From Desulfovibrio ferrophilus (GTDB lineage: Bacteria > Desulfobacterota > Desulfovibrionia > Desulfovibrionales > Desulfovibrionaceae): a stretch of 64,000 nt of DNA. Made by a program: the position numbers and the translations under genes. The stretch is taken from positions 1,163,501-1,227,500 of the forward strand of contig NZ_AP017378.1 of assembly GCF_003966735.1 (NCBI RefSeq). The letters are read 5' to 3'. Shown here piece by piece: positions 1 to 64,000 of the stretch. Under the pieces are notes generated by a model. That model saw only the letters and a list, made by a program, of their open reading frames with translations, was not told the DNA's origin and did no database searches. Each line of letters starts with the position of its first letter. Within the stretch, counting starts at the first letter, position 1.

Positions 1-541
1 CGTGCACCCCGGCGCCAGTGGTGAAAACCATCATCGTGGATGAACCGTAGATGAAATATCCAGCGGCGACTTGCTTATCGCAGCGCTGAAGAACTTCCTC
101 CAGTGTCGGATTTTCACCTGATTTCTTCAACGGACGGCGATAAATGGAAAAGATCGTACCGATGGAGACGTTGACATCAATATTCGATGAGCCGTCCAAA
201 GGATCAAAGATCAGGATATAGTCCCCTTTGGGCAGATCACCTGAAATCTGAATCAGATCACCGTTTTCCTCGCTGGCCATGGCGCACAGCACTCCGGAAC
301 GACGCATGCGATGGATGAGCACATTATTGGCGAACTCATCGAGCTTCCTGACTTTTTCACCCTGGACATTCGTGTCTCCAGTGAATCCCAAAACATCCAC
401 AAGCCCAGCTTTGGTCACCTCTCGCGAGATGATTTTGGCCGAAAGAATAAGTTCGGAAATCAAGCTGGTGAATCGACCCGTGGCCATGGGCGACTGCTTC
501 TGGTTCAGCAGAAGGTGCTCAGTGACGGTTACCTGTTGCAT
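1..541 (-). CDS. fbp: Fructose-1,6-bisphosphatase class I (5' part only)
   Basis: Hydrolyses fructose-1,6-bisphosphate to fructose-6-phosphate in cytosolic gluconeogenesis. The 180 visible codons carry the class I metal and substrate site [13 protein letters not shown] (about residues 117-129) and the following [11 protein letters not shown] stretch. The gene runs off the left edge, so roughly the C-terminal half is missing. The ATG is preceded by GGAGG about 5 nt upstream. It is the last visible gene of a leftward run, separated from the upstream lipoprotein gene by a strong hairpin at 656-683, so it probably has its own promoter. A gluconeogenic phosphatase fits the PEP synthase and pyruvate carboxylase elsewhere in the window. 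Confidence 0.95.
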
Positions 542-655
542 GGATGGTCCTCCGTTGCTGTTCAAAGGGAAGGCAGAGTGCCACCCTTTCCCGCAACTCC
601 TCTTTCTTAAAACACCTTTCCAACCAAATCAAACCAAAGGCCAAACCAAACGAAG

Positions 656-683
656 GGCCGGATGCGGCAAACCGCATCCGGCC
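656..683 (-). terminator. Perfect 12-bp hairpin, likely terminator of the lipoprotein gene
   Basis: Arms GGCCGGATGCGG (656-667) and CCGCATCCGGCC (672-683) with a CAAA loop lie 26 nt after the lipoprotein stop. On the minus strand the hairpin is followed by a T-rich TTCGTTTGGTTT stretch rather than a clean U-run. The arm core recurs in another intergenic hairpin at 38176-38204. Confidence 0.65.
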
Positions 684-708
684 GAAGATACATCTGGGGA
701 CCAGAAAG

Positions 709-1518
709 CTAGAAGAACCACAGGAACGAGTCGTCTTCGTCCTCGCGGGGGACTGCAGCCTCGGTCAGGTACACCAGTTGCTTGTCACCCACATAGCGGG
801 TCAGCCAGGCATACTCAGTTCCGTTTTCATCAACCCGCCCAGAGGCCTGTTCGGCCAGCATTTCGTTCCAGGGACGAGCCAACAAGGCTTCTGCCAAGGC
901 AGAGTCTCCACCATTCCAAATCACGAAATCGGTGGTCAGTACCATCAATTCCTGCGGTGCAGGACAAAAATCAACAACACTTCTAGGGTCGAAATGCACG
1001 ACGATCACACCAACCAGATCATTGCCCTTGAACAAGGCCGTCCCAAGATACATCTCGGGACCAAGGGGGGTCTGATCAGTAAAAGAACGCAAACGACGAT
1101 CACGCAGAGCATCACCATGGTCAAGGATGGGCTGAAGATTGCGCGGCTTCATGGTCTCCTCGGGCATCTTGGCAACCATCGTCCCATCAAGGGTAGCGAT
1201 GACCAAACCGTTGATCCAGGGGAACCGTTGTTGTAGGTTTGCGACCCACTTCTCACCAGGGAAGGTATCAACCCGGTTCAAGTACACCGCAAGATCAGCC
1301 ACAGGCTTGTCCACCGGGGTGAACAACTTGGCAAGCTTCTCTTCAGTAGAGGTATATCCCAACTGCTCCAGATCGATTTCCGGATCGGGATTGATGTATT
1401 CTGAGTAGTAGCCCTTGCTTGATGTCCAGGTGCTATCCCATGACTGTTTCATGGATTCACAACCGGTAAGGGCGGCCAAAGCGAGTATTGCGCACAGTGC
1501 AGCAGCGATCCGAGTCAA
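709..1518 (-). CDS. Predicted lipoprotein of unknown function
   Basis: This 269-residue protein begins with a hydrophobic signal ending in the lipobox LTGC (Cys20), so it should be exported and lipidated. The middle part (IPWINGL-like PWINGLVIATLDGTMVAK, then TALFKGNDLVGVIVVHFDP) looks like an extracellular Cache/PAS-type sensor fold. That reading is inference from the strand pattern. The C-terminus is acidic then aromatic (DEDDSFLWFF). The start is TTG, preceded by AGAGGA at suitable spacing; I see no ATG that would keep the signal peptide. It lies about 140 nt after the TPR gene and ends before a strong hairpin. No enzyme motif is visible. Confidence 0.8.
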   Translation of the reverse strand: MTRIAAALCAILALAALTGCESMKQSWDSTWTSSKGYYSEYINPDPEIDLEQLGYTSTEEKLAKLFTPVDKPVADLAVYLNRVDTFPGEKWVANLQQRFPWINGLVIATLDGTMVAKMPEETMKPRNLQPILDHGDALRDRRLRSFTDQTPLGPEMYLGTALFKGNDLVGVIVVHFDPRSVVDFCPAPQELMVLTTDFVIWNGGDSALAEALLARPWNEMLAEQASGRVDENGTEYAWLTRYVGDKQLVYLTEAAVPREDEDDSFLWFF

Positions 1519-1661
1519 GATGTTCCTCTCATGCTGTATTCATTACCGGGAAACACGGCGTGAAACGCCGTCCCCGGAGATGTGACAGAAGATACGATTT
1601 TGTTCAAGGGCAATCTTCCCGGCCAAAAGTCCGGGGTACCCACTCCCACTTCAAAATCAGG

Positions 1662-2567
1662 CTACAAAGCAGATCTGGCTTCCAGTCGTTCTGCAAGTGC
1701 ATCCAAAGTTTCCAGCAGTTGTTCCTTGCCAGGCATGTTCGCAGCCACAGCCTCTTCAACAGTGGCTGGCTCATGATATTCTGGTTCTTCGGGCATCAAC
1801 TCCGATTCATCAGTATCGTCAACACCTACAGTCAATTCATCAATAAAATTCGCAACGGTCTCTTGCAGAGTATCGGAGTCCGCAACTTCAATCTGACTGC
1901 CTGCGCCTTTATTGAGCTTGCCATGCATTTGCTCAATCAGGGCATCCAACTCTCCGTTCTCATCCGGACCACATTTGCTAACCAGCTCTTCATAAATATC
2001 AAGAGCACCTTGGTAGTCACCCTGGTCGGCCAATAAATCTGCCATGGTTCGGGTCCGAAGGTTGGCCTCGCCGTCGCAGGCTTCATCCTCGGCAGACATC
2101 TCCTGAGGTTTCGTCTTATTGGCATCAGAAACGGGCTGCGGGGTGGCTTTGGCATCACCATTGCCCTGAAACAAGGCGTCCAGTCCTTTTTCAATCACCT
2201 GTGACCAGGAGATCGGAGCCCCCTGGAAGTTGGCAGCAAGGAACGATAACGCCATGGCTGAATCCTTGGACGTAGGGGCGGCGCTTTCAGCCCAAACCTT
2301 CCAGAACGAAGGATACCGTGACAGCATCCCGGTAATGGTCCCTACTTCATCGACGGCCCGCTCCCGTTGCTCCTGATTGGCCAGAATTTCCACGAGCAGG
2401 AAACGGGCCTCAAGATGGTCCGGATTACGCTCAAGTCCCTGCAACAGGGTCTCTTCAGCTTCGTCCATATTGCCGTCTTCATAATAGAGACGAGCCAACG
2501 GAAAAAAGACCTTCGAACCGGGTTCCAGTTCCAGGACTTCCTTAAACCATTTAATTTTTGTCTTCAT
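1662..2567 (-). CDS. TPR-repeat protein
   Basis: A 301-residue protein with tetratricopeptide-like helices at the N-terminus (LEPGSKVFFPLARLYYEDG, then a DEAEETLLQGLERNPDHLEARF-type pair, about residues 10-60) and a further TPR-like pair near residue 195 (ADLLADQGDYQGALDIYEEL). The rest is acidic and probably flexible. TPR proteins are protein-binding scaffolds; no partner can be named. The ORF is open 26 codons further upstream, but ATG 2567 has GAAGGG just ahead and overlaps the FtsB-like gene by 17 nt, as expected for translational coupling. The neighbourhood (FtsB-like, PilT, PgsA, lytic transglycosylase) suggests a cell-envelope role, which is inference. Confidence 0.85.
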   Translation of the reverse strand: MKTKIKWFKEVLELEPGSKVFFPLARLYYEDGNMDEAEETLLQGLERNPDHLEARFLLVEILANQEQRERAVDEVGTITGMLSRYPSFWKVWAESAAPTSKDSAMALSFLAANFQGAPISWSQVIEKGLDALFQGNGDAKATPQPVSDANKTKPQEMSAEDEACDGEANLRTRTMADLLADQGDYQGALDIYEELVSKCGPDENGELDALIEQMHGKLNKGAGSQIEVADSDTLQETVANFIDELTVGVDDTDESELMPEEPEYHEPATVEEAVAANMPGKEQLLETLDALAERLEARSAL

Positions 2568-2889
2568 ACCCTTCGGCTCCCGCGCGCTGGGTTGCAGCCT
2601 GCTCCCCCTCCCTATCGGGGAAGATATACAAAGTCTCATTCTCACCCACGTAATTCATCCGTTGACGGATGGCATTTTCAAGATAAGCGGAATCAGACTT
2701 GAGCTGGCGAATTTCGCCGGACAATTCATGACTTCTGAGGCTTGCGGCTTCCAGACGGGCTTGAAGTTGATCATGATCCTGTTTGAGATTCAAATACGCA
2801 AACAGGCCCTGATCACCCGCTAGAAGGCGATAGCCGAGAAACAGGTTCAAAACAACCAGAAAGACTAGAAAGATACGTTTAGCGATCAT
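2551..2889 (-). CDS. ftsB: FtsB/DivIC-family septum formation initiator
   Basis: The 112-residue protein has the FtsB layout: a short cytoplasmic start (MIAKR), one transmembrane helix (about residues 6-23), then a periplasmic coiled coil (LKQDHDQLQARLEAASLRSH and onward) and the conserved RQRMNYVGENETLYIFPD segment that follows the coiled coil in this family. FtsB links FtsL and FtsQ in the divisome and helps activate septal peptidoglycan synthesis. The gene starts 2 nt after the stop of the upstream 91-residue protein and overlaps the TPR gene. The symbol rests on family membership; paralogues of unclear role also exist. Confidence 0.85.
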   Translation of the reverse strand: MIAKRIFLVFLVVLNLFLGYRLLAGDQGLFAYLNLKQDHDQLQARLEAASLRSHELSGEIRQLKSDSAYLENAIRQRMNYVGENETLYIFPDREGEQAATQRAGAEGYEDKN

Positions 2890-2891
2890 GG

Positions 2892-3167
2892 TTATTGCAC
2901 GAGCTTTCCGTCTTCGAGCTCATCATTCATGATGCCCAGCGGCATCTTGAGCTCGTCCAAAAAGTTGGACGTGGCCGCTTCGATACGGCGCACGTCCTCT
3001 TCATCGACCGCCACCTGGTCAATTCTTTCCATAAAATCCTTCAACTGGCTGAATTCGGACAGAAGTACATGCCCCAGATCGAGGCGTTCCAAATCCCTCT
3101 CCAGCTCAATAATCGTCTCCAGGCAATTCATGAGACGCGATTGAAGGACTGTCGTTTTGGAATCCAT
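2892..3167 (-). CDS. Small helical protein of unknown function
   Basis: A 91-residue acidic protein that looks entirely alpha-helical with heptad-like spacing (LMNCLETIIELERDLERLDL, then FSQLKDFMERIDQV). It has no signal peptide or membrane segment. It lies between the 215-residue unknown protein (14 nt upstream) and ftsB (2 nt downstream), so it is almost certainly co-transcribed and co-translated with the divisome gene. I do not recognise the family. A partner of the coiled-coil FtsB-like protein would be a reasonable guess only. Confidence 0.8.
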   Translation of the reverse strand: MDSKTTVLQSRLMNCLETIIELERDLERLDLGHVLLSEFSQLKDFMERIDQVAVDEEDVRRIEAATSNFLDELKMPLGIMNDELEDGKLVQ

Positions 3168-3181
3168 ATGCCCTTTTTGGG

Positions 3182-3829
3182 TTATTCTTCCAGCTGTTTG
3201 CGTGCCATTTCCAACATTTGATAATAAAGCTCATAACCCGTAAGTGCCCCTTCCAGCAAGTCCGACGCTTTTGCCCCGTCCGACTGGGCCAAATAGGCAT
3301 TCACGCCCTTGGCGAAAGCGGCTTTGGGATCATTGCTCTGCCCTTGTGAACCCACAAGAACGACATTGGCAGCACGGCGTTTGCCACCGGGCCAGGACGC
3401 CACTTCCTCCTGCAGACGGACACTGCCGGCACCATCTTCGGCCACAAGAATGTCATATTCATTCAGGCGCAGCTTTGCGATGGCTTCCAGTTCGTCAGCG
3501 GCGGTGCTGACATAATAATCCCGCCCCTGAAAAAAGCTCTGTGAGGATGAGGCCCAGGTTCCATCCTGCAGAAACAAAAAGGCCACTTTCGAACCCGGAG
3601 GATAGACATCGGGCTCAACCTGAGGCAGCTTCAGTGCTGGTTTTTCTGACTTCGCAGGCGCTTCTTCACGCGCCTGTTCAGTGGCTGTCACCTTGATCTT
3701 GTCCCCTACCCGTAAAAAAAGAATCTTCTTACCGGTAAACGGACATTTCATGGAGAAACGATCCGCTGCGGGCAGTTTCTCGTCTGGAATGGTGAATTCC
3801 TTGTTGCTGTAAGGGCTTGTGAATTGCAT
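3182..3829 (-). CDS. Unknown protein downstream of the PilT pair
   Basis: A 215-residue soluble protein. The N-terminal 35 residues (MQFTSPYSNKEFTIPDEKL, then MKCPFTGKKI) look like half of a zinc-ribbon or beta-hairpin module with a single cysteine. After a charged linker, residues 80-215 read as an alternating strand/helix fold resembling a receiver-like domain (VAFLFLQD, EYDILVAEDGAG, AANVVLVGSQ) without a conserved phospho-aspartate that I can place. It follows the PilU-like ATPase by 14 nt, so a role in the same motility or envelope operon is likely. I do not recognise it. Confidence 0.8.
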   Translation of the reverse strand: MQFTSPYSNKEFTIPDEKLPAADRFSMKCPFTGKKILFLRVGDKIKVTATEQAREEAPAKSEKPALKLPQVEPDVYPPGSKVAFLFLQDGTWASSSQSFFQGRDYYVSTAADELEAIAKLRLNEYDILVAEDGAGSVRLQEEVASWPGGKRRAANVVLVGSQGQSNDPKAAFAKGVNAYLAQSDGAKASDLLEGALTGYELYYQMLEMARKQLEE

Positions 3830-3843
3830 CTCTCTCCCCCCGA

Positions 3844-5007
3844 TCAGCTATTGCCGTAGCTGGAGTCAATTTCCAGACCATCAATATCCGTCACCTGCTC
3901 GCCGCGCTCGGTCTTGATCCGATCGATGCGTTTCATGATGTTGGACTTGTCGGAAGCATAGATCATGGCTGTTTCTTCGGTCACCTTGCCTTCGGCAAAG
4001 AGGTCCGCCAGATATTGGTCGAAGGTGATCATGCCATAGGCATCGCCCTCTTCCACGATATTGTAGAACTTCTTCTCGGCAGTTTCGCCATTCTGGATGA
4101 CCTCCTTGATGCGCAGGTTGTTGCGCAAGACCTCGAAGGCCGCAACCCGACCGCCGCCTCTCTTCTGAGGGAGCCGCTGGGAAACGACAAACTTGAGGCT
4201 TTCCGCCAATCGCTGACGAATGAGGTATTCCTCTGAGGGATCAAACATGCCGATAATGCGGTTCACGGTCTGTCCGGTATCCGCAGTATGCAAGGTACCC
4301 AACACCAAATGGCCGGTTTCAGCCGCCTGCAAGGCAATCTCAATGGTCTCGTGGTCACGGATTTCACCCACCAGGATGACCTTGGGAGCTTGGCGCAAGG
4401 CCGCCCGAAGTCCCGAGGCAAAGGTATCGAAATCCTGCCCCATTTCACGTTGGTTCACCGTGCCCATCTTGTGGGGGTGCACATACTCCACCGGGTCCTC
4501 AAGGGTCAGGATATGAACCGGATATGAGGAGTTGATGGAGTCGATCAAGGCCGCCAGAGAGGTGGACTTACCCGATCCCGTGGCGCCTGTGACCAGAATC
4601 AGCCCGAATTTCTCGTGAGCCATCTCATCGAAAATCCGTGGAAGCCCGAGTTTTTTAGGACTAGGCACTTCCATGGACAATTGCCGCAGCACGATGGACA
4701 TGGAGCCACGCTGACTGAAGACATTGACCCTGAATCTGGCTCGGCCCAGCAGTTCATAGGACAAGTCACACGAACCACGTGCAACCATATCCTGATACAG
4801 CCGGGCATTGGAACCCATCATGGCCAAGGCTGCAGCCTCGGTCTGAAACGGTTTGAGTGCTCCCAGAACAGGTTCAGTGGGAATGTCCTGAAGTACGCCG
4901 TGCACCTCTGCCTGCAGCGGCTTACCCGCCACAAAGAAGATGTCGGAAGTCTCCGGCGCAAAATCCAATACTTGCCCAATCAAATGATCAAGTTGCGCTC
5001 GTTGCAT
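3844..5007 (-). CDS. PilT/PilU-family type IV pilus retraction ATPase (second copy)
   Basis: A 387-residue hexameric secretion ATPase. It shows Walker A GATGSGKST (about residues 140-148), the Asp box TLEDPVEYVH, the Walker B region APKVILVGEIRD and the His box TGHLVLGTLHT. This is the set found in PilT-type retraction motors acting at the inner-membrane base of type IV pili. It diverges from the adjacent copy and has a longer C-terminus (residues 360-387), as PilU has relative to PilT; the PilU assignment is inference. ATG 5007 lies 20 nt after the PilT stop. No pilin or PilB gene is in the window. Confidence 0.92.
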   Translation of the reverse strand: MQRAQLDHLIGQVLDFAPETSDIFFVAGKPLQAEVHGVLQDIPTEPVLGALKPFQTEAAALAMMGSNARLYQDMVARGSCDLSYELLGRARFRVNVFSQRGSMSIVLRQLSMEVPSPKKLGLPRIFDEMAHEKFGLILVTGATGSGKSTSLAALIDSINSSYPVHILTLEDPVEYVHPHKMGTVNQREMGQDFDTFASGLRAALRQAPKVILVGEIRDHETIEIALQAAETGHLVLGTLHTADTGQTVNRIIGMFDPSEEYLIRQRLAESLKFVVSQRLPQKRGGGRVAAFEVLRNNLRIKEVIQNGETAEKKFYNIVEEGDAYGMITFDQYLADLFAEGKVTEETAMIYASDKSNIMKRIDRIKTERGEQVTDIDGLEIDSSYGNS

Positions 5008-5027
5008 TGTCTCCCCCTATGCCCCCG

Positions 5028-6110
5028 CTATGCGTCGGTAAAGTCGTCCGGGGCTTTGGTCAAATACTGCTTGAACCTCGCCTTATCGAGACACTTCTCA
5101 TAGGCCTCGTTGGGGCTGATCCAGCCCAGACTCAAGAGCCTGGCAATCTCATCATCCAAGGTCTGCATGCCAAACTTCTTTCCGGTCTCCATGGTGGAGT
5201 TGATCTGGAAGGTCTTGTTCTCACGGATCAGGTTGCGGACAGCCGGAACACCAATCAGAATTTCCAAGGCCGCACAACGGCCTTTCTTGTCTATGCGCTT
5301 GAACAAGGTCTGGGAAACAACAGCACGCAATGACTCAGAGAGCCCTGCACGAATCTGTTCCTGCAGGTCTCCAGGAAAGACCTCAATGATACGGTCAACG
5401 GTCTTGGCGGCCGAGATGGTATGCAGAGTCGAGAACACGAGGTGACCGGTTTCAGCGGCTTCAATAGCCAACTGAATAGTCTCCAGGTCACGCATTTCGC
5501 CGACTAGGATGATATCCGGGTCTTCGCGAAGTGCGCCGCGGATGGCCGCGCCAAAACTCTTTGTGTCACGCCCCAATTCGCGCTGGTTGATCAGACACTG
5601 CTGCGGCTTGTGTACAAACTCAATGGGATCTTCAATGGTCAACACATGCTGCTTGCGCATCTTGTTGGCATAATCGATAATTGCAGCGAGAGTGGTGGAT
5701 TTACCTGAGCCGGTAGGGCCGGTGACCAGCACGAGTCCCTTGGGCAGCATGGCAAGGTTTTTAAGGAGCGGTGGCAGACTGAGTTGCTCAACCGTCAGGA
5801 TTTCGGAAGGGATTTCACGGAAAACGGCTGCGCATCCGCGGGCCTGATTAAAAAAGTTGACTCTGTAACGGGCCAGGCCAGGGACTTCGTAGGCGAAGTC
5901 GATGTCGCCCTTTTCCTCGAACTCCTTGATCTTGGCTTCGGGGGTAATCTCGTAGAGCAGTTTCTTGAGTTCGTCGTGCTCCAGGAGTTTGTACTTCACC
6001 CGTTCCAAATCGCCATGCAGGCGGACAATGGGTTGGTTCCCGGAAGAAAGGTGCAAGTCGGAAGCACCCATCTCGTTCATCATCTTAAAGAAGGCATCAA
6101 TCTGGGCCAT
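5028..6110 (-). CDS. pilT: PilT, twitching motility ATPase
   Basis: A 360-residue retraction ATPase. Motifs in order are the PAS-like N-terminal ASDLHLSSG, Walker A GPTGSGKST, Asp box TIEDPIEFVH, Walker B DPDIILVGEMRD and His box TGHLVFSTLHT. The arrangement and length match PilT, which depolymerises type IV pili during twitching. The reading frame is open 17 codons upstream, but ATG 6110 gives the usual MAQIDAFF-type start and has a G-rich GGGGGA just ahead. It follows pgsA by about 60 nt and precedes the PilU-like gene. Confidence 0.95.
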   Translation of the reverse strand: MAQIDAFFKMMNEMGASDLHLSSGNQPIVRLHGDLERVKYKLLEHDELKKLLYEITPEAKIKEFEEKGDIDFAYEVPGLARYRVNFFNQARGCAAVFREIPSEILTVEQLSLPPLLKNLAMLPKGLVLVTGPTGSGKSTTLAAIIDYANKMRKQHVLTIEDPIEFVHKPQQCLINQRELGRDTKSFGAAIRGALREDPDIILVGEMRDLETIQLAIEAAETGHLVFSTLHTISAAKTVDRIIEVFPGDLQEQIRAGLSESLRAVVSQTLFKRIDKKGRCAALEILIGVPAVRNLIRENKTFQINSTMETGKKFGMQTLDDEIARLLSLGWISPNEAYEKCLDKARFKQYLTKAPDDFTDA

Positions 6111-6173
6111 TCTATCCCCCCGAAATGGACAGGCGTTATAAGGGAGGCGGCCCGAATGCAAAACAGGCCGCTA

Positions 6174-6746
6174 CTAATCCATCTCCTTTTCGTATAACCA
6201 ATTTTTATAGAATTTGTACAGATAGTTTCCCCCGGAGAAAACCGTCAGAATGAGGGCAAGGTATAAAAACACCATTCCCAGACCGTTTGGTTCGAACCCC
6301 CACCAGGGAAAATGCAGCGTCAACGGGCAAATTGCCATAATCTGCACCACCGTCTTCAATTTTCCGTAACGATCGGCAGCGATGACAACGCCCTGTTCAA
6401 CGGCCACAGCTCGCAATCCGGTCACCGTGATCTCACGCGCCAGAATCGTTACGACGATCCAGGCCGGAATCCAACCATTGGCCGTAATCATGATCAGGGC
6501 AGAGCCTATGAGAATTTTATCGGCCAGCGGATCGAGAAACTTGCCAAAGGTCGTTACCTGGTCATAACGGCGCGCAACCATGCCATCCACCATATCTGTC
6601 CACGAAGCAATGATGAACACCATCATCGCGGCCAGACAGGTGGCCCTACTCGGGAAATGCAGCAGCACAACCAGAATAGGCACGGCCAATATCCGAGCAA
6701 GAGTCAGCTTATTGGCCAGATTGAGATTGAGCAACAGCTTGAGCAT
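6174..6746 (-). CDS. pgsA: CDP-diacylglycerol-glycerol-3-phosphate 3-phosphatidyltransferase
   Basis: Makes phosphatidylglycerol phosphate from CDP-diacylglycerol and glycerol-3-phosphate, the committed step to phosphatidylglycerol and cardiolipin. The 190-residue membrane protein shows the CDP-alcohol phosphotransferase signature DMVDGMVARR followed by TTFGKFLDPLADK, giving the D..DG..AR....G...D...D pattern, and four or more hydrophobic helices. Its length and the N-terminal NLANKLTLARILAVPI segment fit PgsA better than phosphatidylserine synthase. It starts 3 nt after the lytic transglycosylase stop, so the two are coupled. Confidence 0.94.
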   Translation of the reverse strand: MLKLLLNLNLANKLTLARILAVPILVVLLHFPSRATCLAAMMVFIIASWTDMVDGMVARRYDQVTTFGKFLDPLADKILIGSALIMITANGWIPAWIVVTILAREITVTGLRAVAVEQGVVIAADRYGKLKTVVQIMAICPLTLHFPWWGFEPNGLGMVFLYLALILTVFSGGNYLYKFYKNWLYEKEMD

Positions 6747-6749
6747 GAT

Positions 6750-7331
6750 CTAGGCGCCGCCTTGGAGTTTATGATAAATGGAAAGGACCTTCTTAACGTA
6801 GTCCTGAGTTTCTTTGAACGGTGGAACGCCTCCGTAGCGTTCCACTTGCGCAGGACCGGCGTTGTAAGCGGCCAGAGCAAGGTCGTGGCTACCAAACCGG
6901 TCAAGCTGCATTCTGAAATACTTGACCCCGGCCTCGATGTTGGCCTCAATATCATGAGGTTGGTCCAGCCCCAGCTCTTTTCCGGTGCCAGGCATGATCT
7001 GCATCAGGCCCTGTGCACCCTTGTGGGAAACAGCGCCGGGTTTGAAATTCGATTCAACCTGAATCAGTGCCTGTATCAGGCGATTATCCAGGCCGTACTT
7101 ATCGGCCTTTTGGCGAACCACGCGCAGGATTACGTCGCGATCGGCATTGGGAAAGTTCTTGAAGATGGCAAACACACGATACGTGGTCATCCGGGGCTGG
7201 TTGGTGTAATGCATCCGCCCCTGGTCATCTTCATAAAAGAACATCTCCGCCCAGCACCGTCCGGGCAAGGCGAACGCCACGACCACCAAAAAAGCGGCCG
7301 TGGCGAAAATTCCAGTTCGCAATCGCATCAT
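6750..7331 (-). CDS. Periplasmic lytic transglycosylase (SLT domain)
   Basis: Cleaves peptidoglycan between MurNAc and GlcNAc. This 193-residue protein starts with a signal peptide (ending near LPGRCWA) and then has a short DUF4124-like segment (FFYEDDQGRMHYTNQP). The SLT lysozyme-like domain shows the catalytic glutamate in LIQVESNFKP, then GAQGLMQIMPGT and LALAAYNAGP. The ORF is open about 100 codons further upstream, but that part overlaps the Mrp gene. ATG 7331, or the next codon ATG 7328, follows GGAG and begins directly before the signal peptide. It precedes pgsA by 3 nt. Confidence 0.92.
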   Translation of the reverse strand: MMRLRTGIFATAAFLVVVAFALPGRCWAEMFFYEDDQGRMHYTNQPRMTTYRVFAIFKNFPNADRDVILRVVRQKADKYGLDNRLIQALIQVESNFKPGAVSHKGAQGLMQIMPGTGKELGLDQPHDIEANIEAGVKYFRMQLDRFGSHDLALAAYNAGPAQVERYGGVPPFKETQDYVKKVLSIYHKLQGGA

Positions 7332-7368
7332 ACGGCTCCGACCTGACCAGAAATCCCAGCCAGATGGC

Positions 7369-8277
7369 TTACACGTGAGCGGAAGACACAACCTCCAGAC
7401 TATTCTGAGCGGCATTGGCAATGGAATCTGCCAATTTGAGCATTGCCACCTTGGCCGGAGTGTCTTCCTCAAGATCCACAACGGGCTTACCGATATCCGC
7501 GGCAACCACCGTGGCCGGGTCCAGCGGAATCTCACCCAGGAACGGCAGACCGTACTTCTCAGCCAGGGCATGACCGCCACCCTTCTTGAATAGCGCAATC
7601 TCCTCATGGCAATGCGGACAGACCAGGCCACTCATGTTTTCCACCACACCGAGGATATTGGCCTTGGCATACTGAAGGAAATTAATGGCCTTGCGCACAT
7701 CCGCCAGAGAAATTTCCTGAGGCGTGGTCACCACGACGCACAGCGCATCAGGAATCGTCTTAAGTACCGTCATATGTTCATCGCCCGTTCCGGGAGGAGA
7801 GTCAATCAACAGGAAGTCCAGCTCCCCCCAATTCACGTCGGAGATAAACTGTCGAATGGCAGAGGACTTCATGGGGCCACGCCAAAGCACAGCCTGATCG
7901 GTGTCCTTGAGCAATGAATCCATGGAAACCACGGAAAGATTTTCGCTGTAAGCCCGAGGTTTCAAAAGATTACCCCGGTCGGAGTCCAGACCGCCACCGG
8001 TGATGTTCAGTAGACGAGGAACGCTGGGACCATGAATATCCACATCCATGATGCCAACCTTGAAGCCAAGCTTGGCCAGCGCGGCTGCGGTATTGACGGT
8101 GACGGAACTTTTGCCGACGCCGCCCTTGCCACTCATGATGAACAGCTTGTACTTGATCTTCTCCAGCGTGCTGGAAATCAATTCATCCTGCATCAGCGTC
8201 TTGGCGCTTTTGCCCTTGGGGGCCTCGCCACCAGCAGATGAACAGGACGTGGATGAGCAGGAACCGCAGGAACTCAT
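7369..8277 (-). CDS. Mrp/NBP35-family P-loop ATPase, iron-sulfur carrier
   Basis: A 302-residue ApbC/Mrp protein that binds and transfers Fe-S clusters in the cytosol. It has the deviant Walker A SGKGGVGKSS (about residues 50-59), the switch region DVDIHGPSVPRLL, the DSPPGTGDEH motif and the C-terminal CPHC pair (in GLVCPHCHEE) that bridges a cluster between two subunits. The extreme N-terminus is cysteine-rich (CGSCSSTSC), a possible second cluster or metal site. ATG 8277 is preferred over the in-frame GTG three codons earlier because GAGGTG sits about 7 nt upstream of it. Confidence 0.93.
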   Translation of the reverse strand: MSSCGSCSSTSCSSAGGEAPKGKSAKTLMQDELISSTLEKIKYKLFIMSGKGGVGKSSVTVNTAAALAKLGFKVGIMDVDIHGPSVPRLLNITGGGLDSDRGNLLKPRAYSENLSVVSMDSLLKDTDQAVLWRGPMKSSAIRQFISDVNWGELDFLLIDSPPGTGDEHMTVLKTIPDALCVVVTTPQEISLADVRKAINFLQYAKANILGVVENMSGLVCPHCHEEIALFKKGGGHALAEKYGLPFLGEIPLDPATVVAADIGKPVVDLEEDTPAKVAMLKLADSIANAAQNSLEVVSSAHV

Positions 8278-8430
8278 ATCTTTCACCTCGTTGAACAGGT
8301 TCTATTCTCAGGCCGGCGTGACAGAGAAATAAATGCTCCACAGTACGCCGCCAGCCACGGCAATCGTTGTAGATTAAGTCCTTGGGGGCCAATGACCAGC
8401 CCCGGAGACCATCTTTATCGGGGAATCGTT

Positions 8431-9399
8431 CTAACGCTGCTGTGGCCCTCGGGTCAACCGCTCAAGACCAAGCACAACAATAGCCCCGACAAGCATCAGG
8501 CCCAGTGCGACAAGGACCTCGGAATCCAGTGTCGGTGGCAGCACGTTGCGTTCGGACAACACATGCAATTTCCCCCGGATCACAACGGATTCCAGGGTCT
8601 CCTTCCAAGGCCAGACCTTGCGCATCGCGCCAAGCATGAACCCCGTCAGCATGGCTACGGTCAATCCGTGATATCTCCCAAGAAGCCAGGAAAGCAGCCG
8701 GGAAAAACCTGCCAGCCCAACAATGCAGCCGCAGGCAAAAACAGCGAGAATCGCCAAATTCGCATCACCAAATGGATTACGCAACGCGCCTGTGATGTAG
8801 GCGTATTTGCCAAGGATCAACAGCAGGAATGAGCCGCTGATACCAGGCAAAATCATCGCGCAAATTGCAATCATTCCACATAAGAAGATGAACCACCATG
8901 ATTCTGGAGTGGTCACGGGAATCAAGCCGATAATAAACCAGGCGGCAAGGGCTCCCGCACCAAAAGCGCCCCAGGCCCCGGGAGTCCAGCGCTCCACCTT
9001 GCGCCCAACCACAAGGATCGAAGCACCGATGAGCCCCAAAAACAACGACCAGATGGGAACAGGATATTCCGTGAGCAGCCAATGCATCAGCCCGGCCAGC
9101 CCCACCAGAGCCGTACCTACCCCAAAGAGCAGAGGAAGCAAAAAACGCAGATGAACATGATTGATGACAGCTGCAAAGTCCAAGCGCAGCATAGCCTGGA
9201 TCGCCTGCAGATTTACGGAACGCACTGCGCGCAATAAATCTTCATAAATACCTGTGATAAAGGCAATGGTTCCACCCGATACGCCGGGGATGATGTCCGC
9301 TCCTCCCATGCAAAACCCTTTGGCGGCCAGCATCAGGGCCTGGGGCCATGTTCTTGGGCCGGGGCCGTTCATCCAGGCCTGGCGATAGGTCAATTTCAT
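8431..9399 (-). CDS. DUF368 polytopic membrane protein, probable undecaprenyl-phosphate translocase (PopT-like)
   Basis: A 322-residue polytopic membrane protein with the DUF368 signature near its start (GFCMGGADIIPGVSGGTIAFITGIYE, quoted as GADIIPGVSGGTIAFITGI) and a second related PGISGSFLLLILG repeat in the middle, giving an inverted-repeat transporter look. DUF368 proteins have been identified as recyclers of undecaprenyl phosphate across the inner membrane, so that role is taken from the family. It starts 3 nt after the pcm stop. The position near lytic transglycosylase, FtsB and PgsA is consistent with envelope synthesis. Confidence 0.9.
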   Translation of the reverse strand: MKLTYRQAWMNGPGPRTWPQALMLAAKGFCMGGADIIPGVSGGTIAFITGIYEDLLRAVRSVNLQAIQAMLRLDFAAVINHVHLRFLLPLLFGVGTALVGLAGLMHWLLTEYPVPIWSLFLGLIGASILVVGRKVERWTPGAWGAFGAGALAAWFIIGLIPVTTPESWWFIFLCGMIAICAMILPGISGSFLLLILGKYAYITGALRNPFGDANLAILAVFACGCIVGLAGFSRLLSWLLGRYHGLTVAMLTGFMLGAMRKVWPWKETLESVVIRGKLHVLSERNVLPPTLDSEVLVALGLMLVGAIVVLGLERLTRGPQQR

Positions 9400-9402
9400 C
9401 GG

Positions 9403-10050
9403 CTAGTACCCATGTCTGCCCACCAAATCGACGAAGACCACAGCGCCCTTGTTTTCCTGCACGATCTTGCCATCTTCCTTACGCACCATAATCAACTCCT
9501 GCGCACGACGCGACGGACCGACAGGGATCAGCAGCATCCCGGGGTCGCCCAACTGATCAACCAGGGGTTCGGGCACGGAAGGCCCTCCAGCTGTAACAAT
9601 AATTCTGTCAAAAGGAGCCTGACCGGGCCAGCCCAAAGTCCCATCGTCGAGCTTGCACAAGGCATTGAGATAGCGCAGGCGTGTCATGCGTTTTCGTGCT
9701 GCGAGATGCAACTCCTTGATGCGTTCCACAGTGTAGACCTTGGCACCCATCTCGGCCAGCACTGCGGCCTGATATCCCGAACCGGTACCAATTTCCAAAA
9801 CCCGCATACCGGGCTGAACCTCAAGGGTCTGACTCATCAGAGCGACAATATAGGGCTGGGAGATTGTCTGACCATGACCAATGGGAACAGGATTATCGGC
9901 ATAGGCCTGGGCATGCAGAGCCTCATCCACAAATTCATGACGAGGAATCTTCAACATGGCGGCGAGTACAGCCGGATCATGTATTCCACGGCCCTGAATC
10001 TGATCGCGGACCATTCGCTCTCTGCTCCGACGTGGGTCAATTCTCACCAA
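9403..10050 (-). CDS. pcm: Protein-L-isoaspartate O-methyltransferase
   Basis: Methylates L-isoaspartyl residues in damaged proteins so that they can be repaired. The 215-residue protein shows the family start ([20 protein letters not shown]), the [20 protein letters not shown] substrate loop and the SAM-binding motif [19 protein letters not shown]. The annotated start is TTG with GAGGG 7-8 nt upstream; the next codon, GTG 10047, is equally possible and ATG 10014 gives a shorter form. It is the first gene of the leftward cluster; the divergent CBS-domain gene starts 167 nt away. Confidence 0.94.
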
Positions 10051-10157
10051 ATCACTTCCCTCTCGTTTTGATGATGCGACAAGTCACAAAGCCCCGTCGT
10101 CACGGGGTTCCACCAGATTTCCGTGCGCAAGTCAATCAACCAGCAAAAGGCACGTAC

Positions 10158-10186
10158 TTGACAGGGACGACAGGATGCCCGATTCT
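10158..10186 (+). promoter_or_regulatory. Possible sigma-70 promoter for the CBS-domain gene
   Basis: A perfect -35 box TTGACA (10158-10163) is followed after 17 nt by a weak -10 candidate GATTCT (10181-10186), about 30 nt before the start codon. The -35 is convincing; the -10 matches the consensus at only three positions. Confidence 0.4.
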
Positions 10187-10217
10187 TTAATTATCCGAAA
10201 AACAAGGAGTCGTTTTC

Positions 10218-10655
10218 ATGCTCAAGGTCGCCGATTTGATGACGCAGGAAGTCTTCACCCTTCGCCAGTCTGACACGCTGAAAACAGCCAGATCCATGAT
10301 GTCTCTGGCTCGTATCCGCCACATCCCCATTGTTGGAGAACGACTCGAATTCCAGGGGTTGCTCACGCACCGTGACATCCTGACCGCAACCTTATCCCAA
10401 TTCGCTGAAGTGGACCGCCCCACGCGAGATGAAATCGATTCCGGCATTCCCATTGTGGAAATCATGCGGACCGATGTTACGACCATCTCTCCCGACCTGC
10501 CATTACAAGAAGCCGCCCAGATTCTGTTGAATCACAAATACGGCTGCCTGCCCGTGGTCAAAGAAGGCCTGCTGGAAGGCATCATCACTGAAGCGGACTT
10601 CTTGAAACTCACCATCCGCCTCATGGAGGCCCTTGAAGGCAATCTTCCCGAATAG
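10218..10655 (+). CDS. Tandem CBS-domain protein
   Basis: A 145-residue stand-alone CBS pair: the first domain is residues 1-60 (VADLMTQEVFTLRQSDTLKT through GLLTHRDILTA) and the second about 80-140 (IMRTDVTTISPDLPLQEAA through GIITEADFLKL). CBS pairs bind adenine nucleotides and report energy state; no attached catalytic domain is present, so it probably regulates a partner protein. AAGGAG lies 10 nt upstream of the ATG. It is monocistronic: a hairpin follows 24 nt after the stop and the next gene is convergent. Confidence 0.92.
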   Translation: MLKVADLMTQEVFTLRQSDTLKTARSMMSLARIRHIPIVGERLEFQGLLTHRDILTATLSQFAEVDRPTRDEIDSGIPIVEIMRTDVTTISPDLPLQEAAQILLNHKYGCLPVVKEGLLEGIITEADFLKLTIRLMEALEGNLPE

Positions 10656-10678
10656 CAGTATTACATCGAGATCATTTT

Positions 10679-10714
10679 AAGGCCCCGTCTTTCACCCGAG
10701 AAAGACGGGGCCTT
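10679..10714. terminator. 15-bp hairpin between convergent genes
   Basis: Arms AAGGCCCCGTCTTTC (10679-10693) and GAAAGACGGGGCCTT (10700-10714) form a perfect stem with a 6-nt loop. It lies between the convergent CBS gene and the unknown gene at 10801, so it can act on both. U-tracts are short on either side. Confidence 0.7.
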
Positions 10715-10800
10715 GTGCCTTCAGGAATGATCGGGACTGTTATCGACCATTCCCCGGATGGAGGTCATATTGTGCCAGCGCGTTGCGCAAGGCCGAGTAT

Positions 10801-11418
10801 TTAAACGTTCTTGGCCAAGGCCTCATCTCCAGCGCAAGCCTTTGTCGCGTGATCGATATCCCACCCCTTGTGAGCCCACTGTCTGCGAACATCTTCCAGG
10901 TCAATAACCTTGGGTTCTACCAAGGTGAAGCCCTTGGCTTCGCACCAGTCATGCCGATCTGCGAATTGTCCATCGTAACGGATCTCATCCAGGATATAAT
11001 AATTGGGGATACCCATAATGCGGTCCCACTTGTGAACCATGAATTCAAACTTCGACGGGTCAAAATCTGTGACCGCATCCCAGTTCCATGAGAACTTGCA
11101 GATCTCGTTGTCGTACCCGAGCACGCACAGATACTTTGCCTTGCTGTCGAGGTACATGCGACGCCTGAGCTTGAGCGGGGTCTGCGTGACTATCTTGGTA
11201 TCAATAGGCACTGTTTCGCCGTTCAACATCACACGGATATGACAGTCATCATCAACCTTCATGCCCCATGTCGCAGTGTTACCCTTACGCCACCAGCGCA
11301 AGGGCTTTTCCTTATAGACTTCCGAACCCGTCTCGCGAATTCTGCGAGCGGTATTTTCGGAGATGGGGTGTAAGGCCAGGTCACAGGATCGCCCATGTAC
11401 TGCAAATGAAAGTTGCAT
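10801..11418 (-). CDS. Unrecognised 205-residue protein with sigma-54-like promoter
   Basis: A soluble, probably beta-rich protein with no signal peptide, membrane segment or catalytic motif that I recognise. Tryptophans are frequent (LRWWRKGN, FSWNWDAV, RRQWAHKGW), and central segments such as CHIRVMLNGETVPI and KLRRRMYLDSKAKYLCVLG read as strands. Cysteines are scattered rather than paired. AAGGAG lies 7 nt before the ATG. A -24/-12 motif sits about 50 nt upstream (11466-11480). It stands alone between the CBS gene (convergent) and the hydrogenase operon terminator, so it is a single-gene unit. Confidence 0.8.
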   Translation of the reverse strand: MQLSFAVHGRSCDLALHPISENTARRIRETGSEVYKEKPLRWWRKGNTATWGMKVDDDCHIRVMLNGETVPIDTKIVTQTPLKLRRRMYLDSKAKYLCVLGYDNEICKFSWNWDAVTDFDPSKFEFMVHKWDRIMGIPNYYILDEIRYDGQFADRHDWCEAKGFTLVEPKVIDLEDVRRQWAHKGWDIDHATKACAGDEALAKNV

Positions 11419-11465
11419 ATTATCTCCTTCGTTTTGAAGCTTACTGTTAATTCATGCCCCTCATT

Positions 11466-11480
11466 TGCATCAGCCGTGCC
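11466..11480 (-). promoter_or_regulatory. Candidate sigma-54 (-24/-12) promoter
   Basis: Read on the minus strand the site is GGCACGGCTGATGCA. The invariant GG and GC are exactly 10 nt apart, and the flanks match the GGCACG...TGCA consensus well. It lies about 48 nt upstream of the start codon of the 205-residue unknown gene, a normal promoter distance. No activator gene is adjacent. Confidence 0.6.
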
Positions 11481-11481
11481 G

Positions 11482-11776
11482 CATAAGAGATCGTGCGGAA
11501 TTTTGCTTGATCTAATTCAAATCCCCACTGCAATTTTCAATTAAACATTGGTATAGCTTTGAAATCACGCAAAACAAAACGCCATAATAGCATTGCATTG
11601 CGCGATTGATCACGCCATTCTCCCACATTTTCAAAACAACACGACATCCACGGATCAAGAAATTCTTCACGCAAAAAAAACTGCACCACAGAACAGCACA
11701 GTTCTCGTTCCCTATCAAAAGGCAAAAAACCAGAAAATGAAGGCAAAGGTCCTCAATTTTTCATATCAAATAAAAA
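11482..11776. other. AT-rich intergenic stretch
   Basis: About 295 nt, clearly richer in A and T than its surroundings. It lies between the candidate sigma-54 promoter and the hydrogenase operon terminator. Short ORFs on both strands lack ribosome-binding sites and show no protein-like composition. An upstream activator-binding site for the sigma-54 promoter could lie here, but I cannot point to a convincing dyad. Confidence 0.5.
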
Positions 11777-11798
11777 AACCCCGGCCGGAGCCGGGGTT
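11777..11798 (-). terminator. Rho-independent terminator of the hydrogenase operon
   Basis: On the minus strand a 9-bp stem AACCCCGGC / GCCGGGGTT with a 4-nt loop is followed by a run of seven T. It lies about 30 nt after the hypC stop codon. Confidence 0.9.
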
Positions 11799-11826
11799 GA
11801 ATATTCAAAATAAAAAAACGCAGTGA

Positions 11827-12099
11827 TTATTCGGAGAGATCGAAGGCCGTATTGCCGACAGGCTTAACGCCCGTCAACTCTGTCATCTCCTCGAGCAAGG
11901 CGATGGTCTTGCGTGCCTCTTCCTCTTCCACCACGTTAATGGCAAAACCGGCGTGCACCAACACATATTCGCCAATAGCCGGCTTCTCAGGCAACAGCAT
12001 TACGACACATTTGATAAAGGTCTCGCTATCGCCAACCTGAACGCGGGCAACGTCATCATCCTCAAATTCGACAATCTTGCAGGGGGTGGCAAGGCACAT
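11827..12099 (-). CDS. hypC: HypC/HybG/HupF-family hydrogenase maturation chaperone
   Basis: The 90-residue protein starts with MCLATPCKIV, the HypC signature whose Cys2 carries the Fe(CN)2CO precursor from HypD to the hydrogenase large subunit. The C-terminal part has the expected VVEEEEARKTIALLEEM helix. It is the last gene of the hydrogenase operon, 26 nt after the protease gene, and is followed by a terminator. A HypC encoded with one structural operon may be dedicated to that enzyme. No hypD, hypE or hypF is in the window, so these must be elsewhere. Confidence 0.95.
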   Translation of the reverse strand: MCLATPCKIVEFEDDDVARVQVGDSETFIKCVVMLLPEKPAIGEYVLVHAGFAINVVEEEEARKTIALLEEMTELTGVKPVGNTAFDLSE

Positions 12100-12125
12100 G
12101 GCTCTTCAACCTCCGAGTCGGTGAT

Positions 12126-12632
12126 TCATGCAGCCTTGGGAGTATACGTACCTCCCACGGCTTCGATTTCATTCAGAACTTTTTCGATCATTTCCGGAAT
12201 TCGGTCAAGCAGTTCCTGACTGATCTCCAGGCTGGGGTCGGACTGGTAATCTTTGGGCTCGATGCCAATGATCACGGCCGAGGGTTTCTTTCCAGAAACC
12301 AACTCACAACAACACAACGTTTCCAGGAAATCCATGTCGTGTACGGAATTTTTGAAAGCAAGAGAGAGCTTAACATCATCTCCATCCAACCGATATACGG
12401 TCCCAGGAGGGTGCTCGTTGAGCACGGCATCAATAACAATGATATGATCGGAATCGATAATGGGGTCCATCAGGATCATCCCACGAACACCACCATCAAT
12501 CACCCTGATGTTTTGCGGAAATTCGTAGCGTTCCAGGAGTCTCTCGACAACCCGAACGCCAATGCCTTCGTCGCGTAGCAAAATATTGCCCAACCCCATT
12601 ACCAAAATCTTGTTCTCGGCTTCAGCAGTCAC
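12126..12632 (-). CDS. Hydrogenase maturation protease (HyaD/HybD family)
   Basis: Endopeptidase that removes the C-terminal tail of the large subunit after nickel insertion. The 168-residue protein starts with VMGLGNILLRDEGIGVRVVE, where the family's nickel-sensing acidic residue lies in the RDEG segment, followed by VIDGGVRGM and HIIVIDAVLNEHPPG. The frame is open far upstream but overlaps the large-subunit gene. GTG 12632 is chosen because AAAGGAG sits about 6 nt ahead and gives the family's usual N-terminal length. It is transcribed from the structural-gene promoter past the hairpin at 12664-12693. Confidence 0.93.
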   Translation of the reverse strand: MTAEAENKILVMGLGNILLRDEGIGVRVVERLLERYEFPQNIRVIDGGVRGMILMDPIIDSDHIIVIDAVLNEHPPGTVYRLDGDDVKLSLAFKNSVHDMDFLETLCCCELVSGKKPSAVIIGIEPKDYQSDPSLEISQELLDRIPEMIEKVLNEIEAVGGTYTPKAA

Positions 12633-12663
12633 GCTCACTCCTTTCAACTCGGTCACAAAGAAA

Positions 12664-12693
12664 AAGGGACCCGGCCCAGAGGCCAGGTCCCTT
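12664..12693 (-). terminator. Hairpin with T-run between hydrogenase large subunit and protease genes
   Basis: On the minus strand AAGGGACC...GGTCCCTT, with an inner GGCC/GGCC extension, is followed by TTTTTCTTT. It lies in the 94-nt gap after the large-subunit stop. The arrangement suggests partial termination, or an end point that protects the structural mRNA, so that maturation genes are expressed less than the enzyme. Confidence 0.75.
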
Positions 12694-12726
12694 CTATAAC
12701 CGTTGTGGTACTGATGTCCACCCTTG

Positions 12727-14445
12727 CTAGCAGACCTTGAACTTGTAGGTCTCGTTAGACTTAGGATCAATGATGTGCACGCCGCAGGCGATGCAGGGAT
12801 CATAGGAGTGAACGGTACGCAGAACTTCAACAGGACGCTTGGGATCGAACACCGGAGTGCCGATCAAAGCTTCCTCGACGGGGCTCAGGATGCCCTTGTC
12901 GCAGCGGGGTCCGAGGTTCCAAGTAGAAGGAACAACGAGCTGGAAGTTCTTGATCTTGCCGCCTGCGATCTCGATCCAATGGGACAGAGTGCCGCGAGGA
13001 GCATTACAGAAGCCAACACCGAAGGCGGTGTCAGGCATGGTGAAGGGAGCAACGATGTCGGTCTTACCGGCGGCAACGTTGGCTTCCAGTTTCTCAATCC
13101 AGGACACCATCTCATCGCCGATGACCTTGGTCTCGATGCAACGAGCCGCGGTACGACCCAGAGTGGAGAACAGAGCATCAGCGCCAACGCCCAAGTGCTT
13201 CAGCACCAGGTTGACCACAGCCTGGGTAGGCTTGTGACCACGAGCGTAGGACACCAGAGTCTGCGCCAGGGGACCGACCTCAGTGGACAGGCCCTGGTAA
13301 CGAGGAGCCTTCATCCAGCTGTAGCGACCGGTCTTGCCAGTCTCCATCTCGTCCAGGCTGGTGTACATGGGGTCAGTGACACCCTTCCAAGGATGCTTCG
13401 GAGAGCCTTCCTTGTACCAGCTGTGCTGCACGTGCTCTTCGATCTTCTTCAGGTCAAAATCAGCAACCTGGGAAAGATCATTATTGAAGATAGCGCCGTG
13501 AGGCAGGAAGCGGCTGTTCAGGTCGGACTCATCCGTCGGGAACTCACCGCAGCTCTGGAAGTGGGTGGTGTGGCCGATGCCACCCCAGTCCAGGTAGTAC
13601 GGAGCAACTGCCAGGACGTCGGGAATATAGAACTGATTAACGAAGTCCATGGTCTCCTGGAACAGGGCCTTGAACTGCGCAATGTTCTCGGGCTTGAGAG
13701 CATCGTAGCAAGTGATGCCACCTTCATACAGGCTCTGGGTGTGCGGGTTCTTGCCGCCGATGATGGCCATCATGCGGGAAGGAAGCAACTGCACCTTGAG
13801 AGCGAGCAGATAGTGATGGGTAGCGATCAAGTTGATTTCGGGCGGAAGCTTGTAGGCCGCATGAGGCTCGAGGAAGTAGGCGTTGGTAAAGATACCAAGC
13901 TGGCCGCCTTCGACGAACTTCTTCAAACGGGCCTGAGTGGCCTCGAATTCTGCTACGGTATGCTTGCGATGACCCAAACCGGCCGTATTGGTGATCTCGG
14001 CGGCTTTCTTGGGGTTGGCGGACAGCGCGCTGACAACGTCAACCCAGTCAAGAGCGTGCAGATGATAGAAATGCACGATGTGGTCATGCAGGAACTGGGC
14101 GCCGAGCAGCAGGTTCCGCAGGACCAATCCGGTCTCGGGAATCTGAGCCTGAACGCCAACAGCGTTTTCAACGCAACGAGTCGATGCAAGAGAGTGCACA
14201 TGGGTGCAAACGCCGCAGGAACGCTGGGTGAAGTGCTTGGCATCACGAGGATCGCGACCCTGGAGGATGATCTCCAGACCGCGGAACAGCTGAGAGCTGG
14301 ACCAAGCATTTTTAACGCGACCATTTTCCACTTCAACTTCGATGCGGAGATGGCCTTCGATTCTGTTTACGGGGTCGATTACAACTTTACCGGAGTAATC
14401 CCCAACCGGGGTGACCGGTGCTGATTTCGGCTTACAACCTGCCAT
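12727..14445 (-). CDS. hynA: Periplasmic [NiFe] hydrogenase large subunit
   Basis: Catalytic subunit that oxidises H2 in the periplasm and passes electrons to the small subunit. The 572-residue protein carries both nickel-ligand pairs: RSCGVCTHVH near residue 76 and DPCIACGVH near the C-terminus. The last 15 residues after GVH (starting IIDPKSNE) are the tail the maturation protease removes. The first cysteine of the C-terminal pair is an ordinary Cys codon, so this is the [NiFe] type and not the selenocysteine [NiFeSe] type. There is no signal peptide; it should be co-exported with the Tat-bearing small subunit encoded 61 nt upstream. Confidence 0.97.
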   Translation of the reverse strand: MAGCKPKSAPVTPVGDYSGKVVIDPVNRIEGHLRIEVEVENGRVKNAWSSSQLFRGLEIILQGRDPRDAKHFTQRSCGVCTHVHSLASTRCVENAVGVQAQIPETGLVLRNLLLGAQFLHDHIVHFYHLHALDWVDVVSALSANPKKAAEITNTAGLGHRKHTVAEFEATQARLKKFVEGGQLGIFTNAYFLEPHAAYKLPPEINLIATHHYLLALKVQLLPSRMMAIIGGKNPHTQSLYEGGITCYDALKPENIAQFKALFQETMDFVNQFYIPDVLAVAPYYLDWGGIGHTTHFQSCGEFPTDESDLNSRFLPHGAIFNNDLSQVADFDLKKIEEHVQHSWYKEGSPKHPWKGVTDPMYTSLDEMETGKTGRYSWMKAPRYQGLSTEVGPLAQTLVSYARGHKPTQAVVNLVLKHLGVGADALFSTLGRTAARCIETKVIGDEMVSWIEKLEANVAAGKTDIVAPFTMPDTAFGVGFCNAPRGTLSHWIEIAGGKIKNFQLVVPSTWNLGPRCDKGILSPVEEALIGTPVFDPKRPVEVLRTVHSYDPCIACGVHIIDPKSNETYKFKVC

Positions 14446-14506
14446 GGTTTCCTCCTAAAATTACTCGAAAGTCTTCTTCTGTTTTCCAGATTGTCCACTC
14501 GGTCGA

Positions 14507-15457
14507 TTAGGCCTCGTAGAACGGGCTCATCTCATCCCAGAAATCGGGCTCGGAACAACCGATGCACGGGTGTCCGGCCTGGATGGGGAAGCTTACCTGG
14601 TTGAACAGGACCTTCGGGCAATTGTTGTAGGTGTCCGGACCCTTACAGCCCAGCTCGTACAGGCAGTAACCCTTGCGGGCCTCTTCGGAATCGAAGGAAG
14701 GAGCAAACTTGCCTTCTTCGAAGTACTTGAGGCGAGGGCACTGGTCATGAACGGTCTCGCCGTAGAACAAGGTCGGACGGCCAGCATCATCCAGCTCGGG
14801 CAGGCCCTTGGTCAAGAAGTAGACCACGGTACCAATGAAGCTGATGGGGTTAGGCGGACAGCCGGGGACCTGAACCATCAGAGCACCACCGAGAGCTTCG
14901 GAACAGCCCTTGGATTCGGTCGGGTTCGGGGCAGCTTTCTGGACACCGCCGTACGCGGCACAAGTGCCGAGACAGATGGTGGCTTTGGCCTTGGGGTAGA
15001 TTTCTTCAAGGGTGGACAGCATGGTCTTGCCGGCAACCTTACCATGAATTCCACCTTCAGCGGTGGGCACGCCACCTTCGAGCACCAGGACAAACTCGCC
15101 CTCGTGGTCGTGAACGGCCTTGTGCAGAGCTTCTTCGATGGCTTCGCCAGCGCACTGCATCAGGGTCTCGTGGTAATCCAGGGAAATCACATCAAACAGT
15201 ACAGTCGCGATGTCGGGCTCGGTGCTGCGTAACACAGACTCGGAACACCCGGTGCACTCCGCAAAATGGAGCCAGATAACGGGCGGACGCTTGCCTGAAG
15301 TCAACGCTTCAGCGACCTTGGCCGGGGTGAACGTAGCATCCGCGGCCATTGCGGCGGATACGGCGGCACAGAATTTCATGAAATCACGGCGAGAAATTCC
15401 TTTCTCTTCCAAAGATTTCAACACGTCATTCTTACCGCTACCAATTGAACATTTCAT
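14507..15457 (-). CDS. hynB: Periplasmic [NiFe] hydrogenase small subunit with Tat signal
   Basis: Electron-transfer subunit with three Fe-S clusters. The 316-residue precursor has the twin-arginine motif SRRDFMK (about residues 22-28) and a hydrophobic stretch after it, so the dimer is exported folded. Proximal cluster ligands are in [16 protein letters not shown] and VPGCPPNP. The distal set is in [16 protein letters not shown]. The medial set is NNCPKVLFN and [15 protein letters not shown]; the proline in [10 protein letters not shown] where some enzymes have a fourth cysteine indicates a medial [3Fe-4S] cluster. GGAGG lies upstream of the ATG. It is the first gene of the operon. Confidence 0.97.
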
Positions 15458-15485
15458 AAAACACCTCCAACGTTACCAAATAATC

Positions 15486-15502
15486 GACGAGTATGGCTCG
15501 TC
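15486..15502 (-). repeat. Short hairpin in the hydrogenase leader
   Basis: GACGAG (15486-15491) and CTCGTC (15497-15502) pair across a 5-nt loop, about 30 nt upstream of the small-subunit start codon and just ahead of its ribosome-binding site. Confidence 0.4.
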
Positions 15503-15968
15503 ATATCCTGGCAAACTCCTACTGAGACCTACGGGGTTGAGTGTTATGAAGGCACTGCGCGATCCGAATATTGTGAGAATTTTCACCATACTTTCAAGGG
15601 GAGGTCAACCGAAATTCGCTTTTTTCCTTGTCAATTCAATCATATTCTCAACCAGTTACCGCTTTATACCAATGTTATGCGCTGTAGTAACACCAATGGT
15701 AAATACGTATACATATAATATACGGTGTTGCTCTAGTCTTATATATTGAGTCATAGAGTCATGCCTACTCAATACATTGCAAACCCTACCAAAAGACCAT
15801 GAGTACAGATCTGGTCATGGTCCCAGCTTTCATGGCCCCACCCTATTCCGGCCTCAGTTTACACAGATTTTGCAAATGTAAAGTCCGGGCTTGAGCGCCC
15901 CCTCTGAACAAGGTATGGTGCCGCCGGTTCCACACAGAGTCAAAAAGCAGCTTAGAGCACTGGGAGAA
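15503..15968. other. Divergent regulatory region between hydrogenase and M23 peptidase genes
   Basis: About 465 nt without a supportable gene. It is AT-rich around 15600-15780. It contains an 8-bp inverted repeat (15744-15774) with an overlapping GAGTCAT direct repeat, and an AT-rich run near 15710-15722 that includes TATAAT. A weak leftward candidate is TTGACC (minus strand near 15601-15606) with a poor -10. I found no GG-N10-GC sigma-54 site facing the hydrogenase operon. Confidence 0.5.
15744..15774. promoter_or_regulatory. Inverted repeat, candidate operator upstream of the hydrogenase operon
   Basis: TATTGAGT (15744-15751) is perfectly inverted as ACTCAATA (15767-15774). GAGTCAT occurs twice within it (15748-15754 and 15756-15762). 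The site lies about 290 nt from the hydrogenase start and 195 nt from the M23 gene start, so either could be the target. Confidence 0.35.
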
Positions 15969-17279
15969 ATGTCTTTGAACATCAAAAAAATCATTATCAT
16001 CGCCATGAGCGTTCTGGCCTGCCTGGCACTCGGCGCAGGCTCATACCTCTATTTTAAGGATACAACTCCCCCACTGATCACCCTGACACCCGATTCAGGC
16101 CCTGTAGGCAAAGCCGCAATCTTCACGGCCCGAGCCGAAGACCCTTCCGGTATCCGTTCCATGTCAGTAATATTGATTGAGAATGGCAAACGCACAACTC
16201 TGGCCAGCGCCCCCGCAGATAAATCACTGCAAAGCGAACTGACCTTCGACCTAGCCAAGACGGGCTTCAAAAATGGTCCCTTCGAGTTGGAAATCACGGC
16301 TGTGGATGCATCATATCACCGTATGGGCAAGGGAAATTCCAACAGCAAGACGGCATCCTTCATGTTGGACAGCAAAAAACCACGCATTGCCGTGGAAAGC
16401 ATGCAACACAACCTGAACCGGGGGGGCAGCGGAGCCATTGCCTATACCGTCAACGAATCAGTAACCTCCTCCGGCGTGCGCATCGGGAATCGCTTCTTCC
16501 CTGGTTACGAACTGCCATCTGGAGACTTCGCCTGCATTTTTGCCTTCCCCTATGACATCGAAGTTGCCGACTTCCAGCCCAAGCTCGAGGCCACAGATCT
16601 GGCAGGCAATACTCGAAGCAGAACGTTTGCATTCCATGTCAACAATCGTACATTCAGGCATGACACGATCAATCTGCCCGACAGCTTTCTGCAGGCCAAG
16701 ATGCCCCAGTATGAAGACTACTATCCCGACGAACCCGACCTGTTGTCCGTCTATCTCAAGGTCAACGGCGAAATGCGTATCAAAGACAGGGCTGCGATTC
16801 TGTCTCTAGGGCAAACCTCGTCTTCCGAGGCCTCATGGAAGGGATCATTCCTCCGGTTACCCAACGCTGCCAACCGTGCCCGTTTTGCCGATAGCCGCAC
16901 CTATCGCTACAACGGCAAGGATGTGGACTACCAGACGCATCTGGGCATTGACCTAGCCTCGCTGAAGAATGCACCCATTCCGGCCGCCAATGCCGGGCGC
17001 ATCGTTCGTACAGGATTCCACGGCATCTATGGTGAGAACGTGATCATCGACCACGGCCTGGGGCTGATGAGCCTGTACTCCCATCTTTCCCAGATTGATG
17101 TGGAAGACGGCGATATCGTAACCAAAGGGCAGATCATAGGACGTACAGGCGCCACAGGGCTCGCCGGAGGCGATCATCTGCACTTTGGGGTCTATGTTTC
17201 AGGAGTAGCCGTTAATCCCGTGGAATGGTGGGATGCCTCATGGATCAGGAACAACATTGCCAGCCGTGTAGGCCAATAG
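15969..17279 (+). CDS. M23-family metallopeptidase, membrane-anchored
   Basis: Predicted periplasmic peptidoglycan endopeptidase or LytM-type activator. The 436-residue form has an N-terminal membrane anchor (residues 5-27), Ig-like beta segments (TPPLITLTPDSGPVGKAAIF onward) and a C-terminal M23 domain with zinc-site motifs THLGIDLA and GDHLHFGVY. Both His/Asp and HxH positions are intact, so catalysis is plausible. The start is uncertain: ATG 15969 has GGGAG very close, ATG 15915 has only AAGG, and a TTG lies at 15891. The downstream terminator at 17300-17332 makes it a single-gene unit. Confidence 0.9.
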   Translation: MSLNIKKIIIIAMSVLACLALGAGSYLYFKDTTPPLITLTPDSGPVGKAAIFTARAEDPSGIRSMSVILIENGKRTTLASAPADKSLQSELTFDLAKTGFKNGPFELEITAVDASYHRMGKGNSNSKTASFMLDSKKPRIAVESMQHNLNRGGSGAIAYTVNESVTSSGVRIGNRFFPGYELPSGDFACIFAFPYDIEVADFQPKLEATDLAGNTRSRTFAFHVNNRTFRHDTINLPDSFLQAKMPQYEDYYPDEPDLLSVYLKVNGEMRIKDRAAILSLGQTSSSEASWKGSFLRLPNAANRARFADSRTYRYNGKDVDYQTHLGIDLASLKNAPIPAANAGRIVRTGFHGIYGENVIIDHGLGLMSLYSHLSQIDVEDGDIVTKGQIIGRTGATGLAGGDHLHFGVYVSGVAVNPVEWWDASWIRNNIASRVGQ

Positions 17280-17299
17280 TTCTGACCAACACCACGTAT

Positions 17300-17334
17300 A
17301 AAGCCCCGCTTCTTAGGTTGAAGCGGGGCTTTTT
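17300..17334 (+). terminator. Rho-independent terminator of the M23 peptidase gene
   Basis: A 13-bp stem AAAGCCCCGCTTC / GAAGCGGGGCTTT with a 7-nt loop runs into five T (17330-17334). It lies 20 nt after the stop codon. The convergent ung gene ends about 60 nt further on. Confidence 0.92.
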
Positions 17335-17393
17335 GATTTCACCAAAGAAAAAACTGAATTGCCTTCATATGAGCCCAACCAGAGTGGTCACGC

Positions 17394-18044
17394 TTACCAC
17401 GTGATTTGGTCGGTGCCCTGCTCTTGCAGATAGGTATTAGTCTGAACAAAATGCCCGCAGCCCAAGAACCCCCGATAGGCTGACAAAGGTGATGGATGTG
17501 CAGACTCAAGAATCAGGTGGCGTTCTGCATCGATTAATGCAGACTTGGAACGGGCGTCGTTCCCCCAGAGAAGGAAAACAACGCCCTCACGCTCATTGGA
17601 TAAGGTAGCAATAATGTCATCGGTCAGCTTCTGCCAGCCCAGGCCCCTGTGGGCACCCGCCTTGCCCTCTTCCACCGTAAGCACCGTATTAAGCAGCAAA
17701 ACGCCCTGAACGGCCCAACGGGTCAAATCAGACGAAAATTCCCGTGTTTCATCGCCGTAAACCGAGGCGCCCACTTCCTTAAATATATTCCGCAGCGAGG
17801 GTGGGAATTTAGCTCCAACGGGGACGGAGAAAGACAAACCATGGGCCTGCCCGGGGCCATGATACGGGTCCTGTCCCAGAATCACGACTTTAACGTCATC
17901 AAACGGAGTCAATTCCAATGCCCGCAACTCCATTCCTGTTGATGGGTACACGGACTTGTCACGCCGCAGTTGGTCCACCTTGGACAACAGTTCGTCGTGC
18001 ATCCCCTCAGCCAGCAGGGGAACCTTTTCAATCCAGCTTTTCAT
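17394..18044 (-). CDS. ung: Uracil-DNA glycosylase
   Basis: Removes uracil from DNA, starting base-excision repair. The 216-residue protein shows the family-1 catalytic motif GQDPYHGPGQAHGLSFSV (about residues 62-79) with the water-activating Asp, and the minor-groove loop HPSPLSAYRGFLGC near residue 187. ATG 18044 is preferred over the upstream in-frame ATG because it is preceded by GGGAG at 5 nt, and an upstream start would run into the PEP synthase terminator at 18088-18113. Confidence 0.96.
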   Translation of the reverse strand: MKSWIEKVPLLAEGMHDELLSKVDQLRRDKSVYPSTGMELRALELTPFDDVKVVILGQDPYHGPGQAHGLSFSVPVGAKFPPSLRNIFKEVGASVYGDETREFSSDLTRWAVQGVLLLNTVLTVEEGKAGAHRGLGWQKLTDDIIATLSNEREGVVFLLWGNDARSKSALIDAERHLILESAHPSPLSAYRGFLGCGHFVQTNTYLQEQGTDQITW

Positions 18045-18087
18045 GATGCTCCCGTCATTATAGTCAATTGCCCCCCCTGTAAACAAA

Positions 18088-18113
18088 AGCCCCTCCGGTG
18101 TACCGGAGGGGCT
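18088..18113 (-). terminator. Rho-independent terminator of the PEP synthase gene
   Basis: A perfect 12-bp stem AGCCCCTCCGGT / ACCGGAGGGGCT. On the minus strand it ends in GGGGCTTTTGTTT. It lies 66 nt after the PEP synthase stop codon and just upstream of ung. Confidence 0.9.
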
Positions 18114-18178
18114 GAGTCTTGCATGTTCATGCAGCATCCACGCCGACAAGCAACGGAAGGATGCTTACATCAATCCAT

Positions 18179-21100
18179 CTAGAGGTTCTTTTTGCGCACA
18201 GCTTCCAGAGCCTTCTGCTGCTCTTCGAAAGAGGCAAAACCTGCCTGGTGCAGAGAATCCTCGACAGTACTTTCCCAATCCCAGCTGGCGTAAATCACCG
18301 GCTTGTGGAAAACGGAGCGGAACCGCTCCATTTCCTGGCGATAGAACTCTTCCTTGTCGGCATCCAGATTATCCCGGAGTTGCTCGGCAAAGCGGGCCAG
18401 TTCGCCTTCGTACCATTCCATGAGGTCGCTGGCAGTCTTGTATTTTTTGAGAATGTGACCGTAGTTTTTCTCCTTGAGCAGATTCACCAGATTATTCAGG
18501 TGCTGCTTCCGGAGCCACTTGCCCAGCTGATTCGAGGGGATATTTTCGGCCTCGATGGCAGCCATGTCCAACTTGGTCTGATGGTAGGTATCGGGAACGA
18601 CCGACGCGGAAGTGATGCCCGCAATGGCAACAAGGCCGCGCAGGATCAAACTATTGGAAACACCCTGACCGCAGAATCCGACTTTCTTGCCGAATTTCTG
18701 ACCGGTAAACAGCGTCACCAGGATAGCCCAGACGACAGCCGGATCTTCCTCATCATAGATGTGCTGCAAACGAGCATTGTCACGGTCGGTAGCCAGTACC
18801 ATCTGGGTCATATCGTTGGAGCCGATGGAGAAGCCGTCAAACTCCTGGATGAACTGCTTGGCAAGGATGGCGTTGGCCGGAATTTCGCTCATCAGAATGA
18901 GTTTCAACCCGTCGTCGCCGCTCTTCAGTTTATGCACCTGCTCCAGATAGCGTTTCATGGACCGGGCTTCTTCAAGGGTTCGCACGAATGGCAGCATCAT
19001 CTGCAGGTTCTTGCCGCCGAAGACACCGCGAGCCATCTTGAAGGCCTCGACTTCCCAGTCATGGATATTGCGGGACACGCCGCGATAGCCGATCATGGGG
19101 TTATCCTCGTGAGCCTCGAACAGGCTACCGCCGATCAGGTTGCGATACTCGTTGGATTTGTAATCAGTTGTGCGATAGATGATGTCGCGTCCGTGGAAGG
19201 CCATAGCGAACAGCGCGAGGCTCTGAGCCAGCGTCTGGACGTAATGTTCCTTGCCGTTACGGAATCCGCGTGAGCGAATGATGCCTGCAATACGTTCATG
19301 CAGGGTACGAACCTCTTCGATTTCCCTTTTCAGGCCAACCTTGAGGGCCACTTCTGTACGCAGAGCACCAATGCGGGTCAGTACATCCACCACCATGGGC
19401 TCATCCTGAATCTTGGCACAGTGAATCGTGACCTTATCCATCACATCCTGACGATGTTTGTCGGCCTCACGGTCCGTGCCGGGAGTCTCCAGAATCTCAG
19501 TGTAGCCCATGATGACGGCCACATGGGCCTCAAGATCTTCGGAGGTCTTGAGCACGTCCATACGGCGAGTGGCCAATTCCAGATGATAATCCAGCTGTTT
19601 GTCCAGTTCGCGCAGGCGACGGTGGATGGCCAGAACTTCGTCGGTCGTACCGCGAGAGGCCGAAGAACGATCTGTAAGTTCCTCGATTTCCTTGCCCAGA
19701 CCCGTGATTACGGCGACATACTCGCGCAGGTTCAGGTCCAGAGTCTGTACACCGGCAGCCAACTGATCCTTGAGGATCTTGGTCAGCTTGGCATCCAACT
19801 GACGGACATTGCTGTTGACCAGCACTTCCAGCTGCCCGTTATCAAAGGCTTCCAGAGCCATGGGATGCACGGCGATATTACCCAGCATGAACTCGGCGCG
19901 CAGCAGACCGACCTCGAAGTCGGGGCTCTGACGAAGGCGCGACAGGAACAGGGACTGCCCCACATCGGCCAGAATCAGGCCAACTTTGGTCTTGGTGATG
20001 GGCAGCTCGGCAACGTTGATCTCACCGCCGACCTCTACCAGAGGCAGCAGACCGCGATAGACCTTTCCGGTAGAACCGTCGACAGTCACTTCCTGGCCGT
20101 CCAAATTGCGCAGCACTTCGGCCCGTTGGATGCCGATGATAGCCGGAATACCCAACTCACGTGACGTGATGGCGGCGTGAGAAGTATCTCCACCCACATC
20201 GGCCATGATGGCCGAAGCGATACGCATGCCCGGAACCATATCCGGATCGGTACGCTCGGCGGCCAGTATGTCACCCTTATTGATTTTGTTGAGTTCAAGG
20301 GCGGAGCGCAGGAATTTAACCTTGCCCTGACCAGCACCACGGGAGGCGCCATTGCCCTCAATAATCACTTCGGCAGCAGCGCGTGCAGCGGCGTCCACTT
20401 CCATGCGGCGCATGAAGATGGTGTCCGGATGATCTTCGAATTCCTCATTCCAGCGGGTCTCGGGACGAGCCTGAACGAACCACAGCCTGTCGGACTGATC
20501 GATACAGAACTCGGTATCCATGATCATACCGTCGTAGGCCTTGGAGATGTTCCGCACGCCTCTGGCCACTTCCTCGGCCTGTGCCAGGGACAGGGACCAC
20601 TGATAGGCCTCCAGTTCATCCACCTTGACCAGCTTGGTGCCACCTTCGGCCTGATAGACAATTTTCTTGTCCTTGAAGCCCATGAAGCGGATGACAACTT
20701 CGGCCCCATCTTCGCGCTGGAAAACATAGAACTTATCAGGGGTTACCATTCCACCAACAACGGCCTCGCCAAGACCGTAACTGGCATCCATGGAGACCAG
20801 TTCCTTCTTGTCGGTTCCACGGCAACCGGTGGCGGTGTCAGCGGAGAAGGCGGTACCGGAAATGACCGGATTGATCATACGCATGATGCACACGGACAAT
20901 GAGGTATTCTCGATCGCCCATTCCTGCTTGGCAATCACGGCGATTTCATCATCACCGGTGCGTTCGGCCTCGGCGATGGCATCCAGAATAGCCTCTCGAC
21001 GATACGTCATGGAGCGCAGGTTGTAGGCGGAGGCGCAGTCCCAGTGATAGGCATCCACGCACATGTTCTCGCCCACAATATTCAGATAGGTATCCTGCAA

Positions 21101-21757
21101 CCCGGCAAATGCCTTCTTGCGGCTGTCTTCACCTGCAGCGGAGGAACGTACGGCAACAGGTACGTCTTCCAGACCCGCTTCCTTACAAATATCCAGGTAT
21201 GCACGGCGAACTTCGGCGCCCACCACTTCGGGCAATTGAACCGAAAGGATTGCCGACTGCACCAGCACGGAACGCTTGCGCAGCTGATCGATCCCTTCAG
21301 GACTGGTGGCAAAACCTTCGACCACGTTATTGATAAAGGTCCGAAGCTTGACCAAGGTGCCATCCTGCTCGGAATCACGCACCATTTTGGCAATATTCTT
21401 GACGAACTTCTGAAGGAATTCAGAGTCCTTGTTTACTTCTTCATCGGTCCAGTCGATGCGGCTATACTCAGCGTCAACCGAAGAACGGACCAGAGCGGCA
21501 TTAACCTTGGTTTCATCAAGGAGCTTATGAAAGGCAATGGATGAAATGGCCCTGAACTGCGGCGCACGGATACCCTCAACCTGACTGATGATTGCGGTGT
21601 TGTAGTTCTTACCGCCAACCAGGATTTCCGCATCCTCACCAATGGCGACAATGTCGGAGCCGTTGAGAACGACCTGTTTGGTTCGATCGATCTTGGTCGC
21701 GGGTTTCTTCTTTGCCGCGGACTTCTTCTCGGTAGTGGCACTTTTGGCTTTGGCCAT
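18179..21757 (-). CDS. ppsA: Phosphoenolpyruvate synthase, long form with internal insertion
   Basis: Converts pyruvate and ATP to PEP, AMP and phosphate for gluconeogenesis. The 1192-residue protein has a Lys/Ala-rich N-terminus, the ATP-grasp nucleotide-binding domain (VAVRSSAAGEDSRKKAFAGLQ, about 202-222), the swivelling phosphohistidine domain (GGDTSHAAITSRELGIPAI, His about residue 527) and a C-terminal TIM barrel with KSNEYRNLIGG, GYRGVSR and the catalytic-cysteine segment GFCGQGVSNS (Cys about 1029). Compared with the ~790-residue E. coli enzyme there is an extra helical block of about 190 residues (roughly 644-838) inside the barrel. ATG 21757 follows AGGAGGAGGACAAG. It has its own terminator. 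Confidence 0.92.
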   Translation of the reverse strand: MAKAKSATTEKKSAAKKKPATKIDRTKQVVLNGSDIVAIGEDAEILVGGKNYNTAIISQVEGIRAPQFRAISSIAFHKLLDETKVNAALVRSSVDAEYSRIDWTDEEVNKDSEFLQKFVKNIAKMVRDSEQDGTLVKLRTFINNVVEGFATSPEGIDQLRKRSVLVQSAILSVQLPEVVGAEVRRAYLDICKEAGLEDVPVAVRSSAAGEDSRKKAFAGLQDTYLNIVGENMCVDAYHWDCASAYNLRSMTYRREAILDAIAEAERTGDDEIAVIAKQEWAIENTSLSVCIMRMINPVISGTAFSADTATGCRGTDKKELVSMDASYGLGEAVVGGMVTPDKFYVFQREDGAEVVIRFMGFKDKKIVYQAEGGTKLVKVDELEAYQWSLSLAQAEEVARGVRNISKAYDGMIMDTEFCIDQSDRLWFVQARPETRWNEEFEDHPDTIFMRRMEVDAAARAAAEVIIEGNGASRGAGQGKVKFLRSALELNKINKGDILAAERTDPDMVPGMRIASAIMADVGGDTSHAAITSRELGIPAIIGIQRAEVLRNLDGQEVTVDGSTGKVYRGLLPLVEVGGEINVAELPITKTKVGLILADVGQSLFLSRLRQSPDFEVGLLRAEFMLGNIAVHPMALEAFDNGQLEVLVNSNVRQLDAKLTKILKDQLAAGVQTLDLNLREYVAVITGLGKEIEELTDRSSASRGTTDEVLAIHRRLRELDKQLDYHLELATRRMDVLKTSEDLEAHVAVIMGYTEILETPGTDREADKHRQDVMDKVTIHCAKIQDEPMVVDVLTRIGALRTEVALKVGLKREIEEVRTLHERIAGIIRSRGFRNGKEHYVQTLAQSLALFAMAFHGRDIIYRTTDYKSNEYRNLIGGSLFEAHEDNPMIGYRGVSRNIHDWEVEAFKMARGVFGGKNLQMMLPFVRTLEEARSMKRYLEQVHKLKSGDDGLKLILMSEIPANAILAKQFIQEFDGFSIGSNDMTQMVLATDRDNARLQHIYDEEDPAVVWAILVTLFTGQKFGKKVGFCGQGVSNSLILRGLVAIAGITSASVVPDTYHQTKLDMAAIEAENIPSNQLGKWLRKQHLNNLVNLLKEKNYGHILKKYKTASDLMEWYEGELARFAEQLRDNLDADKEEFYRQEMERFRSVFHKPVIYASWDWESTVEDSLHQAGFASFEEQQKALEAVRKKNL

Positions 21758-21919
21758 CTTGTCCTCCTCCTTTGAGGCACAAAATGTGCGACATGCCGAA
21801 ATCACCCAAAGGGCTCTACTGTCCGGCACGATGCAAACAATGCTGAAAGGTTTCTCGTTTTGCCGCGCAGGGGACGCGCATCACTCAAATTGAGAGCGAC
21901 GCCCCTGCCCGTCTAAAAA

Positions 21920-21947
21920 AACCGCTGCCACGTGAGCGACAGCGGTT
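21920..21947 (-). terminator. Rho-independent terminator of the pyruvate carboxylase gene
   Basis: On the minus strand AACCGCTG / CAGCGGTT with a 12-nt loop is followed by a long T-run. It begins 5 nt after the pyruvate carboxylase stop codon, so PEP synthase must have its own promoter. Confidence 0.9.
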
Positions 21948-21952
21948 CGATT

Positions 21953-24900
21953 CTAGAGCTTCTGACCACAACCGGGACAGAATACATATTTATCATCGGT
22001 GATGTGCAGCTTACAGGTGGGGCACTTCTTGGGCACAGGCCCGAGTTCCACCAGCATTTCGCCACCAAGCACCGGGACCATCTTCTTGTCGTCTTTGAAG
22101 TTCGCGGATTTCAAAACTCGCATGACCATGCCATCCACAGGAGCCAGCACAGCTTTTTCCTGCTTCATGATGGAGATGTTGAACAGCTCCTCACCGGCTT
22201 TTACCACATCGCCAGGCTCTACATACATGATCCACAGATCACCGTTGGAAGGCGCGCCCACGTGATACCGGTTGGCAGGATCGGCCATTTCAACGGAGGT
22301 CATCATGGCACTCGTGGATTCAGCCACCTTGATCTGACAGGTCAGAATTTCGGAATCCAGCACATAACGCACAATGCTCATGCCCGCGTCATCCGGATCA
22401 GACATATGCAGGATGGTCATGGAATGCGGCTTACGCAGGCTATCCAGGAAGTTCAGTTCGCGGCCCGTCTCCAAGCCTTCGAACCAGACATCCAGCGGCA
22501 CGTTGTTCGGATCGCCGAACTGCTGCACGAACTCCACGGTCTTCAGGGCGTCACCGGGGTGGTTCAGGTACATCACGAACTCTTCGTCCGTAGGTTCACG
22601 CTTGATGTGCGAAACCAGTGCCTCACGCTCCACGTCCATATCGATATCGACCAGAGACTCCAAAGGAGAAACCTGAGTCCGCTTGGCAAGGGCATGCTTG
22701 TAATCAGAACCAAAGGCGCTCTCATAGACCCAGTCATCCGGGAAGCCCAGGGGCAGTCGGCCATATTCACCAAGCAGCAGATTGCGGAAGGCATCGTTGG
22801 CATCACGGTAAACTTCCAGCCGTGCCCGTTTCATGTTCTCGGACAGCTCGTTTTCCGGAGTCTTGACCACGTAATCCAACACTTCCAACAGATCCACCAC
22901 AGCTCTCTCGCCACCGCGCTTAAACGCGCCGGTCACGGCCAGGAAGGCAGTGTTCCAAGTGATTTGCGAGCCGGGAGTCACGTCGTGATAACGCACAATC
23001 TTGCGCGTTCCGGCCAGGAACTTCAGCATATAAGGCAACAGGTGGATATGTCCCTGCTTGAGAGCCCCTTCCTGCGAGGAAGAGGTCGCTCCACCTGGCA
23101 TGCCGTGTTCCACGACATCGTAATCGATGCCCTGGAAGTACGGGGCTGTATAGCGGTCATAGAAGGGCATGATCTGTTTGAGCACAAAGTTGCAGGTACG
23201 GATCATATCCTTATTCAGATTGGTCTTGAGCCCCATCTCCTGCTCAATGTAGGCAGCAGTGGAAAGCACTTCGCCCTGTCCGTACCAACGCACGCTAGCA
23301 CCAATGGCGGTATCCACGATGTGCGCACCGGCCTTGGCGGCTTCACCACAGGCAGGTACGAACAAGCCGTCGGTGTAGTGGCGATGATAGTGCAGGATCA
23401 AGGCGGGGTACTTCTTGCGCAGGGCAGTGATCAACTCGCGCATGAAGTGCGGTGGACACACGCCAGCCATGTCCTTCAGCCCCAGAATGATCATCTTCTG
23501 AGCTTTGGCGGTGCTGACACCGGCCACATCACGCACAAGTCGCAGAATCTCCTCGGTCACACCGAGGTAATGCTTGACCGTGAAGCCCTGAGCCCAAGAC
23601 ATGGAAATGGCAGGCTCGAAGATATTACGAGTGGAGTTCAGCGCCACTTCGGCAAAAGGCCGCATATTTTCAATATGATTCAAGAAGTCGAAGCAGCGGA
23701 TGACATCGTAATGTTCATTGATCATCTCGCCAGTCTTCTGCATCAGGTTCTTGGGCTGGGGCTTGTAGCCCAGCACATTGGTGGACCTGATCAGAATCTG
23801 CTTCAGCGTCTTGGGTGCAAACTCGTTCCAGTTGGCAGCCTCGGTGAACGGATAGGTCATGTTCGCCAGCATGGCCACGTGGAAATGCGCCCCGCCGCCG
23901 TTCTCCAGGGAAAAGAATCCGCAGTTGTCCAGATACTGGGCAATGAGCTTGTCTTCGGCCCAACGGAAGCGGTTGCCACTATTGGACTGAGTAATATCGC
24001 GAGTCGTCGTGTCCATAAAATGGACGTGATCAGAGTCGCGGATATAGTCCAGCGTGGCCTGACGGTCATACCGAGGATAAGGATATTCGTAGGCGTTGGG
24101 ATAGATACGCGGCAAGACAGGTTCGAAGTTATTCAAACGCTTGTCGTGGCGGCCACGGTATTCGTCCAAAGCAACGTATTCGTTGAAGCCCTTGGCCGAG
24201 ATATCTGCGATAAGCCGGGACAGGCGATGGGCCTCGGGCTCCTCGTCGATGTAGATCATCAACTCGGGATGATTGGCCACAAAGTTGGTATCGAAGTCGC
24301 CATCGCGGAATTTGCGATGACGCACGATCTGGCGATGGAAGGGAATCGTCGTCTTGACCCCACCCACATGATATTCCTTGAGGGCACGTTCAAGAACGCG
24401 CAACGCCTTCTTCCAGCTCCGGCCAAAGCCTACCAGGAGTGCGGCTGCGGAATCATACTGAGAGGGGAATTCATACCCGGCAGTGATGCAGGAATCCAGA
24501 CGGATGCCCGGGCCACCAGGGGAAACGTAACGCGTGATGCGCCCGTTGTTGGGCTCGAAGTTCTTCTGCGGGTCCTCGCAGTTGACGCGAATCTGAATGG
24601 CATGGTTCTGGGGGCGGGTGTCACGCTTGTTGAAACGCAACTTGGCCCCGAAAGCCACGGCAATCTGCTCTTCAACCAAGTCAACACCATAGCGAATCTC
24701 GGTGATGCCGTGTTCCACCTGAAGTCGGGTATTGACCTCGATCAGATAAGGAGTGCCATCGGATTCCACCAGGAATTCCACTGTTGCCAATGAGTAATAA
24801 CCGACCTCGGTTACCAGTTGAGTGGCGTAATCCTTCAACTGCTCGCGCAGTTCCTTGGTCATACCAGGCCAGGGAGAAGGCGTGATTTCCACCAGCTTCT

Positions 24901-25654
24901 GATGATTGCGCTGTATGGTGCAGTCACGTTCGTCAAAGGCAAAGGCATTGCCATACTTGTCGGCAATGACCTGAATCTCGATGTGACGGACAGAACGCAG
25001 CAGACGCTCAACGTACAGACGCGGATTGCCGAATGAAGCCGCGGCCATGGCTGAGGCCTTGGCAAAGGCATCTTCGAGCTGTTCAGGCTTGAACACCTCA
25101 TAGATACCGCGGCCACCGCCGCCGCCTTCGGCCTTGAGCATCACAGGATAGCCGATTTCCTCGGCAATCTGACGAGCTTCGGGGATGCTAACAGCTCCGT
25201 CGGAACCGGGAACAACAGGGACTCCGAGCTTCTTGGCGAGATTACGGACCTCGACCTTATTGCCCAGAATACGCATGGGGCCGGCTTGTGGCCCAAGGAA
25301 TTTGATCCCTGCGTTGCGGCACTTCTCAGGGAAGGACTCATCCTCTGCCGAGAAGCCCCAACCGGGATGAATCGCCACGATACCACGGGCCTTGGCCTTG
25401 CGGATGATACGATCGATATCCAGATATGCGCGGGGGTTCTCGCCCAGAAGCATCAACTCCTGAACGCCGGTCGTCGCCGGAGAAGTCTTGTCGACGTCCG
25501 TGGCGGTCATAATGGGAATGGCACCACACATTTCACGAATAGTTCGTGCGATGCGCCGGGCAGGAATGCCTCGGTTGGCAACCAATATTTTCTTGCCCTT
25601 GATATCGGCAAGGACTTCCTTAAATAATCTGGGACGAGTTCTTTTCTGGGACAA
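21953..25654 (-). CDS. Pyruvate carboxylase-type biotin enzyme with C-terminal zinc ribbon
   Basis: Carboxylates pyruvate to oxaloacetate (anaplerosis). Domains in order are biotin carboxylase with ATP-grasp (about 20-490; VANRGIPARRIARTIREM, AIHPGWGFSAEDESF, KAEGGGGGRGI, LIEVNTRLQVEHGITEI), carboxyltransferase (about 540-860; HFMDTTTRDITQS, GLKDMAGVCPPHFM with the catalytic Lys) and a biotinyl domain with acceptor IMKQEKA (Lys about 1164). It ends in a CPTC...CPGC zinc-ribbon-like tail (Cys 1211, 1214, 1226, 1229). Oddities are NRGIPARR in place of NRGEIAxR, MKQ at the biotin site and NGGGAHFHVA in the CT domain. The start is TTG with AGGAG upstream. The biotin ligase gene is 66 nt upstream. 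Confidence 0.88.
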   Translation of the reverse strand: MSQKRTRPRLFKEVLADIKGKKILVANRGIPARRIARTIREMCGAIPIMTATDVDKTSPATTGVQELMLLGENPRAYLDIDRIIRKAKARGIVAIHPGWGFSAEDESFPEKCRNAGIKFLGPQAGPMRILGNKVEVRNLAKKLGVPVVPGSDGAVSIPEARQIAEEIGYPVMLKAEGGGGGRGIYEVFKPEQLEDAFAKASAMAAASFGNPRLYVERLLRSVRHIEIQVIADKYGNAFAFDERDCTIQRNHQKLVEITPSPWPGMTKELREQLKDYATQLVTEVGYYSLATVEFLVESDGTPYLIEVNTRLQVEHGITEIRYGVDLVEEQIAVAFGAKLRFNKRDTRPQNHAIQIRVNCEDPQKNFEPNNGRITRYVSPGGPGIRLDSCITAGYEFPSQYDSAAALLVGFGRSWKKALRVLERALKEYHVGGVKTTIPFHRQIVRHRKFRDGDFDTNFVANHPELMIYIDEEPEAHRLSRLIADISAKGFNEYVALDEYRGRHDKRLNNFEPVLPRIYPNAYEYPYPRYDRQATLDYIRDSDHVHFMDTTTRDITQSNSGNRFRWAEDKLIAQYLDNCGFFSLENGGGAHFHVAMLANMTYPFTEAANWNEFAPKTLKQILIRSTNVLGYKPQPKNLMQKTGEMINEHYDVIRCFDFLNHIENMRPFAEVALNSTRNIFEPAISMSWAQGFTVKHYLGVTEEILRLVRDVAGVSTAKAQKMIILGLKDMAGVCPPHFMRELITALRKKYPALILHYHRHYTDGLFVPACGEAAKAGAHIVDTAIGASVRWYGQGEVLSTAAYIEQEMGLKTNLNKDMIRTCNFVLKQIMPFYDRYTAPYFQGIDYDVVEHGMPGGATSSSQEGALKQGHIHLLPYMLKFLAGTRKIVRYHDVTPGSQITWNTAFLAVTGAFKRGGERAVVDLLEVLDYVVKTPENELSENMKRARLEVYRDANDAFRNLLLGEYGRLPLGFPDDWVYESAFGSDYKHALAKRTQVSPLESLVDIDMDVEREALVSHIKREPTDEEFVMYLNHPGDALKTVEFVQQFGDPNNVPLDVWFEGLETGRELNFLDSLRKPHSMTILHMSDPDDAGMSIVRYVLDSEILTCQIKVAESTSAMMTSVEMADPANRYHVGAPSNGDLWIMYVEPGDVVKAGEELFNISIMKQEKAVLAPVDGMVMRVLKSANFKDDKKMVPVLGGEMLVELGPVPKKCPTCKLHITDDKYVFCPGCGQKL

Positions 25655-25694
25655 GACCTTTCTCCTCTTAGCGTAGGATGACCCGGCCTCCGCG

Positions 25695-25723
25695 GATCTC
25701 CCCGCCGCGCCGGGCGGGGATCA
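25695..25723. repeat. GC-rich hairpin at the birA/pyruvate carboxylase junction
   Basis: CCCCGCC (25700-25706) pairs with GGCGGGG (25713-25719), extended by GATC ends. It sits at the birA stop codon, 40 nt before the downstream start. There is no T-run, so it may modulate read-through or translation rather than terminate. Confidence 0.4.
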
Positions 25724-26614
25724 TTCGAGAGCGATGCTTCCGGAATACAAAATTTCTGTCTGGTTGCCGCGTCGCAGAACAAGGCCGCCGTCAGCGGCCA
25801 GCCCTACCGGGACTGCGACAAATTCACCTTGGGAGCTTCGCACTCGGACATTGAGTCCGAGCCAGGCGATGCGAGACTCCAACCAATCAAGAAAATTTTG
25901 AGGATTTTCACTAGAAGCATGGGCTTCATACCAACAGCGGGCAGATTTCACAAGCCCACACCATAGCGAAATTACATTTTTTTCGTCACCAAGTGGTGAC
26001 ATAATGCCAGCCCTGGGACTCCACGATTCGCGTATTTCACTGTCCTGCGGGGACGAATCGAGATTAAGACCAATTCCAACCAGCGTTTTTCCAAAACGCT
26101 CTTCAACGAGTATTCCACCCACTTTCCTACCATTTTCGAGCAGTAGATCATTGGGCCACTTGATGTGAACAGCCATACCGAGTTCCTTCAGCGTCTCTGC
26201 AACGACTCCCCCTGCCACAAGCGAGACCAGCGGAGCAAAGGCTTGAGGCAACTCGGGCCAAAGCCATGCTGCGTAGAGATTACCCGCAGGTGAAATCCAA
26301 TCCCGACGCAATTGCCCACGACCAGACCGCTGCGATACAGCCAGGACAGCGCCCCATTCGGACAGAGCTCCCTGCTCAACCAAAGCCCAGGCCACGTCCA
26401 AACTGGAACCACACGGCCCACAGATACAGACAGGAGCAGGAGTTTCAGCCGTTGTACTGCAGACAGTAAAATCACCCTGTTCTACCCAGGCCGTACAATC
26501 CGCCACGACCCGCGCCCATGCCGGATGTACAGATTTCAATTCATTCACAGTAATGGAGTCCGCCAAGCCCTCACGGCCCGCGCTCCACAACATCAATCCA
26601 TTAATGGTTTCCAT
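25721..26614 (-). CDS. birA: Biotin-[acetyl-CoA-carboxylase] ligase
   Basis: Attaches biotin to the acceptor lysine of biotin enzymes. The 297-residue protein shows the biotinoyl-AMP loop as GRGQLRRDW, then HIKWPNDLLLENGRKVGGILVE and GIGLNLDS, and a C-terminal beta domain. The N-terminal ~70 residues do not read as the helix-turn-helix found in bifunctional BirA, so this is probably ligase-only and not a repressor. It directly precedes the pyruvate carboxylase gene on the same strand, which suggests co-expression with its substrate. The start codon ATG 26614 overlaps nothing; the divergent cca gene starts 76 nt away. Confidence 0.93.
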   Translation of the reverse strand: METINGLMLWSAGREGLADSITVNELKSVHPAWARVVADCTAWVEQGDFTVCSTTAETPAPVCICGPCGSSLDVAWALVEQGALSEWGAVLAVSQRSGRGQLRRDWISPAGNLYAAWLWPELPQAFAPLVSLVAGGVVAETLKELGMAVHIKWPNDLLLENGRKVGGILVEERFGKTLVGIGLNLDSSPQDSEIRESWSPRAGIMSPLGDEKNVISLWCGLVKSARCWYEAHASSENPQNFLDWLESRIAWLGLNVRVRSSQGEFVAVPVGLAADGGLVLRRGNQTEILYSGSIALE

Positions 26615-26689
26615 GCCCGAACCTTACGCGCCGCCAGGGACAGGGGTCAATCTCATGATAGCGACTTGCCCCAAAAGCTGATAGAAAAA

Positions 26690-27904
26690 ATGATGCTAAT
26701 TTGCCTTGTTGGCGGTGCAGTCCGCGACATCCTCATGGGCCGCAGCGCTCAGGATTTCGACTATTTAGTCCTTGGGGCAACACCCGGGCAATTCCTTGAG
26801 CGTTTTCCAAAGGCCACACAGGTGGGCAAGGCATTTCCTGTTTATCTTGTGGAGAGTAAGGAATTCGCCTTTCCCCGAACAGACAACTGCCCGAGTTGCT
26901 GCTGTGCCTTTGGTGACAATGACCTGCTCAATGATCTTGCCACCGACCTGCAGGCACGCGACCTGACAATCAATGCTCTGGCCCTGCCCCTTTCCGATTA
27001 TCCCTACATCCCGTCCAGAGCTGAAGCTTGGGACTTGGCTGTAGGCACCCCGACTTCCCTGAGCGACTTGCGCGCTAATATCCTTCGGCCTGTCAGAGGG
27101 TCTTCATTGAATGAAGACCCTCTGCGTGTTTTTCGCGCTGCACGCTTCCAGGCCCAACTTCCGACATTCACGGCCCACGATGAACTCAAGTTGGCCATGA
27201 GTTCCTGCACAGCCCAAGGTCTGACAAAAGATCTTGCTCCAGAACGCATCGGCAGAGAGATACGAAAAACACTGCTTTCCCAAAAACCAGGCAACATGAT
27301 CCGCCTGCTGGCAGAAACAGGCTCCCTGAATCCGTGGTTTACCGAACTGACGGGCGCGGTGGATATCCCCGCAGGACCAGTGCCACATCATAACGAGTCG
27401 CTCTTGGAACACACGGCTCAATTGATGGATCAGGTGGCCGGTGACGAACTGGTCTGTTGGATGGCCCTGACCCATGACCTGGGAAAGGGAGTAACCCCAC
27501 GGGATCGTCACCCCAGCCACCACGGACACGACCGCTTGGGCGAACCACTTGCTCGACAACTGGGAGAGCGCCTGGCCTTGCCGAATCGTTTCATTCGGGC
27601 CGGAGAGTTGGCGGCCCGTTGGCATATGACCGCAGGACGATACTCCGAGCTTCGTCCCGGCACCCGGGTGGACATGCTTACCGCCTTGCACGCCCAACGC
27701 CTGACCAAGGAAATGTTCCGTCTGGTCGAAGCAGACACAGGCCAGAACCTGCACGACATAGTAATGGCAGATTTGCAAACGATGCTTGAAGTGCACCTGC
27801 CTGAGCAATGGCGCAACAAGGGGGAAGAGTCGGGGAAACGACTCAGACACCTGCGTTGTGAGGCCTTATCCAGAGCAAGTGCTAAAGCCCGGCCTGCCCC
27901 TTAA
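26690..27904 (+). CDS. cca: CCA tRNA nucleotidyltransferase with HD domain
   Basis: Adds or repairs the 3' CCA of tRNAs. The 404-residue protein has the class II NTase start LVGGAVRDILMG followed by QDFDYLV (the metal-binding DxD), RDLTINALALPL and the neck motif LNEDPLRVFRAARF. A C-terminal HD phosphohydrolase domain (SLLEHTAQLMD, LTHDLGKG) is as in the E. coli enzyme. The ORF is open upstream, but family alignment places the start at ATG 26690 or 26693; the ribosome-binding site is weak. A CSCC-like cluster (NCPSCCCAFGD, about residues 62-72) is unusual. Its 3' end overlaps the convergent hydrolase gene by 23 nt. Confidence 0.9.
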   Translation: MMLICLVGGAVRDILMGRSAQDFDYLVLGATPGQFLERFPKATQVGKAFPVYLVESKEFAFPRTDNCPSCCCAFGDNDLLNDLATDLQARDLTINALALPLSDYPYIPSRAEAWDLAVGTPTSLSDLRANILRPVRGSSLNEDPLRVFRAARFQAQLPTFTAHDELKLAMSSCTAQGLTKDLAPERIGREIRKTLLSQKPGNMIRLLAETGSLNPWFTELTGAVDIPAGPVPHHNESLLEHTAQLMDQVAGDELVCWMALTHDLGKGVTPRDRHPSHHGHDRLGEPLARQLGERLALPNRFIRAGELAARWHMTAGRYSELRPGTRVDMLTALHAQRLTKEMFRLVEADTGQNLHDIVMADLQTMLEVHLPEQWRNKGEESGKRLRHLRCEALSRASAKARPAP

Positions 27905-28697
27905 AGAACAACTCAAGCCCCTCGATATACGCACAGCCCGAGACCAGAAAGCCTGCATTGTGATCCCCACGCATCTCCAAAAAACGCTTGGGACCAACTG
28001 CGGCTTCGTACAACTTGCGCCCCATGGCATAGGGAATGATTTCATCATCCGGACTATGCGCCACCAGGATCGGGCATTTTATTGCTGCGATACGGGACAT
28101 GGAATCGTAACGGATACGCGCCAAAAAACGCGGCAGGAAGGGATATATTCGTTTGCCAAGATCAGGCACCGAGGTAAATCCTGACTCGATGATCAGGGCT
28201 GCGGGGGAAAATTTCGCAGCAAGATGAACGGCCACTGCGGCGCCCAGAGATCGGCCCATGAGTACGATACGCGAAGGAGATTCCCCCTTCTCCGAAAGCA
28301 GATACGCCAGAGCCAGAGAAGCATCTTCATAGGTATTGTCCTCAGTCGGCTTGCCTGTGGAACGACCGTATCCGCGATAATCAAAAATCAGGACGTTGAA
28401 TCTCAGACCATGAAGCAGTGTCAACGTCTCCAGCCGATGAGAAATATTACCGGCGTTGCCATGACAGAATAGAACTGTTCCCCGAGGTTCATCAGCGGGC
28501 AAATACCAGCCATGCAGGGAACCAAAATCCGGCGTTTCCAGAAAAACATCTTCATAACGCATGCCGGCTGCCGCTGGAGTAACTACAGATTCACGGGAGG
28601 GAAAAAAAACCATCCGTTCCTGAAACAGCCAAATCCAGCCCCCGATACACGCCAATATCAAGGCCAAAAACACTGCAAACTGCATTATTCCCCGCAT
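27882..28697 (-). CDS. Alpha/beta hydrolase, membrane-anchored (BEM46/ABHD13-like)
   Basis: A 271-residue serine hydrolase with an N-terminal membrane anchor (residues 5-25). It shows the oxyanion region FCHGNAGNISH, then DYRGYGRSTGKP, the nucleophile elbow GRSLGAAVAVHLA, the acid in VAHSPDDEIIP and the His in RGDHNAG, so the catalytic triad is complete. The substrate is unknown; family members act as esterases or thioesterases at membranes. It is divergent from the DHH phosphoesterase gene, and its last 23 nt overlap the convergent cca gene. Confidence 0.9.
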   Translation of the reverse strand: MRGIMQFAVFLALILACIGGWIWLFQERMVFFPSRESVVTPAAAGMRYEDVFLETPDFGSLHGWYLPADEPRGTVLFCHGNAGNISHRLETLTLLHGLRFNVLIFDYRGYGRSTGKPTEDNTYEDASLALAYLLSEKGESPSRIVLMGRSLGAAVAVHLAAKFSPAALIIESGFTSVPDLGKRIYPFLPRFLARIRYDSMSRIAAIKCPILVAHSPDDEIIPYAMGRKLYEAAVGPKRFLEMRGDHNAGFLVSGCAYIEGLELFFKGQAGL

Positions 28698-28760
28698 TGT
28701 TCATCAACTTTCCCGATAGAATGGACCTACTGCCTATTCCAGTCTTGCGTCGCAAAATCT

Positions 28761-28790
28761 TTGACAGAAATTTTACGTTATGGCTATATG
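28761..28790 (+). promoter_or_regulatory. Sigma-70 promoter of the DHH phosphoesterase gene
   Basis: A perfect -35 TTGACA (28761-28766) and a -10 TATATG (28785-28790) are separated by 18 nt. This gives a leader of about 65 nt ahead of the GGAGG-preceded start at 28863. Confidence 0.65.
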
Positions 28791-28862
28791 ATGTACGAAT
28801 TACAACAAACGTACAAGCGGTCGGTCTCCGTCCGCAGGTTCTCTGCTTGAAGGAGGTATTTC

Positions 28863-29780
28863 ATGAGGTTGCTTACCAGATCGGATTTTGACGGCCTGAT
28901 CTGCGCCGTTCTGCTTAATGAACTCGGGCTGATTGACGAATGGAAATTCGCCCACCCCAAAGATTTGCAGGACGGCACCATCGAGGTCACGGACAACGAC
29001 ATCCTGGCCAACGTGCCATACGTCAAAGGTTGTGGAATGTGGTTTGACCACCATGCGTCCGAAGCTGCCCGCTTGGGCTCCGACTTTGAATTCAAAGGAT
29101 CCTACAAGCATTCTCCCAGCGCCGCACGTGTGATTTGGGAATACTACGGGGGGCACGACAAATTCCCAAAAAGCTTCGACGAAATGATGGAAGCAGTGGA
29201 CAAGGTCGACAGTGCCCAGCTGACCAGAGAGGAAATCCTTGATCCCACCGGCTGGATTCTGCTTGGCTACCTGATGGACCCACGCACCGGCCTGGGCCGC
29301 TTCCGCGACTATCGTATTTCCAACTATCGCCTCATGGAAGACCTCATTGAATACTGCCGCGCCATGACAGTAGACAAGATTCTCGATCTGCCCGATGTCA
29401 AGGAGCGCATTGATCGCTACTTCGAGCAGCAGCAGCTGTTCACGGCAATGCTCAAAGAAAACACATCTGTTCAGGGCAACGCCGTTATCATCGATCTCCG
29501 CAATCAGGAGACCATTTACGCCGGCAACCGCTTCATGATCTACGCACTCTACCCCGAGGCCAATATCTCCGTTCACATCCTTTGGGGCCTGAACAAGCAG
29601 AACACCGTCTATACCGTAGGCAAGAGCATCATCGACCGCAGCTCCAAGACCGATGTGGGCAAACTGATGCTCAAGTATGGCGGTGGCGGTCACGAAGCTG
29701 TGGGCACCTGCCAGGTCGAAAATGAACGCGCTGAAGCCGCGCTCAAGGAAATCCTCGACCAGATCAACGCCGACGGCTAA
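28863..29780 (+). CDS. DHH/DHHA1-family phosphoesterase
   Basis: A 305-residue soluble phosphoesterase. Metal-binding motifs are RSDFDGLICA at the N-terminus (DHH motif I), the family's namesake FDHHAS near residue 62, and GGGGHEAVGTC in the C-terminal DHHA1 substrate-binding domain. Relatives include exopolyphosphatase-like and nanoRNase/pAp-phosphatase enzymes; I cannot choose between oligonucleotides, c-di-AMP products and polyphosphate. AAGGAGG precedes the ATG. It has its own promoter and terminator, so it is a single-gene unit. Confidence 0.88.
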   Translation: MRLLTRSDFDGLICAVLLNELGLIDEWKFAHPKDLQDGTIEVTDNDILANVPYVKGCGMWFDHHASEAARLGSDFEFKGSYKHSPSAARVIWEYYGGHDKFPKSFDEMMEAVDKVDSAQLTREEILDPTGWILLGYLMDPRTGLGRFRDYRISNYRLMEDLIEYCRAMTVDKILDLPDVKERIDRYFEQQQLFTAMLKENTSVQGNAVIIDLRNQETIYAGNRFMIYALYPEANISVHILWGLNKQNTVYTVGKSIIDRSSKTDVGKLMLKYGGGGHEAVGTCQVENERAEAALKEILDQINADG

Positions 29781-29803
29781 TCACTCAAAACGACGACACC
29801 AAC

Positions 29804-29838
29804 AAAGGCCGCTTCCCATTCGGGAGGCGGCCTTTTTT
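29804..29838 (+). terminator. Rho-independent terminator of the DHH phosphoesterase gene
   Basis: AAAGGCCGC / GCGGCCTTT with an inner CCC/GGG pairing is followed by six T. It begins 24 nt after the stop codon. Confidence 0.92.
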
Positions 29839-30003
29839 CAGGCAATATATCAAAAGACCTTCTGTCACCAACGCAATCCCCTTTTCCAAGAGGTACATTC
29901 TGGACCAGATCGAGCAAATGATTGTGCCGCGAGTAGGACTTTCCAAAAGAACACCAAATAGTTATCGTTGTTATTATCCGAACGAACGGGCAGGAGCCAA
30001 ACA

Positions 30004-30891
30004 ATGTTCATCATCCTACTCAGTCTTTTCTGCCTCGCAGTGCTCAGCGTGAGTGTAGTCACCTACTGGCAATTCTGGCGACAGGCCGCGGGAACAGCTC
30101 ATATGGAGTTGTTGAGCCAAGCCAGCCACGGCCACCCCTGGTTATGGATAGGGCGCGGTTTCCTGTCCAGTCTGGTCAGCCAGGCTGCAGCTTTGTTGCT
30201 CTATCCTCTGTTTCTGGTCACAAACACATGGCTAAGGCCACAGGCATCAAACGGCGACGGCAAGCCTCCTGTACTCTTCGTACACGGCTACAGCCATACA
30301 GCAGCGGCCTGGATTCTCTATGCCACATGGTTTCGGCGTGCCGGATACACAGATCTGCATGCCATTACCTATAATAGTTGGAAATTGGATTTCAGAGGGA
30401 TTGTCGAACAACTCGAGCACGAGGCCAAAACCATCCTGAATGAACGCCCCGGTCAAAAAATCGTGCTTGTCTGCCACAGTCTGGGCGGGCTTGCTGCACG
30501 TAGCCTGCTCAATACCTCTGAGTTACAAGATCGAATACTGGCCGTCGCAACTCTTGGCACCCCCCATCAGGGCACAACTCTGGCAAAAATGGGCATGAAT
30601 AAACTCGCTCACAAGCTGGAATACCGTGGACAACTGATTCAGGAAATCGAAGATCAGGGCGTCCAAACTGACGTCCCCTGCCTGGCTGCCTATTCACTGG
30701 TAGACAACATGGTCATGCCCCTGGAAGGACTACGTATCCGAAAGAATGGGTGGAAAGAATTGCAGATTGCACCAATCTGCCACGTGGGAATGCTGTATCA
30801 TCATCCTACGGCCCAGGCCGTTCTCCGATTCATCAACCGAGCCGATGGAGTCGTGGGAAAAGAATCAGATCCTGGTCAACCGACTGTATAA
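30004..30891 (+). CDS. Membrane-anchored lipase-like alpha/beta hydrolase
   Basis: A 295-residue protein with two N-terminal hydrophobic segments (about residues 1-20 and 50-75), then a lipase-type alpha/beta fold: oxyanion segment VLFVHGYSHTAAAW, nucleophile elbow VCHSLGGLAARSL, TLGTPHQGT and a late His (ICHVGMLYHH). It resembles the triacylglycerol lipase/PGAP1-like esterases; substrate unknown. ATG 30004 has AGGAGC upstream and is preferred over the ORF start at 29968. Its final 27 nt overlap the end of the convergent glycosyltransferase gene. Confidence 0.88.
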   Translation: MFIILLSLFCLAVLSVSVVTYWQFWRQAAGTAHMELLSQASHGHPWLWIGRGFLSSLVSQAAALLLYPLFLVTNTWLRPQASNGDGKPPVLFVHGYSHTAAAWILYATWFRRAGYTDLHAITYNSWKLDFRGIVEQLEHEAKTILNERPGQKIVLVCHSLGGLAARSLLNTSELQDRILAVATLGTPHQGTTLAKMGMNKLAHKLEYRGQLIQEIEDQGVQTDVPCLAAYSLVDNMVMPLEGLRIRKNGWKELQIAPICHVGMLYHHPTAQAVLRFINRADGVVGKESDPGQPTV

Positions 30892-31974
30892 TTTCAAATA
30901 ATCCGAAACCATCCGTTCCTGCCGGAAACGATCTCCTCCCCAGATACGGGCTGTCTCGCCCAACCGTCGGGCCTGAACAGGTCGTTCCAGCAGCCGCACG
31001 ATTTCCTGCTGCAAAAGCCCCCAGCGCCCTGGTGGCACGAGAACCCCGGCACCAGGCCTCGCAATCTGCTCCGGGACCCCTCCCGAAGCAAAAGCCACCA
31101 CGGGCAAAGCCATGCTCATGGCCTCCAGCACCACCAGAGGATGATTATCAGCCAGGGTCGGATAGGCCAGTACATCCGCAGCGCGCATGATGCGGGCCAT
31201 GGTCTGACTATCGGCATAGGGCCAAAGCACAACGTCACCGTGGCGTTCCATGCGCTTGCCGCCGACCACATAACAAATAGCCTCCGGAACACGGGCCTTG
31301 ATCTGCTTGAAGGCCTTCAGAAAATATTCACCCTGTTTGAAGACAGCCTCAACCCCACCATGGGCCACGAACAGCACCATGCGCGCTCCTGGAGCAACCC
31401 CCACGGCCTGGCGTGCTTCGCTACGGAGAGGCAGCGTCTCTGGCCAGGGCACACCATTGGGAATGACACGAACATCCAGCTCCGGCAGAATAGCCCGGGC
31501 CATGACCACCATCCAACGGGAAGGAGCCACTATGGTGGGTCCAAGCTCCCTCAACAAAGACCGGCGCCCACGGGCAACCTGATCCGAGGCGGGATACAGG
31601 CGCGGGCATTCAGGCAAACATCCGTCCTCCCAGGCCTTGCATTGCAGAGGATAGGGGCAACCACCGGTCAAAGCCCGGCAGTCATGCAAGGTGATTACAG
31701 AAGGTATCCCTGCCCTGATCAACCCTTCAAGGCAACTCTCCCAGTCCTGAGTAGCATGGAGGTGCACAAGGCCAATGTTTTCCTGTTTGGCATAGCGTCC
31801 CAGATCTTCAGGAGACACCGCCCCCTGCCCGTCCTCACACAGACCGTCATCGCACTCGAAACTGTAGACGGAGTGTGGAATTACAGCATGCAGGGCACGA
31901 GCAATGGCAGAGGTTCCACCCATGCCCCGCAGCAAGGTATGAATCAGTATTTCAGGCAGGTCAGGAGCCATCAT
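30865..31974 (-). CDS. Glycosyltransferase family 4
   Basis: A 369-residue GT-B enzyme. The N-terminal half has LHDCRALTGGCPYPL followed by further cysteines (CKAWEDGCLPEC), a Cys-rich loop seen in a subset of GT4 enzymes. The donor-site half shows VIPNGVPWP, VLFVAHGG, then ADVLAYPTLADNHPLVVLEAMSMALPVVAF with the E-x7-E-type motif. It presumably adds a sugar to a cell-surface glycan; donor and acceptor unknown. ATG 31974 lies inside the 3' end of the upstream glycosyltransferase gene (14-nt overlap), with GGAG about 7 nt ahead. The three glycosyltransferase genes here are probably one leftward operon. Confidence 0.9.
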   Translation of the reverse strand: MMAPDLPEILIHTLLRGMGGTSAIARALHAVIPHSVYSFECDDGLCEDGQGAVSPEDLGRYAKQENIGLVHLHATQDWESCLEGLIRAGIPSVITLHDCRALTGGCPYPLQCKAWEDGCLPECPRLYPASDQVARGRRSLLRELGPTIVAPSRWMVVMARAILPELDVRVIPNGVPWPETLPLRSEARQAVGVAPGARMVLFVAHGGVEAVFKQGEYFLKAFKQIKARVPEAICYVVGGKRMERHGDVVLWPYADSQTMARIMRAADVLAYPTLADNHPLVVLEAMSMALPVVAFASGGVPEQIARPGAGVLVPPGRWGLLQQEIVRLLERPVQARRLGETARIWGGDRFRQERMVSDYLKLYSRLTRI

Positions 31975-33607
31975 CCACGCGCTCCAACAGATCATTTTTC
32001 AGGCACCACAGCACCAAGAATTGAGCATCTTCCTCGGATTTACCAAGAATTTCAATGACCTTTACTGTCAGTTTCGGACCAGAAATGGGCTTGCGGGCCA
32101 TGAATACCACCTTCTTCACGTTATCAAGATTAACGCGATGAGCAATAGCCCGGTAGATGGAAACAAAATCGTGCCCACGGTATACGGCCTGCCCTGATGG
32201 CGACCACTGAACCTCGAAATCGTCCAGGCGATTGGAAGGATAACTTTCGAATAATTTTGCAATGGGCAGCGAATGGGGGTGTCGTGTGCCCTTGATAGCT
32301 TCTGAATCAATGGGTTCGGAACGCAAACGGTGCCACAGGACCACGTGCTGATCCACCACCCGTTCCCAACTAAAGGAATCAAGCATCCGTTGGCGTCCGG
32401 CTTCCCCCAGCCTGCGGCGCAATGCGGGGTCCAGAGCAAGCCGAGCCAGAGCCTTGGCCATAGCTGCCACGTCCACAACCGTTTGCTGGGCTACATGCAG
32501 ATGGTACTCGTTATCGAAGAGCAACGGCGCCATGACATCAATGGCATCCGTTGATTCCGGCCCCAGAGTGGGAATAAGATAGCCTGTCTCGCCCTCCACA
32601 ACCAGATCCCGGTAGCCATCGTATTCCGAAACCACGGCAGGCAACCCCATGGCTCCGGCTTCCAGTACCGTCAAACCAAATGTTTCCTGAGGGTTGTCCA
32701 CGGGAGAAAGAAACACATCCGCGCCCCAGAACAGCTCTCGTTTGGTTCTGTCATCAGGTTTGGGCACCACCATCAAGGGCAGTCCCAGATTCCCCGCCAG
32801 ATTGGACACAGTCTCGACATAGGTTTCATCGCCTTTGCCCATCCAACCGGCCAGCACAACCCGCACCTTATCCAGGGGAACTCCAAGACGTGGCAAGCGC
32901 TGCATGGCTCGCAGTAGAGGAATCAAATCCATCTTCGAAAAATGTGACAATCGTGCAAAAACCAGAATCATCGTCTGCTCGGGATCAAGGTCCAGCTTGG
33001 CCCGCGCAGCATCGCGCTCAGCCGGACTGGGTGGCCGATACTGGTCTGTATCCACACCAAGAGGGATGCGTGCCACCGTGGGCCTGGGCAGACCACCATA
33101 GCTATCACTGAGCAAATCGTAATACTTGTCCACGACTTTGACGGCGGTCTTTGAAGTGGCAATAACGCAATCGCGCGGAGTGCATCCCGGCCAGAGATGA
33201 GCCAGAAAATCGCGGCTATAGCGCTGATAGGATAGGGAATGGGTCACGCCAGTGATGGGAAAGATATCCGGGCTCACGGCGTTTCGAAGAGCAGCCAAAT
33301 AGGCCGGATAATTGATGCAATCCGAGAGATGGAAACAATGGTATCCACCACGCGCAAGGGCTGCCGGCAGATGGCTCCGCAGCCGGACCAGAAGTCCGCC
33401 GCGGTTCTGAATATCCTGAAATTCCAGATGAAGTTGCCCAGCCAACTGGTCCACTTGCGAACTGGTGCTCAGAAAGAAATGGTAGGCGTCAAAAGGGTCT
33501 CGTCGCAACAGTGCACGCAGAAACGCCTCGTTGGCCACATTGCGGCCCATGACGTCTCCGCCTTCGATGAAGGGATCAAGCGTTCCCCATATCTTCGGTG
33601 ATTGCAT
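31961..33607 (-). CDS. Glycosyltransferase family 4 with extra C-terminal domain
   Basis: A 548-residue protein. Residues 1-420 form a GT-B enzyme: PLGVDTDQYRPP in the linker, ILVFARLSHFSKMDL, then ADVFLSPVDNPQETFGLTVLEAGAMGLPAVVSEYDGYRD with the donor-site E-x7-E pattern. Residues of about 430-548 are not part of the usual fold; they end in a helical VIEILGKSEEDAQFLVLWCLKNDLL segment that looks like a small winged-helix or adaptor. ATG 33607 is chosen because it gives the family's usual N-terminus; its ribosome-binding site is poor and an upstream TTG (33643) would overlap the preceding gene. Substrate unknown. Confidence 0.87.
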   Translation of the reverse strand: MQSPKIWGTLDPFIEGGDVMGRNVANEAFLRALLRRDPFDAYHFFLSTSSQVDQLAGQLHLEFQDIQNRGGLLVRLRSHLPAALARGGYHCFHLSDCINYPAYLAALRNAVSPDIFPITGVTHSLSYQRYSRDFLAHLWPGCTPRDCVIATSKTAVKVVDKYYDLLSDSYGGLPRPTVARIPLGVDTDQYRPPSPAERDAARAKLDLDPEQTMILVFARLSHFSKMDLIPLLRAMQRLPRLGVPLDKVRVVLAGWMGKGDETYVETVSNLAGNLGLPLMVVPKPDDRTKRELFWGADVFLSPVDNPQETFGLTVLEAGAMGLPAVVSEYDGYRDLVVEGETGYLIPTLGPESTDAIDVMAPLLFDNEYHLHVAQQTVVDVAAMAKALARLALDPALRRRLGEAGRQRMLDSFSWERVVDQHVVLWHRLRSEPIDSEAIKGTRHPHSLPIAKLFESYPSNRLDDFEVQWSPSGQAVYRGHDFVSIYRAIAHRVNLDNVKKVVFMARKPISGPKLTVKVIEILGKSEEDAQFLVLWCLKNDLLERVDDGS

Positions 33608-33639
33608 GCAGTTGAAATGCCTGTGAGACCGGTGGTTCG

Positions 33640-34500
33640 TCAAGCATTAGCGGCTTTTCGCCGGGTGGACTCTCGATCCAGAACCCGGGATGCCATCTCG
33701 CGCAGGGCCAGTACATCCGCTCCCCGCGGGATCAAACCACGCCGGAAAGGCACGGCCCAGGCCTCGCTCCGCACAAGAGCGCGAGCCCACCCCACCACTT
33801 CGGGGTCAAAGAAATACTTGTTATCCAAAACAATCTGCGCCTTGGCCCGGCCATCCACCAAACGCGCCTTCCAGGAAAAATTACTACCGTGATGGTTATA
33901 GCGGAACAACGGCAACGGGACTCTGATTCCCTTGAAACCGTTCTCCGCCGCCTGCACCCAGAAATCCCAGTCTTCATATGCCGTCTGATCGGAGAACCCC
34001 CGACTTCGTTCGAAAACCTCACGCCGCATAAGAGTTGCCAAAGTCAGGGGGTTTTGCGTCTGAAGCAGTTTGGCATCAAAATCCGGAAGGCTGACTACAC
34101 GCCCACCGTCGCCCGTGGCTTCAAAATAATCTGTATAGGCAAGGGAGGCTTCGGGACAATTATCCAGTGCTGCCACGGTTCGTGACAGAAATCCCGGCTC
34201 AATGGCATCATCAGGGTCCAGGCACAACAAATACCGCCCCCGAGCAATGGACAACCCGGCATTGCGCACAGGCCCTGGTTTCCCCCGATGCTTGAGCGCA
34301 ATGACCTTGAAACGCGAGAATCCAAGAGCCGCGCCCAGCGTCCTGGCTGTATCCGCAGAACCATCCGAGCTTCCGTCATCGGCGACGATGACTTCAACCT
34401 GCATCAATCCCAGTGTCTGCGATGCCAAGGAGTTGAATAGCGCAGGCAGGTAATGCCCATATTCATAATTCGAGATAACGATTGAGACTAGCGGCTTCAT
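33640..34500 (-). CDS. Glycosyltransferase family 2
   Basis: A 286-residue inverting GT-A enzyme. It starts with KPLVSIVISNYEYGHYLPAL, then EVIVADDGSSDGSADTAR (nucleotide-binding Asp), PVRNAGLSIARGRYLLCLDPDD (the DxD metal site) and the catalytic-base region TAYEDWDFWVQAAENGF. The ORF is open 77 codons upstream, but ATG 34500 has AAGGAAGGG just ahead and gives the family start. It is the first gene of the leftward glycosyltransferase group, 32 nt before the next. Likely role: building a surface polysaccharide or protein glycan. Confidence 0.92.
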   Translation of the reverse strand: MKPLVSIVISNYEYGHYLPALFNSLASQTLGLMQVEVIVADDGSSDGSADTARTLGAALGFSRFKVIALKHRGKPGPVRNAGLSIARGRYLLCLDPDDAIEPGFLSRTVAALDNCPEASLAYTDYFEATGDGGRVVSLPDFDAKLLQTQNPLTLATLMRREVFERSRGFSDQTAYEDWDFWVQAAENGFKGIRVPLPLFRYNHHGSNFSWKARLVDGRAKAQIVLDNKYFFDPEVVGWARALVRSEAWAVPFRRGLIPRGADVLALREMASRVLDRESTRRKAANA

Positions 34501-34794
34501 CAAACCCTTCCTTATCAGACAACCTTCACTGGCTCCCTCATCCTTCTTGTCGGTTGATACGCCGGGAAGGTTTACCCCAAAAAGAGTCGGAAAACCGACG
34601 CTGGGCGGAAGAGTTTGCCCCTTACTGACGGCTTTGCCGCCATTTTTCTTCGGATTAAAAACACATACAATCCTTAACAATAGCCAGTAACCGCCTGAGG
34701 GTTGGGTATTTCCATTCACACCCACCATCAATCACGAGTTTGGCCCTGTTTTTGCTAAGTGAATAGGCAAAACACCATCCAACAGGACGGACAT
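34501..34794. other. Divergent promoter region between GT2 and diguanylate cyclase genes
   Basis: About 290 nt without a gene. It holds a short inverted pair TTTTGC/GCAAAA (about 34750-34772) just upstream of the cyclase ribosome-binding site. A weak leftward promoter candidate is TTGTTA-17-TAATCC around 34650-34680. I see no other structure. Confidence 0.4.
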
Positions 34795-36285
34795 ATGACC
34801 ACCACGGACAACAACACCTTGTTCTGGGGCCTTGGATTGTCGGACATCGAATGCAAGAAAATCGAGAGTTCGGCCCCCGGATACAGCGTACGAAACTTCA
34901 GTGCAGGCGCCCTGCCCACAGATGAAGAAATGGAAGGGGAAGCCCCATTCCTGATCTGGATTCCTGTGCGCGCCTGGATCACCATGGATGACGACTTCAA
35001 GTCTGCCATCCTTGAGTGGGATCCCGCGCAGAAGGTCCTGCTGGCGGACGCCAAGGATGTGCTGGATGTCGAGCGTCTTCTGGACCTGGGTTTTCTGTCG
35101 GTCCTGCGAAGCCCCTTGGCCACCGACAAGGTTCAGGAAACCCTGTATCGCGCCCGTGAAGTCCACGCCCTGTACGAAGATATCGTGCGTATGACACGTG
35201 AAATCGCCCTTGAACGGGAAATTCTCTCGCGAAAGACAGATTATCTGATGTTTCTGAACGAATTCATGGCGCGAGCTTCTGAAAGTCTGAATCCAGCAAC
35301 CATTCTCACCCAGGCCAGACGCGATCTGTGCTCCCTCTTTGCCGTCTCTGCCGTTCAGGGCATTTTCTGGCAGGAAACAGGTGAGGAATTCGTTGAATCC
35401 GAAATATTTCTGACCTTTCAGGAAGACGCTTCCATTCAGGAGCAATGGGTCGAAATGCTGTTGGAAAGTGCCAGCCGTCTTTCAGGCGTCAAGGTCAACA
35501 GTTACCAGATGACGTATCTGATGGATGCCGAGGCCAAAACTGATTCGACCCTTGAACCTGCTGCCGGACGCGTCATCATGCTTCCGCTCAAGGCGGGAGG
35601 CAAGGAATTCGGAACCCTGGCCTTATTGACTCCTGCACCAGTCAGGCTGACCAAGCAACAGCGTGACGTGTTGCATTCAGCCGTCAATCATCTGGGTCTT
35701 GCCCTTAAAAACGCCCTGCTCTTCCGCGAGGTCAAGATCAAGGCAGACCACGATGGGTTGACCCGCATCTACAATCGTCAATTCTTCGACAAGCGAATTA
35801 TCGAGGAAATGCGTCGTTCCCAACGCTATGGCCAGGACATCTCAATGATGATGTTCGACCTGGATCACTTCAAAAACATTAACGACACTTACGGCCATCA
35901 GGCCGGTGATCTGGTTCTCAAGGAAATCGGCTCATTGCTGATGGAAAGCCTTCGCACCACTGACTTTGCTGCCCGCTATGGTGGTGAGGAGTTCGCCGTT
36001 ATCCTGCCGCATACCGGCGAGGAACAGGCATGGCTGCTTGCAGAGCGCCTGAGGTACAAAGTCGAAAAGCTGCGCTTCCGGCACGATGGCAAGGCCTTCA
36101 CCGTCACCACCTCCATAGGCGTCGCTTCGCTCTCGGCATCCAGCTTCAGCCGAAATCCTGACCTGATCAAGGCTGCTGATCGTGCGCTGTACCTCGCCAA
36201 GGCGTCGGGTCGCAATATGGTCTGCACCTCCGACGGATGTGACGAATACATGGAAGAATTGCAGGAGCAAAAAGCCGGTTCGTAA
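34795..36285 (+). CDS. GGDEF diguanylate cyclase with GAF-like sensor
   Basis: Makes the second messenger c-di-GMP. The 496-residue protein has an N-terminal ~130-residue domain with receiver-like spacing (FLIWIPVRAWI, KVLLADAKDVLDVERLLDLG) but without a clear phospho-acceptor set, a short coiled coil, a GAF-like domain (about 155-310) and a complete GGDEF domain. The latter shows DHDGLTRIYNRQFFD, DLDHFKNINDTYGHQAGD and the active site RYGGEEFAV; an RTTD inhibitory I-site precedes it at the standard distance. The start ATG 34795 follows AGGACGG; an in-frame GTG lies at 34759. No membrane segment, so it is cytosolic. Confidence 0.93.
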   Translation: MTTTDNNTLFWGLGLSDIECKKIESSAPGYSVRNFSAGALPTDEEMEGEAPFLIWIPVRAWITMDDDFKSAILEWDPAQKVLLADAKDVLDVERLLDLGFLSVLRSPLATDKVQETLYRAREVHALYEDIVRMTREIALEREILSRKTDYLMFLNEFMARASESLNPATILTQARRDLCSLFAVSAVQGIFWQETGEEFVESEIFLTFQEDASIQEQWVEMLLESASRLSGVKVNSYQMTYLMDAEAKTDSTLEPAAGRVIMLPLKAGGKEFGTLALLTPAPVRLTKQQRDVLHSAVNHLGLALKNALLFREVKIKADHDGLTRIYNRQFFDKRIIEEMRRSQRYGQDISMMMFDLDHFKNINDTYGHQAGDLVLKEIGSLLMESLRTTDFAARYGGEEFAVILPHTGEEQAWLLAERLRYKVEKLRFRHDGKAFTVTTSIGVASLSASSFSRNPDLIKAADRALYLAKASGRNMVCTSDGCDEYMEELQEQKAGS

Positions 36286-36314
36286 GCAAGAATGCTCCGC
36301 CTAGACTATCATCA

Positions 36315-36338
36315 AGCCGCGCCCTGCGCGGCTTTTTC
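36315..36338 (+). terminator. Rho-independent terminator of the diguanylate cyclase gene
   Basis: AGCCGCGC (36315-36322) and GCGCGGCT (36326-36333) pair across a 3-nt loop and run into TTTTTCT. It begins 30 nt after the stop codon. Confidence 0.9.
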
Positions 36339-36385
36339 TATTCAATCTGACAGGTTGAATCACACACGCAGACTTCTTGACCACA

Positions 36386-36449
36386 GAACCATTATCAGGC
36401 AAAAATGTATGGTTCCGGCATGGTGCCGGGAAGGAGGCCGCCCTCCTTC
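36386..36449 (+). promoter_or_regulatory. Structured leader of the queuosine-precursor transporter gene
   Basis: Three hairpins lie in tandem: GAACCAT/ATGGTTC (36386-36415), CCGGCA/TGCCGG (36415-36429) and GAAGGAGG/CCTCCTTC (36430-36449). They are followed by an unpaired AT-rich linker and the RBS segment CCGGAG (36461-36466). TCCGG at 36414-36418 could instead pair with CCGGA at the RBS, giving an alternative fold that hides the Shine-Dalgarno. There is no U-run, so control would be translational. The pattern does not match preQ1-I. Confidence 0.45.
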
Positions 36450-36476
36450 TAAATCTAACTCCGGAGATATGACATC

Positions 36477-37169
36477 ATGAATGAGCTTCTTTGGCTTTCC
36501 TTTGCCGTGCTCGACCTAACCATGGTCGTGGTACTGTTTCGGCTCTTTGGCAAACCGGCCCTTTATGGGCTCATCGTTTTCAACCTGCTCTTGTGCAACA
36601 TCCAGGTCCTGAAGACCATCGAACTCTTCGGGTTCACAACCACTTTGGGCAACGTACTCTATGCCAGCGTTTTCCTGGCTACGGATCTGCTCGGAGAATT
36701 TTACGGCAAGGACGCTGCAAAGAAAGGTGTCCTGTTGGGATTCGCAGTACTGGTCATGGCAACGGTGTACATGCAAATCGCCATGCAGTTCACCCCCAGC
36801 GCCGATGACTTTGTCCAGCCGCATCTGGAGGCCATTTTCGGGCTTCTGCCACGTCTGGCCCTGGCGAGCCTTGCTGCATATCTGGTCTCCCAGCTCCATG
36901 ACATCTGGGCTTACCATTTCTGGCGCAAACGTACCGGCGAAGGCAAACTCTGGCTGCGCAACAATCTGAGTACTCTTGTCAGCCAATTGCTTGACTCTGC
37001 AATCTTCTGCCTTATTGCTTTTTGGGGCGTGTTCGAGACACCCGTCCTTATTGAAATATTGATTACGACTTATCTCTTCAAGGCCTTTGTTGCCGCCCTG
37101 GACACCCCTTTCATCTACCTCGCCAAACGCGTGGTCTCCAGGGAAAGAGCGGCTGCTTCGGCCTCTTGA
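36477..37169 (+). CDS. Queuosine precursor transporter (YhhQ/QPT family)
   Basis: Imports queuosine precursors (preQ0/preQ1 or queuine-type bases) used for tRNA wobble modification. The 230-residue membrane protein has about six helices and family motifs NIQVLKTIELFGFTTTLGN, ATDLLGEFYGKDAAKKGV and LRNNLSTLVSQLLDSAIF. GGAG lies 10 nt upstream of the ATG, inside a structured leader. The thioredoxin-reductase-like gene follows by 40 nt and is probably co-transcribed. No queuosine biosynthesis gene is in the window, so the exact substrate is open. Confidence 0.93.
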   Translation: MNELLWLSFAVLDLTMVVVLFRLFGKPALYGLIVFNLLLCNIQVLKTIELFGFTTTLGNVLYASVFLATDLLGEFYGKDAAKKGVLLGFAVLVMATVYMQIAMQFTPSADDFVQPHLEAIFGLLPRLALASLAAYLVSQLHDIWAYHFWRKRTGEGKLWLRNNLSTLVSQLLDSAIFCLIAFWGVFETPVLIEILITTYLFKAFVAALDTPFIYLAKRVVSRERAAASAS

Positions 37170-37209
37170 AGAACCCTGTAAACGGTCAGTACGAATCGAG
37201 GAGAAAGTG

Positions 37210-38115
37210 ATGAAAGAAGTCCAGCTCTTGATCATCGGACAGGGTCCCGCAGGCCTGTCTGCCGCCATCTATGCTTCCCGCGCCGGGATCGACACGTTGG
37301 TCATCGGCATGAAGCCGAAAATCGACGGCGACTACGCCATCGATAACTATTTCGGCTTCGAAAACACCATTCAGGCAGCCGACCTGATGGATGCCGGACG
37401 CAAACAGGCAATACGCTTCGGGACCGAAATCATCACCGAGCGAGTACTGACCATCCACATGGAAGAGGACATGACCTACAAGGTCAAAACCGAATCCGGC
37501 CATTACAAAGCCTGCGCCATCATCATTGCCGCCGGCGTCTCCAAGACCCGTTCCGGCATCAAGAACGAAGACGACTACGACGGCAAAGGTGTGTCCCATT
37601 GCGTGTCCTGTGACGGCTTCTTCTACCGTGGGCGCCAGGTCATGGCTCTGGGTGAAGGCGTCTACGCTGCCAACCAGGCCCTGGAACTCACCTCCTACAC
37701 CGAAAAGGTCGCTCTGTGCACTCAGGGCAAGAAGCCCGAGTTCGGTGATGAACTGAAGGCCAAACTGGACGAAGCAGGCATTCCTGTCATCGAGAAGAAA
37801 ATCGAGACCCTGGAAGGTGAAAACGGTCTGGACCGTGTCAAGTTCGACGACGGTGAGACTTTTGACACTGAAGGTCTGTTTATCGCCATGGGCGAAGCCG
37901 GCTCCACAGATTTTGCCTACACCTTGGGCCTGGAGCGCAATGGACACTACCTGGTGGCCAACGAAAAGCAGGAGACCAACCTCCCCGGCATCTATGCGGC
38001 CGGAGACTGTGTTGGCCGCTTCCTGCAGATTGGAGTAGCGGTCGGGGAAGGCTCCATCGCTGCCCGTCAGGCCATCAAATATGCCAAGGAAAAATGTCCC
38101 AAGGACAAGTCCTAA
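37210..38115 (+). CDS. Thioredoxin reductase-like FAD-dependent oxidoreductase
   Basis: A 301-residue flavoprotein with an N-terminal FAD-binding GQGPAGLSAAIYASRAG, a redox-active pair in HCVSCDGFFYRG and the C-terminal FAD motif GIYAAGDCVGR. The second dinucleotide site reads ALGEGVYAANQALEL rather than GxGxxA with basic residues, so NADPH preference is not assured; a ferredoxin- or flavin-dependent relative of TrxR is possible. ATG 37210 has GGAG 8 nt upstream and is far better than the ORF start at 37087, which lies inside the transporter gene. No thioredoxin gene is adjacent. Confidence 0.88.
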   Translation: MKEVQLLIIGQGPAGLSAAIYASRAGIDTLVIGMKPKIDGDYAIDNYFGFENTIQAADLMDAGRKQAIRFGTEIITERVLTIHMEEDMTYKVKTESGHYKACAIIIAAGVSKTRSGIKNEDDYDGKGVSHCVSCDGFFYRGRQVMALGEGVYAANQALELTSYTEKVALCTQGKKPEFGDELKAKLDEAGIPVIEKKIETLEGENGLDRVKFDDGETFDTEGLFIAMGEAGSTDFAYTLGLERNGHYLVANEKQETNLPGIYAAGDCVGRFLQIGVAVGEGSIAARQAIKYAKEKCPKDKS

Positions 38116-38175
38116 ATCGTCACAACCAGAGGCGGCTCACAGAGCCAACCTCTTCTATTTGAATCGATTCCATGA

Positions 38176-38204
38176 GGGCCGGATGCGTAACATGCATCCG
38201 GCCC
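38176..38204 (+). terminator. 11-bp hairpin after the TrxR-like gene
   Basis: GGGCCGGATGC (38176-38186) and GCATCCGGCCC (38194-38204) pair across a 7-nt loop, 60 nt after the stop codon. The following bases (TGTTCA) are a poor U-tract. The stem core is the same as in the hairpin at 656-683. Confidence 0.6.
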
Positions 38205-38233
38205 TGTTCACAGCGTATTAGTTGACCGCAACC

Positions 38234-38263
38234 TTGACAATTCATGCAGTTGCGGGCTATGCA
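38234..38263 (+). promoter_or_regulatory. Promoter of the tRNA-Met gene
   Basis: A perfect -35 TTGACA (38234-38239) and -10 TATGCA (38258-38263) are 18 nt apart. The predicted start is about 17 nt before the mature tRNA 5' end. Confidence 0.65.
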
Positions 38264-38286
38264 AAACGGCTTAGCAAACCACGGTC

Positions 38287-38362
38287 GGGCCGGTAGCTCA
38301 ATTGGCAGAGCCTTCGGCTCATAACCGAACTGGTGTAGGTTCAAATCCTACCCGGCCTACCA
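38287..38362 (+). tRNA. tRNA with CAT anticodon, probably elongator tRNA-Met
   Basis: A complete 76-nt cloverleaf. The acceptor arms GGGCCGG / CCGGCCT pair with one G-U at position 1-72. The D stem is GCTC/GAGC, the anticodon stem TTCGG/CCGAA around the loop CTCATAA (anticodon CAT), and the T stem GTAGG/CCTAC around TTCAAAT. The discriminator is A and CCA is encoded. The first pair and anticodon stem lack initiator features. A lysidine-modified tRNA-Ile cannot be fully excluded from sequence alone. Confidence 0.93.
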
Positions 38363-38436
38363 CAGGATTGGTCATGCATACAGCAGATACCAAGCCTCAC
38401 GGCAACCGTCCGGTTTGGTTTTGCCCCAAGGGAACC

Positions 38437-38481
38437 AGGTGCCTTCCCCGGTCATAGCTCCGGGAAGCACCTTCTTTTTAT
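38437..38481 (+). terminator. Terminator downstream of the tRNA gene
   Basis: AGGTGC with TTCCCCGG pairs with CCGGGAA and GCACCT across an 8-nt loop, with one bulge, and runs into TTCTTTTTATTT. It lies 75 nt after the tRNA and 12 nt before the next coding start. Confidence 0.8.
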
Positions 38482-38492
38482 TTGGAGATTAC

Positions 38493-39287
38493 ATGAACGT
38501 CGCTGAGATCATCTCTTGTATCGAGCGAATCGCACCCCCTGCGGGAGCGGCATCGTGGGACAATTGCGGCGTCCAGATCGTCGGGCTTGAGGAAGATGTC
38601 ACCCGGCTTGCCGTGACTATCGATCCATCTCCAGAGATGGTCATTGCCGCCCTTGAATGGGGCGCGGACATGATCATCACTCACCACCCGTTGTACATGG
38701 AGCCCAAAGCGCTCAATGAACCGGGATATTTCCTGGACAGCACCCGGGCTGTCATGGCCACCGGAGCATGGCTATATGCAGCGCACACAAGCCTGGATGT
38801 ACGTCCCGAAGGCCCAGCTGGCTGGTTGCACCGCGCCATGAAGCTCAGTAAACTGAGCGTGCTTGCACCCAACGATCCGTCCGAACCGGAAGTGGGTTAT
38901 GGATTCTGGGGGCAATTGCCAGAGCCTCTGCCCTGGAAGGACTTCGCCCTGAGGCTGGGTCAGCACGTCAACAGAGATTTCTGGACACTCACGGGGACAA
39001 CACCCGAAACCGTGTCCACAGTCGCCTATTGCACAGGTTCCGGAGGTTCGCTGATGAATGCGGCCTATGCAAAGGGAACGGATGTATACATCACCGGCGA
39101 CCTGAAATATCATCAGGCCCTTGAGTCCCCCCAATTCACGGTGGACGTAGGCCATTTTTCCCTGGAAGACCGGATGTCCGCCGAGCTGGCTGATCTGCTG
39201 GCTGACGAACTGGGCAACGAGGGAATCAAAGTACGGTTTTTACCCGGCAGGGAGCCTTTCAAGGCCCACCTGCCCATTCGAATCTAA
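38493..39287 (+). CDS. Nif3-like dinuclear metal protein (GTP cyclohydrolase 1 type 2 family)
   Basis: A 264-residue member of the Nif3/YbgI family. Metal-site motifs are ITHHPLYM (about residues 66-73), AHTSLDV and the C-terminal VDVGHFSLEDR; SWDNCGVQIV is the usual N-terminal landmark. The metal ligands look intact. The physiological reaction of this family is poorly settled despite the GTP cyclohydrolase label. ATG 38493 has GGAG 7 nt upstream and begins at the family's usual position; the in-frame upstream extension covers the terminator hairpin. The next gene follows by 68 nt, and these two often occur together. Confidence 0.92.
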   Translation: MNVAEIISCIERIAPPAGAASWDNCGVQIVGLEEDVTRLAVTIDPSPEMVIAALEWGADMIITHHPLYMEPKALNEPGYFLDSTRAVMATGAWLYAAHTSLDVRPEGPAGWLHRAMKLSKLSVLAPNDPSEPEVGYGFWGQLPEPLPWKDFALRLGQHVNRDFWTLTGTTPETVSTVAYCTGSGGSLMNAAYAKGTDVYITGDLKYHQALESPQFTVDVGHFSLEDRMSAELADLLADELGNEGIKVRFLPGREPFKAHLPIRI

Positions 39288-39355
39288 GACGAACCGCCCC
39301 GCAGGGGCTCGCCAAGCGAGCCTCACGCCAGGGCAGACCATGGGAGGATAACCCG

Positions 39356-40162
39356 TTGAGCATGTATCTTGAACAGATTGAGCAGCTTGTGGTCCTGCAG
39401 AAGGTCGATGATGAAATCATCGTCTTGCAGCAGGAGCTTGAGAACCTGCCCAAAGAGTTGGCCGAGCTGGAGCAGCAGGATGAAGAAACCGGCCAGCGCC
39501 TCGAGCAGCTGAACGATAAACTTGATATCCTCAAGACTCAGCAAAAACGCCTTGATGACGAGATCGAAGACAATTCGGTCAAAATCAAAAAGAGCAAAAG
39601 CAAGCTGATGATGGCCGAGAACACTCGCGAGTATCATGCCATGATGCGCGAGATGGACAACATGGACAAGATCAACCGCACTCGTGAAGAAGAGCGTGTT
39701 GCCCTGTCCGAAGAGCTCGAACGCCAAAAGGAAATCGGGGCCGAGATTACAACGGAGTCCAAAGAACTCAAGGAAAAGCTTGAGGAATACAGAGCCAGTA
39801 TCAAGAAGCGCACCACCGCTGCCAAGAAGCGCTTGAATGCTCTTGAGAAGCAGCGCAACAAGGCCTGTGAAGTTGTGCCCAAGCCTGTGCTTGGCCGCTA
39901 CGAATTCATCCGCGCTCGCATTCACAATCCCGTCATCGTTTCGGTGATCGACGGTGTATGCACCGGCTGTAACATTCAGATTCCGCCTCAGATCTTCAAC
40001 GACCTCCAGAAAGGTGAACAGATCATCAGCTGTCCCAACTGCCAGCGTCTGACCTTCTGGTGCGAGCATTTCAGTGCCGATGAAAAGGCTCCCACCAGCG
40101 AAGCCAAGGCAAAAGAGAATGCCAAGAAGAAATCCGAAGAAATTGCGGAAGCTAAAGAATAG
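39356..40162 (+). CDS. Coiled-coil protein with C4 zinc ribbon (CT398/DUF164-like)
   Basis: A 268-residue protein. Residues 5-185 form a long antiparallel-type coiled coil (many E/K/Q heptads), and residues 200-240 a C4 zinc ribbon with CTGC and CPNC pairs (GVCTGCNIQI, ISCPNCQRL). A charged Lys/Glu-rich tail follows. The family has been linked to motility, secretion and nucleic-acid binding in different bacteria; its role here is unknown. The TTG at 39356 is placed best relative to GGGAGG; ATG 39362 is the alternative. Located immediately upstream of the RNase P RNA gene. Confidence 0.88.
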   Translation: MSMYLEQIEQLVVLQKVDDEIIVLQQELENLPKELAELEQQDEETGQRLEQLNDKLDILKTQQKRLDDEIEDNSVKIKKSKSKLMMAENTREYHAMMREMDNMDKINRTREEERVALSEELERQKEIGAEITTESKELKEKLEEYRASIKKRTTAAKKRLNALEKQRNKACEVVPKPVLGRYEFIRARIHNPVIVSVIDGVCTGCNIQIPPQIFNDLQKGEQIISCPNCQRLTFWCEHFSADEKAPTSEAKAKENAKKKSEEIAEAKE

Positions 40163-40186
40163 AGCCCCTGAGGCTTAAAAAGATTT

Positions 40187-40542
40187 GGGAGCAGGACAGG
40201 CTATCGCTGCGGTCGCTTGCGGCCGGAGAGGAAAGTCCGGGCTCCACAGGGCGGAACGCTGGATAACATCCAGGAGGGGTGACCCTCGGAACAGTGCCAC
40301 AGAAAACAGACCGCCTGCTTGCAGGTAAGGGTGAAACGGTGGAGTAAGAGCCCACCAGCGGTTGTGGTGACACAACCGGCTAGGTAAACCCCGTTCGGAG
40401 CAAGGCCAAATAGGAAGGTGTTTGAGGCTGGCCCGGCCAAAGCCTTCGGGTAGGCTGCTTGAGGCTGCGGGTAACCGTAGCCCTAGAGGAATGATAGCTG
40501 CCCCCTTGCGGGGAACAAAACCCGGCTTATCGTCCAGCTCCC
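40187..40542 (+). ncRNA. rnpB: RNase P RNA, class A
   Basis: The catalytic RNA that matures tRNA 5' ends. The 5' strand GGGAGC pairs with GCTCCC at the 3' end. Conserved blocks are present in order: GAGGAAAGTCCGGGCTCC (CR I), ACAGTGCCACAGAAAACAGACC (CR II, of which CAGAAAACAGACC is diagnostic), GGTAAGGGTGAAACGGTG (CR III) and CCCGGCTTATCG near the 3' end (CR V). Length about 356 nt. A GC-rich hairpin follows at 40556-40587. Confidence 0.95.
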
Positions 40543-40555
40543 TTATATCAATGAC

Positions 40556-40587
40556 GGGCGCGTCGTGGGTTGACCCACGGCGCGCCC
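40556..40587 (+). terminator. Hairpin after rnpB
   Basis: GGGCGCG plus GTGGG pairs with CCCAC plus CGCGCCC around a TTGA loop, 14 nt after the RNase P RNA. A short T-rich CAATTTTA follows after 4 nt. Confidence 0.75.
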
Positions 40588-40696
40588 GATCAATTTTAGA
40601 CTTCAGCGAAAAATAGAAACGCACGGCGGCACCTTTTAGGGGCTCCTCGAGAACATCAAGACGAACCTTCACCTGTTCATTCAGAGGCAGTACACA

Positions 40697-41881
40697 ATGA
40701 ATTGTTGGGCGATCATTCTGGCCGCAGGCAGCGGCACCCGTCTGGCCGAGGCAGGACTGGCGACCAGGAAACAGTTTCTTGAATTGGAGGGGCTCCCTCT
40801 GTTCTGGCATAGCGCATTGACATTCGCTCATGTCGCCAGGATTTCCGGATTGGTCTTCGTCTTCCCGCCTGAGGAATTTGACGCGGCCAAAGCCAGTACT
40901 GAAGCCCTGCTCGCCCAGTATCCGCTCAACCTGCCCTGTCGCTTTGCACAGGGCGGCATACGCCGTCAGGATTCGGTATTCAACGGGCTTGAGGCCCTCC
41001 CCGCGGATTGTCTCCAGGTGCTTGTGCACGATTCTGCCAGACCTTTTGCCTCGGCGCGACTCAGCAATACCCTCATCGACACCTTGGGCTCCGGTGCGGA
41101 GGCTGCCATCCCCGCCATCCCCGTCAAGGACACCATCAAGCGAATCAGCGGTTCCACTGTCGCTGAAACACTGCCCCGCGCTGAACTGTGTGCAGTCCAA
41201 ACCCCGCAGGCCTTCATACTCGCCATGCTGCGCAAGGCACACGAATTTTGCCAGCAAAATCAGATCGCAGTCACTGACGACGCATCCATGGTCGAAGCCA
41301 TGGGCGGTTCAGTTGCCATTGTTCCGGGCGAAGAAGACAACATCAAAATTACAACCCCAGAGGACCTGAAAATGCTCACTCCGAAGCAGACTCCGGCCAT
41401 TCCAGTCACTGGCTGGGGCTACGATGTCCATAAATACGGTCCTGGCCGCCCCATGGTCCTTGGTGGCGTCCCCATTCAAGGCGCACCGGAAGTAGTCGCT
41501 CATTCTGACGGAGACGTCTTGCTGCACGCCCTGGCCGACGCCCTGCTGGGATGCCTGGGCCGTGGTGACATCGGCCAGCATTTCCCGGACACGGATGCAG
41601 CCTTTGAAGGAATCGAATCCTCCATTCTGGTCAACGAGATTTTGCTTATGGCAGACAAGGATGGCCTGAACATTACCCATGTCGATCTGACGCTGATTTG
41701 CCAAAAGCCCCGCTTGGCACCGCACACGGCCCAAATCAAGTCCTCGGTGGAACGACTGCTGCGCCTGAACAGCAAACAGGTCAACGTCAAAGCCACAACC
41801 GAAGAAGGCCTGGGGTTCACAGGCAAAAAGCTGGGGATCAAGGCCGTCGCCTGCGTTACGGCGACACGCCCGGCAGACTAA
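40697..41881 (+). CDS. ispDF: Bifunctional IspD/IspF isoprenoid enzyme
   Basis: Fuses two steps of the MEP pathway: 2-C-methyl-D-erythritol-4-phosphate cytidylyltransferase (residues 1-230; ILAAGSGTRL, RQDSVFNGL, VHDSARPF, VTDDASMVEAMGG) and 2-C-methyl-D-erythritol-2,4-cyclodiphosphate synthase (residues 237-394; GWGYDVHKYG, AHSDGDVLLHALADALLG, ATTEEGLGFTG). Metal ligands of IspF (DxH and the later His) are intact. The 394-residue length is normal for the fusion. cysS follows by 134 nt on the same strand, a frequent pairing. Confidence 0.97.
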   Translation: MNCWAIILAAGSGTRLAEAGLATRKQFLELEGLPLFWHSALTFAHVARISGLVFVFPPEEFDAAKASTEALLAQYPLNLPCRFAQGGIRRQDSVFNGLEALPADCLQVLVHDSARPFASARLSNTLIDTLGSGAEAAIPAIPVKDTIKRISGSTVAETLPRAELCAVQTPQAFILAMLRKAHEFCQQNQIAVTDDASMVEAMGGSVAIVPGEEDNIKITTPEDLKMLTPKQTPAIPVTGWGYDVHKYGPGRPMVLGGVPIQGAPEVVAHSDGDVLLHALADALLGCLGRGDIGQHFPDTDAAFEGIESSILVNEILLMADKDGLNITHVDLTLICQKPRLAPHTAQIKSSVERLLRLNSKQVNVKATTEEGLGFTGKKLGIKAVACVTATRPAD

Positions 41882-42015
41882 GCCTCTTTGACGACTTTAC
41901 GCATTTGGTGCAAGATGCCCAACCTGCGCGCAAAGGACATGGTCATCCCCCTGCCCATTGTGCCAAGATAAAAATTTAATCAACCGACATATTTGAACAT
42001 CCTGGAGAGCGGCAC

Positions 42016-43473
42016 ATGCAGATTTACAACACCATGACCCGGAAGAAAGAACAGTTCACCCCAGTCGAAGAAGGCAAGGTCCGCATGTACGTCTGCGGCA
42101 TCACGGCCTACGACTACTGTCACATCGGTCATGCCCGCTCCGCCGTGGTCTTCGACGTACTCGTTCGCTATCTTCGCCATATCGGCTACGACGTTACCTT
42201 CGCCCGCAACTTCACGGACGTCGATGACAAGATCATCGTTCGTGCCAATGAGAATGGTGAAGACCCCATGGCCCTTGCCGAGCGCTTCATCCAGGCCTTC
42301 TATGAAGACATGGATCGCCTCAATATCCTGCGCGCCGACCTTGAGCCCAAATGCACCGAGCACATCCCCGAAATGATCACCCTGACCGAGGAACTCATCA
42401 CCAAGGGACACGCCTATGCCACCCCCTCGGGAGACGTGTACTTCCGCGTGCGCTCGTTCAAGGACTACGCCAAGCTTTCGGGTCGTGACATTGATGACAT
42501 GCGCTCCGGCGCCCGTGTCGCCCCCGGTGACGAAAAGGAAGACCCTCTGGACTTTGCCCTCTGGAAATCGGCCAAGCCAGGCGAACCCACATGGGACAGC
42601 CCCTGGGGTCCGGGACGTCCCGGCTGGCATCTGGAATGCTCCGCCATGAGTGACAAGCACCTGGAACTCCCGCTGGATATCCACGGCGGCGGTCAGGACC
42701 TGATCTTCCCACACCACGAAAACGAGATTGCCCAATCCGAGGCCGCCACCGGCAAGGAAATGGCCAATTATTGGGTACACAACGGATTCGTGCAGGTCGA
42801 TTCCGAAAAGATGTCCAAAAGTCTGAACAACTTCAAGACCATCCGTGAAATCATGGAGGTCTACCTGCCCGAGACGCTGCGCTATTTTTTGCTGACCAAG
42901 CATTACCGCAGCCCCATCGACTTCACCTTCGAGAATATGGATGAAGCCGAAAAGAATCTGAAACGCATCTACACCGTTAAGCGTGATCTGGCGGTTGCTC
43001 TGGAAAAACAGAAGTGGTCGGGCGCAGATCTGCCCGAGGAACTGACCAAGGAACTGGATGAGCTTGAAGCCGCGTGGGACGCCGCCATGGCTGACGATGT
43101 AAACTCAGCTGCGGCAGTAGGACATGTCTTCGGGGCCATCCGTCTGGCTGGCCGCATCGCCGAGAACAAATCCTGGCGCAAGTCCAAGGGTGCCAAGGAA
43201 GCCTGGGAAAGAATCCTGGCTGATTTGGACAAATGGGGACAGGTGCTGGGTGTTCTGACTGCCGACCCCGAACCCTTCCTGCTTGAACTGCGCAACATCA
43301 AGGCCAAGCGCAAGGGCGTGGATGAAGCCAAAGTCATGGAGCTGCTGGATAAGCGCCTTGAGGCCCGCAGGAATAAGGACTTTGCCGCCTCGGACGCCAT
43401 CCGCGACGAACTGGCGGACATGGAGGTCGAGGTTAAGGATCTGCCCACCGGCCAGGTCTGGGACGTCGTCTAG
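42016..43473 (+). CDS. cysS: Cysteinyl-tRNA synthetase
   Basis: Charges tRNA-Cys. The 485-residue class I synthetase shows the HIGH-type motif YCHIGHARSAV (about residues 38-48), the zinc-site region with CGI near residue 28 and HLECSAMS, GGGQDLIFPHHENEIAQSEA, and KMSKSLNNFKTI (KMSKS near residue 268). The C-terminal DALR-like helices end in the basic KRLEARRNKDFAASDAIRDEL motif. CTGGAGAG upstream of the ATG provides the ribosome-binding site. Confidence 0.97.
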   Translation: MQIYNTMTRKKEQFTPVEEGKVRMYVCGITAYDYCHIGHARSAVVFDVLVRYLRHIGYDVTFARNFTDVDDKIIVRANENGEDPMALAERFIQAFYEDMDRLNILRADLEPKCTEHIPEMITLTEELITKGHAYATPSGDVYFRVRSFKDYAKLSGRDIDDMRSGARVAPGDEKEDPLDFALWKSAKPGEPTWDSPWGPGRPGWHLECSAMSDKHLELPLDIHGGGQDLIFPHHENEIAQSEAATGKEMANYWVHNGFVQVDSEKMSKSLNNFKTIREIMEVYLPETLRYFLLTKHYRSPIDFTFENMDEAEKNLKRIYTVKRDLAVALEKQKWSGADLPEELTKELDELEAAWDAAMADDVNSAAAVGHVFGAIRLAGRIAENKSWRKSKGAKEAWERILADLDKWGQVLGVLTADPEPFLLELRNIKAKRKGVDEAKVMELLDKRLEARRNKDFAASDAIRDELADMEVEVKDLPTGQVWDVV

Positions 43474-43506
43474 GGCGTTTGTGAACATCGTCTACGGCGT
43501 TGCTTC

Positions 43507-43559
43507 AAGGAAATCATACTCTCGTGTACGGGATAGTACACTTCGATCATGATTTCCTT
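43507..43559. repeat. Nested inverted repeat downstream of cysS
   Basis: The outer arms AAGGAAATCAT (43507-43517) and ATGATTTCCTT (43549-43559) are perfect over 11 bp. An inner stem GTGTAC/GTACAC (43524-43541) closes a 6-nt loop. It lies 34 nt after cysS with no T-run. It could be an mRNA 3' stabiliser or a protein-binding site. Confidence 0.55.
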
Positions 43560-43721
43560 TCGCGCCTTGTATCCGAACTTCCCAAGCACCCTAGATCGGG
43601 TATGTTCATTCCTGAACACCTTTCCCTGCTGCCACTTTAGTTGGGGGCCAATTACCCGAGACCGAGTGTCTTTTCATCTCGCATCAGATCATTCCTAGAC
43701 TCTATTATTGAATAAATAATC
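43560..43721. other. Non-coding gap after cysS
   Basis: About 160 nt between the nested hairpin and the terminator. I see no ORF with a ribosome-binding site and no clear promoter or RNA structure. Confidence 0.4.
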
Positions 43722-43746
43722 AAGCCGCCTTCGGGCGGCTTTTTTG
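43722..43746 (+). terminator. Rho-independent terminator
   Basis: AAGCCGCC / GGCGGCTT around a TTCG tetraloop is followed by a T-run. It lies about 250 nt after cysS and 57 nt before the dienelactone-hydrolase-like gene, so that gene should have a promoter very close by, or depend on read-through. Confidence 0.92.
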
Positions 43747-43803
43747 TTGTTGAGGCAAGAAGGACTTGAACCTGATCAGTGGTTGGGGCACAAGGACAGC
43801 ACC

Positions 43804-44532
43804 ATGAGTCAAGACATCTGCATCATTCCCCATCGTTATCAGGACGGCCCAACCGAATTGGAAGGGCTTGTGGTCCGCGATGCCCAAATCAAAGGGCCGC
43901 AGCCGGGCGTTCTATTGATCCATGAGTATACGGGATTGGGAGATTATCTGGTGCCCCATGCCGAGGCACTGGCCCGTGAAGGCTTCATGGTACTCTGTCA
44001 CGACATGTACGGGGTTGGAGTCCGCCCCAAGGACCGTGCCGAGGCTTCCGCTATTTCGCGCCCATTCCGCGATGACAGAATGCTGATGCGCTCACGGGCC
44101 AAGGCCGGATTGGATGCGCTGGCCACCCTGCCCGGAGTTGATACCAAAAGTCTCTATGCTGTGGGCTTTTCATTCGGGGGCGGAGCCGTTCTGGAACTGG
44201 CCCGCAGCAGAGCCCAGCTCCATGCGGCGGTCAGCTTCTACGGCTATCTGGACACAACCCACCCGGCCAACCCGGGCGACATCAAGGCCAAGCTTCTGGT
44301 TTTGCACGGCATGCAGGACAAGGTGGTGACCATGGATCATCTGGGCATGTTCGAAGGCGAGATGGATCTGGCCGGAGCGGATGTGAAGACCGTGGTCTAC
44401 CCCCACGCCGGACACGCCTTTTCCAACTTCAGTGCTCAGCCCGATCCGGCTTCGGGTTCCTTCCCCTGCCGCGAAGCCCACGAAGATGCCTGGAACGAAA
44501 TGCTGCGCCTTTTTCAATCCTGCCTGGACTGA
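43804..44532 (+). CDS. Dienelactone hydrolase-family protein
   Basis: A 242-residue alpha/beta hydrolase with GVLLIHEYTGLGDYLVPHA (a Glu at the family position), the nucleophile elbow VGFSFGGGAVLELA, LVLHGMQDKVV (acid) and YPHAGHAFSNF (His). Classical dienelactone hydrolases use Cys at the nucleophile; here it is Ser, so this is more likely a general esterase-type member. ATG 43804 lies after AAGGA at 9 nt; an in-frame start at 43744 would sit inside the terminator. Substrate unknown. Convergent with miaA. Confidence 0.9.
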   Translation: MSQDICIIPHRYQDGPTELEGLVVRDAQIKGPQPGVLLIHEYTGLGDYLVPHAEALAREGFMVLCHDMYGVGVRPKDRAEASAISRPFRDDRMLMRSRAKAGLDALATLPGVDTKSLYAVGFSFGGGAVLELARSRAQLHAAVSFYGYLDTTHPANPGDIKAKLLVLHGMQDKVVTMDHLGMFEGEMDLAGADVKTVVYPHAGHAFSNFSAQPDPASGSFPCREAHEDAWNEMLRLFQSCLD

Positions 44533-44562
44533 TCAACAGACAGGCCTTCAACTCACATGAAA

Positions 44563-44583
44563 AAGCGGGCCATAAGCCCGCTT
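44563..44583 (-). terminator. Rho-independent terminator of the rsmD-coaD-miaA group
   Basis: AAGCGGGC / GCCCGCTT with a 5-nt loop. On the minus strand it runs into TTTTTC. It begins 20 nt after the miaA stop; on the plus strand it could also serve the dienelactone-hydrolase-like gene. Confidence 0.85.
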
Positions 44584-44603
44584 CAGTCATTCGCAAGTAA
44601 CCG

Positions 44604-45518
44604 CTATTCCGCCAACGCCGCTCGCGCCGCCTCAAGCATCTTCTCGTGCTCGCGTGGGCGGAACCACTGAATTTCCTTATCCCCATTAAACCAAGTCAGT
44701 TGGCGCTTGGCATAGGCGCGAGTGTTCTTGCCCCACAAGGCCTTGCACTCCTCCAAATCGATTTCCTGCTTGAGATAGGCATGCAGCTCGGCGCAGCCAA
44801 TTCCGGTCCAGCCCGGGGCCTCGCGATCACTGTTCTTCTCCATGGCAGCCTTGGCCTCACCCATGGCACCCATATCCAGCATCACGTCAATGCGTTTGTA
44901 AAGATACGGCGTCAACTCCGTCAGAGGAATACCCACTCCCAGCTTCACGGCATGAAAGTCACGCGTCTCCACGGTCTCTGCATGCCAGCAGGACAATGGC
45001 TTTTTCGTGGCCTCGTAGACCTCGAGACCACGCATGATGCGCTGGCGATCATTAGGGTGCAGGCGCTCAGCCAAAGGCGCATCCACCTCGGCCAAATCAC
45101 GGTGCAACCGGTTGGGCCCCAACTTCTCGCAGGCCTCCTGGATCTTCTTGCGAACAGCCTCGGGAATGGGCGGGATGGGAGCCAAAGGTTGCAGCAGTGC
45201 CTTCAGATACAGGCCTGTGCCACCAACCAGAATGGGAACCTTACCTCGCGAGCGGACCTCGGCAATGGTCTCGATCAGCAGGTCAGAGTATGCCGCCGCC
45301 CCAAGTGATTGATGAGTCTGCAAAAAACCATACAGTAGATGCGGGCACTGAGCGCGTTCTTCGGACGATGGCTGGGCCGTGATGACCGGAAAATCCTCGT
45401 AGACCTGACGAGAGTCGAAATTGATGACCTCACCGTCCAGTTCACGGGCCAGATAGATACCGGCCCCGGTCTTGCCTGCGGCCGTGGGACCGGGGATGCA
45501 CAGTAAGGGATAACTCAT
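44604..45518 (-). CDS. miaA: tRNA dimethylallyltransferase
   Basis: Adds the dimethylallyl group to A37 of tRNAs reading UNN codons. The 304-residue protein begins LCIPGPTAAGKTG (P-loop), then INFDSRQVYEDFPVITAQP, ILVGGTGLYLKALLQPLAP and HPNDRQRIMRGLEVYEAT. The C-terminus has YAKRQLTWFNG, the family hallmark. The start overlaps nothing; coaD ends 5 nt upstream, so they are co-transcribed. The isoprenoid donor comes from the MEP pathway, whose ispDF gene is about 3 kb away. Confidence 0.96.
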   Translation of the reverse strand: MSYPLLCIPGPTAAGKTGAGIYLARELDGEVINFDSRQVYEDFPVITAQPSSEERAQCPHLLYGFLQTHQSLGAAAYSDLLIETIAEVRSRGKVPILVGGTGLYLKALLQPLAPIPPIPEAVRKKIQEACEKLGPNRLHRDLAEVDAPLAERLHPNDRQRIMRGLEVYEATKKPLSCWHAETVETRDFHAVKLGVGIPLTELTPYLYKRIDVMLDMGAMGEAKAAMEKNSDREAPGWTGIGCAELHAYLKQEIDLEECKALWGKNTRAYAKRQLTWFNGDKEIQWFRPREHEKMLEAARAALAE

Positions 45519-45523
45519 GAGCC

Positions 45524-46048
45524 TTAGCCACCGCTCCCATCGCGCTCACGCTGTCGCTGTACGCATTTTTTGTAGAGTTCCGGCACGATGAGATTGGGTA
45601 CCAGTCCCTGAATATTACCACCGTGGCAGGCGGCTTCCTTGATGATGGAGGAACTGATGTACATCCACTTGTAATCGGTCATCAAAAATACAGTCTGAAC
45701 ATTACGAGCCAGACGGCGATTCATCAATGCCATCTGAAACTCGTACTCAAAGTCGGAAACGGCTCGCAGCCCGCGCAGAATGGCTCCCGCTTTGCGGCGT
45801 TGCACATAATCCACCAACAATCCCGAAAAGCCCTCCACAACAACATTCTTGTCATCCTTGAAGACTTCCTGGGCCAGAGCCACTCGCTCATCCATGCTAA
45901 ACAGCGGGGTCTTGCTAGAGTCCTTAGCCACGGCCACCACAACCGAATGAAACAGTTTCAACCCACGGCGCACGATGGAGACATGCCCGTTGGTCAGGGG
46001 ATCGAAGGTCCCGGGGTAAATGGCCGTTACTTTGACACAGTCTTCCAT
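45524..46048 (-). CDS. coaD: Phosphopantetheine adenylyltransferase
   Basis: Fourth step of coenzyme A synthesis. The 174-residue protein shows YPGTFDPLTNGHVSIVRR (the nucleotidyltransferase T/HxGH signature), GLRAVSDFEYEFQMALMNR and the C-terminal YISSSIIKEAACHGG with the SSxxR/K motif. ATG 46048 has AAGGA 7 nt upstream and overlaps the end of rsmD by 22 nt; an in-frame GTG at 46036 would give the family's shorter start. rsmD-coaD pairing is common in bacteria. Confidence 0.96.
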   Translation of the reverse strand: MEDCVKVTAIYPGTFDPLTNGHVSIVRRGLKLFHSVVVAVAKDSSKTPLFSMDERVALAQEVFKDDKNVVVEGFSGLLVDYVQRRKAGAILRGLRAVSDFEYEFQMALMNRRLARNVQTVFLMTDYKWMYISSSIIKEAACHGGNIQGLVPNLIVPELYKKCVQRQRERDGSGG

Positions 46049-46596
46049 ACCACTATCCTTGTTTGTCCATATGAGCGATCAGTCACCAATTCCAAATCAG
46101 GATGCACGGCCTCTGGTTCGAGCGCAAGTCCGGCCTCAACCTCGGCCAAAACAAAGGCCTCGGGAGCAATCCAGCCACCGCCAAGAGCTTTTTCCAAGGC
46201 CGGAACCAGCAGGTCCTTGCCATAGGGGGGATCAATGAAGACCAGCCCGAAGGCCCGGTCCGGTGCACCACTGAGCAACTTGAACAGGTCCGTTGCATAG
46301 ACCCGCGCCCTGTCCTTGCCAAGCCCTAAATCCTTCAGATTACCACTGATGCAGGTCGCCGCGTTCTTGCTTTTCTCCACAAAGGCAGCATACGCCGCCC
46401 CGCGTGACAGGGCTTCCAATGCCAGGCTACCACTCCCGGCAAACAGATCAAGGACGTAAAGCCCCTCCCAATCAAGGCCACGGGCCACTAGCATGGAGAA
46501 AATGGCCCCACGCACCTTGGAGGTCGCTGGCCGATATCCCGGCCCAGAGACGGAGCGTATGGTCCGCCCCCCAAATTCACCACTAATAATTCTCAT
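46027..46596 (-). CDS. rsmD: 16S rRNA (guanine-966-N2)-methyltransferase
   Basis: Modifies G966 of 16S rRNA in the 30S subunit. The 189-residue protein has RIISGEFGGRTIRSV and RPATSKVRGAIFSML at the start, the SAM motif VLDLFAGSGSLALEALSRGA and the catalytic FIDPPYGKDLL (N6/N2-type DPPY). It is the first gene of the rsmD-coaD-miaA group; its upstream gap to the beta-CASP gene is 289 nt. Confidence 0.95.
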   Translation of the reverse strand: MRIISGEFGGRTIRSVSGPGYRPATSKVRGAIFSMLVARGLDWEGLYVLDLFAGSGSLALEALSRGAAYAAFVEKSKNAATCISGNLKDLGLGKDRARVYATDLFKLLSGAPDRAFGLVFIDPPYGKDLLVPALEKALGGGWIAPEAFVLAEVEAGLALEPEAVHPDLELVTDRSYGQTRIVVWKTVSK

Positions 46597-46885
46597 ACGC
46601 AGATCCGTTCAGACAATGGTAACACAACTATCACCCCTTCCAATCATTCGGAAAACAGCGAGTACAAGGCTTGAAAGCGAAAGGGAATCGAAAATATTGC
46701 CAATAAGCAAACGCTCGGATCCCATAAAATAACGACGTAATTGCTGAAATTCAAATAACCACCCAATCGTTCAAAAAAAGGCGAGGGCTAGGTGCAACGG
46801 CGCATGGGATCGAAATGTATCCTGATACATGAGACTCCATACCAACCGCAGCAACACAGCCCCCGCTGTAATTCTGACCGCTTGA
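46597..46885. other. Gap between the beta-CASP gene and rsmD with a small palindrome
   Basis: About 290 nt. ATGTATC CT GATACAT (46815-46830) is a perfect 7-bp palindrome that can extend to an ATGG/CCAT outer pairing. A seven-base A-run at 46777-46783 is a T-run on the minus strand and may end the beta-CASP transcript, but the stem ahead of it is poor. The right part must contain the rsmD promoter; no strong boxes are visible. Confidence 0.45.
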
Positions 46886-48493
46886 TCAGACTTCGGATGC
46901 CAGTCCCAGCAGTTCCTTGTTGATTTCCAATAGCCTGTCGCGCAGATCGGTCTGATCTATCCAGTTTTTGTCTTGCAAGGCTTCGACCCGACCTCGCAGG
47001 GTAGTGAGCTGACCTTCGGTCTGTGCAATGAGGAAATCCCAATCGATGCGCGGATGGGCGACTTCCTCGTCCACGACAGTCGCAAGAGGCTGGCCGGGCA
47101 ACATCGTGCAGACTTCCATGTAATCGGGAATGTGCACCTCAAGATTGAACTTGTCTTCGATAAGCTTGCCCAGTGTGCGTTGCTTCTTGTTCTCACCATG
47201 CACCAGGAAAATTTTCATCTTCGGTGTGGTGAAGTGCTCAAGCCACTCAAGCATCTCGGACTGCCCGGCATGTGCCGAGAACCCGCCGATGGTGAAGACC
47301 TTGGCCTTGACCGCAATTTCCTCGCCAAAGATCCGTATCACCTCGGCACCATCAACGATACGGCGGCCCGGCGTACCCTTGCCCTGATAGCCGACGAAGA
47401 CCACGCTGGCTCCAGGTCTCCAGAGGTTATGCCGCAGATGGTGCTTGATGCGTCCCGCGTTACACATGCCACTGGCGGAAATGACCACCGCAGGCCCTGC
47501 GGTCAGGTTGATTGCCTGGGATTGCGCCGTGGTCGGAGTAAATTTCAGATTGGTCAGATCCAGCGGATCGCCACCGGACTCCAGAATGGCTTTGGTCTCT
47601 TCATCGTAATATTTAGGATATTTGCGAAAGACTTCCGTAGCCTTGATGGCCATGGGGCTATCCACGTACACGGGCATGTCCGCTGGCAGTTTGCCTTCTT
47701 TTTCCAACAGATACAGGGAATACAAAATTTCCTGCGTCCGCTCCACGGCAAAGGCCGGAATAATTACCTTCTCATTCTTGGCGTAGCTGTAGGCAATGGC
47801 CTCAGCCAATTCCACACGGCTGTTGGTCTTGTTCTTGTGATCACGATCACCATAGGTGGATTCCATGAACAGATAATGGGCATCCTTGATAATACTCGGA
47901 TCGTTGATCAACAATTGATCCGGTCGCCCGAGGTCACCTGAGAACACTGCCTTGAATTCACCATCGGCTTCCTGCACGCAGAGTTCGATGAAAGCGGAAC
48001 CCAGAATATGCCCAGCGTCCATGTAATTGACTTCAAGCTCCGGAAAAGGCTTGAAGGGCTTGTTGTATTCCACGGCTTCGAGAAGTGACAGGGTCTTCTC
48101 GGCATCAGCCATGGTGTACAGAGGCTGGGTCATCTCCTTGCCGAAGCGTTGGCGCTTCTTGTTGCGCCATTCGGCTTCCATTTCTTGGATATGCGCACTA
48201 TCGCGAAGCATGATCTCAAGCAGGTCCTTGGTCGGCGGAGTGCAGTAGATCGTCCCTTTGAACCCGTCACGCACCATACGCGGCAACAGGCCGGAGTGGT
48301 CGATATGGGCATGTGTAATCAGAAAGAATTCTACCTCGGAAGGCTTGTACTTCCACGTATCGAGGTTGCGCTTTTCAATCTCCGCGTTACCTTGGTGCAT
48401 GCCGCAATCCACGGCGAAACGGTGATTGCCGGTCTCCATCATGTGGCAGGAGCCGGTCACGGTCTTGGCGGCGCCCAGAAACTGGATTTTCAT
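46886..48493 (-). CDS. MBL-fold beta-CASP exoribonuclease-like protein
   Basis: A 535-residue metallo-beta-lactamase/beta-CASP protein of the CPSF73-like type. The N-terminal start KIQFLGAAKTVTGSCHMME is typical, and zinc motifs THAHIDHSG, DAGHILGSAF and FSGDLG are intact. Beta-CASP motifs include IIPAFAVERTQEILY, VYVDSPMAIKAT, VISASGMCNAGRI, FVGYQGKGTPGR, and GGFSAHAGQSEML near residue 395, followed by FLVHGE. Members process RNA, so a 5'-3' exo- or endoribonuclease is the likely function. The last ~60 residues are helical and may be a family extension. Divergent from the LOG-family gene. Confidence 0.92.
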   Translation of the reverse strand: MKIQFLGAAKTVTGSCHMMETGNHRFAVDCGMHQGNAEIEKRNLDTWKYKPSEVEFFLITHAHIDHSGLLPRMVRDGFKGTIYCTPPTKDLLEIMLRDSAHIQEMEAEWRNKKRQRFGKEMTQPLYTMADAEKTLSLLEAVEYNKPFKPFPELEVNYMDAGHILGSAFIELCVQEADGEFKAVFSGDLGRPDQLLINDPSIIKDAHYLFMESTYGDRDHKNKTNSRVELAEAIAYSYAKNEKVIIPAFAVERTQEILYSLYLLEKEGKLPADMPVYVDSPMAIKATEVFRKYPKYYDEETKAILESGGDPLDLTNLKFTPTTAQSQAINLTAGPAVVISASGMCNAGRIKHHLRHNLWRPGASVVFVGYQGKGTPGRRIVDGAEVIRIFGEEIAVKAKVFTIGGFSAHAGQSEMLEWLEHFTTPKMKIFLVHGENKKQRTLGKLIEDKFNLEVHIPDYMEVCTMLPGQPLATVVDEEVAHPRIDWDFLIAQTEGQLTTLRGRVEALQDKNWIDQTDLRDRLLEINKELLGLASEV

Positions 48494-48570
48494 CGAGAGT
48501 GATCCTTGTCTGGCCCCGGAAAGCCGGAGCGTGGTGGTTCCAAAGTGGCATGAAAAAGTATACTACGACC

Positions 48571-48625
48571 TGACGGACTCCATCCCATACCTAACCTGTA
48601 CCAGATATGTAAAGATAGTCCGTCA
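48571..48625 (+). promoter_or_regulatory. Inverted repeat in the LOG-gene leader
   Basis: TGACGGACT (48571-48579) and AGTCCGTCA (48617-48625) are perfectly complementary over 9 bp with a 37-nt spacer. The right arm ends 9 nt before the AAGGAG ribosome-binding site. It may be an operator in the divergent promoter region or a leader hairpin. Confidence 0.45.
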
Positions 48626-48645
48626 ATCCCAACAAGGAGAACACA

Positions 48646-49302
48646 GTGGGAGATAAGAAGCAGTTTCTCATCGACGAACTTTCCGTCGGAGAGTCTTGGC
48701 GGCTGTTCAAGATCATGGCCGAAATCGTCGATGGTTTCGATACCATGAGCGAAATCAAGAACGGCGTGTCCATCTTCGGTTCGGCACGAGTCAAATCCGA
48801 CCAGCCCATCTTTCAGCAGACCGAAGAAATTGCGGCCAAGCTGACCCAGGCCGGTTATTCCGTGATCTCGGGCGGTGGCCCGGGACTGATGGAAGCCGCC
48901 AACAAGGGGGCCAAGGAAGCAGGAGGCGAATCCGTAGGCCTGCACATCAACCTCCCCTTCGAGCAGGAATCCAACCCGTACCTGACCACTCGAGTCAACT
49001 TCAATTATTTCTTTGTTCGCAAGTTGATGTTCATCAAATACGCCCTGGCATACGTTGCCATGCCCGGCGGATTCGGCACTTTGGACGAGTTGTTCGAGGC
49101 TCTCGTGCTTATCCAGACCCAGCGCATCAAGCGCTTCCCCATCATCCTCTTCGGTAGTGAATACTGGGGCGGACTGATTGACTGGATCAAGGCTCGCCTC
49201 ATCGCAGACGGTTATGCTGGCGAACAGGATCTGGAGTTGCTGACAATCCTCGACACTCCTGACGAAGTGGTCAAATACATCAAAAAACACGTCATCGTGT
49301 AG
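48646..49302 (+). CDS. LOG-family (TIGR00730) protein
   Basis: A 218-residue Rossmann-type protein with GSARVKSDQPIFQQ, ISGGGPGLMEAANKGA and the family signature MPGGFGTLDELFE. These motifs define the lysine-decarboxylase-like/LOG group, whose well-studied members are cytokinin-riboside 5'-monophosphate phosphoribohydrolases or nucleotide 5'-monophosphate nucleosidases. The true substrate here is unknown. The start is GTG with AAGGAG 6 nt upstream. A long palindrome follows before the next gene. Confidence 0.93.
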   Translation: MGDKKQFLIDELSVGESWRLFKIMAEIVDGFDTMSEIKNGVSIFGSARVKSDQPIFQQTEEIAAKLTQAGYSVISGGGPGLMEAANKGAKEAGGESVGLHINLPFEQESNPYLTTRVNFNYFFVRKLMFIKYALAYVAMPGGFGTLDELFEALVLIQTQRIKRFPIILFGSEYWGGLIDWIKARLIADGYAGEQDLELLTILDTPDEVVKYIKKHVIV

Positions 49303-49328
49303 CCTCGTGGTGGCACACCAATAATATT

Positions 49329-49352
49329 TCCGGGCCGCAGTTGCGGCCCGGA
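49329..49352. repeat. 24-nt palindrome between the LOG and EamA genes
   Basis: TCCGGGCCGCA (49329-49339) and TGCGGCCCGGA (49342-49352) are perfectly complementary with a 2-nt centre. It lies 27 nt after the LOG stop and 10 nt before the transporter start codon, overlapping where its ribosome-binding site would be. No T-run follows, so it is an atypical terminator at best. Confidence 0.6.
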
Positions 49353-49361
49353 ATCATTCTG

Positions 49362-50243
49362 ATGAAACAACAACACCAAGCCTACTGCTACGGACTGATC
49401 ACGGTCCTGCTCTGGTCCACTGTGGCTTCAGCCTTCAAGCTGTCGCTCAGACACATGGATCACATGCAACTCCTGCTCTACTCATCCATCGCCTCGCTCA
49501 TGACCCTGACGGTCATCCTCATGGCCCAGGGCAAACTCACATTGCTTCTCTCCATGAACCGCAGGCAATGGCTTGTTTCCGCAGCCTTTGGGCTCATCAA
49601 CCCGTTTTTGTATTACATCGTACTTTTCAAAGCATACGACCTGCTGCCCGCGCAGGAGGCACAACCACTGAACTACACGTGGGCTGTCACTCTGGCCCTG
49701 CTGTCCATCCCTTTGCTTGGCCAGAAACTCAGCGTCAAGGATCTGCTGGCCCTGCTCATCAGTTACACTGGGGTCGTACTCATTTCCACCCACGGCGACC
49801 CGCTGGGCTTCACTTTCTCGGACCCGCTCGGCGTGGCTTTGGCTCTGGGCAGTACGGTCATCTGGGCCTTGTACTGGATATTCAACACCCGTGATTCCCG
49901 GGACCCGGTTGTGGGGCTGACCGCCAATTTCGCTTGTGGTACGATCTACGTGTTGATTGCCACGACACTTGTCTCGGACGTCATGGTTGGGGATTGGCGA
50001 GGGCTGGCAGGAGCCGCTTATGTCGGTGTCTTCGAGATGGGCCTGACTTTCGTACTCTGGCTCAAGGCACTCAAACTTTCGGAAACAACGGCAAAGGTCG
50101 GAAATCTGATCTTCATCTCACCTTTTGTCTCCCTGATTCTGATCCACTTTATTGTGGGCGAGGAAATCCTGCCGTCCACGATCTATGGCCTTATGTTCAT
50201 CATCGCGGGCATCGCTCTGCAGCAGATCAAGCGCAAAGTCTGA
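49362..50243 (+). CDS. EamA/DMT-family transporter
   Basis: A 293-residue membrane protein with about ten helices in two EamA repeats: the first includes YGLITVLLWSTVASAFKLSL, the second starts near DPLGVALALGSTVIWALYW. This family exports amino acids, nucleotide sugars and related metabolites; substrate unknown. ATG 49362 is chosen over the upstream in-frame start because the latter sits inside the palindrome at 49329-49352. The Shine-Dalgarno is weak. It precedes the glycan operon by 140 nt, which may or may not be functional linkage. Confidence 0.9.
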   Translation: MKQQHQAYCYGLITVLLWSTVASAFKLSLRHMDHMQLLLYSSIASLMTLTVILMAQGKLTLLLSMNRRQWLVSAAFGLINPFLYYIVLFKAYDLLPAQEAQPLNYTWAVTLALLSIPLLGQKLSVKDLLALLISYTGVVLISTHGDPLGFTFSDPLGVALALGSTVIWALYWIFNTRDSRDPVVGLTANFACGTIYVLIATTLVSDVMVGDWRGLAGAAYVGVFEMGLTFVLWLKALKLSETTAKVGNLIFISPFVSLILIHFIVGEEILPSTIYGLMFIIAGIALQQIKRKV

Positions 50244-50383
50244 TAAACCTTCTCCACAACTCATCTGCACCGCCTGACAACCACTACCAAATCTTTTGAA
50301 CGCGCCTCGCGGCATTGTCGCTTCCGGCCCTTTCTGATATCCATTCCCGGTTGCAACCAAACCGACAACCCAAGAGAATTTCC

Positions 50384-51286
50384 ATGAAAATAGCCCTCAC
50401 AACCTCATCGTTTGCCACCTACAGCAAAGAGCCCTTGAACCTGCTGAGTGAAGCAGGCATCGAATATATCATGAACCCCCATGGCCGAAAGCTTGCCCCC
50501 ACAGAAACCGTGGAGGTTCTCCAAGGTTGCCAAGGAGTGGTCGCTGGAACCGAGGAACTCTCCGCCGCCGTGCTCGCACAGCTTCCGGAGCTCAAGGTCC
50601 TGTCCCGTTGCGGTGTCGGCATGGACAGCGTGGATATCCCGTATTGCGAAGCCAACGGCATCACCGTGCTCAACACTCCCTTCGGACCGACACAGGCCGT
50701 GGCAGAGTTGACTTTGGGACTGATTCTGGACCTGATGCGTAACGTGACCCAGATGGATCGCGAGCTTCGCTCCGGAACCTGGAAGAAACGCATGGGCTGG
50801 CAGCTCAGCGGCAAGAAAGTGGGAGTCATCGGCTTTGGGCGCATCGGACAGGCCGTGGCCGACGTGCTGCGCCCAATGGGCTGCGAAATCGCTTATGCCG
50901 ACCCCTACCCTTCCTGCAAGGATACGCTGTGCCTGCCCTTGAACGAGCTTATGGCCTGGGCCGATATCGTCACCCTGCATTGCTCCAAACCCTCCGAAGC
51001 CTGTGCACTCGTCGGTCGCGAACAGATACAGGCCATGCGCCCTGGTTCCTGGATCGTGAACTGCGGCCGCGGTGGGCTGGTTGATGAATCCGCCCTGTAC
51101 GAGGCCCTGGCCTCCGGGCACCTCTCCGGTGCTGCCGTAGACTGCTTCAATGACGAGCCATACACAGGCCCACTCAGCGAGCTTGAAAACGTAGTTCTGA
51201 CCCCACACATTGGCTCCTACGCCCGTGAAGGTCGCATCCAGATGGAAATCGACGCCGTGCAGAACCTGATCGGCGCGCTCAAATAG
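50384..51286 (+). CDS. D-2-hydroxyacid dehydrogenase (phosphoglycerate dehydrogenase-like)
   Basis: A 300-residue NAD(H)-dependent dehydrogenase. It has CGVGMDSVDIPYCEANG, NTPFGPTQAVAELTLGLI, the Rossmann GVIGFGRIGQAVADVL, VTLHCSKPSEACALV, NCGRGGLVDESALYEAL and LTPHIGSYAREGR; Arg, Glu and His catalytic positions appear in place. It lacks the ACT domain of long SerA. The reaction is oxidation of a D-2-hydroxyacid or the reverse; its place at the head of a glycosyltransferase operon, 9 nt before a HAD phosphatase, suggests it makes a glycan building block rather than serine (inference). AAGAGA precedes the ATG. Confidence 0.9.
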   Translation: MKIALTTSSFATYSKEPLNLLSEAGIEYIMNPHGRKLAPTETVEVLQGCQGVVAGTEELSAAVLAQLPELKVLSRCGVGMDSVDIPYCEANGITVLNTPFGPTQAVAELTLGLILDLMRNVTQMDRELRSGTWKKRMGWQLSGKKVGVIGFGRIGQAVADVLRPMGCEIAYADPYPSCKDTLCLPLNELMAWADIVTLHCSKPSEACALVGREQIQAMRPGSWIVNCGRGGLVDESALYEALASGHLSGAAVDCFNDEPYTGPLSELENVVLTPHIGSYAREGRIQMEIDAVQNLIGALK

Positions 51287-51295
51287 GGGGGAATC

Positions 51296-51925
51296 ATGTC
51301 CGGCATCGACGTTATTGTTTTCGATTGCGACGGAGTGCTGCTGGATTCGGTCACCATCAAGACCGAAACCTTCTGCAAACTGTTTGAGGAGCTCGGTCCC
51401 GAAGCCGTGGACTATGTACGCAGCTATCACCTTGAGCACGGTGGGGTCAGCCGCTACGCCAAGTTCGAGCACTATTTCAAGAAATTTCACGGCCGCTCCA
51501 TCACCGAGGATGAATCCAGGGCTTTGGACCAGAAGTTTAACCAACTGGCTCTGGAACAATTGCTGACGACTCCCATTCTGCCCGGCGTGAAAGAATTTCT
51601 GAGTGCACACCAGGACACATGGCCGCTCTATGTAGCGTCGGGCGCGCCCGACTACGAGCTGAAAATCATCCTGAACAAGATGAAGCTGGATCAACACTTC
51701 AAAGGGATCTTCGGTTCACCCACTCCCAAGGCGCAATTGCTGGCGGATATCGTGGCCTCCGAACAGGCCGACCCCCAGCGTGTTCTGATGATCGGTGATT
51801 CAGGCACGGACCTGGATGCGGCACAATCCGTTGGGACACGTTTCCTCGGTGTCGGCGAATTTCCCTCGCCTATCACCTGGATGCCTGACCTGACCGGACT
51901 TTACGCACACGTCCAAAGCCTGTAG
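51296..51925 (+). CDS. HAD-superfamily hydrolase (phosphatase)
   Basis: A 209-residue HAD subfamily I phosphatase. Motif I is VFDCDGVLLDS with both catalytic Asp residues, motif II is LYVASGAP, and the motif III/IV region is PKAQLL plus MIGDSGTDLDAA. The cap domain is a small helical bundle (residues 15-85). Substrate unknown; the neighbouring dehydrogenase and glycosyltransferases suggest a phosphorylated sugar or acid intermediate. It starts 9 nt after the dehydrogenase and ends 11 nt before the next glycosyltransferase. Confidence 0.92.
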   Translation: MSGIDVIVFDCDGVLLDSVTIKTETFCKLFEELGPEAVDYVRSYHLEHGGVSRYAKFEHYFKKFHGRSITEDESRALDQKFNQLALEQLLTTPILPGVKEFLSAHQDTWPLYVASGAPDYELKIILNKMKLDQHFKGIFGSPTPKAQLLADIVASEQADPQRVLMIGDSGTDLDAAQSVGTRFLGVGEFPSPITWMPDLTGLYAHVQSL

Positions 51926-51936
51926 GCAGTCGCCGC

Positions 51937-53013
51937 ATGAACATCGCATTCGTCAACGCCACTCGTCGCTTCGGCGGGGTCAAGGCCTGGACTCTGGATC
52001 TGTGCCGTGCTCTGGATGGCATGGGACACAAGACATGGATTTTTGCCCGCCCAGGACCATTTCTGGACAAGGCCCAAGCCATGGGTCTGGATGCCCGCGA
52101 GGGCTGGTTCGGATTCGACTACCGCCCGCTGTCCGTGTGGCGATTCATGCAATTCATCAAGACCAACCATGTGGACGCCCTTGTGGCCAATGTTGGCAAG
52201 GACCTGCGTATTGCAGGTATTGCCGCGCGCCTATGTGGCGTCCCGGTGGTTCACCGGGTGGGTCTGCCCCGTGATATGCGTGACACCCTGAAGGTCCGCA
52301 ATACCCACCGCTTCACCAAGGCCACCCTGCTCTCGCCCTGCCAGTTCATCAAGCGCGAGATGCTTCAGGAAGTTTCTTTTCTGTCAGCAGACGACATCCA
52401 CGTCATTCCCACGGGGAAAGTTCCTGCCGCCCAGGCTCCGGCTGCAGTACGCACGCCGCGCAGCATCGCCGTGACCAGCCAGCTGAACCCGGACAAAGGC
52501 CATGCGGACCTAATCCTGGCTCTGGCCGAGCTCAAACGGCGTGGGCGCCAATTCCACCTGCATGTCGCTGGCACGGGCCGAAGCGAAGCGGAGTTGAAGC
52601 AACTGGCCGAGCAGCAAGGACTGTCCAACGCCATCACTTGGCATGGATTCGTGACCGACGTAAACGCCATCCTTGATCAGGCTGACATCTTCTGTCTGCC
52701 GTCCCTGTCCGAAGGACTGCCCAACACTCTGTTGGAGTCCATGGCCCGGGGGCTGGCCCCGGTGGCTCGGAATGTGGGAGGCATTGGTGAAGCCTGGCCT
52801 GCAGACCTCGCCCCTCTTGATAGAACACTTGTTCCGCTGGACAACGGCATGGCGGGACTGGGCACAGCCCTGGACAAACTGCTTGCTCTGGGTGACGAAG
52901 AACTGAACACCCTGCGCACAGACGTCTGGAAGTGGTTCGCAACACACCATTCCCTCAATGTTCGCGCAGCCCAATTTGCAGACTACATCAGCAAGCTGCC
53001 GGAACAACGATGA
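51937..53013 (+). CDS. Glycosyltransferase family 4 (first in the glycan operon)
   Basis: A 358-residue GT-B enzyme. The N-terminal glycine-rich start is NIAFVNATRRFGGVKAWTLD; the donor half shows VTSQLNPDKGHADLI, HVAGTGRSEAELKQL and ADIFCLPSLSEGLPNTLLESMARGLAPVARNVGG with the E-x7-E pattern. It probably transfers a hexose or heptose to lipid A-core or a surface glycan. Its stop overlaps the GT9 start by 4 nt (ATGA), a sign of translational coupling. Confidence 0.92.
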   Translation: MNIAFVNATRRFGGVKAWTLDLCRALDGMGHKTWIFARPGPFLDKAQAMGLDAREGWFGFDYRPLSVWRFMQFIKTNHVDALVANVGKDLRIAGIAARLCGVPVVHRVGLPRDMRDTLKVRNTHRFTKATLLSPCQFIKREMLQEVSFLSADDIHVIPTGKVPAAQAPAAVRTPRSIAVTSQLNPDKGHADLILALAELKRRGRQFHLHVAGTGRSEAELKQLAEQQGLSNAITWHGFVTDVNAILDQADIFCLPSLSEGLPNTLLESMARGLAPVARNVGGIGEAWPADLAPLDRTLVPLDNGMAGLGTALDKLLALGDEELNTLRTDVWKWFATHHSLNVRAAQFADYISKLPEQR

Positions 53014-54101
53014 CCAGCCAAGACATGACGATCGATCTCGACCCCAAGGGAGTCCGACGCATCCTGGTCTGTCAGCTCAGACAGATCGGAGACGTCCTGC
53101 TCTCCACTCCAAGTATCCGGCTGCTGAGGAAACGCTTTCCCAACGCGCAGATCCACCTGCTTACGGAAAAAAAGACCCTGTCCATGGTGGAGAATAACCC
53201 TGATGTGACTCGTGTCTGGGCCATCGACAAGAAGGCACACAAGAACATCGCCGCACAACTGGCCTTTTACTGGCAAGTGGCCAGCCAGCGGTATGATCTG
53301 GTGGTGGACTTCCAGCAGTTACCGCGTATCCGCTGGGTGGTGGCACTTTCGCGTCTGTTCCCGCCTGAATCCGGTCCGCAGGTCCGATTGACCTATGATC
53401 CCCCCTGGTACAACCGCTGGCTTTACACCCACTGGAGCAGCCCGGTGCACGGCTATGCTGCCATGACCAAGGCCAGCGTCCTGCGTCCTCTGGGCATCAG
53501 CTGGAACAAGGAGCCGCCCAGGTTGTTCCTGACCGCTACGGAGCAGGCTCGGGCCAAAGCAATTCTCATCGACCACGGCATCGGCCCGGACGATGTATTA
53601 ATCACCGTAGACCCATCGCATCGCCGCGCCACACGACAATGGCCCGAGGGCCATTACGGAGAGCTGATCCGCTTGGCTTCACAAGCGGACTCGCGCCTGA
53701 AATTTCTTGTCTTCTATGGGCCCGGCGAAGAGCACGTGGCCCGTGCCGTACAGGATGCCGCCGGAGTACCAGCCTGCATCGTCACCAAATCCATGCTGTC
53801 GCTGCGCGATATGGCCGGGTGCATCAAACATGCAACGTTGCACTTGGGCAACTGCTCAGCGCCCAGACATATGGCCGTGGGAGTCGGCACACCAACCCTC
53901 ACGGTCCTTGGCTCCACCAGCAATGCATGGACCTTTCCAGGCAGTGACCACAAGGCACTGGCCAAAGGTCTGGACTGCCAGCCCTGCAATGAAAATTCCT
54001 GTCCAAGCGGCTCCATCCGTTGCATGACCGATTTCATGCCCGATGAAGTCCTGCCCGAGCTCCTGGAGTGTGCGGGGCTGACCAAGGAGAACCAAAGCTG
54101 A
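53010..54101 (+). CDS. Glycosyltransferase family 9 (heptosyltransferase-like)
   Basis: A 363-residue GT9 enzyme of the ADP-heptose:LPS type. Motifs include ILVCQLRQIGDVLLSTPSIRLL at the start, TVDPSHRRATRQWPEGHYGEL and the donor region with KSMLSLRDMAGCIKHATLHLGN, then CQPCNENSCPSGSIRCM, a cysteine pair set common near the GT9 C-terminus. This points to lipopolysaccharide-core or heptose-containing glycan assembly. Start ATG 53010 gives the 4-nt overlap with the previous gene; the longer ORF start lies inside that gene. Confidence 0.92.
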   Translation: MTSQDMTIDLDPKGVRRILVCQLRQIGDVLLSTPSIRLLRKRFPNAQIHLLTEKKTLSMVENNPDVTRVWAIDKKAHKNIAAQLAFYWQVASQRYDLVVDFQQLPRIRWVVALSRLFPPESGPQVRLTYDPPWYNRWLYTHWSSPVHGYAAMTKASVLRPLGISWNKEPPRLFLTATEQARAKAILIDHGIGPDDVLITVDPSHRRATRQWPEGHYGELIRLASQADSRLKFLVFYGPGEEHVARAVQDAAGVPACIVTKSMLSLRDMAGCIKHATLHLGNCSAPRHMAVGVGTPTLTVLGSTSNAWTFPGSDHKALAKGLDCQPCNENSCPSGSIRCMTDFMPDEVLPELLECAGLTKENQS

Positions 54102-55183
54102 TGCGTATCATATATATGACTTCTTCATCCTCGCTCTCTGGCGGCACCCGCCAGGCCATGTATTCGGCCCGGGGCCTGATGGATCGAGGCCACAATGTCA
54201 CTTTTCTGGTTCCGCACAACGCGGAGATCACCGGCCTGGATGACCGCATCGACTGGCGCAGGCTGCCTGAAGCACCTGCCGATTGGCGTGCAGAAGCCGA
54301 ACGCGCCCTGCCCGAAAAAGGCGAACCTTGCATTGTCCACGCCTTCCACAACAAAGCCAACAAGAAACTGGCATGGTGGGGGCTGAACTGGCGCAAACGT
54401 GGTTGCGTGTGCCTGGGGTACAGAGGAGTCATCTACCGGCCGTCCAACCCGCTGCCGTACTGGTCTCCCGGAATCGATTGCTTTGTGGCCAACTCTCAGG
54501 CTTGTGCCAAGGTGCTCAGGCAGACAGGGCTATCCAGCAAACGACTGGAAGTCATTTACAATGGCATTCCCGACTCCAGAATCACCCCTTTGAAGGATCG
54601 CCACACCATGCGTTCCGAACTGGGGCTAAAAAAGGGAATCCCTGTGCTCGGGACCGTAGCCGGGGACAAGTCCGTCAAAGGTGTCGAATTCCTTTTGCGA
54701 GGATTTGCCGAAGCCATGCACAGCGGCGTGAAAGCCCAGTTGCTGCTTGTGGGTGCACGAGCCGAACGCTGGGCACCGCTGGCCGAGGAATTGGGCATTG
54801 CGGACAAAGCGCTGTTCCGGGGCCGGGTCGAGAATGTCGCTGACCACCTGCAAGTCATGGACGCCTTCTTCCTGCCGTCCCTCAAGGAAAGCCTGCCCAA
54901 CGTCGTCCTGGAGGCCTTTTTCTTCGGCCTGCCCATCGTGGCCTCCAATGTGGGCGGGCTGCCCGAGTTGGTCCACGACAATGGCCTGCTCATTCCTCCC
55001 AAGGACTCAGGAGCCATCGCAGCGGCCATGACCAAGGTCTGCCATGATCCGGACCTGAGAAAAGTATGGGGACGTGCCAGCCAGAGCAAATCCGTCGAAT
55101 TCACCATGACCGCCAAAGTGCAGCGCACCGCTGATGTCTACAACATGCTGCTTGAGCGCCGCGGCATCAGCACCGAGATCTAG
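54101..55183 (+). CDS. Glycosyltransferase family 4 (second in the glycan operon)
   Basis: A 360-residue GT-B enzyme. It starts RIIYMTSSSSLSGGTRQAMY, has VIYNGIPDSRI in the linker, TVAGDKSVKGVEFLLRGF, and the donor segment MDAFFLPSLKESLPNVVLEAFFFGLPIVASNVGG with E-x7-E. A surface-glycan function is inferred from its neighbours. The ATG overlaps the GT9 stop codon by one base (TGATG), so translation is probably coupled. AAGGAG lies 13 nt upstream, slightly far. Confidence 0.92.
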   Translation: MRIIYMTSSSSLSGGTRQAMYSARGLMDRGHNVTFLVPHNAEITGLDDRIDWRRLPEAPADWRAEAERALPEKGEPCIVHAFHNKANKKLAWWGLNWRKRGCVCLGYRGVIYRPSNPLPYWSPGIDCFVANSQACAKVLRQTGLSSKRLEVIYNGIPDSRITPLKDRHTMRSELGLKKGIPVLGTVAGDKSVKGVEFLLRGFAEAMHSGVKAQLLLVGARAERWAPLAEELGIADKALFRGRVENVADHLQVMDAFFLPSLKESLPNVVLEAFFFGLPIVASNVGGLPELVHDNGLLIPPKDSGAIAAAMTKVCHDPDLRKVWGRASQSKSVEFTMTAKVQRTADVYNMLLERRGISTEI

Positions 55184-55191
55184 GAGCAACC

Positions 55192-56724
55192 ATGGCCCAT
55201 GTCCTGACCAGCGAGGGAACCTCCGGCATCATCGAGCTGAGAGGCTCAGGCGTGTCCGAGACCTACGCTCCGGACAATGATCTTAATCAGGCTCTGGAGC
55301 TACTCTTTGCCCTCTATGAAATCAAGAATACCCAAGGCTCACGCCTGCAGGACAACTACCATCTCGAGGGCTTCAACTGGTTATCGACCCAGGTGGGCAA
55401 CCTCTACTGGCGCTGGCTGTTCAGGCTGGTGCAATACGGCCCTCTGCTCCAACGTTTCGAGTCCGGCGAATTTTCCCCTCACTTTCGCAACAAGCTCAAT
55501 CTGGGGCGCATCTGGGAAGTCCTCAATCCCGAGCGAAAAGGACTATTCAAACGTCTCAAGGCCTCGTGGATCTATGACCGCACTCTGGGACACCACAACC
55601 AGCAAATCGCCCAGAATCTGTCCGGGAAAATGCTATTCTACCGCTATGGTCCAACGGATTTCCGCACCCGCGAGATGCTCAGCCATTTTGAAGATCGTGA
55701 CGCGAAATTCAGCTTTGTCTACTCGCCCTCGAAACGGCTATTGCAAGACAGAAACAAGCAACCACACCCCGTCTATTTCCTGCACCGCAAGCGCCCTGTG
55801 GAGCGTCTGTTTCACAATGAATATGATCTTTCCCAATTCAGCCCCTGGATGCAAAGCGCCCTGACCAGAGTCATCGCCCGCGCCGAAGAGCAGATGTCCT
55901 TCGCGGTCTGGGAATACCGGCGACATGTGCAGGACCTGTCCCCCAACCCGCCCAAGCTGCTGTTCGGCCTGGAAGATCATCAGGAAATCTTCCCGCTGCT
56001 CTATGCCTGTCGCACGCTTGGTGTGCCCAGCATCGGCTATCAGTTCAGCATGTACGCCCGCAGGCAGGCCGCCTATACCTTCGAAGGCTGGAAACCCGGC
56101 GAATATGACGGATTTGACAACGTCATCACCTGGGGACCGTATTGGGAAAAAGTGATTCGTAAATGGAGCCAAGTCTATCCGCAAGGCTACTACCTGCCCG
56201 GAGCCAACAAGCATAGCTACGGATACAAGCGCCTGAAATCAGATAAATTCAATCCCCGCAATATTCTGGTGCCCTATGAATTCTGGGGCAACACCCGACG
56301 CATCGGGCAATACATGGTCAAACTCATGGACCGGGGTTACACCGTCTACTTCAAATTCAAGCCCGACGAACGTCCCCAGCGCCAGTTGGATTGCTACGAA
56401 CTGCCCGAGGACTACCGCAGCCGGGTGATCGAGGTCTTCGACATCACGGATGAACTCATGGCCGAGATCAATATCGTTGCAGGTGGTATGACCACCCTGC
56501 TCTACGACCTGCTCCCCTACGGCAAACACACTTGGGTTCTGGATACGGAGTTCACCCTGCTGGATGATCTGGTGGAGGATGGCTGGGCTGAGAAAATCAG
56601 TTATGAGGCTCTGGACACCATGCCGACGCCCAAAAAGGCCGATATCCAGAAGGACTGGAATGAAATGTTCAGCCGCACTCCACTGGCGGAGGTACTGGAT
56701 GAACATGTGCTGAACAAACTCTAG
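55192..56724 (+). CDS. Unrecognised 510-residue protein of the glycan operon, possibly GT-B-like
   Basis: I do not recognise a named family. The N-terminal half is helix-rich and aromatic (FNWLSTQVGNLYWRWLFRL). The C-terminal half has features of a GT-B or CDP-glycerophosphotransferase-type donor domain: a strand/helix stretch with YQFSMYARRQAAYTFEGW, ITWGPYWEKVI, VYFKFKPDERPQ, and finally ITDELMAEINIVAGGMTTLLYDLLPYGKHTW, where an S/G-T-L-x-Y motif sits where donor-binding residues usually lie. Function as a glycan polymerase or transferase is inference. It starts 8 nt after the upstream glycosyltransferase (GGAG 7 nt before ATG) and ends the operon. Confidence 0.8.
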   Translation: MAHVLTSEGTSGIIELRGSGVSETYAPDNDLNQALELLFALYEIKNTQGSRLQDNYHLEGFNWLSTQVGNLYWRWLFRLVQYGPLLQRFESGEFSPHFRNKLNLGRIWEVLNPERKGLFKRLKASWIYDRTLGHHNQQIAQNLSGKMLFYRYGPTDFRTREMLSHFEDRDAKFSFVYSPSKRLLQDRNKQPHPVYFLHRKRPVERLFHNEYDLSQFSPWMQSALTRVIARAEEQMSFAVWEYRRHVQDLSPNPPKLLFGLEDHQEIFPLLYACRTLGVPSIGYQFSMYARRQAAYTFEGWKPGEYDGFDNVITWGPYWEKVIRKWSQVYPQGYYLPGANKHSYGYKRLKSDKFNPRNILVPYEFWGNTRRIGQYMVKLMDRGYTVYFKFKPDERPQRQLDCYELPEDYRSRVIEVFDITDELMAEINIVAGGMTTLLYDLLPYGKHTWVLDTEFTLLDDLVEDGWAEKISYEALDTMPTPKKADIQKDWNEMFSRTPLAEVLDEHVLNKL

Positions 56725-56847
56725 GTCTTCGCCCGTAACAAGATTCAATCGAAACCTTTTTTAAGCGTTGCAGGCAGGCTTCATAGCGGTTTACAATTCA
56801 CGACAACCGTTTTGAACCTTTAAGCGCTCAAAGAAGGAGACGCTGTC

Positions 56848-57234
56848 ATTCTACCAAAAAGGCCAACCTCCGGGCTTCTTGCTGTCGCGGCACTCACCTG
56901 TCTCCTTCTGATCAATACTGCTTGGGCCGGCTCTATGCCGCCACAAGCCAGCCACTTTCTGTCCGGCATCCTGGGTATTACCATCCTGATCGGTTCCTTC
57001 GTTTCACTTCTGGCTAGCATCCCCTTTATCAACCGTCGGGTTCCACCCTCTCTGACAAGCACGATACAAATAGCCCTGCCTGCATTTTCCCTGCTTCTAT
57101 TCATCCCCTATGAAGCCACTATCAGCCCGAACGATAATATCCGTATCGATCTATTGGCCCTGTATCCGGCTCTTGGTGTTTGCGCCTTGTGTCTTGTCAT
57201 AGCGCTGTACAAACGACTCAGACACAATCCCTGA
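56848..57234 (+). CDS. Small membrane protein of unknown function, probable ATT start
   Basis: From the first ATG (56935) the frame encodes 99 residues with two or three hydrophobic helices. The frame is open further upstream to TAA 56821 with no ATG, GTG or TTG. That upstream part encodes a signal-peptide-like stretch: basic KR, then hydrophobic SGLLAVAALTCLLLINTAWAG. AAGGAG (56834-56839) lies 8 nt ahead of an ATT codon at 56848, whereas nothing resembling a Shine-Dalgarno precedes ATG 56935. I therefore favour ATT as start (128 residues). A sequencing error in the start codon is the main alternative. No family recognised. Confidence 0.6.
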   Translation: MLPKRPTSGLLAVAALTCLLLINTAWAGSMPPQASHFLSGILGITILIGSFVSLLASIPFINRRVPPSLTSTIQIALPAFSLLLFIPYEATISPNDNIRIDLLALYPALGVCALCLVIALYKRLRHNP

Positions 57235-57343
57235 CAGCCGGGATAGCTCCAGAAGCCATCTCGAAGGCAAGAACACACCACAACTGAAAAGATTAGCCAT
57301 CACCAGGAAATGGCGAGGCCTCTACTTGGTACGGAACAGATGA

Positions 57344-57538
57344 TTACTGAAGGCTGTTCTTCCCACTCCCCCCGCAAGCCTGACAAGGAGCAGGATCATC
57401 CTCGTAAGGCAATGGCGAATGAATACTGCCCTTGCCACCGCAATAGGAACAGGCTTGTTCCGCTCTCTGCTTTTCACCCCCATTGCAAGGGCATTCTTCA
57501 CTGTAATGCCTCAGCCCACACTTCGGACAGGTATGCAT
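57344..57538 (-). CDS. Small cysteine-rich zinc-ribbon protein
   Basis: A 64-residue protein with four Cys pairs: CPKC, CPC, CSYCGGKGS and CQACGGSGK. The last two are DnaJ-type CxxCxGxG half-modules, suggesting a rubredoxin-like or DnaJ-zinc-finger fold that binds one or two zinc ions and perhaps a protein client. It is easily overlooked for its length. Support comes from GGAG 7 nt before the ATG, a -35/-10 pair upstream (57623-57650) and a leader hairpin (57556-57595). Nothing else in the neighbourhood hints at the partner. Confidence 0.75.
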   Translation of the reverse strand: MHTCPKCGLRHYSEECPCNGGEKQRAEQACSYCGGKGSIHSPLPYEDDPAPCQACGGSGKNSLQ

Positions 57539-57555
57539 ATCGTCACTCCGACTGC

Positions 57556-57595
57556 GCCCGGCGCATTGCCGTGGCGAGTGGGCAATGCACCGGGC
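57556..57595 (-). promoter_or_regulatory. Large leader hairpin of the small zinc-ribbon gene
   Basis: GCCCGGCGCATTGCC (57556-57570) pairs with GGCAATGCACCGGGC (57581-57595) at 14 of 15 positions across a 10-nt loop. It ends 17 nt before the start codon, just upstream of the ribosome-binding site. No U-run follows in either direction, so simple termination is unlikely. Confidence 0.6.
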
Positions 57596-57622
57596 ACCTT
57601 ATAAGAAGTTGACCCTAGTTAT

Positions 57623-57650
57623 TTTTTAGCAAATTTCTAAAAAAAGTCAA
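57623..57650 (-). promoter_or_regulatory. Candidate promoter of the small zinc-ribbon gene
   Basis: On the minus strand TTGACT (57645-57650) and TAAAAA (57623-57628) are 16 nt apart. The predicted transcript would start near 57616 and include the whole leader hairpin. Confidence 0.5.
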
Positions 57651-57756
57651 ACCACAGTAAAGAACAAAAGGTTCATTCCCTTATCCAAATCAAGAATAAT
57701 CAATGAAATGAACAACTCGAGAATAGAAAGAAAGGGAAGGCTAGAAGGCAGGAGTA

Positions 57757-58755
57757 TTACGATGAGGTGGACAGGCCCAAGATATCCCACAGACGCAGGG
57801 CTGCCGCAGAAAGACCGAATTTGGAAACGACTGTTTCCCTGGCACGGGCAGACATTTCAAGACGCAGATCCTGATCACTTGCCAGACGATCCACATATTC
57901 CAAAAAGTCATCAGGAGTGGCAGCCAGAAAACCATCCACACCGTGGGTCACGATTTCACGGTTGAACCCCACGTCCGAGGCCACCGGCACGACACCGCAG
58001 GCCATGTATTGAAGCAGCTTGAAACCGCATTTCCCACGGGTATATTCGTCATCGGTCAAGGGCATCAGGCCGATGTCCATCGCCTGTAACTGGGCCACTT
58101 CACGCTCGGAATCCCATCGTTCACTGCTGCCGCTCAGGGCTTTTGGGATGCTGTAGTCCGCATCCGAGATCACAGAGAGTAAAAACTTGTGCCCTACGGG
58201 CTCCAGGGCCTGAAAGACTTCAGGCAGGAAGAACAGATTGCACGATGTGCCCATCCAACCGACCACCGGCCTTCCGGAATGCTCAGCCACTCCCGGCACG
58301 TATTTCTGCGTATCCAGGGGCGTGGAAATTTGATCCACCCGTTGCGAAACCTCGCGCACCTTGGCAGCGAGAAAAGCGTTACCCGCGATCACCCCATCCA
58401 CCCCGGCACAAACACGGAGCAAGCGTGCGAGTTCTCCAGCATCGGACTCGCCACCACAGGCCCCTTGATTGGGATGACTGGCCCACAGTGCATCATCAAA
58501 GTCAAAAAACAATTTTCCGGCCTTGCTTCGCAACAGGGCCAGCTCAACTCTGGAAACCAGTTTTTTCTGAAGAACAATAATCTCCGTCTTAGGGAGTCGA
58601 GCAAAAAAAGCGGCTCTGGCCAGTGCCGTTTTGGGGTAGCGCATCCAGTCAGCATCCACTCCAGCTTCACGGGCCAGCTGCACAAACGGCAGCACGCGAA
58701 AGCGCACACTGGGCAGGGTTTCACCGGATTGGGTCAGAAATAACAGACGAGGCAC
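57757..58755 (-). CDS. Glycosyltransferase (GT4-like)
   Basis: A 332-residue GT-B-type protein. The N-terminus is LLFLTQSGETLPSVRFRVLPFV, followed by FFDFDDALWASHP (a DxD-like acidic segment), VIAGNAFLAAKV, and the donor half with VVGWMGTSCNLFFLP, MDIGLMPLTDDEYTRGKCGFKLLQYMACGVVPVASDVGFNREIV. The K-x-L-x-Y-M-A pattern replaces the usual E-x7-E and is typical of a GT4 subgroup. Substrate unknown. It follows the 80-residue zinc-ribbon gene by 14 nt. Confidence 0.85.
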   Translation of the reverse strand: MPRLLFLTQSGETLPSVRFRVLPFVQLAREAGVDADWMRYPKTALARAAFFARLPKTEIIVLQKKLVSRVELALLRSKAGKLFFDFDDALWASHPNQGACGGESDAGELARLLRVCAGVDGVIAGNAFLAAKVREVSQRVDQISTPLDTQKYVPGVAEHSGRPVVGWMGTSCNLFFLPEVFQALEPVGHKFLLSVISDADYSIPKALSGSSERWDSEREVAQLQAMDIGLMPLTDDEYTRGKCGFKLLQYMACGVVPVASDVGFNREIVTHGVDGFLAATPDDFLEYVDRLASDQDLRLEMSARARETVVSKFGLSAAALRLWDILGLSTSS

Positions 58756-58769
58756 GAGAATAATCCCGG

Positions 58770-59012
58770 CTATAGGAAATCGGAGTCAACGGCAGCTCGG
58801 CCATTGGCGGTCATCATCTTGAAGAAACGAATCCCCCGCTCGTCCACGGGCACAACGGGGAAATTATTCTGACAGGAATCACAGCGAGCCATGGTGGGCT
58901 GGGTCGGTGCCATCATGGGCACATCCCGCTCACAAAACGGGCAGGTATAGAAACAAATAATCTCCATCCCTGCGGGTTTGACCGGTGTGATCGGTTTTTT
59001 CTTATCGGCCAT
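58770..59012 (-). CDS. Small zinc-ribbon protein coupled to gpmI
   Basis: An 80-residue protein with two CxxC knuckles (FYTCPFCERDV and ARCDSCQNNF), a probable zinc ribbon, preceded by a Lys/Pro-rich tail. Its ATG shares bases with the gpmI stop codon (TAATG), so it is translated by coupling. Function unknown; I do not recognise the family. The link with a metal-dependent glycolytic enzyme may be coincidental. Confidence 0.8.
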   Translation of the reverse strand: MADKKKPITPVKPAGMEIICFYTCPFCERDVPMMAPTQPTMARCDSCQNNFPVVPVDERGIRFFKMMTANGRAAVDSDFL

Positions 59013-60550
59013 TAATCCTCCACCAGGGTTTGCCCCGTCATGGCTACGGGTGCATCAATACCCCACAGACTCAACACCGTGGGTGCGATATCACCCAGAA
59101 TTCCACCGGAGCGCAAGCTCACCTCAGTACGATTCTTGTCCACCAGCACAAAGGGAACCTTATTGGTACTGTGGGCAGTATGCGGTCCGCCATCGTCACT
59201 TATCATCTGTTCCGCATTTCCATGATCGGCAGTGATCATCACCCGGAAGCCAGAGGCCAGGGCCAGATTCACCACCTGTCCCACGCATTCGTCCACGTTC
59301 TTGGCAGCCTCGAGAACTGCGGGAATGATGCCGGTATGACCAACCATGTCCAGATTGGCAAAATTGCAGGCAATAAATGAATAATGCCCAGAGCCCAAGG
59401 CGGCCAGCAGCTTCTGCGTGACTTCCTTGACGCTCATCTCGGGTTTTTCATCGTAGGTCGCCACGTCACGGGGAGACTGGATAAGAACACGTTCCTCGTT
59501 CTCGAAAGGCTCCTCGCGTCCACAATTCATGAAGTAGGTCACATGGGCATACTTCTCCGTTTCCGCAATCCGCAATTGCTTGGCACCCAGACCGGAAACG
59601 ACTTCTCCCAGAGTTTCGGAAATGGTCTGCGGCGGAAAGGCAACGGGCAACGGGAATGAGGCTTCGTAACGGGTCATGGTGCCCAGATGCAGCTTCGGGC
59701 ATGCCTCACGTTCAAATTCGGCAAACTCTTCGTCAAACAGACTGCGTACGATTTGCCGCGCCCGGTCGGCGCGAAAATTGAAAAAGAAGGCCGCGTCTCC
59801 ATCACGCAAAAGCCCCACGGGCACCTCGCCATCCATCAGGACACGAGGCTTGACGAATTCGTCGTTCTCCCCGGCCCCATAGGCGGCTTCAATGGCGGAG
59901 ACCGCATCGGTCACCATCACGCCCTTGCCCAGAGTCAGGGCATCGTAGGCGTCCTTGTTGCGCTCCCAGCGCTTGTCACGATCCATGGCCCAATAGCGCC
60001 CCGTTACCGTGGCAATACGCCCAAAACCCAACTCATCCAGCCTGGCTTGAAGTTGGCGCACAAACCCGGCGCCGGAGGTCGGCGCCGTATCCCGGCCATC
60101 GAGAAAGACATGGATGAACGTTTCCACCCCAGCAGCCTTGGCGGCTTCCAGCAGAGCAAACAAATGCAGGATATGACTATGAACACCACCGTCGGAGACC
60201 AGCCCCATCAGGTGCAGTCGCCCGCCGCCAGCCTTGGCCGTGTCCATCAACTCCTTCAAAACGACGTTTGACGCCAGCTCATTGTTCTCAATGGCAAGAT
60301 CGATACGCGTCATGTCCTGATAGACGACTCGCCCGGCCCCGATATTCATGTGCCCCACCTCGGAGTTGCCCATGAAACCATCAGGCAACCCCACAGCGCG
60401 CCCTGAACAAGTCAGTTCCGTGCGGGGAAAATCCGCGCAAAGTCGATCCAGGTTCGGGGTGGAAGCCATGGTCACGGCGTTCCCTTCCGACTCGGGAGCA
60501 ATCCCCCAGCCATCAAGAATCAGCAGAAGCGTTGGCGTCAAGGCGGTCAT
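59012..60550 (-). CDS. gpmI: 2,3-bisphosphoglycerate-independent phosphoglycerate mutase
   Basis: Interconverts 3- and 2-phosphoglycerate in glycolysis and gluconeogenesis. The 512-residue enzyme shows LLILDGWGIAPE (first metal Asp), the catalytic serine in GNSEVGHMNIGAGRVVYQD, DGRDTAPTSG, GRYWAMDRDKRWER, FNFRADRARQI, NLDMVGHTG and ITADHGNAEQM, so the dual-Mn site and the phosphatase/transferase domains are complete. It is the second gene after rsfS (42 nt apart). The reaction links with PEP synthase and Fbp in this window. Confidence 0.97.
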   Translation of the reverse strand: MTALTPTLLLILDGWGIAPESEGNAVTMASTPNLDRLCADFPRTELTCSGRAVGLPDGFMGNSEVGHMNIGAGRVVYQDMTRIDLAIENNELASNVVLKELMDTAKAGGGRLHLMGLVSDGGVHSHILHLFALLEAAKAAGVETFIHVFLDGRDTAPTSGAGFVRQLQARLDELGFGRIATVTGRYWAMDRDKRWERNKDAYDALTLGKGVMVTDAVSAIEAAYGAGENDEFVKPRVLMDGEVPVGLLRDGDAAFFFNFRADRARQIVRSLFDEEFAEFEREACPKLHLGTMTRYEASFPLPVAFPPQTISETLGEVVSGLGAKQLRIAETEKYAHVTYFMNCGREEPFENEERVLIQSPRDVATYDEKPEMSVKEVTQKLLAALGSGHYSFIACNFANLDMVGHTGIIPAVLEAAKNVDECVGQVVNLALASGFRVMITADHGNAEQMISDDGGPHTAHSTNKVPFVLVDKNRTEVSLRSGGILGDIAPTVLSLWGIDAPVAMTGQTLVED

Positions 60551-60592
60551 GGTATCCTTCGGGGTAGATGATTCGGTTGGGCCAAGCCCAAT

Positions 60593-61006
60593 CTAGTCGT
60601 CGAAATCGTCTTCGTCGTCTTCATCCTCGGGCAAATCCAGCTCCAGCTCCGGAGCCTCGGACCACAGCCCTTCAAGGTTGTAGAAGCCACGGGACTCCCC
60701 TTGGAAGATATGTACGAGTACGTCGTTCAGGTCCACAAGCAGCCATGTGCCGGTCTTGTAGCCTTCCATCCCGCTGAAGGGGATCTTGTTTTCGTCGCAC
60801 ATATCAAGAACGAAGTCTGCCAGAGCCTGACCATGACGAAGGTTGTTGGCGGTAGCCAAAACCACACCCTCGGTGATGGAGCAGATGCCCTCGACGTTCA
60901 GGGCCTTGATGTCTTTGCCTTGCTTCTCGTGCAGCCAACGGGCCACGATCCGCATCTTGTCCTCGGTATTGGGACCGAGATTCTGCAATTTCTGTTTGTT
61001 GTCCAA
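60593..61006 (-). CDS. rsfS: Ribosomal silencing factor RsfS
   Basis: Binds ribosomal protein L14 and blocks 30S-50S joining when nutrients are scarce. The 137-residue protein has the DUF143 core: GKDIKALNVEGICSITEGVVLATANN, then LADFVLDMC, GYKTGTWLLVDLNDVLVHIF and FYNLEGLWS. A strongly acidic tail (DLPEDEDDEDDFDD) is longer than in many homologues. It lies between the nitroreductase gene (12 nt upstream) and gpmI. Confidence 0.95.
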   Translation of the reverse strand: MDNKQKLQNLGPNTEDKMRIVARWLHEKQGKDIKALNVEGICSITEGVVLATANNLRHGQALADFVLDMCDENKIPFSGMEGYKTGTWLLVDLNDVLVHIFQGESRGFYNLEGLWSEAPELELDLPEDEDDEDDFDD

Positions 61007-61018
61007 AATAATCCCTCT

Positions 61019-61612
61019 CTATTCATCCGCCGCCGGATACTTGGCGACGATCAATTCATCTTTAGTACGTTTGGGCACGTGATGGGTGTCGTCATCCTCG
61101 CGCCAATATTTGAAATCTTCCCCAGGCTCCAGATCCTCGACCACCACGGTCTCGGCAGGTCGTCCAAGAGCCAGGACAAGCATAATCTCCAATTCTTCCG
61201 GCAGGTTCAGAGCCTTGCCAATGACGTCCTTCTTCAGAGCGCCCAGCATGCAGCCACCAAACCCCTTTTCCACGGCTCCCAGCATGATGGTCTGAGCCAC
61301 AATACCCAGATCAACCTTGCTCCAGGGGCCGGGTTCGCCCTCATGGCAGATGACCACATAACCAGTGGGTCTCTGCCCTTCTTCCGGCCCTGGCCAATCC
61401 TTCAGATATCCTGCCCAGGCCAGCCCCGCGAACACCTCGGCACATTTCCCGGGCTCAGTCACAAGGACATGTCTGAGCGGCTGCTTGTTCATGGCCGAGG
61501 CCGTATACCGGGCCGTCTCAAGCAGATCTTCCAGAGTTTCCATGCCAATTGGCACGGACGGGTCGAATCGACGGAAAGTTCGGTTGTTGAAAGCGAGTTC
61601 AGTAAAATTCAT
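61019..61612 (-). CDS. Nitroreductase-family flavoprotein
   Basis: A 197-residue protein of the NAD(P)H-flavin nitroreductase fold: NNRTFRRFDPSVPI at the start with the FMN-phosphate Arg, TASAMNKQPLRHVLV, IVAQTIMLGAVEKGFGGCMLGA and LALGRPAETV. It likely binds FMN as a dimer; substrate unknown. ATG 61612 has GGGGAGG 8 nt upstream. Downstream rsfS is 12 nt away, so the two are co-transcribed. Nothing indicates a dedicated pathway. Confidence 0.9.
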   Translation of the reverse strand: MNFTELAFNNRTFRRFDPSVPIGMETLEDLLETARYTASAMNKQPLRHVLVTEPGKCAEVFAGLAWAGYLKDWPGPEEGQRPTGYVVICHEGEPGPWSKVDLGIVAQTIMLGAVEKGFGGCMLGALKKDVIGKALNLPEELEIMLVLALGRPAETVVVEDLEPGEDFKYWREDDDTHHVPKRTKDELIVAKYPAADE

Positions 61613-61693
61613 GAATCCGGCCTCCCCGCCCCACACCGGGCGCGTACTTCCTTAGAGTATTTTATCAGGGCCTGCAATCAACCCGTACGACAA

Positions 61694-62410
61694 CTATTTT
61701 GCAGCCAGCCACGTCAGGGTTCCGCGAGGCTCCACCAGAGCTACCGGATAACGCCCTTGAGCGGCCTCAAGATCGCGCTCGATCTTGCTGAGCAAAGCGC
61801 GCTTCTTCGCCCCTGATATCATAATTACCACATTACGCGCCATGTTGATCAGCGGCAACGTCATGGAGATACGTCTGAGCTTGGGATACCCCACGGGGTC
61901 GATGGCCATCACCAGTTGACGTCTGGCAAGCATGGAGTCACCACCGGGGAACAACGACGCCGTATGGCCATCTTCCCCCATCCCAAGAAACATCAGGTCA
62001 AAGGGGCATTCTCCATCTTCATCAAGCTTGTTGAACTTGAAGGTGTTGAACACCTCGACCTCGTAACCTCCGGCGTCCAATCCCGGAGTAAAGCCAGCGG
62101 CCTTGATGCGATGCACCTGCAAAGGTGGAATATCGATCTTTGATAACAAAGCTTCGTTGGCCATACGATAATTGCTGTGCTCATGATCAGGCTTCACGCA
62201 GCGTTCGTCGGAAAAAAAGATATGCCCCTTATCCCAGGGGATGTCTCCGGCATCGGCCAGCATTTCGTAAGTCTGACGGGGGGTGCTCCCTCCAGACAGG
62301 GCCAGAGTGAATGCGCCGCGTTCAGCTACAGCAGCCACAGCAATTTCACGCGCCATATCTGCCGCGTGAGCACTCATGGATTCCATGTCATCAAATTCAA
62401 TAATATTCAT
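61694..62410 (-). CDS. pgl: 6-phosphogluconolactonase
   Basis: Hydrolyses 6-phosphogluconolactone in the oxidative pentose phosphate pathway. The 238-residue protein has the DevB/NagB-like motifs FTLALSGGSTPRQTYEML, HIFFSDERCVKPDHEHSNYRM and FLGMGEDGHTASLFPG. The length fits bacterial Pgl. The ORF extends 58 codons upstream, but ATG 62410 has AGGAG 10 nt ahead. No zwf or gnd is in the window. Divergent from the phenylacetate-CoA ligase gene. Confidence 0.95.
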   Translation of the reverse strand: MNIIEFDDMESMSAHAADMAREIAVAAVAERGAFTLALSGGSTPRQTYEMLADAGDIPWDKGHIFFSDERCVKPDHEHSNYRMANEALLSKIDIPPLQVHRIKAAGFTPGLDAGGYEVEVFNTFKFNKLDEDGECPFDLMFLGMGEDGHTASLFPGGDSMLARRQLVMAIDPVGYPKLRRISMTLPLINMARNVVIMISGAKKRALLSKIERDLEAAQGRYPVALVEPRGTLTWLAAK

Positions 62411-62682
62411 CCGTGTGTAGCTCCTGTTCCTGGTTGGCATACGGCCATCGGCGATGCAGGTTGAATGTACCTTCGCCACAGCGAAAAGCAAGGCCGGAAT
62501 TGAGCCGGTATCCCCCACAATTCCAGGTAGCAAGAACAACCCTCTGCCACGCCTGGACTTGACGCGTGCCCCCCCTGCGTGCAAGGTATCCGGCTAGCAG
62601 CAAAAAAGTCGGATACGACGATTTCCCCGGGGCTGCTGCCCCACTTGCCAACAACACGCCCAAAGGTACACAGGAGAGTGGC

Positions 62683-63987
62683 ATGATTTACGATGTCGAG
62701 CACGAGACCCTCCCGCGCGAGGACCTGGAAAAACTCCAGCTGACCCGACTGAAATCGCTTGTCGAGCGGGTTTACCACAACGTCCCCTTCTACAAGAAGA
62801 AACTCAACGAAATGGGCATACTCCCCAGCGACGTCAAGAGTCTCGACGACTTAAAGAATCTGCCCTTTACCGAAAAGCAGGACCTGCGCGACAATTATCC
62901 CTTTGGCATGTTTGCCGTACCCAAGGAAAACGTGGTCCGCATCCACGCTTCATCCGGCACCACCGGCAAAGCCACAGTGGTGGGATACACCAAGCGAGAT
63001 ATCAAGAACTGGGCCGGACTCATGGCCCGCTCCTTCATGTCTGCCGGTGCCTCCAGCCTGGACACCGTTCATAACGCCTATGGCTACGGCCTGTTCACTG
63101 GCGGCCTGGGCGTGCACTACGGCGCCGAGGAACTGGGCGCAACCATCGTTCCCATCTCCGGCGGCGGCACCCGCCGTCAGGTACTGCTGCTTCGCGATTT
63201 TGCCCCATCAGTCATCTGCTGCACCCCCTCGTACATGCTGGTGCTCATTGAAGCCGCCGAAGCCGCCGGCATCGATTTCAAATCCCTGCCCCTGCGCGTC
63301 GGAATCTTCGGTGCCGAGCCCTGGTCCGAGGAGATGAAACGCGACATCGAAAAACGGGCTGGCATCACCACCATCGACATCTACGGCCTGTCCGAGATCA
63401 TGGGACCGGGAGTGGGCATCGGCTGCCACGAAGCCCAGGACGGGTTGCACATATTCGAGGATCATTTCCTGCCCGAGATCATCGATCCCGAGACTGGTGA
63501 AGTACTGCCTCCGGGTGAAAAGGGTGAGCTGGTCATCACCACCCTGACCAAGGAAGCCCAACCTCTGATCCGTTACCGTACCCGCGACATCACGCGCCTG
63601 AACTACGTGCCCTGCAAATGCGGCCGCACCCATGTCCGCATGGAACGAGTCACCGGACGTAGCGACGACATGCTCATCATCCGCGGCGTCAACGTCTTCC
63701 CCTCGCAGATCGAATCCATCCTGCTGGAAACCGAAGGAACTGCCCCTCATTACCAGCTGATCATCGAACGCCATGGCAACATGGACACCATGGAAGTCCG
63801 CGTGGAAGTGGACGAACGTTTCTTCTCGGACGAGATCAAGGCCATGCAGGCCGTAGAAAAGAAGATCCAGAGAAACATCAAGGAATTCCTGGGTGTGACC
63901 ACCAAGGTAACCCTGGTGGAACCCATGGGCATCGAGCGTAGCGTGGGCAAAGCGCAGCGAATCATCGACAAGCGTGAGATCAAATAA
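62683..63987 (+). CDS. paaK: Phenylacetate-CoA ligase family
   Basis: Adenylate-forming enzyme that activates phenylacetate or a related aryl acid to its CoA thioester. The 434-residue protein shows [13 protein letters not shown], the P-loop [47 protein letters not shown] and [23 protein letters not shown] with a C-terminal ACT-like tail. In anaerobes such genes often serve indole-3-acetate or phenylpyruvate catabolism next to oxidoreductase genes, which would lie beyond the right edge. ATG 62683 has AGGAG 7 nt ahead. Confidence 0.94.
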
Positions 63988-64000
63988 TAGGTTATCCCAA

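Follow-up and report, generated by a model that had tools for sequence, protein, structure and literature searches.

A conserved two-hairpin leader RNA ahead of a queuosine-precursor transporter gene in Desulfovibrio ferrophilus and a few relatives: a candidate translational regulator

Introduction

Is the structured stretch ahead of a queuosine-precursor transporter gene in Desulfovibrio ferrophilus a regulatory RNA, and if so, of what kind? Passages of PMC11625349 divide the preQ1 riboswitches into three classes, so that one small metabolite is already read by unrelated RNA folds, and sections of PMC10622847 describe how yhhQ of E. coli, a gene of the same protein family, is regulated by a type III riboswitch of preQ1-I in which a pseudoknot hides the Shine-Dalgarno sequence (SD). 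Our analysis covers a 64,000-nt window of the D. ferrophilus genome (NZ_AP017378.1, 1,163,501-1,227,500, forward strand), and coordinates are positions in this window. An earlier note on this DNA had described a three-hairpin leader before the transporter gene and proposed an uncharacterised translational riboswitch or another structured regulator. The gene, here called VUT1, encodes a product of 230 amino acids, and its assignment as a queuosine-precursor transporter is borne out by the match to TIGR00697 (Table 1).

Results

A sequence check of the window found all the letters of the three stems in place (Table 1); stems 1 and 2 can never both form at full length because base 36415 is common to both. 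Leaders of this kind precede VUT1 in five genomes of three genera: the window genome (G000), a second member of its genus (G002), two members of genus g36 (G064 and G036) and one of genus g44 (G044). No counterpart of stem 1 was found in the other four leader genomes, where the longest perfect stem of the corresponding stretch has 4-5 bp and lies in other places. The stem overlaps a promoter, the TTGACC element of which stands 30-33 nt ahead of TTCCG in all five genomes. At the g4 loci the end of TTGAC is followed by the VUT1 start codon after 29-30 nt in 7/7 fetched (L008, L011, L018, L020, L021, L027 and L028), and these VUT1 mRNAs are probably leaderless; by the same spacing, therefore, transcription of the window gene would start near 36411-36413, upstream of position 36430, beyond which a start would have spoken against the leader. 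Stem 1 is thus promoter DNA and is not conserved, which reduces the RNA to two hairpins, P2 and P3, the stems 2 and 3 of the proposed leader, both of which recur in five genomes. By the distances involved, the leader resembles an insert of about 61-68 nt that came to separate the start codon from an old promoter; orthologues that apparently share the promoter and have no leader would show, in nature, the state before such an insertion.

Table 1. Features of the VUT1 locus and of a related leader block, in window coordinates unless a locus is named.
Feature	Position	Strand	Remarks
Terminator-like hairpin ending the upstream GGDEF gene	36314-36334	+	9-pair stem, then T-rich tail
Promoter	36377-36406	+	-35 TTGACC 36377-36382, spacer 18, -10-like AAAAAT 36401-36406; lone promoter-like site in 36200-37250
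Stem 1 of the earlier note (7 bp), promoter DNA outside the RNA	36386-36415	+	GAACCAT 36386-36392 / ATGGTTC 36409-36415; among the five genomes, in the window genome only; overlaps the promoter
Putative transcription start region	36411-36413	+	Estimated from promoter spacing, also at orthologues that share it and are probably leaderless
UUCCGG, possible anti-SD	36413-36418	+	Competes with P2; UUCCG invariant in 5/5, complementary to SD CGGAG
Hairpin P2 (stem 2)	36415-36429	+	CCGGCA 36415-36420 / TGCCGG 36424-36429; forms in 5/5; one pair G-C to A-U
Hairpin P3 (stem 3), 8 bp, loop CCGC	36430-36449	+	GAAGGAGG 36430-36437 / CCTCCTTC 36442-36449; forms in 5/5; one pair A-U to U-A in G044
Conserved single-stranded tail and SD	36450-36466	+	SD CTCCGGAG 36459-36466; same in four genomes; G044 altered in the linker only
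VUT1, queuosine-precursor transporter (TIGR00697 / PF02592)	36477-37169	+	229.4 bits TIGR00697; 185.8 bits PF02592
CUUUGG, codons 5-6, predicted SD partner	36489-36494	+	Minimum-energy fold pairs the SD there in 5/5
g7-type leader block	L019:1391-1503; L023:2164-2276; L024:1391-1503; L029:2167-2279; L040:1891-2003	- in L023 and L029	Candidate second leader RNA

The conservation of the leader is marked. Four of the genomes share, letter for letter, a 36-nt block (AAGGAGG...CTCCGGAG); between the two genera of these four the proteins are 0.70-0.72 identical and the four-fold degenerate sites agree at 0.28-0.41. Within one genus, between G064 and G036, these figures are 0.76 and 0.36. G044 differs in the tail linker and in one P3 pair, and across its 38-nt core 24-25 ungapped positions agree, a figure lowered by a one-base shift. 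The GGAGGCCGCCCTCC of P3 is unchanged in all five genomes; the P3 loop, itself unpaired, is invariant too, as are stretches of the tail, which implies more constraint than plain hairpins would need. Eleven of the 13 pairs in P2 and P3 are invariant and the remaining two are changed on both sides, from G-C to A-U in P2 and from A-U to U-A in P3 of G044. An absence of covariation among homologous leaders, which would have counted against a structured RNA, is thus not what the alignment holds, in that both variable pairs covary, among just five sequences. The same covariation score was reached by 19/500 shuffles, and with two varying pairs the support from covariation is modest. Compensatory changes before one gene family are accordingly present, in few sequences: both helices form in every one of the five genomes, and all the leaders stand before VUT1. 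Taken as a single fold, the window stretch has a z-score of -2.15, with 6/200 shuffles folding as well, and the 54-57-nt core has z-scores of -1.85 to -2.47 across the five genomes, matched by 14 to 43 of 1000 shuffles. The single-sequence fold is only mildly unusual; conservation is what exceeds chance. Comparison of the sequences argues that a conserved leader RNA, spanning about 36411-36466 and made up of P2, P3, the tail and the SD, without stem 1, is real.

The leader is narrowly distributed. A protein search gave a VUT match in 78/149 genomes of the family, and 51 of those 78 hold a close relative of VUT1 (E <= 4e-63, counted from the match table); most of these relatives do without this leader RNA. 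A pattern search allowing up to 3 mismatches found it in 4/288 family genomes. A covariance model built from the five leaders, R1, was run over 348 genomes of the order and recovered the same five with scores of 80-90 bits; the best of the remaining matches reached 29.6 bits. An R1 class search, also over 348 genomes, returned the same five and that 29.6-bit match. Among 395 genomes drawn from the phylum R1 gave, beyond the window, just one partial match (27.3 bits, G723), and on 95 related loci the leader was matched only in L032 (86.4 bits), the named twin of G002 that we left out of the five-genome count; the other loci scored at most 15.2 bits. There is one copy in the window's own genome, and the leader was found neither in phages or plasmids by blastn nor in viral contigs by pattern search. 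It is, in our reading, a real and narrowly distributed RNA that stands in no catalogue.

Weak R1 matches were inspected and set aside: one in G088 (29.6 bits), a set at 22-26 bits in rpmI-rplT gaps, and others at 21-23 bits. As a side observation, three weak matches (25.6-29.6 bits) lie over about 11 kb of one contig (G088:C11:19644-30882), and the one inspected there has a hairpin and CTCCGGAGG ahead of an unrelated gene. The 22-26-bit set is a P2-like hairpin (GTTCCGGCATTGTGCCGGGA) at about 1501-1582 in L096, L100, L101, L102 and L104, from five genomes of another family of the order. From its reading frame we take the gap that holds it to be rpmI-rplT, and we regard this hairpin as chance or as part of an L20 site.

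Three segments could pair with the core of the SD. The first, UUCCGG at the 5' end, contains the pairing proposed in the earlier note, the letters of which are present (TCCGG 36414-36418, CCGGA 36461-36465). It can form in all five genomes with at least 5 pairs; its columns never vary, 630/2000 shuffles of the stem-2 region pair equally well with the SD, and forcing it costs 1.2 to 8.1 kcal/mol relative to the best fold. The proposal of an anti-SD strand is thus possible in every genome and neither proved nor refuted, since the columns are fixed and chance reaches the pairing easily. The second is the CCG of the P3 loop, complementary to SD CGG in 5/5, again in columns that never vary. The third lies in the coding sequence, at codons 5-6: in the minimum-energy folds the SD GGAG is mostly paired, with unpaired probabilities of at most 0.27 except for one position of G064 at 0.44. 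The matching Leu codon is CTT at 5/5 leader loci versus 12/74 other distinct loci, a bias noticed after the fact among related loci that are not independent. Covariation was found for none of the three partners among the five leaders. For a pairing of the preQ1-II kind, in which the loop of a first hairpin reaches the SD across a second one, the P2 loop, read by eye as UGG or CGG in 5/5, would offer the CC near the SD no more than 3 pairs.

No known preQ1 riboswitch class was recognised in the leader. Rfam, run with gathering and with permissive thresholds (E up to 10), gave no match on the window leader, including to RF00522, RF01054 and RF02680, and searches of 18 and 17 related loci gave no riboswitch at the leaders. 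As a control, the known type III leader of E. coli yhhQ was also missed by Rfam (E up to 1), so its silence is weak evidence against preQ1-I. According to parts of PMC11625349, preQ1-I is marked by UC or AC before the 3' strand of P1 and, in types I and III, by UU flanking the 5' strand; in P3 the 5' strand is followed by CC and the 3' strand preceded by GC, and P2 likewise lacks the marks. The earlier note, too, had remarked that the layout does not match preQ1-I. No description of the leader came up in a literature search that reached parts of the published texts. The class guessed at in the earlier note was the right one, for the RNA is conserved, structured, absent from Rfam and ends in an SD.

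The yhhQ type III leader is the nearest in role: both are small RNAs right before the start codon of a COG1738/VUT-group gene, with a hairpin, an A-containing tail and an SD that is proposed to be hidden. They differ in build: the yhhQ leader has one hairpin only, the loop of which is rich in pyrimidines (UU at its start, AC ahead of the 3' strand), and its SD is AAGG; the present leader folds into two hairpins, has CCGC as a loop and uses CCGGAG as its SD. Because the sequence marks are missing and there is an extra covarying hairpin, we do not file the leader as a member of preQ1-I; it may still work like one. With preQ1-II (RF01054) it shares more than one hairpin before the SD, a queuosine-precursor transporter gene as target (queT) and SD occlusion, but preQ1-II forms an HLout pseudoknot that holds the anti-SD strand and is restricted to Bacillota, according to sections of PMC11625349, and the leader has no Rfam match to it. 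PreQ1-III (RF02680) likewise leads a precursor-transporter gene and carries its anti-SD in a stem-loop; it measures about 100 nt with five helices in the same parts of PMC11625349, against about 65 nt and, in the consensus fold, two hairpins here.

The gene content of the leader genomes points to salvage. Full-length QueC (194-244 bits) occurs in 6/24 genomes searched and is absent from the five leader genomes; these give either no match or partial ones that score no higher than 29.5 bits, some of them above the Pfam cut-off of 22 bits. A genome search found no QueF in G002, G064, G036 and G044, each of which has one VUT gene only. G000 does have QueF, alongside a second VUT gene divergent from queF (G000:C1:2066741-2067940), and two salvage routes may coexist there. 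Tgt and QueA are present in 12/12 genomes searched, the five leader genomes included. Four of the five thus lack QueC, QueF and a second VUT and possess Tgt and QueA, and they therefore need an outside Tgt substrate that QueA can use, namely preQ1; from this gene content VUT1 most likely imports preQ1. The link between leader and salvage is not tight, because G138, likewise without QueF and QueC, has no leader.

Discussion

Our data support the conservation of the leader, its hairpins P2 and P3, the position of the promoter, the link to the gene and the queuosine-salvage context. The reading we favour, held tentatively and a little short of even confidence, is that a cis-acting RNA of about 65 nt, beginning at 36411-36413, controls the translation of VUT1 through access to the SD, with preQ1 as the likeliest input. 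Among its parts, translational control by the leader is likely; preQ1 sensing is plausible, and the leader is quite possibly a new preQ1-type riboswitch. The RNA would consist of P2, P3 with its invariant CCGC loop, the conserved A-rich tail and the SD CTCCGGAG, and translation would be set by whether the SD is free. Its core could pair with the 5' UUCCGG, which would break P2; with the CCG of the P3 loop, in an H-type pseudoknot like that of preQ1-I with the tail crossing P3; or with the CUUUGG of codons 5-6. The likeliest signal would be preQ1, as the cargo that the transporter itself carries; when plentiful, it would lead the RNA to lock the SD and so reduce uptake. We infer SD switching, the ligand and the direction of control. 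It counts against a ligand switch that the thermodynamic fold alone gives a mostly paired SD without ligand.

A more specific proposal is that of a fourth preQ1 riboswitch class: an RNA of about 55 nt with two hairpins, the insertion of which separated VUT1 from an old promoter in a few genera of a single family, with most of its carriers dependent on preQ1 salvage only, and with an SD core shared by the upstream strand, the apical loop and the coding sequence. We regard this as possible, though on balance doubtful. If true, yet another fold would serve this gene family, in organisms unable to make the precursor, and the case would provide a compact test of how frequently sensors of this sort evolve afresh.

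The best-surviving alternative, itself unlikely, is that this conserved RNA controls translation in response to a protein or a small RNA, or that it is an autogenous site whose binder is something other than a queuosine precursor; the hairpins and the SD would then form the binding site. The sequence constraint on loop, tail and SD would suit such a site, as would the GGA motifs in the 5' arm of P3 and in the SD, but the motif in P3 is base-paired, no candidate binder was found, and a global regulator would be expected at more genes than the single copy in the window's genome.

Second comes a structural role, which we consider improbable: without sensing anything, the 5' end would stabilise the mRNA or hold translation constitutively low. 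Hairpins at the 5' ends of transcripts protect mRNA, and the predicted pairing of the SD with codons 5-6 in all five genomes, together with the CTT codon in 5/5, agrees with low translation; such an end would have no need for an invariant loop and tail, or for 36 identical nucleotides across two genera.

A divergent preQ1-I riboswitch resembling type III, in which P3 would act as P1 and its loop would pair with the SD, is very unlikely. The order of hairpin, A-containing tail and SD, the complementarity of loop CCG to SD CGG in 5/5 and the control of yhhQ by type III (parts of PMC10622847) all speak for it, against a loop of just 4 nt (CCGC), the missing UU and AC/UC marks and our estimate that a 3-bp match between loop and SD readily arises by chance. 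A leader peptide with ribosome stalling is the least probable of all. The frame that ends at the conserved TAA, which reads GRRPPSF in four genomes, begins with ATG (MVPGRRPPSF) in G000 and G064 and keeps its stop codon in five genomes. We rejected this reading because the frame has no ATG, GTG or TTG start in 3/5 (G002, G036 and G044); it also offers no Tyr, His, Asn or Asp codon for queuosine to decode, and in G044 it takes two changes that alter amino acids and preserve a stem pair.

Genus g7 and a named relative carry a different conserved block before VUT1 (GTATTTATTATGTTGCGG ... CAGGAG; Table 1). Rfam gives no riboswitch match on it, so that VUT1 may have a second kind of leader RNA. The window also contains, further downstream than VUT1, a tRNA-Met gene (38287-38362) and the class A RNase P RNA (40188-40545).
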